DNA from: a virus | Virus record (IMG/VR): IMGVR_UViG_3300042306_000603 | Coordinates: 1-23,173 of that record | Strand: one strand, 5' to 3' | DNA: 23,173 bases | Notes under the pieces: generated by a model | What the model saw: only the letters and a program-made list of their open reading frames with translations | Databases searched by the model: none | Told to the model about the DNA's origin: nothing | Part shown: positions 1 through 23,173 of the stretch, in pieces | Numbering within the stretch: position 1 is the first letter of the stretch | Layout of the letters: each line of letters opens with the position of its first letter | Translations under genes and position numbers: made by a program

Positions 1-1314
1 GATGCCTGGGTTGATACAGCAAACGGGAATCGCATAAATGTTTGGAATGGAACTGCCTGGGTAATAGCACAAGATTCTGAAGCTGTAAAAGCAACTGTAG
101 CACAAAAAAATAAAACAACCTATGGAACAACACAGCCGTCTAGTCCTGTAATGGGAGACATATGGTTTGACACCAATACTGGAATAAACTATTTTAAAGT
201 TTATAACGGTGCAGCGTGGGTAAGAATGAAAGACTCAGATATTACCGACGCTCAGGAACTAGCTGCAGCTGCACAGTCTTCTGCAGATTCAAAAGCACAA
301 ACTACATACGGAACAACAGAGCCAACCTCTCCAAAAGCTGGAGATATTTGGTTTGATACAAATTTTGGATACTTTAAAAGATACAGCGGCACAGCTTGGG
401 TACGAATGAAGGATGCAGATATTACTGCCGCCCAAGAAGCTGCTGCAAATGCCGCAACTAACGCAGGGCAAGCATTACTTAAAGCATCAGCATTTGGAGT
501 AGACGGATCTCTTGTATCAAGTTTAGGAGTAAAGCTAAATAACGGAGGCTCTATATACTCAACCTATACTCAGGGCGCAACAACATTTGCTAAGACTTCA
601 TATTCAAGTACAACACCAGGGTATTTTATTGGATGGGAAAATCAATCAGGAGTAATTTATCCTGCCTTCAATGTTGGAAATGATCAGGCATATGTTAGAT
701 ACTCAAACTATACTCAGTCTCTTGAAGTAAAAGGTAATATTGTTAATGGTGGAGATTACTGGAATGCCGATGGATCATTTAAGTTTGGTGGAGAAACAGG
801 AATAAAAAAAGACACAACTGGGCAAGTTACAATTGGGTCAAATGTTTTAATTCAAGCAGACCTTACAGCAAAAGCGCTTCTTTCTGTAAACGGGACCAAG
901 ACAGTTGATATAAATAATGCTACAATTACATTGAAAGACACAGGCTCTGAATTTGGTTCAGGTGGAGCGATGTTTATATATAACAATAACTTTGCTGATG
1001 TAGCCTCATTTGGCGCAACTGGAATTTCAATGGGCCAAGGCGCTAAGACATATGCACAAGGATGGATTGATACTGATTATAGATTTGCTGTAGGTTTTGG
1101 TGAATCTATTACTATTCAAGCAAATGCTGGCCTTGGTGGCACTGCAAAGCCAATCTATTTAGAAGGAGTGGTCTCGATGCCACTAGGAATGATGGCTACT
1201 ACTGTTGTAACAGCAAGCGGCACAGATCAGTTTACAAGATCCGTAAGAAACATAACAGTAGCAACTGTTGCGCCATCAGGCGGCATACAGGGAGACATCT
1301 GGATACAGATATAG
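1..1314 (+). CDS. Tail/fibre repeat protein, 5' truncated
   Basis: Open from the first base, so the true start lies upstream; the ATG at 151 is internal and the same frame codes without a stop before it. The N-terminal part is built of repeats containing TTYGTT, then GDIWFDTN, then AWVRMKD and an Ala/Gln-rich helix. The visible remainder is Gly, Ser and Thr rich with short beta-strand-like stretches, and a last GDIW motif sits at the very C-terminus. Such composition and modularity are typical of phage tail or minor tail proteins, and the next gene is also an adhesin-like tail protein. No enzymatic motif is visible. It probably sits on the tail tip or baseplate and contacts the host surface, which is inference. 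An AGGA-type ribosome site for the next gene overlaps its stop codon. Confidence 0.7.
   Translation, partial: DAWVDTANGNRINVWNGTAWVIAQDSEAVKATVAQKNKTTYGTTQPSSPVMGDIWFDTNTGINYFKVYNGAAWVRMKDSDITDAQELAAAAQSSADSKAQTTYGTTEPTSPKAGDIWFDTNFGYFKRYSGTAWVRMKDADITAAQEAAANAATNAGQALLKASAFGVDGSLVSSLGVKLNNGGSIYSTYTQGATTFAKTSYSSTTPGYFIGWENQSGVIYPAFNVGNDQAYVRYSNYTQSLEVKGNIVNGGDYWNADGSFKFGGETGIKKDTTGQVTIGSNVLIQADLTAKALLSVNGTKTVDINNATITLKDTGSEFGSGGAMFIYNNNFADVASFGATGISMGQGAKTYAQGWIDTDYRFAVGFGESITIQANAGLGGTAKPIYLEGVVSMPLGMMATTVVTASGTDQFTRSVRNITVATVAPSGGIQGDIWIQI
115..470. repeat. Tandem in-gene repeat, about 186 bp period
   Basis: Two adjacent units encode near-identical strings: a TTYGTT start at 115 and again at 301, each followed by GDIWFDTN, a Tyr/Gly/Ala-Trp segment (AWVRMKD) and DIT-AQE with an alanine-rich tail. 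The start-to-start spacing is 186 bp, or 62 codons. A more diverged partial unit (DAWVDT, GTAWV) precedes them from base 1. The DNA has drifted more than the protein, which suggests an old duplication held by selection. Confidence 0.75.
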
Positions 1315-1322
1315 GATAGTTT

Positions 1323-4295
1323 ATGCCATCAGATATATATGCAAGAACGTCAAGCGGCTGGTCGGGAGCTGTAAAAAAGATATATGCAAAAACAGGATCA
1401 AGCTGGTCAGCAGCAGCCAGATTTGTCTATGCCTATATAAATAGTGGTTGGACAAGAGTATGGCCACTTTCTGGAATATATTCAACAACAAGTCCTTTTG
1501 TATCAAGAACAAATTCTTCTTCAGAATTAAGTTACGGAACGGTACTAAGAGTTGGGTCAACAATTAGAGGTAATAGGGGAACATGGAACCCTAATGGATA
1601 TACCATATCTTCATATGAATATAAATGGAGGGCATACACTACCGAAACTGGATTAGGAACTCAATACGACTCAGGGCTCTCAACCCTTTCTGGTACTACC
1701 AATGATCAATTAATAGATGGAACAAGTTTTGATAGAGGATGGCTAACTTTTTTTGTTAGGGCAAAGGCATCTGGAGGATCTGCATATGACGGATCCGATG
1801 AATCTTTAAGGTACTACGTTGTCAGACAAAGGCCACGCATATCTATTGGCACAACACCGTCATTTAATAATAATTCTCCAAAAGTTGATGATGTCATGTC
1901 GTACTCCTCTTCATGGGATACATCAGATGCATATTTGCCAGAGGGAACAAGAACAACTATTAAATGGTATAGAAATTCTTCTGCCTCAACCACTGGTGGA
2001 ATTGAAATTCAAAGTAGCGGGTACTCTTATACTGTCAAAGAAGCAGACATTGGTAATTATATTTATGCAGTAGAAACAACTTTTAATTCAGGATCAGACT
2101 ATGACCTAGGTACCACGACTGGTGTTTCAGCTACCGCAATAACAAGCAGCCCAGCACAATCAGGCTTACTTCCCCCAGGACCGTTAACTGTGACTACATC
2201 CTCAACAACAAGCAGTTGGTCACTAAATATAACATTCGGTGCAAATACTACTTCAGCAAAAATAGAATACGGCGGAAGTATATATTATGGATATAGCGCA
2301 ACAATTACATCATCAGGAACATTTACTCCAGTCGGACCATTTGCAAGCGATACAGAAAATTATTTTAGAGTAACCCCGTATAATCAAACCAAGCCTGGAG
2401 ACCCAGTAACGGGTAGCGTAAGAACTAAAGTTCTTGTAACACCCCCAGGACCAGCTAGAAATGTTACTGCAGATAACGTGGCTGGAAGAGACTATAATGA
2501 TGGTCAAGTACTTATAACTTGGGATCCACCGTTAAATAACGGCGGTGCTCCAGTAGACTACTATAGGGTCCAGTATGCTTATGACTATGACGTAAGCACA
2601 TGGTATACGCTATCAGATAACTGGACCGCAAGTCCGATGTATGCTGGCCCATTTAGTGATGGGTATACTGTAAGGTCAAAAGTTTTTGCACATAATTCAG
2701 AAGGATATTCTGCAAGTGCGGTCTCTCCTCCACCAGGAACTTATGTAAATACAAAGGCAGAGCCTCTAGTTATTACAAGTGCTACTCGTCAATCTTCTAC
2801 ATCAATTCGCGTTGCCTTTACTCCAAGCGTACTCTACGGCGGAACAAAAGGAACTGGAGGAAGCAATGTTTTATACTTCTTAAGAACAGCATCAGATGAA
2901 GGATTCACATCTAGGCAAGTTACTACTTCTCCATTTACAATTACTGGACTAAATCCAGGATATGAGTATAGAGTCTTTATAAGAGCCTCAAATGATCAGG
3001 GAACTGCCGATTCAAATTCTGTTTATGTTTCTTTAGTAAATCCACCAGCGATAATTTCTGGCATAACACCAGATATTACACCAAAGTCTGGCACAGCAGG
3101 AGTAACTCAATATTCTGTAAGTAATGGAGCATGGTCAGGCTCTCCAACCAGCTATACATATTCATGGAGATATAGAGAAACATCAACAATTTATCCAGCA
3201 GCACCAGGTGTAAATAATCAATCAACATATACGCCCCCAGCAAACTTTGTCACACTTTACGGAAACACATTAAGATGTGTTGTTACTGCAACCAATGCTG
3301 GAGGATCAACCGACGCCAGCTCTGGAGATGTAAGCGTTTCCGCTCCAGTATCTGCTCCTACAGGTTCTGTATCAATTTCTCCATCGGGAACAGTTCAGGC
3401 ACGGACTCAAATAACCGCAACATCATCTTTTACAAACTCGCCAACTTCATCTTATATTGAAATAAGAAAAGCAACAGGAAGAACTCCTACTCAATCAGAC
3501 ACACTAGTTACCTCTTCTAATTCAACCCAGGTTTCACATACAATTACAGATTCTGAGGCATCGGGAACACCAGATAGATTTATTGCATTTGCGTATGCAT
3601 CAAATTCTGGTGGAACTTCTCCAACATATTCTTCAAATGTTATTACATCAACTCCGTATGTTCCTCCAAATGTTGCCCCATCGGGAGGCTCTGTATCAGT
3701 AAGTCCCGCATCTGGCACAGCGGGATCAACTACATACACAGCTTCAATATCTGGGTGGTCTGGAACACCTAGTACATTTAGTGCTACTTACTCATGGCAG
3801 TACATGAATACAAGTTTTTCCTGGGTTCAATTTACAACTGGATCAACTGCAATACCGCCGTCAAACGTAACGGCATATGCATGGAGAGTTGTTGCTAATG
3901 TTTCAAATGGAGTTTCTCCAAATGCCGAAGCCACATCAGCATTTTCTGTAAGTGCTCCAACTACCACCACTACAACTACTACAAGCACAACCACTACAGC
4001 ATGTGTTTGTGTTTATCAGGATATGGGAGATTACCATTATTCGCCAGACTGTTGCCCAGGTGGATCACCAAGAACTGGCTCTTTAAGTGGAAATACTGTA
4101 AATAACTGTTGCCCAAATGTTACAAAGCCAACCACTACTACAACAACCACTACAACTGCTGGAAGGCCTACCGTATACTGGAAATGCAATCAGGCTGACG
4201 TAAATAACTCAAGCAATCCATGTACCTTTGTAGGGCAATGTCGATTTGCTGGCAATACCTATTTTGCTGCAGGATGTACATCTTGTTGCGATTAG
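1323..4295 (+). CDS. Large tail adhesin with Fn3/Ig-like domains and Cys-rich tip
   Basis: This 990-residue protein is probably a tail fibre or receptor-binding adhesin. Residues 1-50 hold three short repeats with IYA...GW spacing, a pattern I associate with phage tail-tip proteins. Beta-sandwich modules follow: an Ig-like domain (about 60-165), fibronectin type III-like domains (about 376-470 and 480-570, with PGPARNVTA and TGLNPGYEYRVF), then repeated Ig-like modules ending near 878. Residues 880-892 and 937-945 are poly-Thr linkers, each followed by a module with six cysteines (893-936 and 946-990). An AGGA ribosome site lies 5 bases before the ATG. It follows the preceding tail gene closely and its stop is followed at once by a promoter. 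Domain boundaries were judged by eye. The Cys-rich tip is unusual for an intracellularly folded phage protein. Confidence 0.75.
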   Translation: MPSDIYARTSSGWSGAVKKIYAKTGSSWSAAARFVYAYINSGWTRVWPLSGIYSTTSPFVSRTNSSSELSYGTVLRVGSTIRGNRGTWNPNGYTISSYEYKWRAYTTETGLGTQYDSGLSTLSGTTNDQLIDGTSFDRGWLTFFVRAKASGGSAYDGSDESLRYYVVRQRPRISIGTTPSFNNNSPKVDDVMSYSSSWDTSDAYLPEGTRTTIKWYRNSSASTTGGIEIQSSGYSYTVKEADIGNYIYAVETTFNSGSDYDLGTTTGVSATAITSSPAQSGLLPPGPLTVTTSSTTSSWSLNITFGANTTSAKIEYGGSIYYGYSATITSSGTFTPVGPFASDTENYFRVTPYNQTKPGDPVTGSVRTKVLVTPPGPARNVTADNVAGRDYNDGQVLITWDPPLNNGGAPVDYYRVQYAYDYDVSTWYTLSDNWTASPMYAGPFSDGYTVRSKVFAHNSEGYSASAVSPPPGTYVNTKAEPLVITSATRQSSTSIRVAFTPSVLYGGTKGTGGSNVLYFLRTASDEGFTSRQVTTSPFTITGLNPGYEYRVFIRASNDQGTADSNSVYVSLVNPPAIISGITPDITPKSGTAGVTQYSVSNGAWSGSPTSYTYSWRYRETSTIYPAAPGVNNQSTYTPPANFVTLYGNTLRCVVTATNAGGSTDASSGDVSVSAPVSAPTGSVSISPSGTVQARTQITATSSFTNSPTSSYIEIRKATGRTPTQSDTLVTSSNSTQVSHTITDSEASGTPDRFIAFAYASNSGGTSPTYSSNVITSTPYVPPNVAPSGGSVSVSPASGTAGSTTYTASISGWSGTPSTFSATYSWQYMNTSFSWVQFTTGSTAIPPSNVTAYAWRVVANVSNGVSPNAEATSAFSVSAPTTTTTTTTSTTTTACVCVYQDMGDYHYSPDCCPGGSPRTGSLSGNTVNNCCPNVTKPTTTTTTTTTAGRPTVYWKCNQADVNNSSNPCTFVGQCRFAGNTYFAAGCTSCCD
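3960..3998 (+). repeat. ACN trinucleotide tract (poly-Thr linker 1)
   Basis: Thirteen codons, twelve ACN and one AGC, encode Thr880-Thr892 with a single Ser. The third base varies freely, so the tract is kept at the protein level. It joins the last Ig-like module to the first six-cysteine module. Confidence 0.9.
4131..4157 (+). repeat. ACN trinucleotide tract (poly-Thr linker 2)
   Basis: Nine consecutive ACN codons encode Thr937-Thr945 and join the two six-cysteine modules. With the tract at 3960 it gives two near-homologous stretches flanking one module, so recombination between them could delete or duplicate it. Confidence 0.9.
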
Positions 4296-4297
4296 TA

Positions 4298-4326
4298 TTG
4301 ACAAGATTATATGAAATTGGTATCAT
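4298..4326 (+). promoter_or_regulatory. Sigma70-type promoter, extended -10, leaderless
   Basis: TTGACA at 4298-4303, 17 bp spacer, TGG then TATCAT at 4321-4326. The expected +1, 7 bases after the -10, is 4333, exactly the A of the next ATG. No Shine-Dalgarno sequence precedes that ATG. It begins 3 bases after the adhesin stop codon. Confidence 0.7.
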
Positions 4327-4332
4327 TAAATC

Positions 4333-4692
4333 ATGCTTCTAAGTAAAGATAATATACATATAGTTCTTGAAGGTCAAGAACACAATTTTAATGAAAATAT
4401 ACATAGTCTTGCTTGTTTTATTATTAATGAAACAGTTGTTGAAAATGGCATATACTCATTAGAACTCATAAACTTATTTAATAATTCAGTTATTGAAGAA
4501 AAAGAGCAATATGAAGATGGAGATATCTTGCTTACCTTAACACATAAGGAAGACGGAGAAGAGCAATATATGCAGGTGGATGAGAGAATGGGATCTATTA
4601 TGCTCAGTAACCCTCAATTAATTGAAGTTCCCGAAGGATCCCAGTGGGTTGTAATAGGCTCAAAATATATAGATGGGATTTTTTATCCATGA
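4333..4692 (+). CDS. Hypothetical protein, 119 aa, leaderless
   Basis: I do not recognise this family. The protein is acidic, with short beta-type segments and no cysteine cluster, membrane segment or signal peptide. The C-terminal half (ITVP-like stretch, IEVPEGSQWVV) reads as a beta-strand protein. It directly follows the tail adhesin and is the first gene behind its own promoter. The ATG falls on the predicted transcription start and lacks a ribosome binding site. The stop overlaps the next start (ATGA at 4689-4692), so it is translationally coupled to the small cysteine protein and then to the glycosyltransferase. Position suggests a virion-associated or tail-assembly role, but nothing in the sequence proves it. 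Confidence 0.75.
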   Translation: MLLSKDNIHIVLEGQEHNFNENIHSLACFIINETVVENGIYSLELINLFNNSVIEEKEQYEDGDILLTLTHKEDGEEQYMQVDERMGSIMLSNPQLIEVPEGSQWVVIGSKYIDGIFYP

Positions 4693-4952
4693 CAGAAAAG
4701 AATAGATTTGAACAGTATTTAGAAAAGCAAAAAGAAAGAGCTGAAAGCGAAGGCAAAAAAGATGTAAAGCCTTGGGACCTTCTTAATCCTAATACTGAGT
4801 ATGTAGATTCAGAAATCTCATCAGAAAGATTTAATATATGTAAGGTTTGTCCAGAGCTATTTCAAATGACCAAACAGTGTAAAAAGTGTGGGTGCTTTAT
4901 GGCATTAAAAACTAAGTTAAAAAATGCAAGCTGCCCGATTGGTAAATGGTAA
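4689..4952 (+). CDS. Small cysteine-rich zinc-ribbon protein, 87 aa
   Basis: The start is placed at 4689, an ATGA overlap with the previous stop; an upstream in-frame ATG at 4644 would add an unlikely extension. The N-terminal half is charged and probably helical. The C-terminal half carries C51-x2-C54, C64-x2-C67, C69 and C82 in a compact ribbon with the typical end ASCPIGKW. Similar small proteins (DUF6171-like, from memory) occur in many marine and freshwater tailed phages beside tail genes, with no assigned role. The stop overlaps the glycosyltransferase start (TAATG), so the two are made together. It may be a structural zinc protein or an assembly factor, which is inference. Confidence 0.8.
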   Translation: MTEKNRFEQYLEKQKERAESEGKKDVKPWDLLNPNTEYVDSEISSERFNICKVCPELFQMTKQCKKCGCFMALKTKLKNASCPIGKW

Positions 4953-5854
4953 TGGCTAGCATATTCGTTCAAATACCCTCATACCACGACCTAGAACTGG
5001 CTAGAACAATTCAGGATTGTTTAAAAAAAAGTTCAGGTAAACATGTTATAAATTTTGGAGTACATTTAACTTACTTTAATAATAACGACATTAATATTCC
5101 TAATTTAAATAATGTCAAGTTTAGTATAAGCCGTGCTCCAGATAATATAGGGGTGGGAACTTCAAGGCATATAGCAAATGAATTCTATAATGGAGAAGAT
5201 TATTATTTGCAGATAGATTCTCACATGCGATTTGGTGAGTTCTGGGATGATATTCTAATTAATAATTATCTAAAGTATAAGTCTATGGGATCTAATCCAG
5301 CTATATCCTGTTACCCTGGAGCATACGAGTATAATGGATTTGACGTGGACATTTTAAATACAAAGTCTCACGTTGCATATACTGAATTTATTCAAGAGTT
5401 AAGCTTTCAAAATAACTATGTTCCGCACCAAAGAGCAGTTGGAAATTTTGGAAACAATGTTTTTTCAAAATCTGTGTCAGCCGCATCAATATTTTCAAGT
5501 GGAGAAATGGCATCTATAAAACCAAATAAGAAGATGTTTTTTTGGGGAGAAGAAATTTTAACAGCCATAAGGCTATATACCCATGGGTTTGATATAATGT
5601 TGCCAGAGGCTCAATTCTTTTACCATCTATACTATGACCACGCAAAAGGCTATAAAAATTTAAGAAGGCAGGTAACGGAAGATTTCCCTATAGAGTCTTC
5701 TGTTCTTGAAACAAATTCACAAAAAGAGCTTAAAAGGATTATCATCGATAAGCCAGTGGGGGATCAAGAGCTGGGATCAATAAGGACCCTAGAAGAATAC
5801 GAGTTATTTGCGGGCATCAATTTTATTGACAAAAAGATTACGCAAGTGTTATAA
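4946..5854 (+). CDS. Glycosyltransferase, GlcNAc-type (PF11397-like)
   Basis: A probable GlcNAc transferase that moves a sugar from a nucleotide donor to a protein or glycan. Visible family marks are IFVQIPSYHD (6-15), the strand-helix start; IGVGTSRHIA (68-77), in place of the usual GPCWAR block; GEDYYLQIDSHMRF (83-96), with the metal-binding D91-x-H93; and FFWGEEILTAIRLYTHGFDI (198-217) with YHLYYDH. These match the glycosyltransferase family that includes the Skp1 GlcNAc transferase of Dictyostelium. At 302 residues it is a single soluble domain with no membrane anchor. Starts at 4946 or 4952 are both possible. It is coupled to the cysteine-rich protein and lies one operon below the Thr-linker adhesin, which makes a tail protein a plausible acceptor. 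The acceptor is inference. Confidence 0.88.
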   Translation: MVMASIFVQIPSYHDLELARTIQDCLKKSSGKHVINFGVHLTYFNNNDINIPNLNNVKFSISRAPDNIGVGTSRHIANEFYNGEDYYLQIDSHMRFGEFWDDILINNYLKYKSMGSNPAISCYPGAYEYNGFDVDILNTKSHVAYTEFIQELSFQNNYVPHQRAVGNFGNNVFSKSVSAASIFSSGEMASIKPNKKMFFWGEEILTAIRLYTHGFDIMLPEAQFFYHLYYDHAKGYKNLRRQVTEDFPIESSVLETNSQKELKRIIIDKPVGDQELGSIRTLEEYELFAGINFIDKKITQVL

Positions 5855-5855
5855 T
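5826..5855 (+). promoter_or_regulatory. Consensus sigma70 promoter, extended -10
   Basis: TTGACA at 5826-5831, 18 bp spacer, TGT then TATAAT at 5850-5855. Both hexamers are perfect consensus. It overlaps the end of the glycosyltransferase gene. The predicted start near 5862 leaves an 11-base leader that keeps most of the AGGAGG ribosome site at 5861-5866. Confidence 0.75.
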
Positions 5856-5872
5856 ATATAAGGAGGAATAAA

Positions 5873-6097
5873 ATGACAACACTATCAAAAGCAGAAAAGT
5901 TACAAATTATTGAATCAAGATCTAGAGGTATTGAGTACAAAAAGTTTGGACTAGAAATAGATCTAGTAGTAGAAAATGCTAAAACGTCACCAGACTCTGA
6001 AGCAGTTTCAGTTATTGAAGATGCTATTTCAGAATGTTCAAATCAGCTGTCTGTTCTAAATTCAGAACTTGCAGAAGTAAATGCAATAGAAGAATAA
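5873..6097 (+). CDS. Small helical hypothetical protein, 74 aa
   Basis: I do not recognise it. The sequence is acidic and almost wholly helix-forming, with a heptad-like Leu pattern in the second half that suggests a short coiled coil. There is one cysteine and no known catalytic motif. It has the strongest ribosome site of the region, AGGAGG seven bases before the ATG, behind a perfect consensus promoter, so high expression is expected. The next two genes (a 57-residue coiled coil and a 139-residue beta protein) follow within a few bases and probably share the transcript. High expression beside tail genes points to a virion or assembly component, as inference. Confidence 0.8.
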   Translation: MTTLSKAEKLQIIESRSRGIEYKKFGLEIDLVVENAKTSPDSEAVSVIEDAISECSNQLSVLNSELAEVNAIEE

Positions 6098-6102
6098 TAT
6101 AA

Positions 6103-6276
6103 ATGGAAAAATTAGAATTAATTGTTAATGCCCTGCAAGAAAGAATTGGCCAGTTAGTTTCAGGATATGAAACTCAAATTGCAGTCCTTAGAGCAGAGAT
6201 AACCGATATTATGAATAAGCAGGCAGCACAAGAAGAGTATTCAAAATCTATTGATGCTAAGCTAGAAGAGGTTTAA
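6103..6276 (+). CDS. Small coiled-coil protein, 57 aa
   Basis: ATG at 6103, five bases after the previous stop, running to TAA at 6276. The product is nearly all helix-forming, with hydrophobic residues at coiled-coil spacing (LELIVNALQERI, then LRAEITDIM) and no cysteine or proline. The next gene begins one base after its stop, so the frame fits a coupled cassette. Small coiled-coil proteins of this kind are common between tail and lysis genes in phages, but I cannot assign a job. There is no membrane segment, so it is not a holin or spanin by itself. Confidence 0.7.
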   Translation: MEKLELIVNALQERIGQLVSGYETQIAVLRAEITDIMNKQAAQEEYSKSIDAKLEEV

Positions 6277-6277
6277 A

Positions 6278-6697
6278 GTGACTGTAACATTTCAAGATGG
6301 CGAACCAGTAGACCCAAAAAAATTACAGGATTTGCAAACTCAAATCGATAACATTTCATTAAAAGCTAATGACGCATACGATCTAAGTAAAACTACATCT
6401 GAGAATGTAACAGTCCTATCAGTAATGCATTTAAAAGCAGGCGTAGTAGAATTTGAAAATGGTCTTACCGCAGGGTTTAACAATTCAGAAACTATAGATA
6501 TTGGATGGGGTGCAGACTATGTTGCATCCTATGTTACCGTAACTCCAGGAGGAAATCTTTATAAAAATAACATAAGGTACTCAGTATCTGGAGCTATTAA
6601 CGCACAAAAACTAAACGTATGGTCAGAAAAAGCTGTGTCAGGACCAGTTCGTTTCCATTGGGTCTCAGCTGGTAAAAAGAATCTACCAAACCCATAA
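6278..6697 (+). CDS. Probable virion/baseplate accessory protein, 139 aa
   Basis: GTG start at 6278, directly after the preceding stop. The N-terminal 50 residues are helical and polar (KLQDLQTQIDNI), like an oligomerisation stalk. The rest is a beta-rich domain with WGADYVASYVTVTPGG and a Trp/Val-rich end (VRFHWVSAG). A helical stalk followed by a beta domain is common in phage tail-associated or head-decoration proteins. No enzymatic motif is visible. It is the last gene before the promoter/terminator region at 6704-6768 and ends the group led by the promoter at 5826. The function is inferred from architecture and position. Confidence 0.7.
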   Translation: MTVTFQDGEPVDPKKLQDLQTQIDNISLKANDAYDLSKTTSENVTVLSVMHLKAGVVEFENGLTAGFNNSETIDIGWGADYVASYVTVTPGGNLYKNNIRYSVSGAINAQKLNVWSEKAVSGPVRFHWVSAGKKNLPNP

Positions 6698-6703
6698 CAG
6701 CTA

Positions 6704-6731
6704 TTGACAACTTTTTTAAATATGTTACAAT
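6704..6731 (+). promoter_or_regulatory. Extended -10 promoter for the replication genes
   Basis: TTGACA at 6704-6709, 16 bp spacer, TGT then TACAAT at 6726-6731. The predicted start is near 6738, giving a leader of about 48 bases before the ATG at 6786. It lies in the 88-base gap between the structural and replication genes. Confidence 0.7.
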
Positions 6732-6741
6732 TACTGTAACA
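6723..6741. promoter_or_regulatory. Candidate operator dyad over -10/+1
   Basis: TGTTAC (6723-6728), seven bases, GTAACA (6736-6741) form a perfect 6-bp inverted repeat. It covers the -10 and the predicted start of the 6704 promoter. A dimeric repressor bound here would block RNA polymerase. No partner protein can be named, though small helix-turn-helix proteins lie at 7720 and 22174. Confidence 0.4.
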
Positions 6742-6743
6742 AC

Positions 6744-6768
6744 AAAGTCACGATCTCGTGACTTTTTT
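6744..6768 (+). terminator. Intrinsic terminator inside the leader
   Basis: Left arm AAAGTCACG (6744-6752), loop ATCT, right arm CGTGACTTT (6757-6765), then a run of T to 6768. The nine base pairs match perfectly. It ends the upstream structural transcript but also lies a few bases downstream of the predicted start of the 6704 promoter. Confidence 0.8.
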
Positions 6769-6785
6769 ACATATTGAGGTAAATA

Positions 6786-7586
6786 ATGAGCAACGATTTA
6801 AAGTGGATGATCTCATCCGACCAGCAGTTCCCATATCAGGATGATAAAATGATCGCACTTTGGTTTAAGGTTATGAAGTGGTTTAAGCCAGACGTTGTTG
6901 ATTACCTAGGTGATACAGATGACCAGGCATGCTACAGTAAGTATACAGAAGGCCGTTCTGCAGAATTCTTAAATCTTCATAAAACTGACAGCAGAGATTT
7001 AATTGTTCCAATGATGCGACACGAAGCAAAAGGCGCAAGAGATTTTTATGCTAAGACAAGAGATATGCTACCAGATGCACAACTATTTTCAGCACTAGGA
7101 AATCATGATGTTAGAATTTTTAACTATGTAGATGCAAAACTTCCTGATTACATTAATGAGGTAACACCAGAAGCTCTATGGGGATTAGATTCATTGGGAT
7201 ATGAGTACATTCATTACAACGAATTGCCGAAGCGTCGCTTTGGAGACATTCACGTTCACCATGGACTTTCAATTGCAGCAACTGGTTCTGTTCGTAAAGA
7301 TATGGAAGACCTTCAAATTTCATTAATTAGAGGGCACTCTCATAGAATTGCTTCTCACCTAGTTACATACGAGTTAAGAAATAATGGCGAAGGAGAAACT
7401 CTGCGTGGGTATGAGCTTGGGCATATGTGTGACGAAAAAGGCCCAGGAATGAAATATATGCAACACCACGATTGGCAAAAGGGTTTTGCGATTGCTCATA
7501 TTGTTAACGATTATCCACATATTCAAATGATCCACGTAGCGCCAGACTACTCATGTGTTGTTGATGGGAAGCTATTTACACTATGA
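6786..7586 (+). CDS. Calcineurin-like metallophosphoesterase
   Basis: A soluble 266-residue protein with the calcineurin-like dimetal phosphoesterase motifs in order: SSDQQFPYQ (10-18), GDTDD (42-46), GNHD (105-108), HVHHG and GHSH. The fold hydrolyses phosphoesters in nucleic acids, cyclic nucleotides or phosphoproteins; the substrate cannot be told here. The first motif is D-x-Q where D-x-H is usual, so one metal ligand is replaced by Gln14 while the others remain. The GAGGT ribosome site is 5 bases before the ATG. It is the first gene after the promoter/terminator leader and is coupled by ATGA to the next small zinc protein. Phage relatives lie near replication genes and may process DNA ends or host nucleotides. 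Confidence 0.85.
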   Translation: MSNDLKWMISSDQQFPYQDDKMIALWFKVMKWFKPDVVDYLGDTDDQACYSKYTEGRSAEFLNLHKTDSRDLIVPMMRHEAKGARDFYAKTRDMLPDAQLFSALGNHDVRIFNYVDAKLPDYINEVTPEALWGLDSLGYEYIHYNELPKRRFGDIHVHHGLSIAATGSVRKDMEDLQISLIRGHSHRIASHLVTYELRNNGEGETLRGYELGHMCDEKGPGMKYMQHHDWQKGFAIAHIVNDYPHIQMIHVAPDYSCVVDGKLFTL

Positions 7587-7774
7587 TGCTCAATTGTACT
7601 AAATGCAGGGGAAGAGTATTTATTGACAGAGTCTTTTCTCAAAAGTTGCACATGGAATTGTTTTGCGTAATGTGTGGCAAAAGATGGATGATCAATAAAG
7701 ATACAAGTAAACTAGGGAAATGGTTAGAGCAATTAGAAAAAACAAAAGAAAAAAGTTTAGCTATTTCTTCCTAA
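7583..7774 (+). CDS. Small zinc-ribbon protein, 63 aa
   Basis: It starts at an ATGA overlap with the phosphoesterase stop. Two CxxC knuckles are visible, C-T-K-C near residue 5 and C-V-M-C near 28, the usual spacing of a zinc ribbon. A lysine-rich helical tail follows. Such ribbons bind DNA, RNA or another protein; which of these cannot be seen. Its 3' end overlaps the next gene by 55 bases, a long overlap for this window, so the start of that gene may lie further downstream. Confidence 0.7.
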   Translation: MMLNCTKCRGRVFIDRVFSQKLHMELFCVMCGKRWMINKDTSKLGKWLEQLEKTKEKSLAISS

Positions 7775-8202
7775 ACAATAAGATACACAAAGTTCTCAGC
7801 TCATCTTGGGCAAAAGACGAGCTTATTGCTTGGTGCTATCCAGATAAAAAAAGAGTCATGTATTCATATTCTCAGGTTGTTAAAAGCATGGAGAATGCAT
7901 ATTCTACAAAGCAGGTTGCTCAAATACTAAATAAGCATAAGGTAACTATTGAAGATTATATCTTAGACGGCAAAATAAGATATCCTCAAAAAGTCTACCC
8001 TATTGGAAATGATGAGAGCACATGGTATAAATTTATGTATAGCGAGTCTGATATAATCGATATACATCAGTTTATATTAGAAGCGGGATATTCAAAAGAT
8101 ATGCCGTCAAAAAATGAGTTGAGGGCTCTTCTCAAACACAACACTATATTGTATACTAAGACAACAGAGGGGAACTTTGTACCAGTATGGAAAGCAGAGT
8201 AG
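7720..8202 (+). CDS. Putative helix-turn-helix DNA-binding protein, 160 aa
   Basis: The middle of the protein (about 60-95) reads as a MerR/excisionase-type winged helix: AYSTKQVAQILNKHKVTIED then a wing-like IRYPQKVYPI. A second segment after it (WYKFMYSESDI) looks like the second half of the same kind of domain. The basic N-terminus (KNKRKK) would favour DNA contact. It may regulate phage transcription or help start replication at a nearby origin; both are inference. The start at 7720 overlaps the previous gene by 55 bases, and a later start near 7858 is possible and would keep the helix-turn-helix. The small gene at 8187 overlaps its end. Confidence 0.65.
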   Translation: MVRAIRKNKRKKFSYFFLNNKIHKVLSSSWAKDELIAWCYPDKKRVMYSYSQVVKSMENAYSTKQVAQILNKHKVTIEDYILDGKIRYPQKVYPIGNDESTWYKFMYSESDIIDIHQFILEAGYSKDMPSKNELRALLKHNTILYTKTTEGNFVPVWKAE

Positions 8203-8309
8203 TACCAGCAAGAGTTGTTGTATGCGAATTATGTAAGAAAGAATTGGTAGTGCGTTGGGGCATTTTTGCCCATGACACTTTGAGCAGACATAGGAAGGCG
8301 GATCATTAA
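8187..8309 (+). CDS. Micro zinc-finger protein, 40 aa
   Basis: A very short gene: ATG at 8187, TAA at 8307-8309, with the last A shared with the next ATG. The product has CELC near residue 13 and two histidines near the end (SRHRKADH), spaced as in a C2H2-like finger with a basic helix. It sits between the helix-turn-helix gene and the 69-residue gene with an overlap at each side, the coupling pattern of the whole operon. A structural zinc finger that binds DNA or a partner is likely but not shown. Confidence 0.6.
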   Translation: MESRVVPARVVVCELCKKELVVRWGIFAHDTLSRHRKADH

Positions 8310-8518
8310 TGGAAAAAGGAACACACGTCAGAGTGGATCTATCCTTTACACGTAACTTGGGTAATTTTGAAAGTATAAAAATAGGAATTGGCGTAGATGA
8401 CTTCGTTAGAGACGGAGAGACAGTCACAGCTGCAACAGATAGAGTATACAAGTTTGTTGAAGATAAGCTTTTAGAAAAGACTCGTGAAGTAGAAGAAGAG
8501 CTCAAGCGTGGCAAATGA
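8309..8518 (+). CDS. Hypothetical protein in the replication operon, 69 aa
   Basis: I do not recognise a named family. The first half has alternating hydrophobic and polar residues (VRVDLSFTRNLGNFESIKIG) like two beta strands; the second half is a long acidic and basic helix that could be a coiled coil. It is coupled by TAATG to the micro zinc finger and overlaps the next gene. I recall similar short beta-plus-helix proteins just upstream of helicase genes in other phages, but with no assigned role. Confidence 0.75.
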   Translation: MEKGTHVRVDLSFTRNLGNFESIKIGIGVDDFVRDGETVTAATDRVYKFVEDKLLEKTREVEEELKRGK

Positions 8519-8822
8519 AAAGCAGCCGTACATCCTAATTAGCCTATACCTTTCTTTGTATAAAGAAAAATACAATAAGGTTTTGACTATTAATAAGTTT
8601 AGAGAAAAGTGGGCTATGCAAGATGTTATTGATAGTGTAGGATATGATCGTGCAGTTGAGCTTTTAAAGTATTATTTCAAGACGGCAAAGTCGGGACACC
8701 CACTTAACTTCTTCTATAATAACTTTGATAGAATTGATAATTTAGAAAAAGAAATTAAGAAGGATAAGGCAGTTCGCAGTGTCCTTCTAGAAGAAACTAA
8801 GAAGATGGTGGAAAACGAATAA
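8508..8822 (+). CDS. Hypothetical helical protein upstream of helicase, 104 aa
   Basis: GTG start at 8508 overlapping the previous stop; the stop shares a base with the helicase ATG (TAATG). The protein is all-helical, with a YLSLYKEKYNK start, a conserved-looking AVELLKYYFKTAKSGHPLN middle and a charged tail. Tight coupling to a DnaB-like helicase gene suggests a helicase loader or an accessory of the primosome, since many phages keep the loader directly upstream of the helicase. There is no ATP-binding motif, so it is not an AAA+ loader of the DnaC type. The loader role is inference. Confidence 0.75.
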   Translation: MANEKQPYILISLYLSLYKEKYNKVLTINKFREKWAMQDVIDSVGYDRAVELLKYYFKTAKSGHPLNFFYNNFDRIDNLEKEIKKDKAVRSVLLEETKKMVENE

Positions 8823-10066
8823 TGAATACAGAAGCAACATTAATTTCTGCGGTATGCAAGAACAAAGATATTAGCACACTGCTTGCTGATAATGTTGATG
8901 AGCTATTTACTTCCCATAAAGATATTTGGGAAGGCTTAAAGTCATACTATTATAAATTTAAAGCTGTTCCAGAGGTAGGTATTCTTCAGGAAAGGTTTAA
9001 AGATTTTGAGCCAGTAGATGCTAAGGCCGAGACTGGCTATTATCTAGACCAGCTTAAGAATGAGTTCATATCAAATAAACTGAAGAGTATTATTATTAAG
9101 GGAGGCTCTGCGCTAAAGGAAGATGCAGCCTCTAGAGTGCTTGCACAAATGCAAAGCGACTTAGCAGGCTTAAGTCGTTTTACAAATAATGTCAGAGACT
9201 TAGACATTATTGATGTAGAAAATGCAGCACGACATTATGAAGCAACCAAGGAGCGTTCATCCGTAATGGGTGGTGCTCCAGGAATCCTGACGGGCTTCAG
9301 CGCAATCGACAAAGCGTACCCAACTGGAATGGCTCCAGGACACCTTATCGTTGCTATTGGTTGGCCAGGGCGTGGTAAGACATGGTTTACGTCATATCTT
9401 GCATGCAAAGCTTGGGAGCAAGGGTTTAAGCCCATGATTGTTTCTCTTGAAATGTCTCCCGAAAACATGCGTGATCGTATCTTTACAATGCTAGGCTCTG
9501 GAATATTCAGAGCAAGCGATTTGTCAAAGGGTGATATCAACATTGATGATTTCCGTAACTGGGGAAATAAGAAGTTTGAGGGAAAGAATAGTTTTGTTCT
9601 AATCTCAAATGAAGGTGCATCAGAAGTTACACCTGCAACTATTCAAGGTAAGATAGATCAGCATAAGCCAGACCTAGTTATTCTTGATTATCACCAACTA
9701 TTTAATGACAATAAAAGAAGTAATTCTGAAGTAGAAAGAAACAGAAACGTATCTCGTGAATTTAAGATGCTTGCCGTGTCAAATAATATTCCTATTATTG
9801 ACATTACTGCAGCAACTGCAGATGATGTATCTGATCAAGATAATCCTCCGATGATGTCTCAGGTTGCTTGGTCTAAAGCAATTGAATACGATGCAGACAT
9901 GGCTTTGGCAGTACACAGATACCCTCAAACCAATATGATTGAGATTGTTTCTAGGAAGAATAGACACGGTCATGACTTTAATTTTTACCTAGATTGGGAT
10001 ATCAACAGGGGTATCGTCAAAGAGATTTACGAAAACCCTTTTGAAAATGACTCACAAAAGAATTAA
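8822..10066 (+). CDS. dnaB: Replicative DNA helicase, DnaB-like
   Basis: This 414-residue protein has a helical N-terminal region (about 1-120) and a RecA-fold helicase core with Walker A GWPGRGKT (180-187), a Walker B strand LVILDYHQL, and the DnaB-type arginine/lysine region RKNRHGHD near the C-terminus. IVSLEMSPENM is the typical sensor-like block after Walker A. It would form a hexamer on the lagging strand and unwind the fork, moving with the primase encoded just downstream. The length is close to that of phage DnaB relatives and shorter than bacterial DnaB, mainly in the N-terminal domain. The start at 8822 is set by a TAATG overlap. Confidence 0.92.
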   Translation: MNTEATLISAVCKNKDISTLLADNVDELFTSHKDIWEGLKSYYYKFKAVPEVGILQERFKDFEPVDAKAETGYYLDQLKNEFISNKLKSIIIKGGSALKEDAASRVLAQMQSDLAGLSRFTNNVRDLDIIDVENAARHYEATKERSSVMGGAPGILTGFSAIDKAYPTGMAPGHLIVAIGWPGRGKTWFTSYLACKAWEQGFKPMIVSLEMSPENMRDRIFTMLGSGIFRASDLSKGDINIDDFRNWGNKKFEGKNSFVLISNEGASEVTPATIQGKIDQHKPDLVILDYHQLFNDNKRSNSEVERNRNVSREFKMLAVSNNIPIIDITAATADDVSDQDNPPMMSQVAWSKAIEYDADMALAVHRYPQTNMIEIVSRKNRHGHDFNFYLDWDINRGIVKEIYENPFENDSQKN

Positions 10067-10349
10067 AAGATTTCAAATTGATGTAGAGTTTTATGATAAT
10101 GCTCAGCTGATTAGCCTTAAGCCACAGTATGAGAATTTACTTACTCATGACATGAGGTCTAAAGGGTACGCTAGAGTACTTGACATAGACACAGCATTTT
10201 CGGTAGAATTTACAGGTGAGACATGGAAGTTCTTAATGACACTCCATGGAATATATGTAGGAAAGAAGCAAGCATGGCTATCAGAGGGTATAACGCAAGG
10301 AAAGTTGATTCCACGTACTATGCGCCCAACCATATCAAATCAATCATAA
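10047..10349 (+). CDS. Hypothetical protein between helicase and primase, 100 aa
   Basis: The ATG at 10047 is chosen over a TTG six bases upstream. The protein is basic, with two beta-type stretches (FQIDVEFYD, AFSVEFTGETWKFLMTLHGIYVG) and a Trp/Gly-rich end. I do not recognise it. It overlaps the helicase end by 20 bases and the primase start by about 76 bases, the longest overlap here. The overlap may mean its C-terminus is dispensable or that the primase starts later. Lying between helicase and primase, it may be a primosome accessory, by position only. Confidence 0.65.
   Translation: MTHKRIKRFQIDVEFYDNAQLISLKPQYENLLTHDMRSKGYARVLDIDTAFSVEFTGETWKFLMTLHGIYVGKKQAWLSEGITQGKLIPRTMRPTISNQS
10180..10209 (+). 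promoter_or_regulatory. Possible internal promoter before primase
   Basis: TTGACA at 10180-10185, 18 bp spacer, TAGAAT at 10204-10209. It lies within the coding sequence of the 100-residue gene and 65 bases before the primase ATG. Unlike the intergenic promoters it has no TGn before the -10. Confidence 0.3.
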
Positions 10350-11272
10350 AGGCTTTAGGTTTAGATATTGTTGCAGAGCCAGGTAACGAGGTTATGTTCT
10401 ACTGTCCTTTTCATTCCAATAGGCACACAGCAAGCTGTTGCATAAACAAATCTTCTGGGGCATGGCTATGCTTTAATCCTTCTTGTGGTGAAACTGGAAC
10501 CCTGACAGAGCTGGTTAGAAGAGTATTACACAAAAATGATTTTGAGGCCATTAGATTTATTGCTGCTCAGGAGCAAGAAGCGTTAAACAATTTTGATGAA
10601 GTTATGGCAAGTATGTTTGAGGTTAAACCAGACTTCGAGGAGTTTCCTCAAGACACTTTGGATAGATTACATGCAGACCTTTACGGTCATAAGCAAGCAA
10701 GAGATTACTTAAACTCAAGAGGAATTGTAGATCAATCCATGAAAGACTTTAATCTTGGGTATTCTAATGCAATGGGAATGGTCATTACACCAGTTCATAG
10801 TCCAGACGGGATGCCTATTGGCTTGGTAGGTAGATCAATTGAGGGTAAAGCTTTTAAGAATAGCACCAGCTTGCCAAAGAGCAAAACCTTATTTAATGTT
10901 CATCGTGCTAAAAAAATTGGAGACCACGTTATAGTGGTAGAGTCAAACTTTGATGCAATAAGAATACATCAGGCAGGGTTTCCAAATGTGGTCGCAACTC
11001 TAGGCGGCATTTTGTCAACAGAGCAGCACAAGATTTTAAATAGATATTTTAATAAGATAACAATAATGACCGACTCAGACTTGGCTGGCAGGGAGCTAGG
11101 GCTAAGCATAGCCAATAGATTAAAAAATAAAGACATCTTGTGGGGATCTTATGAATATGGTAAGATATATCCACATGATGCAAAAGATGCAGGCGATATG
11201 ACCGATGAGGAAATTAAAGCCTGTATTAAAAATTCAGTATCTGATATCGAATATCGATCTTGGAGCCCATAA
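10274..11272 (+). CDS. dnaG: DNA primase, DnaG-like (zinc and Toprim)
   Basis: A 332-residue primase that makes RNA primers for lagging-strand synthesis. The N-terminal zinc finger is C44-x2-H47...C66-x4-C71 (CPFH, later CFNPSC). The Toprim core has VIVVESNFDAI with E223 and D227, then MTDSDLAGREL with D267-x-D269, the metal-binding acidic residues. The C-terminal helicase-binding domain of bacterial DnaG is missing or very short, as is common in phages. The ATG at 10274 has AGGAAAG upstream and starts at a natural N-terminus; an in-frame ATG at 10223 would add 17 residues with no support. It would act with the helicase from 8822. Confidence 0.92.
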   Translation: MAIRGYNARKVDSTYYAPNHIKSIIKALGLDIVAEPGNEVMFYCPFHSNRHTASCCINKSSGAWLCFNPSCGETGTLTELVRRVLHKNDFEAIRFIAAQEQEALNNFDEVMASMFEVKPDFEEFPQDTLDRLHADLYGHKQARDYLNSRGIVDQSMKDFNLGYSNAMGMVITPVHSPDGMPIGLVGRSIEGKAFKNSTSLPKSKTLFNVHRAKKIGDHVIVVESNFDAIRIHQAGFPNVVATLGGILSTEQHKILNRYFNKITIMTDSDLAGRELGLSIANRLKNKDILWGSYEYGKIYPHDAKDAGDMTDEEIKACIKNSVSDIEYRSWSP

Positions 11273-11322
11273 AAATAAAATAAAGATGGATATATACCAT
11301 CAACTATAGAGAAGAGGAACAA

Positions 11323-11991
11323 ATGGGAATAGTAAAAGGTCTTAAGGACTTAAATAAAGTAATGGACAAGCCACAGTCTTCAGGTGGAGAAGGAACCAAA
11401 GCTCGCTGGGTAAAGCTAGAAGATAGCGAAAGCGTAAAGATTCGTTTTCTTCAAGAACTTGATCCAGACTCACCAACATATAACGAAAAGTTAGGTCTAG
11501 GTTTTATTGCTGTAGAGCATACAAATCCAAAAGACTATCGCCGTAAGGCACTTTGTTCAATGGACGATCAGGGAAAGTGCTACGGTTGCGAGCAGCATCG
11601 TAAGGACTACAAGGCTGGTTGGAAAGGCCGTTCAAGACTGTACATTAACGTATTAGTAGATGATGGCAAAGAAGATCCTTATGTAGGAATTCTTTCACAG
11701 GGTTCAAGTGGCAAAACAGTAACACCAACACTTATCGAGTATGCTGGTGAAATGGGAAGCATTACTAACCTAATGTGGCGTATTAAGCGCACAGGAACAA
11801 AAACTGATACAAGTTATACAATCATCCCTCTAGCTAAGGATGAAACACCGTTTGACGGGACAACTCTTGAGCTTTACAAGCTTGAGGAAACTGCAGTACG
11901 TGATCTTCCGTACACAGACCAGGAGTCATTCTTTGCTGGAGAGCATTCAAGCGAAGAAGATTCTAGTTCATCTAGCAGCGTAGACTGGTAA
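11323..11991 (+). CDS. Single-stranded DNA-binding protein, gp32-like
   Basis: A 222-residue protein that probably coats single-stranded DNA at the fork and in recombination. A basic N-terminal arm precedes an OB-type core containing H66-x11-C78-x7-C86-x2-C89. T4 gp32 holds its zinc with H64, C77, C87 and C90, a very similar spacing, and this is the main basis for the call. The C-terminal tail is acidic and serine-rich and ends in VDW, like the partner-docking tails of other single-strand binding proteins. AGAGGA lies upstream of the ATG. A 50-base gap from the primase holds no clear promoter. A strong hairpin follows 11 bases after the stop. An RPA-like or other phage OB protein is the alternative. 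Confidence 0.75.
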   Translation: MGIVKGLKDLNKVMDKPQSSGGEGTKARWVKLEDSESVKIRFLQELDPDSPTYNEKLGLGFIAVEHTNPKDYRRKALCSMDDQGKCYGCEQHRKDYKAGWKGRSRLYINVLVDDGKEDPYVGILSQGSSGKTVTPTLIEYAGEMGSITNLMWRIKRTGTKTDTSYTIIPLAKDETPFDGTTLELYKLEETAVRDLPYTDQESFFAGEHSSEEDSSSSSSVDW

Positions 11992-12002
11992 TACAAGTAT
12001 AT

Positions 12003-12030
12003 GCAGGGCTAGTCTATTGACTAGCCCTGC
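12003..12030 (+). terminator. Perfect 12-bp hairpin terminator
   Basis: GCAGGGCTAGTC (12003-12014), loop TATT, GACTAGCCCTGC (12019-12030), then GTTATTTGTT. The stem is perfect and GC-rich, the T-run interrupted. It lies 11 bases after the single-strand binding protein stop and should end that transcript. Confidence 0.8.
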
Positions 12031-12045
12031 GTTATTTGTTAGAAT
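12017..12045 (+). promoter_or_regulatory. Extended -10 promoter overlapping the terminator, leaderless
   Basis: TTGACT at 12017-12022, 17 bp spacer, TGT then TAGAAT at 12040-12045. The -35 lies in the loop and right arm of the terminator hairpin. The predicted +1 (12052) is the A of the next ATG, and no Shine-Dalgarno sequence precedes it. Confidence 0.7.
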
Positions 12046-12051
12046 ATCAAT

Positions 12052-12258
12052 ATGATATCTTACGAAATACCAGATCCGTTTGATACTTTTGTAGCAAACA
12101 AGTACAAAGATTATAAAGGAATGCTTTATGATTTCTTTGCAAAAGAATGGCATTTAAAAGCAGCTTGCTGTGGAGAAGATTTATATGCACCAAACAAAAA
12201 AACAATGATTAAGATTAGACTTTATCATACAAGAAACGAATGCATGGGCGGATACTAA
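12052..12258 (+). CDS. Small hypothetical protein, faintly WhiB-like, leaderless
   Basis: A 68-residue acidic protein of unknown function. The stretch EWHLKAACCGEDLYAPN resembles the N-terminal block of WhiB iron-sulfur regulators (W..rAAC.GED..FFP), and the C-terminal YHTRNEC resembles CPVR.EC with two of the four cysteines replaced (Tyr for one, Ile for the other). A real WhiB protein needs four cysteines, so at best this is a degenerate relative that cannot hold the usual cluster. The gene is the first of its transcript, leaderless, and its stop shares a base with the DnaE start (TAATG), so it is made with the polymerase. It might instead be a small polymerase accessory. Confidence 0.65.
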   Translation: MISYEIPDPFDTFVANKYKDYKGMLYDFFAKEWHLKAACCGEDLYAPNKKTMIKIRLYHTRNECMGGY

Positions 12259-15200
12259 TGAGTTTTACACACCTACATGTTCACTCATACTATTCATTAA
12301 TGGATGGACTTAATTCTCCATTAGAGTTAGTGCAAGCCGCAAAAGCAGCAGGACAAACAGCAATTGCAATTACAGATCACGGCACGTTGTCTTCACACAG
12401 AGAAATGCAGATTGCTTGTAGGGAAGAGGGCATAAAGCCAATCCTGGGAGTAGAGGCTTATATATCTCCAACAGATAGGTTTGACAAGTCTTCAAAAACA
12501 GATAAGTCTATTCAGGCTTACAACCACATAATTTTGTTAGCAAAAAATAAAAAGGGTCTGGAGAATATAAACACACTACAGGAAATTGCTTGGAACGAAG
12601 GGTTTTATCATAAGCCTAGAATAGATAGGGAAATACTAAATGAATACTCGGAAGGAATTATTGTCCTTTCTGGATGCCTTAATGGGCTTATCTCTAAGGC
12701 TATCGAGAAGGGCGAATTCTCTGAAGCTAAAATGGTGCTCAAAGATTTTCAGAAAACTTTCGGCAAAGATTTTTATGTTGAGGTACAGTCTCACAATCCA
12801 GAAGAAATAAACTCTAAGCTACTAGAACTTGCCGACGAGCTAGGGATCAAGGCGGTGGCAACAGGTGATGCTCACTTTGCTAAAGAAGAAGATAGAGTAT
12901 TAGAAGAAGCAATGCTTATTCTGTCCACGTCCCCAAAAATGGATAAGGATGCTGACTTTGAAATGTCTAGACAGATTAAAGATATTAATGATAGGTTAAA
13001 CTACCTATATCCAGATCGTAGAATATCATTTCAAGACTATAATCTATTTATACAGTCACGTTCTGAAATTGAAGCAGACTTTAATAAGGCTGGAATTACA
13101 CGCAAAGACATTTATGAAAATACCATGGAGATTGCTGACAAAATTGGAGAATACGATTTTAACAGTGGTTTAGACCTACTCCCAGTACCTAAGACTGATG
13201 CAGACCAGAAACTGTCTCAGATGGCCTCAGAAGGCCTTAAAAGACTAAATCTAGTCGACCAGGTCTACCTGGAGAGACTTAAAGAAGAGCTATCTGTAAT
13301 TAAAGATAAGTCATTTGCTTCCTATTTTCTTGTTGTAGCAGATATGATTAATTGGGCAAAAGAAAATGATATTAAGGTTGGCCCAGGTCGTGGCTCTGCT
13401 GCAGGCTCCTTGGTTTGCTATGCCCTAGGAATTACAGATGTAGATCCAATTAAATATGATTTATTGTTTTTTAGATTTATTAACCCAGAGCGTAATGACT
13501 TTCCTGATATCGATACTGACTTTGAAGACCGACGAAGAAAAGAAGTTAAAGATTATTTAAAGAAAAAGTTTAAGCATGTTGCTTCAATTTCTACATATAC
13601 TTATTTTAAGGATAAGGGTGTGATTAGAGATGCTGCACGTGTATTCATGGTTCCACTTTCAGATGTTAACCGTGCAATGAAATCAATTGATACCTTTGAA
13701 GACTTTATTGAGTCTCCGAACACTAAAGAATTTAGAAACAAGTATCCCGAAGTTGTATGGCTTGCAGATAGACTTCGTGGAAGAATTAGATCTGTTGGAG
13801 TGCATGCCGCAGGTGTTGTTGTCGCAAAAGATGACCTAAGAAAATATGCACCAGTAGAATCAAGAGCTGATGCAAGCGACTTGGTTTCTGGTAGAATTCC
13901 AGTCGTCGCATACGACATGGATACGGTTGCTGATATAGGTCTTATTAAACTAGATGCGCTAGGACTTAAGACTTTATCAGTGATCTCAGACACACTCGCA
14001 TCAATTAAAAAGCGTACAGGGAAAGACATTAATCTTTCTGAGTTGTCACTTGATGATGCTAGCGTTTATAAAGTATTGAGCGATGGGTATACAAAAGGAG
14101 TTTTTCAAGCTGAAGCAACACCATACACTAATCTTTTAATTAAAATGGGTGTAGACAAGTTTGAGGATCTTGCTGCATCAAACGCTCTTGTACGACCAGG
14201 TGCTATGAATACTGTGGGAGCTTCTTATATTAAGCGCAAGCATGGGGATGAGGCAGTTCAATTTATTCATCCAATTATGAAGCCTTTCACAGAAAATACT
14301 TATGGGGTTATTATTTATCAGGAGCAGGTTATGCAAGCTTGCGTACACCTTGGAGGAATGACTTGGTCAGAGGCTGACAAAGTGCGTAAGATTATTGGAA
14401 AGAAGAAAGATGCAAAAGAGTTCGACGAGTTCAAGGATCGCTTTATTGATGGTGCTTCAAAACACATTTCTAAGAAGCAAGCCGAAACGCTATGGCATAC
14501 TTTCGAGGCTCATGCTGGCTATTCTTTTAACCGCTCTCATGCTGTTGCTTATTCCATGCTTAGTTATTATACGGCTTGGCTTAAAACTTACTACCCTCTT
14601 GAGTTCATGTTTTCAATTCTTAAAAACGAAAACGATAAAGATGCTAGAACAGAATACCTAATTGAAGCAAAAAGATTGGGGCTTAGCGTTAAGCTTCCAC
14701 ATATAAATGAGTCAGACATATACTTCTCACTTCAAGGTGAGTCTATCCGTTTCGGGTTAGCTGAAGTAAAGTTTATTTCAGATAGTATTGCAAATAAAAT
14801 AATTGATAAGAGGCCATACAGAGATTATGCTGAATTTATTGAAAAGGCATCGAGTAAAGGTTCTGGCATTAATAGCCGTGCTATTAATGCTCTTAACGCC
14901 ATCGGCGGTGCTGCGTTTGATGATAACAAAAGGCAAGGAAATGAAAAAGACAATTACTACGAATACTTAGGTATTCCAACCTTTAACCTTGAAGGAATCC
15001 CTCCAAGAATTAAAGCGCAGGCTAGACCTATTGAAGAGTTTGATGACCTAGGATCATTTGTTATGTTTGGCATGGTAAAAAGTATTAAGCGTGGTTCAGG
15101 GTGGGCAAGAGTAGAACTAGTTGACGAGACAGGTTCTATTGGACTATTTCATACAGAGCAGACACAAATTGAAACTGGACAAATGTATTTTATCCTTGTA

Positions 15201-15524
15201 GGAGATAATAGAATTGCAAGATACGTAAAGGTCAGCGACATGAGCCCAGACTCAGAAAATTCTTTTGTAGATTATTTATATAAAAAGAAGTATGATCTAG
15301 AAGAAGATGAGTATTACGTAGTAGATTTTACTCCATACGTAACAAAGGCTGGCAAAACAATGAGCCACATAGTTCTGGCAAATGCTGACAAGGAGTTAAC
15401 CAGAGCAATTGTTTTTCCTACAATGTATAAAATGTCTCTTGCAAAGATGCGAGAGGGAATGAAGTGTAAGGTTGTGCTGTCTAAATTAGATGATGGCACT
15501 TTAAATGTAAAGGAAATAAAATGA
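12258..15524 (+). CDS. dnaE: DNA polymerase III alpha subunit, DnaE-type
   Basis: The phage replicative polymerase, 1088 residues. The N-terminal PHP domain carries all nine metal ligands seen in active proofreading enzymes: H7, H9, D16, H41, E66, H90, C140, D204, H206. E. coli DnaE has lost some of these. The family C core follows, with GPGRGSAAGSLVCYALGITD, PDIDTDFEDRRR (catalytic acidic pair), GVHAAGVVVA and KLDALGLKTL (third acidic residue). The HhH and OB regions lie toward the end; it is slightly shorter than bacterial DnaE. The start at 12258 is set by TAATG with the previous gene; an in-frame ATG at 12240 would overlap it for no reason. Coupled by ATGA to the next gene. No separate epsilon, beta clamp or loader is in view. 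Confidence 0.95.
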   Translation: MSFTHLHVHSYYSLMDGLNSPLELVQAAKAAGQTAIAITDHGTLSSHREMQIACREEGIKPILGVEAYISPTDRFDKSSKTDKSIQAYNHIILLAKNKKGLENINTLQEIAWNEGFYHKPRIDREILNEYSEGIIVLSGCLNGLISKAIEKGEFSEAKMVLKDFQKTFGKDFYVEVQSHNPEEINSKLLELADELGIKAVATGDAHFAKEEDRVLEEAMLILSTSPKMDKDADFEMSRQIKDINDRLNYLYPDRRISFQDYNLFIQSRSEIEADFNKAGITRKDIYENTMEIADKIGEYDFNSGLDLLPVPKTDADQKLSQMASEGLKRLNLVDQVYLERLKEELSVIKDKSFASYFLVVADMINWAKENDIKVGPGRGSAAGSLVCYALGITDVDPIKYDLLFFRFINPERNDFPDIDTDFEDRRRKEVKDYLKKKFKHVASISTYTYFKDKGVIRDAARVFMVPLSDVNRAMKSIDTFEDFIESPNTKEFRNKYPEVVWLADRLRGRIRSVGVHAAGVVVAKDDLRKYAPVESRADASDLVSGRIPVVAYDMDTVADIGLIKLDALGLKTLSVISDTLASIKKRTGKDINLSELSLDDASVYKVLSDGYTKGVFQAEATPYTNLLIKMGVDKFEDLAASNALVRPGAMNTVGASYIKRKHGDEAVQFIHPIMKPFTENTYGVIIYQEQVMQACVHLGGMTWSEADKVRKIIGKKKDAKEFDEFKDRFIDGASKHISKKQAETLWHTFEAHAGYSFNRSHAVAYSMLSYYTAWLKTYYPLEFMFSILKNENDKDARTEYLIEAKRLGLSVKLPHINESDIYFSLQGESIRFGLAEVKFISDSIANKIIDKRPYRDYAEFIEKASSKGSGINSRAINALNAIGGAAFDDNKRQGNEKDNYYEYLGIPTFNLEGIPPRIKAQARPIEEFDDLGSFVMFGMVKSIKRGSGWARVELVDETGSIGLFHTEQTQIETGQMYFILVGDNRIARYVKVSDMSPDSENSFVDYLYKKKYDLEEDEYYVVDFTPYVTKAGKTMSHIVLANADKELTRAIVFPTMYKMSLAKMREGMKCKVVLSKLDDGTLNVKEIK

Positions 15525-15733
15525 CAGAAGAAAATACAGCATCTGCGCCAGAAGATATATTCAAGTCACTTAGCGTTACAAGAATTTTAGTTGGTGCGAT
15601 AGAAACCCTAGGAGAAATAACTATACCAACCAGCGTATTTTTAAATGCGACTGCAGAAGATAAAGAATTGCAGGTTGATTACAACTCAGATGATCAGACA
15701 TTTGTGTTTAAGCTAAAGTCTTCAAATGAATAA
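15521..15733 (+). CDS. Hypothetical protein after DnaE, 70 aa
   Basis: I do not recognise it. It starts by ATGA overlap with the DnaE stop and its own stop overlaps the MazG-like gene by 8 bases. The N-terminus is polar and acidic (MTEENTASAPED), followed by a helix and a strand-rich end (LQVDYNSDDQTFVFKLK) that looks like a small beta hairpin domain. No cysteine, membrane segment or catalytic motif. It may be an accessory of the polymerase by its coupling, which is inference only. Confidence 0.75.
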   Translation: MTEENTASAPEDIFKSLSVTRILVGAIETLGEITIPTSVFLNATAEDKELQVDYNSDDQTFVFKLKSSNE

Positions 15734-16061
15734 GACGTCCTACGACCTGGATAAGCTTGCTTTAATTTTGCATGAGACAGCAATTGAAAAAGGTTTTTGG
15801 GATAACCCAAAGAACTTTGATGTCTTTGGGAACAAGCTTGCACTAGTTCATTCTGAAGTTACAGAAGTCCTTGAAGCAATTAGAAAGAATAAAGGTTCGG
15901 AAGAGATTGTTGAAGAAATGGCTGATGTTCTAATTAGAACTCTTGATCTTTATGCATCAATGTTTAATGGAGGATTCATTACTCACAGCTTAGATGAAAT
16001 TTTATTTAAGAAAATGGAAATAAATAAAGATAGACCAAAGCTTCACGGCAATTTATTTTAA
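15726..16061 (+). CDS. MazG-like nucleotide pyrophosphohydrolase
   Basis: A 111-residue all-alpha NTP pyrophosphohydrolase of the MazG/dUTPase-like superfamily, hydrolysing NTPs or dNTPs to monophosphate and pyrophosphate with Mg. The metal-binding helices are visible: EVTEVLEAIRK (E-x3-E pattern, about 40-50) and EEIVEEMADVLIRTLDLY (E-x3-D, about 59-76). The end, RPKLHG, is the usual C-terminal motif of phage and bacterial relatives. Phage MazG is thought to cleanse the nucleotide pool or lower ppGpp in starved hosts. It is the last gene of the polymerase transcript, and the recA promoter overlaps its end. The exact substrate cannot be told. Confidence 0.88.
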   Translation: MNKTSYDLDKLALILHETAIEKGFWDNPKNFDVFGNKLALVHSEVTEVLEAIRKNKGSEEIVEEMADVLIRTLDLYASMFNGGFITHSLDEILFKKMEINKDRPKLHGNLF

Positions 16062-16070
16062 TGATATAAT
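16042..16070 (+). promoter_or_regulatory. Probable recA promoter, extended -10
   Basis: TTCACG at 16042-16047 (four of six matches to TTGACA), 17 bp spacer, TGA then TATAAT at 16065-16070. The -35 lies in the end of the MazG-like gene. The predicted start near 16077 leaves a purine-rich 15-base leader (AGAAAGAG). Confidence 0.5.
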
Positions 16071-16091
16071 TGTATAAAAGAAAGAGAAAAA

Positions 16092-17096
16092 ATGACTATA
16101 GCAATAGATGATATTCTAGCGGCACTAGATCCAAAAACAAGAGCAAGAGTAAAAGCAGCACAAGATGTAAAAGTTGAAAAGCAAAAGACACCAAGCATTG
16201 GGTTAAATATGGCCCTTAAAGGTGGACTTGGGTATGGGCGACAAGTTCTTGTATGGGGAAATAAGTCTGCAGGTAAATCTTCGTTTTGCTTGCAGATGAT
16301 TGCCTTGGCACAAAAAGAAGGAAAGACCTGTGCATGGATTGATGCAGAAGCTTCATATGACCAAACATGGGCCGAGACATTGGGCGTAGATTCATCTTCT
16401 CTTATCTATTCTCCAGCAAAAACAGTAAATGATATGGTTGATGTTGCTACAAAGCTAATGGATGCAGGAGTGGATATAATTGTTGTAGACTCTATATCTG
16501 CATTGTTGCCAGCAATTTATTTTGAAAAAGATGGAAATGAAATGAAGGATTTGCAAGATACAAAGCAAATCGGCGCAGAAGCAAAGGATATGACCCACGC
16601 AGTCAAGATGTTAAACTATGCAAACAAAAACACACTACTTGTTCTCATCTCTCAACAGCGAAATCAGTTTGGATCTATGCATGCTAGTCACATCCCAACA
16701 GGTGGCATGGCAGTCAAGTTCTTTTCTTCCACAGTCATTAAGCTCTGGTCGTCTGAAGCTGAGGCTAATGCTATTAAGGCTGGCGTTAAAGTTGGCGACA
16801 AAATTATCGAACAAAGAGTCGGAAGACCAGTTAACTGGATTATTGATTACAACAAGCTCGGCCCCCCAAATCTATCAGGACAATACGACTTTTATTACCA
16901 AGGGGAAGCTCTTGGTGTAGATATTGTAGGTGAAACCCTAGATGCTGCTGAAATGTGCGGAATTATTGAAAAGGGTGGCGCATGGTATACTATAAATAAA
17001 GAAAGAATACAGGGTAGACCAAAGGCTGTTCAGTATTTACGTGATAATCCAGATGTAGTTCTGTCTTTGCAGAAGGAAATAGATGCCAAATATTAA
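16092..17096 (+). CDS. recA: RecA-like recombinase
   Basis: A 334-residue strand-exchange ATPase. Walker A is GNKSAGKS (56-63), the catalytic Glu is in DAEAS (84-88), Walker B is DIIVVDS (128-134), and the DNA-binding loop region is visible as QQRNQFGSMHASHIPTGG (188-205). The C-terminal region is shorter than in bacterial RecA. It coats single-stranded DNA and pairs it with a homologue, for phage recombination and recombination-dependent replication. It has its own promoter and shares its 3' end (14 bases) with the next zinc-ribbon gene. Later genes in this block (nucleases and resolvase) fit the same pathway. UvsX-like or RecA-like phage recombinase are both fair names; the motifs resemble RecA more. 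Confidence 0.93.
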   Translation: MTIAIDDILAALDPKTRARVKAAQDVKVEKQKTPSIGLNMALKGGLGYGRQVLVWGNKSAGKSSFCLQMIALAQKEGKTCAWIDAEASYDQTWAETLGVDSSSLIYSPAKTVNDMVDVATKLMDAGVDIIVVDSISALLPAIYFEKDGNEMKDLQDTKQIGAEAKDMTHAVKMLNYANKNTLLVLISQQRNQFGSMHASHIPTGGMAVKFFSSTVIKLWSSEAEANAIKAGVKVGDKIIEQRVGRPVNWIIDYNKLGPPNLSGQYDFYYQGEALGVDIVGETLDAAEMCGIIEKGGAWYTINKERIQGRPKAVQYLRDNPDVVLSLQKEIDAKY

Positions 17097-17271
17097 TGAG
17101 TTTTTAAATAGTAAAGATTCTGAGTTTGCTAACTTAGAAGAAATCGCTGGTCAAAAGCCATGCTCTAAATGCGAAGAGTTTTCCAGTAGTTATTTCTGGG
17201 ATGCTTCTAGTTTTACTATGAACTGGAAATGTAAAAGTGGGCACCCAAATCAGGTAAAGGTTAACCTATGA
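17083..17271 (+). CDS. Small cysteine protein, 62 aa
   Basis: ATG at 17083 inside the end of recA. The product has CSKC near residue 27, then a Cys and His near the end (WKCKSGH), which could form one zinc ribbon. The N-terminus is an acidic helix. It is coupled to the following oxygenase by an ATGA overlap. No function is recognisable; by position it might be a RecA accessory or a zinc protein working with the oxygenase. It is one of five small Cys-type proteins in this window. Confidence 0.75.
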   Translation: MPNINEFLNSKDSEFANLEEIAGQKPCSKCEEFSSSYFWDASSFTMNWKCKSGHPNQVKVNL

Positions 17272-18041
17272 TAGAAAAGATTGTAATCGCCCCACAAATT
17301 ATAGTTTATAAAAATGCTTTATCAAATAGCAGATCTATTATAGATATGATTGAGTCTGCAGACGAAGTCAAATGGGAAACCTGGTATGAAAATGGATGGA
17401 GATCTTCAGTAGACTTTGATAAAACAAAAGGAGAAGAGTCCTCTCCAATACAAGACATATGCAATGCGTTTGACTATGTTGCAAATGATTACATGTCAGA
17501 CTATTCAGGTGATAGAGGGGTCTGGCCTACCTTTATAAAAAATTGGGATAGTACTAATCTAAATCAAGATAACTATAAGATAGACTTCTTTAAGTATAGC
17601 CACCTATCTTTTGAAAACATGAAATGGGAATCAGATTTATTAATGAAATACCATGTAGACGAATTTGATGCAGACGGTGTATTTAAGAAATACAAAAATA
17701 TAGTTACAATAAACTTTTACCTAAATGACGATTACGAAGGTGGCGAGATCTGTGCTTACAATAAGGACTTGAATGTAAGCTATAGGTATAAGCCAGTGGC
17801 TGGAGATGCAGTTGTTATGCCCTCTGCTAGTCCATTTTTTCATGCAGTAAAGCCATTCTATATGAAGGATAGATATTTTTTAAGATTATTTATTACATAC
17901 GATCAAGGAGAAGATGTGGCTAACAACTATGGAGATTTCTATTCTGAAGAGCACCATGTCGGACATCAGGCAGAAAAAGATTTTATAGATAAAGATTTTC
18001 AATTTTTAAATGTTAACATTAAAGAAGTAGAGGTAAGATAA
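17268..18041 (+). CDS. 2-oxoglutarate/Fe(II) oxygenase, prolyl-hydroxylase type
   Basis: A 257-residue soluble dioxygenase that would use 2-oxoglutarate, O2 and Fe(II) to hydroxylate a substrate. The double-stranded beta-helix core shows H129-x-D131 (YHVDEFDAD), NFYLNDDYEGGEICAYN (149-165), the distal iron ligand H192 (FFHAVKPF) and R202, which would bind the 2-oxoglutarate carboxylate. The order and spacing fit prolyl 4-hydroxylase-like phage oxygenases. The first 100 residues are a family-specific helical part. The substrate is unknown: protein proline, a modified base and a sugar are all possible. It is coupled to its neighbours by ATGA and TAATG and lies in the RecA block, which could favour a nucleic acid role. 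Confidence 0.9.
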   Translation: MIEKIVIAPQIIVYKNALSNSRSIIDMIESADEVKWETWYENGWRSSVDFDKTKGEESSPIQDICNAFDYVANDYMSDYSGDRGVWPTFIKNWDSTNLNQDNYKIDFFKYSHLSFENMKWESDLLMKYHVDEFDADGVFKKYKNIVTINFYLNDDYEGGEICAYNKDLNVSYRYKPVAGDAVVMPSASPFFHAVKPFYMKDRYFLRLFITYDQGEDVANNYGDFYSEEHHVGHQAEKDFIDKDFQFLNVNIKEVEVR

Positions 18042-18346
18042 TGTCTGAAAGATCTGAAGTCAAAAGAGACGGAGCTAAGGCTCAAAAAAATTCAGGTAGG
18101 GGAGATTACCAAAAAGGAGATGCACAATGGAATCAGTTCCTTGTAGATTACAAAGAAGCTGGAACGTCATTCACTTTAAACAAAGACAACTGGGCAAAAA
18201 TCTGTACTGATACATTTAAAGTAAATAGAAATATGCACCCAGCGTTAAAAATTATTATTGGAAGTGAGTCTAAAGTTAGACTTGGTATTATTGAGTGGTC
18301 CGTACTGGAAGAACTCATAGAGTTTTGGGAGGATAACAATGTATAA
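18041..18346 (+). CDS. Putative PD-(D/E)XK-type nuclease or resolvase, 101 aa
   Basis: The N-terminal half has RDGAKAQKNSGRGDYQKGDA then FLVDYKEAG: a small basic region, an acidic residue (D27) and D36-x-K38, the spacing of a PD-(D/E)XK core as in Hjc-like Holliday junction resolvases. The typical first Glu of that family is not clear, so the match is partial. The second half (NWAKICTDTF, RLGIIEW) is helix then strand. It starts by TAATG overlap with the oxygenase and lies in a recombination block. A small DNA-binding protein of unknown type is the alternative. Confidence 0.6.
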   Translation: MSERSEVKRDGAKAQKNSGRGDYQKGDAQWNQFLVDYKEAGTSFTLNKDNWAKICTDTFKVNRNMHPALKIIIGSESKVRLGIIEWSVLEELIEFWEDNNV

Positions 18347-19031
18347 ACTTGATGTTTATTTAGGGAATAATGTAAAGAGCGCAAAGATAAAGCCACTTAC
18401 AGCCAAGAGGGACTGGATGGAAACTCTTGCATACAACTGCTACCCAATGACCTCAGCAAATCTATTAGGGTACTATATTTATTTTGAAGAAGACGTTTCT
18501 TTTATTTGGGATGGAGACAATTTAACTCCAGCCAAGCCTACAAATGGATCTGAAAATGTTTGGGTCGGTAGACCATTTGGTACAGTAAGCTTTGAAACTA
18601 ATTTAGTGTTTAAGTCTGATCCAGACACTAGCATTTTAATTGGTCCACCACCAAATCATTTTATTGAAGGTGCAAACGTTATTAGCAGTCTAGTATCATC
18701 TTCATTTTTTACAGGAGCATTACCTATAGTCTGGAAGCTTCATGTTCCAAACAAAGAATATTTTATTCCAGCAGGCACCCCCATAGCATCAGTATTGCCA
18801 CTGTCACTATCTGCATTTGATAATTCAGAAATTAATTTTACTGGCGAGGTTTATGAGGGATACAGATTGCATAATGATTCAGAGTACATAGACTGGATTC
18901 ATAATCAATATGCTGAGAATGATGTTTGGCCTAAAGTATATGAAAAAGGTAAAGATCATAAAGGTAATAAAGTCGGAGAGCATGAGGTTCAAAGATTAAA
19001 GATGCATATTAAATACGGTGATAAGAAATGA
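18339..19031 (+). CDS. Conserved phage hypothetical, DUF6065-like
   Basis: A 230-residue protein with a beta-rich, cupin-like middle (FIWDGDNLTPAKP, LIGPPPNHFIEGANVISS, FFTGALPIVWKLHVPNKEYF, then IPAGTPIASVLPL). These blocks recall the family DUF6065, whose role is unknown; this is from memory and by eye. The strong GPPPNH and PxGTP blocks suggest a binding site, possibly for a small ligand or metal. It overlaps the nuclease-like gene by 8 bases and is coupled by ATGA to the first micro-membrane protein. There is no signal peptide or membrane segment. The C-terminal 45 residues are charged. Confidence 0.7.
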   Translation: MYKLDVYLGNNVKSAKIKPLTAKRDWMETLAYNCYPMTSANLLGYYIYFEEDVSFIWDGDNLTPAKPTNGSENVWVGRPFGTVSFETNLVFKSDPDTSILIGPPPNHFIEGANVISSLVSSSFFTGALPIVWKLHVPNKEYFIPAGTPIASVLPLSLSAFDNSEINFTGEVYEGYRLHNDSEYIDWIHNQYAENDVWPKVYEKGKDHKGNKVGEHEVQRLKMHIKYGDKK

Positions 19032-19132
19032 CTATCTTTTTATTTGGAGTAATGGTAGGATTAGTAGTTGGTTACCCGCTTGGGTTATTCATTGACAAAA
19101 TAGATAAAAGGATTAAAAATGGCGGAAGATAA
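19028..19132 (+). CDS. Micro-membrane protein, 34 aa
   Basis: ATG at 19028 overlaps the previous stop (ATGA); the stop at 19130-19132 falls 14 bases into the next gene. The product is one hydrophobic helix (IFLFGVMVGLVVGYPLGLFI) followed by a basic tail (DKIDKRIKNGGR), so a single-pass membrane peptide with its basic end in the cytoplasm. No function known. Overlaps at both ends argue that the frame is used. A second such peptide is at 19454. Confidence 0.6.
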   Translation: MTIFLFGVMVGLVVGYPLGLFIDKIDKRIKNGGR

Positions 19133-19457
19133 AAATACACTTCAACTTATTAGCGATATCACAGAGTTTAATGACCTGCATGAGTATATGAAAGACGAAC
19201 ACCTGGATAAAGCGCTGGCTATAGTTGTAAAGATATTGATGAACCCAGAGGTTCCTTCTGCAAAAGCCCCTATGCTAATTATGGAGCTTCAGGCAATGTC
19301 CACTAAATTTGCAGTAATGGCTTCTGTTTATTCTACAATTGCTAAGGACAAAGCTGGAACAGTAAATAATAATAAGAAGAATGTATATTATTCAGTGAAG
19401 GAGTCCATAGACAAACTTGTAGATGCGCTTAAGTATGTCGTTAGGTATAACTCATGA
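19119..19457 (+). CDS. Hypothetical helical protein, 112 aa
   Basis: An all-helical, weakly acidic protein with long amphipathic stretches (HEYMKDEHLDKALAIVVKIL, then APMLIMELQAMSTKFAVMASV) and no cysteine or catalytic motif. It begins inside the end of the 34-residue membrane peptide and its stop overlaps the start of a second membrane peptide (ATGA). I do not recognise a named family. Its place between two micro-membrane peptides in a coupled chain suggests a soluble partner of them, or an accessory of the nuclease after them; both are inference. Confidence 0.75.
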   Translation: MAEDKNTLQLISDITEFNDLHEYMKDEHLDKALAIVVKILMNPEVPSAKAPMLIMELQAMSTKFAVMASVYSTIAKDKAGTVNNNKKNVYYSVKESIDKLVDALKYVVRYNS

Positions 19458-19531
19458 GTTGGCTTCAGGCTTTAATTATCTTTGGTCCTATTCTTGTATT
19501 GGTTGTGGCTTTTTGGGAGGACATTAGATAA
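19454..19531 (+). CDS. Micro-membrane protein, 25 aa
   Basis: ATG at 19454 overlaps the previous stop (ATGA) and its TAA shares a base with the next ATG (TAATG at 19529-19533). The product is almost entirely one hydrophobic helix (LQALIIFGPILVLVVAF) ended by WEDIR. Coupling on both sides is the main evidence for such a small gene, and GGAGG near its end is also the ribosome site of the nuclease gene. It may exist partly as a coupling device. Confidence 0.5.
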   Translation: MSWLQALIIFGPILVLVVAFWEDIR

Positions 19532-20322
19532 TGGGTAGAGAAATAGTTAGAAATTTAAAGTTTAAAAAGCATACTGGAAAATTTTTTGATCCAGAGCTTT
19601 TTGCACAGCTTTTGGATGAGTCGTATAGAAATACAAAACGTGCAGATGGCGATATGACTAAGAAGTCATTTAGCCCTAGTTCGCTAGGATATGGCCACGG
19701 AACATGTCCTAGATATTGGTACATGGCATTTTCTGGTGCAATGTTTATCGATAACAATGATGCTATCGCAGTAGCTAATATGGCACAAGGAACTCAGGCT
19801 CATGAAAGATTACAGAATCTTATTAAGACTATGCCTCAGTGGAGAGCAGAAGAAGAAGAGATTGTTAATGAGTACCCACCTATTAGAGGCTTCATAGATT
19901 TAATTATGGAGTACGATGGAGAGACAGTAATTGGTGAAATCAAAACGGCAAAGCAAGAGGTCTGGGATACTAGACAGTCAGAGATGAAATCATCAGCAAA
20001 CCATATGCTTCAGCTTCTTACATATATGAAGCTTAAGAATGCAAAAGAGGGCTTCTTTCTGTATGAAAATAAAAACACTCAAGAGGTACTAGTCATTCCG
20101 ATTTCAATGAATGAAAAGAATACAAAGATTATTGAGGACGCATTCCTATGGATGCAGGAGGTCTGGGATAATTTCCAAAATGGCGATCTTCCAATGAGGC
20201 CTGCAGGTGCAACTAAATCTAAAATGCCCTGTACATATTGCCCAATTAAAAAAGAATGCTATTCAAAAGAAACTCCAGTCGGAACAGTTCAAATTGAGAA
20301 GTATCAGGTGCCAGTTATATGA
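19531..20322 (+). CDS. Cas4/RecB-like Fe-S nuclease (PD-(D/E)XK)
   Basis: A 263-residue DNA exonuclease of the Cas4/AddB/RecB nuclease group. The catalytic set is complete: GTQAH (His91), GFIDLI (D123), GEIKTAK (E136-x-K138) and the QLLTY motif (Q161). Four cysteines, C59 and C234-x2-C237-x5-C243, are placed as in the iron-sulfur cluster that staples the ends of Cas4 and AddB domains. It would resect DNA ends to make single strands for the RecA encoded upstream. There are no cas1, cas2 or CRISPR repeats in the window, so a stand-alone recombination role is more likely than adaptation. Coupled to the peptide at 19454 and, by ATGA, to the next gene. Confidence 0.9.
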   Translation: MGREIVRNLKFKKHTGKFFDPELFAQLLDESYRNTKRADGDMTKKSFSPSSLGYGHGTCPRYWYMAFSGAMFIDNNDAIAVANMAQGTQAHERLQNLIKTMPQWRAEEEEIVNEYPPIRGFIDLIMEYDGETVIGEIKTAKQEVWDTRQSEMKSSANHMLQLLTYMKLKNAKEGFFLYENKNTQEVLVIPISMNEKNTKIIEDAFLWMQEVWDNFQNGDLPMRPAGATKSKMPCTYCPIKKECYSKETPVGTVQIEKYQVPVI

Positions 20323-20597
20323 TATGCTTAAATACTGATTGCTCAAAATCATTTGATCCAAAGACACATAATCAAAAGTATTGTTCAGATGAATGTTGTA
20401 GAGTAGCTACTAATAAAAAAATAATGGAAAAGTATTATGAAAAAAAAGCAATCAAGAATGGTGCAAAAAGAAATTGCAAAAAATGTAATGTAGTTTTAAG
20501 TAGATATAACTCTTTGAACATATGCTCTAGGTGTGAAAAAAATAAATCAGTAGAAAATAAAAAAAAGATTATTGGAATGATCAATGACATTAGCTAG
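20319..20597 (+). CDS. Small zinc-finger protein, 92 aa
   Basis: Starts by ATGA overlap with the nuclease stop. The N-terminus reads CLNTDCSKSF then QKYCSDECC, a C-x4-C...C-x3-C pattern typical of small phage zinc fingers; a second CKKC...CSRC pair follows near residues 53-72. The rest is lysine-rich and helical, which favours nucleic acid binding. It overlaps the RuvC-like gene by 14 bases, so the two are coupled. A role as a DNA-binding helper of the nuclease or resolvase is inference. Confidence 0.8.
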   Translation: MICLNTDCSKSFDPKTHNQKYCSDECCRVATNKKIMEKYYEKKAIKNGAKRNCKKCNVVLSRYNSLNICSRCEKNKSVENKKKIIGMINDIS

Positions 20598-21150
20598 CCT
20601 AGTTAAAACAAAAGCAAACAGGGTGTTGGGGATAGATGCATCTACAACTTCTATAGCATTTTGCCTTATGGAAAATGATACCCCTATCAAATGGGGTAAG
20701 ATCAACCTTGTAGGTAATGATATATATGAGAAAATTCATGATGCTAAAAACAAGATGCATATGATGCTAGGTGAATTAAAGAGCGATTATATTGCGGTAG
20801 AAGGTGCTATACTTGTTAGATCACCCGATGCTGTGATAAAATTATCTTATGTCTATGGTGTTGTTATTGCTGAGTTAATGTCTACGGGGGCCTCAGTTAT
20901 TACTATATCTCCCAGCTCCTGGCAGTCGTATATTGGGAATAAGAACCCTACAAAAGATGAAAAGCAGGCAATAAGAGTAAAAAATCCTGGTTATGCAGAA
21001 TCATGGTATAAAAATCAACTGCGTAATATGAGGAAACAAAGAACGGCAGATTATTTTAATAAGAAATATAAATTAGATGTAGTAGATTTTGACGTTGCAG
21101 ATTCATTTGGAATTGCACACTATGCAAACAAAGTGCTTACAGAAAGGTAA
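20584..21150 (+). CDS. RuvC-like Holliday junction resolvase
   Basis: A 188-residue RNase H-fold nuclease. The catalytic motifs are visible: VLGIDAS (14-20) with D18, YIAVEG (69-74) with E73, and FDVADSFGIAHY (169-180) with acidic residues D170 and D173. RuvC-type enzymes cut four-way junctions symmetrically, a final step after RecA-type strand exchange and needed to debranch DNA before packaging. The length is close to that of bacterial RuvC. It follows the Cas4-like nuclease and small zinc finger in the same transcript. The phosphate-binding block SPSSWQSYIG is also present. Confidence 0.88.
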   Translation: MTLASLVKTKANRVLGIDASTTSIAFCLMENDTPIKWGKINLVGNDIYEKIHDAKNKMHMMLGELKSDYIAVEGAILVRSPDAVIKLSYVYGVVIAELMSTGASVITISPSSWQSYIGNKNPTKDEKQAIRVKNPGYAESWYKNQLRNMRKQRTADYFNKKYKLDVVDFDVADSFGIAHYANKVLTER

Positions 21151-21152
21151 AC

Positions 21153-21911
21153 ATGATTATTCAAATTATAGGACTCCCAGGCTCAGGTAAAACAGAGTTA
21201 GCTAAGGCACTTAAGGAGCGCATTAATGCTATTCACCTTAACGCAGATGAAGTTCGTGCAACAGTAAACTCAGACCTAGGATTTTCTCCAGACGACAGGC
21301 TTGAGCAGTCAAGACGAATGGGTGAAATGGCAAGGCTAATTGCCAAGCAAGGGGTTGCTCCAGTAATCGTTGACTTTGTCTGTCCAACAGAACTTACACG
21401 TGCAGCATTTGGTACACCAGATATTTTAGTTTGGGTTGATAGAATTAAGCAGGGAAGATTTGAAGACACCAACAAGATGTGGGAAGACCCAGAAAAATTT
21501 GATGCAAGAATACCTGCAGACTATACAGTTGAACAAGAAGCAGATTATATAATTAATAAGTTTAATCTTCACGACTGGTCTGCTCCAACAACATTAATGC
21601 TTGGTCGCTACCAACCATGGCATGAAGGCCACCATGCACTCTATAAAGAAGCTGGCAAAAGAACAGATCAAGTACTTCTTGGAGTACGCAATACATACAA
21701 CACAAGTGAAAAGGATCCATTAAAATTTGATCAGGTAAAAGAATATATTGCCAAGGATGAATTTATGGACGGTGCATTAGTATTAAGACTACCAAACATT
21801 ACTAACATAGTTTATGGTCGTGATGTAGGATACAAGATTGAACAAGTAGATTTGGGGGCAGACATTCATGCTATTTCAGCTACTCAGAAACGTAAAGAAA
21901 TGGGTATCTGA
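21153..21911 (+). CDS. Bifunctional APS-kinase-like / nucleotidyltransferase fusion
   Basis: A two-domain 252-residue protein. Residues 1-140 look like adenylylsulfate kinase (CysC family): P-loop GLPGSGKT (7-14), LNADEVR (29-35) and the DFVCPTELTR block near 74-83, where CysC has the FISP-type substrate motif. Residues 145-252 look like a nucleotidyltransferase of the NadR/cytidylyltransferase type: GRYQPWHEGHHAL, with H157-x-x-H160, and the ISATQKR end (241-247) that grips the nucleotide. The substrate is uncertain: phosphorylation of a sulfate-type or ribosyl substrate followed by adenylyl transfer, or NAD-type salvage. It is two bases after the resolvase gene and is followed by a DUF2061 gene. 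Confidence 0.8.
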   Translation: MIIQIIGLPGSGKTELAKALKERINAIHLNADEVRATVNSDLGFSPDDRLEQSRRMGEMARLIAKQGVAPVIVDFVCPTELTRAAFGTPDILVWVDRIKQGRFEDTNKMWEDPEKFDARIPADYTVEQEADYIINKFNLHDWSAPTTLMLGRYQPWHEGHHALYKEAGKRTDQVLLGVRNTYNTSEKDPLKFDQVKEYIAKDEFMDGALVLRLPNITNIVYGRDVGYKIEQVDLGADIHAISATQKRKEMGI

Positions 21912-21973
21912 TTTCTTTTTGACTAATGATTGGGCAGATAAAGAAGCTCAACTATATTTTGAACAGGATAAAG

Positions 21974-22177
21974 ATGACAGTAACAAAGGCTAGATCATTT
22001 ACTAAAGCACTGAGCTATAGAATCTGGGGTACACTTTCTTCATTTGTTGTTGCCTATGTGATAACAGGGGATGCCACACTTTCAGGAGCCATAGCCTTTT
22101 GGGAAACAGTAGTTAAGGTATTTATTTATTATGCTCACGAAAGAGGCTGGAATAAAATTCAGTGGGGTAGAAAATGA
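21974..22177 (+). CDS. DUF2061 membrane protein, 67 aa
   Basis: The ATG at 21974 is chosen because AGGA lies five bases upstream and the product begins like the family; an in-frame ATG at 21926 would add a 16-residue N-terminal extension. RSFTKALSYRIWGTL then SFVVAYVITGDATLSGAIAF then KVFIYYAHERGWNKIQWG follows the DUF2061 pattern: two membrane helices and a conserved YY.HER.W end. The role of this family is unknown; from memory it is often found near CysC-like kinases, which agrees with the neighbour here. The stop overlaps the next start (ATGA). Confidence 0.85.
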   Translation: MTVTKARSFTKALSYRIWGTLSSFVVAYVITGDATLSGAIAFWETVVKVFIYYAHERGWNKIQWGRK

Positions 22178-22317
22178 AATTCTATCAAAGCAAAGAGTGG
22201 CTATACAGAAGGTATGTTGTACAAAAGAAAACTGTAACTGAGATAGGCAAAGAGTGTGAGGTCTCAGCTATGACTATTCAAAGATACTTAGAAAAGTTTG
22301 GACTAATAAAGAAATGA
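22174..22317 (+). CDS. Small helix-turn-helix protein, 47 aa
   Basis: ATG at 22174 overlaps the DUF2061 stop, and its TGA at 22315-22317 overlaps the next start. WLYRRYVVQKKTVTEIGKEC is followed by EVSAMTIQRYLEKFGLIKK: a classic helix-turn-helix in which TVTEIGKECEVSAMTI is the turn unit and TIQRYLEKFG the recognition helix. The pattern is common as the DNA-binding end of phage homing endonucleases and as a stand-alone peptide. It may be a small regulator or a remnant of a larger protein. Confidence 0.75.
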   Translation: MKFYQSKEWLYRRYVVQKKTVTEIGKECEVSAMTIQRYLEKFGLIKK

Positions 22318-22919
22318 TAAAAAATATATTTATTATTGGAGAAAGCCAGATTGCATACGCATCTGGAGGGGTTGTTCATGCTGGCCCATTAAAGGCTTTA
22401 GAGTATGGCTCACACAGTAGATCAAAGTCTGGATATGATTTAAAGTTCTTGTGGCAACACAGCCGAACAACATATAAGATTGACTTTGCCTATCTAGAAG
22501 ATTTATTTAAAAATAATATATCTGAGCTAGGCGAGCACTCAGTAATTGTTTCAGAGTTTGGAGGTATGGATGCAGCTTTAAATCAGTACCAAAAGCATAA
22601 CAATATGGAAGAAGTTATTACTAGGTACACTAGTGAAATTATTAAATTTTCTAAAAAATATAACACTAAGTTAATATTCATGTCACCTTGGTGGCTAGTT
22701 GAAGATGACAATCACTATAAAACCTGGGACGATATGACTCTTCTTTTTAGAAAAATATCAAAAGAAAATAACCTACCTGATCCAATAGAAGTTATGCATA
22801 ACGTAGTTGGAAGAATGTACCCTGTATTAGACGAGTGGAAGCATCATGTTCCAGAAGACTCTGAGCGCATAGTTGACTATGTAATATTAAAGGTAAGTGA
22901 GTACTACGGAAATGATTAA
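22314..22919 (+). CDS. SGNH-hydrolase-like protein, copy 1
   Basis: A 201-residue protein. The start, IFIIGESQIAYASGG, fits block I of SGNH/GDSL hydrolases with Ser11 as the possible nucleophile (GES in place of GDS). IVSEFGGMDAAL (78-89) may be the block III loop, though it lacks the usual Asn. D173 and H177/H178 (DEWKHH) could be the catalytic Asp-His pair. If active it would remove acyl groups from a glycan or lipid. The match is partial, so the call is cautious. It is coupled by ATGA to the helix-turn-helix peptide and is followed by a paralogue. Confidence 0.6.
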   Translation: MIKNIFIIGESQIAYASGGVVHAGPLKALEYGSHSRSKSGYDLKFLWQHSRTTYKIDFAYLEDLFKNNISELGEHSVIVSEFGGMDAALNQYQKHNNMEEVITRYTSEIIKFSKKYNTKLIFMSPWWLVEDDNHYKTWDDMTLLFRKISKENNLPDPIEVMHNVVGRMYPVLDEWKHHVPEDSERIVDYVILKVSEYYGND

Positions 22920-23173
22920 AAACATATTTATTATAGGTGACAGTGCAGTGGCGTATGCTTCTGGAGGAATTGAAGTTCCATCTCCTGTTACTCATCTTAA
23001 ATATGGATCCCACACTAGAGTAAAGAATGGTTACAATTTAATTTTCTTGTGGCAAGAAAGCAGAGGCGCTTATAAGGTTGACTTTGATTACCTAGAAAAT
23101 TTATTTAAAGATAATATTTCTGATTTAGGCGAAAGCTCTGTAATTGTTGGTGAGTTTGGTGGTATGGATGCTG
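22912..23173 (+). CDS. SGNH-hydrolase-like protein, copy 2, partial
   Basis: ATG at 22912 overlaps the end of copy 1 by 8 bases; the gene runs off the window after 87 codons. About two thirds of these residues match copy 1 by eye, including IFIIG(D/E)S, AYASGG, FLWQ and EFGGMDA. Here block I is the canonical GDS (FIIGDSAVAYASGG), so this copy keeps the usual nucleophile motif. The divergence is concentrated in residues 20-30, near where a substrate loop may lie. The catalytic Asp-His end cannot be checked. Confidence 0.7.
   Translation, partial: MIKNIFIIGDSAVAYASGGIEVPSPVTHLKYGSHTRVKNGYNLIFLWQESRGAYKVDFDYLENLFKDNISDLGESSVIVGEFGGMDA

Follow-up and report, generated by a model that had tools for sequence, protein, structure and literature searches.

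The locus raises the question of whether a phage glycosyltransferase, encoded shortly downstream of a tail-tip protein with threonine-rich linkers, would act on those linkers and thus place sugars on the virion that makes it. The window, by which we mean the whole stretch of 23,173 nucleotides analyzed, derives from a phage whose hosts are probably actinobacteria. All genes of the cassette lie on the + strand, and its features are as follows.

1–1314, +: upstream minor-tail or structural protein, 437 aa, open at the left end of the window (PHROG virion structural and tail fibre matches)
1323–4295, +: tail-tip protein, 990 aa (ORF call, Pfam, shuffle test, relatives)
3960–3998, +: poly-Thr linker 1 (TTTTTTTTSTTTT), Thr runs of 8 and 4, aa 880–892, proposed acceptor
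4002–4112, +: Cys-rich module with 6 Cys, between the two linkers
4131–4157, +: poly-Thr linker 2 (TTTTTTTTT), Thr run of 9, aa 937–945, proposed acceptor
4158–4292, +: Cys-rich C-terminal tip module (RPTVYWKCN...SCCD)
4333–4692, +: 119-aa protein of unknown function, kept between the tip and DUF6171 genes in close relatives
4689–4952, +: DUF6171 protein (PF19668), 87 aa, with Cys motifs (Pfam E 1.4e-8, PHROG 13558)
4946–5854, +: PF11397 glycosyltransferase (P0003), 302 aa, with a predicted fold like that of ppGalNAc-transferases (Pfam, PHROG, AF2 model, alignment)

Tail-Tip Protein and Organization of the Locus

The 1323–4295 product appears tail-tip-like by position, its gene being syntenic with the minor tail genes of Rhodococcus phage NiceHouse, and by its fn3 domain (Pfam); in relatives, counterparts of the 1–1314 gene are also followed by the tip gene. 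That the protein serves as an adhesin, as the sequence-only reading called it, we infer. Its fn3/Ig-like body is followed by the first poly-Thr linker, a Cys-rich module, the second linker, and a Cys-rich end. The threonine runs described in that reading are indeed present (8 + 4 and 9 Thr), and the position of linker 1 is Thr-rich in relatives as well. When the residues of the protein were shuffled 5,000 times, a run of eight Thr arose in a single shuffle. Since ACT, ACC, and ACA codons are mixed within the runs, these are not a slipped DNA repeat, and TRF found no tandem repeat behind them; a slipped microsatellite was therefore rejected as their source. The C-terminal module is kept in relatives with differing bodies, and the Cys-rich tip, used as a lone query, matched a near-identical phage only and no cultured phage.

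The transferase had been placed straight after the adhesin. It does lie downstream on the same strand, but it is not directly adjacent, as the genes of the 119-aa and DUF6171 proteins intervene. The former has no significant Pfam or PHROG family, whereas the latter passes the PF19668 cut-off (35.5 bits against 27). The window conforms to the layout of a DUF6171 tail-tip module, in which the PF19668 gene stands between the tip protein and a modifier gene. The DUF6171 gene overlaps the start of the transferase by 7 nt, and the two genes adjoin in most relatives.

Family and Predicted Fold of the Transferase

Assignment of the 4946–5854 product to PF11397 (Glycosyltransferase, GlcNAc), which we take to be the family of CAZy GT60 proteins, was confirmed at 110 bits against a curated cut-off of 21 (E 2.3e-31), and PHROG 24687 is likewise annotated as "glycosyltransferase". 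The AF2 model (pLDDT 92, pTM 0.92) has ppGalNAc-transferases as its top Foldseek matches (E ~1e-10). In the VIA ranking, entries 1–29 are all ppGalNAc-transferases, with GalNAc-T2 (6nqt_F) superimposed at Z 22.2 and an rmsd of 3.4 over 263 residues, and the next entry, from another family, has Z 17.4. The predicted fold is thus that of peptide O-glycosyltransferases. GlcNAc, the sugar named in the sequence-only reading, is not supported, the best fold match being to GalNAc-transferases. Residues Arg74, Asp91, His93, Glu203, and His227 are invariant in 31 of 31 viral sequences; Asp91-x-His93 with the downstream Glu203 and His227 forms a candidate metal site, presumably equivalent to the metal-binding Asp-x-His, Glu, and His of GalNAc-T2.

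The CAZy GT27 polypeptide GalNAc-transferases share with the window enzyme the GT-A fold of the predicted model and, putatively, the metal motif and Thr-rich acceptors. They differ in that the window enzyme is only 14% identical to them and has no signal anchor, and a sequence search of solved structures returned nothing significant, including no solved GalNAc-T. The whole length of the transferase aligns to the catalytic domain, without the C-terminal ricin-like lectin domain that is present in almost all metazoan GT27 members. The GT60 polypeptide α-GlcNAc-transferases of the Trypanosoma cruzi mucin and Dictyostelium Skp1 Gnt1 type (PMC8724618) share PF11397, a catalytic domain of ~300 aa, and the absence of a ricin-like domain, whereas the window enzyme is phage-encoded within a tail operon and its acceptor would be a poly-Thr linker.

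Co-Occurrence of the Transferase and Threonine-Rich Linkers

The main count was made in the subfamily of transferase clusters at least 39% identical, where a Thr-rich or Pro-Thr linker is found in 45 of 51 clusters. Among sister loci without the transferase, picked by a neighboring gene 95–100% identical, none of 79 has such a linker (0 of 41 tip clusters; p 5e-20 for 45/51 against 0/41 by Fisher tests that ignore shared ancestry). Loci sharing the same metallophosphatase show the co-occurrence in 17 of 18 scorable clusters, and DUF6171-positive loci carry a Thr linker in 44 of 47 cases with the transferase, compared to 0 of 13 without it. L057, a locus lacking the transferase, also lacks poly-Thr, although DUF6171 is present there along with a similar Cys-rich tip. 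The six clusters with a transferase and no recognized Thr or Pro-Thr linker nearby are L322, L333, L339, L342, L345, and L346, with L342 falling just short of the linker rule. A GalE-like epimerase lies directly 3' of the transferase in 15 loci, which fits a UDP-sugar donor.

The pairing does not extend to the whole family, because such linkers are mostly missing from the other PF11397 phage subfamilies (less than 32% identical, lacking DUF6171), and the statement that all PF11397 phage proteins pair with Thr linkers was discarded. The converse, that poly-Thr implies a PF11397 transferase, fails too, as a single locus among the 96 viral ones with nine or more consecutive Thr carried the enzyme. 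The co-occurrence proposed earlier as a check of whether the enzyme acts on Thr linkers therefore holds within the subfamily and not across the family.

Could the enzyme and the poly-Thr tips be a single co-inherited cassette, held together by adjacency and having no functional link? On the transferase tree, loci with the Thr label group together (9 changes against 22 when shuffled), and the cassettes travel as units. However, the linkers are spread over 25 non-homologous tip-protein groups, so that the pairing is not one inherited gene; DUF6171 clusters devoid of the transferase are devoid of linkers as well, and an unrelated family with a glycosyltransferase fold pairs likewise with capsid and tail-tube proteins. 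We consider co-inheritance very improbable.

An alternative acceptor would be a host surface polymer (teichoic acid, arabinogalactan, or another polysaccharide), modified, for example, to block superinfection, with the proximity of tail genes being incidental. TarP, a prophage-encoded GlcNAc-transferase of wall teichoic acid, is such an enzyme; it is also a phage-encoded GT-A protein and appears among the fold matches (Foldseek E 9e-8, Z 15.5). Bacterial homologues of the transferase at 23–31% identity and the distant phage relatives not tied to Thr linkers point in the same direction. A tblastn search with P0003 of 50,697 phage records matched XacN1, CM1, and RAS14 only, and in XacN1, a jumbo Xanthomonas phage, the copy neighbors a carbamoyl transferase gene and is remote from the tail genes. 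Against this, the similarity to TarP is ~7 Z units below that to ppGalNAc-transferases, the coupling of the enzyme to DUF6171 and tip genes is repeated, and, since sisters with 95–100% identical neighbors lack enzyme and linkers together, the enzyme tracks Thr linkers rather than phage lineage. A host polymer as the acceptor is, in our estimate, unlikely.

Oxygenases and Linker Chemistry

The transferase might instead glycosylate another part of the tip, such as Ser/Thr in the Cys-rich modules or hydroxyproline, as does Skp1 Gnt1, with the Thr runs being mere spacers. Protist relatives include the Skp1 hydroxyproline GlcNAc-transferase (GT60; PMC8724618), and in related loci (L343, L348, L358) the transferase is paired with a 2OG-Fe(II) oxygenase, the linkers in such loci being (PT)n or PPYF. 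The window clade, by contrast to the Skp1-type pathway of prolyl hydroxylase and GlcNAc-transferase, has no 2OG gene within 6.5 kb of the transferase; the window's own 2OG-Fe(II) oxygenase gene (17268–18041) is 11.4 kb away, and a hydroxyproline route in the window was rejected, as its cassette has no oxygenase. In addition, Cys-rich tips exist without the transferase, which is tracked by the Thr content of the linkers and not by Cys content. Modification of another residue is at best as doubtful as that of a host polymer.

Proposed Modification of the Tail Tip

As the enzyme and Thr linkers come and go together across viruses, the phage probably glycosylates the tip of its own tail. The linkers as the putative acceptor are well supported genomically, and O-glycosylation of the tail-tip poly-Thr linkers by the transferase is, taken as a whole, the likely reading. 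In this view the PF11397 protein encoded at 4946–5854 would have a GT27-like catalytic fold and act, in soluble form, in the cytosol as a metal-dependent peptide O-glycosyltransferase. It would transfer HexNAc-type sugars from a UDP-sugar, presumably in a retaining α linkage, to the many linker Thr of the 1323–4295 protein, and would do so ahead of virion release. Under a dense cover of O-glycans the linkers, which hold the Cys-rich modules outward, would become stiffer and better protected, as in mucin-like stalks, and the sugars could change how the tip meets its receptor or resists proteases. For the DUF6171 protein, an accessory role in this modification of the tip is probable.

The novelty suggested for a phage glycosylating its own virion does not stand, as virion glycosylation has already been reported for mycobacteriophages (Che8 gp110, Corndog gp38, Myrna; Freeman 2023, cited in PMC12363180 and PMC12619734). 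Those systems also consist of phage-encoded glycosyltransferases that decorate virion proteins of actinobacterial phages, the window's decoration being putative, although their acceptors are capsid and tail-tube C termini rather than the tail tip proposed here, and no poly-Thr tag is described in the passages cited. No homology of P0003 to Che8 gp110 or Corndog gp38 was found, with no mycobacteriophage among the tblastn matches, and a literature search returned no paper on poly-Thr in phage virions. If correct, the proposal would describe a mucin-like O-glycosylation route in phages, aimed at the receptor-binding tip and employing the same fold as animal mucin enzymes, with relevance to phage stability, host recognition, and antibody recognition (the last reported for mycobacteriophages).

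A Second Pairing Involving phrog_4417

Of 52 clusters with phrog_4417 ("prophage pi2 protein 34", function unknown), 46 have a Thr-rich protein encoded nearby. Among cultured phages of Lactococcus, Enterococcus, and Lactobacillus, its presence goes with capsid and tail-tube proteins that end in poly-Thr; relatives that lack phrog_4417, Bassarid-type ones among them, have no such ends. The phrog_4417 model has a predicted GT-A fold with Asp-x-Asp and resembles GT8 enzymes (glycogenin/LgtC, Z 15.1). While both genes are found beside those of Thr-rich virion proteins, phrog_4417 is GT8/glycogenin-like rather than GT27-like and unrelated to PF11397 in sequence, and its pairing is an independent one. 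Most phrog_4417 proteins have no Pfam match, and a Pfam scan of 100 neighbors of poly-Thr proteins, in which most of them were missed, gave no glycosyltransferase among the 25 of 56 families listed. A resemblance of phrog_4417 to plant HPAT/SGT1 (GT95/GT96) had been conjectured, and no such chain was present among the structure matches; HPATs have been described as GT8-related (PMC4908140). In well-known phages of Lactococcus, Lactobacillus, Enterococcus, and Staphylococcus, phrog_4417 has no annotation beyond "hypothetical", and the pairing points to a function for it. The cultured phages that carry it, which include Lactococcus phage 1706 and Lactobacillus phage PLE3, both with poly-Thr tails, make the idea directly testable.

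Taken jointly, the two pairings make it fairly probable that Thr-rich tags or linkers on virion proteins are widespread in tailed phages and have a cognate peptide O-glycosyltransferase, of at least two unrelated types, encoded beside them, with linker chemistry following the enzyme set; a poly-Thr tag with a neighboring transferase would then be a simple predictor of glycosylated virions. PF11397/GT27-like enzymes would serve tail-tip linkers, and phrog_4417/GT8-like ones tail tips as well as capsid and tail-tube C termini. Poly-Thr would go mostly with the transferase alone, Pro-Thr repeats, the (PT)n linkers possible in cassettes with an oxygenase, with the transferase, a 2OG-Fe(II) oxygenase, and a radical SAM protein, and PPFF or PPYF with the oxygenase, a distant transferase being present in some cases and absent in others.

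Gene layout and likely host

The window, a virus record of 23,173 bases, carries on its plus strand minor tail genes followed by replication genes (those of a metallophosphatase, a DnaB-like helicase, a primase, and DnaE), in the same order as in Rhodococcus phage NiceHouse (minor tail proteins, small genes, metallophosphoesterase, HTH, DnaB, primase, and DnaE). Since the closest cultured relatives of the metallophosphatase are found in Rhodococcus phages (56–60%) and those of DnaE in Streptomyces phages (58%), the phage probably infects an actinobacterium. The region at 1323–5854 comprises four genes:

1323–4295, plus strand: tail-tip-like protein (tip protein), 990 aa
4333–4692, plus strand: protein of 119 aa, between the tip and DUF6171 genes
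4689–4952, plus strand: DUF6171 (PF19668) protein
4946–5854, plus strand: transferase

At the other end of the window, two adjacent, similar, and overlapping genes (22314–22919 and 22897–23173; MIKNIFIIGxSxxAYASGG...), the second of which runs off the window, represent an apparent tandem duplication.

Family and predicted fold of the transferase

The transferase scores 110 bits against PF11397 (cut-off 21), a family that we take to correspond to GT60. Its AlphaFold2 model, built from 31 sequences, has a pLDDT of 92 and a pTM of 0.92, and in a Foldseek comparison with solved structures, polypeptide GalNAc-transferases rank first. A second aligner matched GalNAc-T2 at Z 22.2 (rmsd 3.4, 263 residues); its entries 1–29 were all ppGalNAc-transferases, and the top entry outside them reached Z 17.4. 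Residues Arg74, Asp91, and His93 (Asp-x-His), Glu203, and His227 are among those invariant in all 31 sequences. In GT27, binding of Mn2+ and the UDP-sugar relies on the Asp-x-His motif, a Glu downstream of it, and a His. GT60, according to a review (PMC8724618), groups polypeptide alpha-GlcNAc-transferases of protists, the Skp1 hydroxyproline enzyme among them, and differs from GT27 mainly in being without a ricin-like domain. The window transferase, like GT60, has no such domain.

Co-occurrence of the transferase and Thr linkers

The tip protein contains Thr runs of 8 + 4 (3960–3998) and 9 residues (4131–4157), each followed by a Cys-rich module, with 12 of its 13 Cys residues located within the final 100 residues. 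The Thr codons in both runs are mixed, and a run of 8 Thr arose once in 5,000 shuffles of the protein's own residues. Relatives can have a different body in the tip protein and still retain the Thr-linker/Cys-module end; once the linkers are masked, Thr-linked tip proteins fall into 25 groups by homology.

Three scans, together with loci found otherwise, yielded 132 transferase-bearing viral loci (82 clusters at 90% identity), and the scored set consisted of 51 clusters with at least 39% identity to the window enzyme and enough upstream sequence. As sister control, a scan with the neighboring metallophosphatase gave 80 loci in which that gene is 95–100% identical; only one of them carries the transferase, and its tip is poly-Thr. 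The sequence-only reading had raised the possibility that the enzyme glycosylates the Thr linkers of the tail tip, and the co-occurrence it proposed to check was indeed found: the linker near the transferase is Thr-rich in 41 and a Pro-Thr repeat in 4 of the scored clusters (45 of 51), compared with none of the 79 sister loci without the enzyme (41 tip clusters; Fisher p 5e-20 for the sister comparison, shared ancestry ignored). Among DUF6171 clusters, under a slightly looser linker rule, such linkers are present in 44 of 47 with the transferase and in 0 of 13 without it (p 1e-10, shared ancestry ignored). One viral locus, L057, has DUF6171 and a similar Cys-rich tip, but neither transferase nor poly-Thr. 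Where phage PF11397 proteins fall below ~32% identity, with no DUF6171, the linker is mostly absent. Mapping the Thr label onto the tree of the transferase takes 9 changes versus 22 with labels shuffled; the label is thus both repeated and clustered.

Linker type and enzyme set

The linker is (PT)n in loci L343, L348, and L358, whose cassette encodes, besides the transferase, a radical SAM/SPASM protein and a 2OG-Fe(II) oxygenase. PPYF/PPFF linkers accompany a distant transferase clade and oxygenases in L040, L045, L360, and L367, the distant-clade transferase with no oxygenase detected in L034, and oxygenases alone in L062. Among transferase clusters, an oxygenase is present in 7 of 11 with Pro-type linkers versus 8 of 44 with Thr-type linkers (p 0.005). 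In 15 loci, the gene after that of the transferase encodes a GalE-like epimerase. Such a correspondence would fit a stepwise modification of the tip linkers.

The (PT)n linkers of L343, L348, and L358 comprise 20–36 repeats, in or near tip proteins upstream of the transferase, and a GalE-like epimerase follows each cassette. Long PPFF/PPYF repeats, possibly hydroxyproline linkers, are found in tail-tip proteins of L062, L063, L085, L091, L096, L119, L034, and L040, which often adjoin DUF6171 and 2OG-Fe(II) oxygenases. Repeats of the form (NTI)n/(NTV)n are present in the tip proteins of L123 (4258–7938), L130 (4240–7938), and L133 (4220–7918), where an apparent Hint/intein-type C-terminal domain (GTQIQMxDGTxKNIEDLYIGDExMA) follows the repeats and a 2OG-Fe(II) oxygenase gene lies directly downstream. 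The window itself encodes a 2OG-Fe(II) oxygenase (PF13640, 17268–18041) and a DUF6065 protein (18339–19031), both amid replication genes; apparently the same pair adjoins tip genes in L059, L062, and L367.

A second glycosyltransferase-fold family paired with Thr tags

In the converse test, viral contigs were scanned for ten consecutive ACN codons. Among 96 viral loci with runs of at least 9 Thr, a PF11397-like enzyme is present in 1 and a ~305-aa family, phrog_4417, in 12, where its gene usually comes right after that of a Cys-rich poly-Thr protein. The family, also named 'prophage pi2 protein 34', is annotated in PHROG as function unknown, and its proteins have no match in Pfam. The model built for phrog_4417 (pLDDT 93) adopts a GT-A fold that most resembles glycogenin and GT8 enzymes of the LgtC type (Z 15.1), and an Asp-x-Asp is invariant in the family. 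When phrog_4417 was itself scanned for, a Thr-rich protein was nearby in 46 of 52 clusters, mostly as the immediately upstream gene. In cultured phages, phrog_4417 often adjoins head or tail genes, and virion proteins of its bearers end in poly-Thr.

Poly-Thr ends of virion proteins in cultured phages with phrog_4417
Lactococcus 1706: capsid C-terminus ...TTTTTTTTTHHD
Lactococcus 1706: major structural protein C-terminus ...TTTTTTTTTTHHD
PLE3: capsid ...TTTTTTTSK, tail ...TTTTTTTSK
Enterococcus phiFL1A: head and tail proteins
VPE25, PMBT8, F1: tail proteins

In the Streptococcus phages Javan47 and Javan513, the homologous capsid and tail proteins end without poly-Thr, as does the tail homologue in Lactobacillus phage Bassarid, and no phrog_4417 was found in the regions fetched for these phages. 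R3.3, a Coetzeevirus like Bassarid, has phrog_4417 and a tail protein ending in ...TTTTTTSHA. Chance, or mere inheritance of enzyme and tag within one cassette, is unlikely to lie behind these pairings, because two unrelated glycosyltransferase-fold families are paired with Thr tags.

Loci with phrog_4417 beside poly-Thr capsid, tail-tube, or tail-tip proteins include L467, L470, L463, L466, L471, L473, and L468 from cultured phages, and further L159, L168, L181, L189, L199, L214, and L221.

Proposed mechanism and the role of DUF6171

Glycosylation of phage virions is already known as a general process. It is carried out by mycobacteriophages Che8, Corndog, and Myrna, whose capsid or tail-tube proteins bear glycans at their C-termini (PMC12363180, PMC12619734, PMC11256854). 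Three points are new here as far as our searches show: poly-Thr tail-tip linkers go with a phage enzyme that resembles GT27, linker type corresponds to enzyme set, and phrog_4417 is paired with Thr-tagged proteins. The chemistry at the poly-Thr linkers is putative. Most likely, the transferase would act in the cytosol late in infection, placing sugars, presumably of HexNAc type and in a putative linkage, on many linker Thr residues; the loaded linker would then most likely become a stiff, protease-resistant, mucin-like stalk, its presumed benefit.

DUF6171 neighbors Cys-rich tips with the transferase present or absent, and probably assists in the maturation of the tip. Its gene overlaps that of the transferase by 7 nt, which suggests that their translation is coupled. 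The window copy is Cys-rich and ends in CPIGKW. In many phages DUF6171 follows tail-tip genes, as in cyanophage S-SRM01, after an adhesin tip gene; phages of Rhizobium and Stenotrophomonas also have it, there amid unrelated genes.
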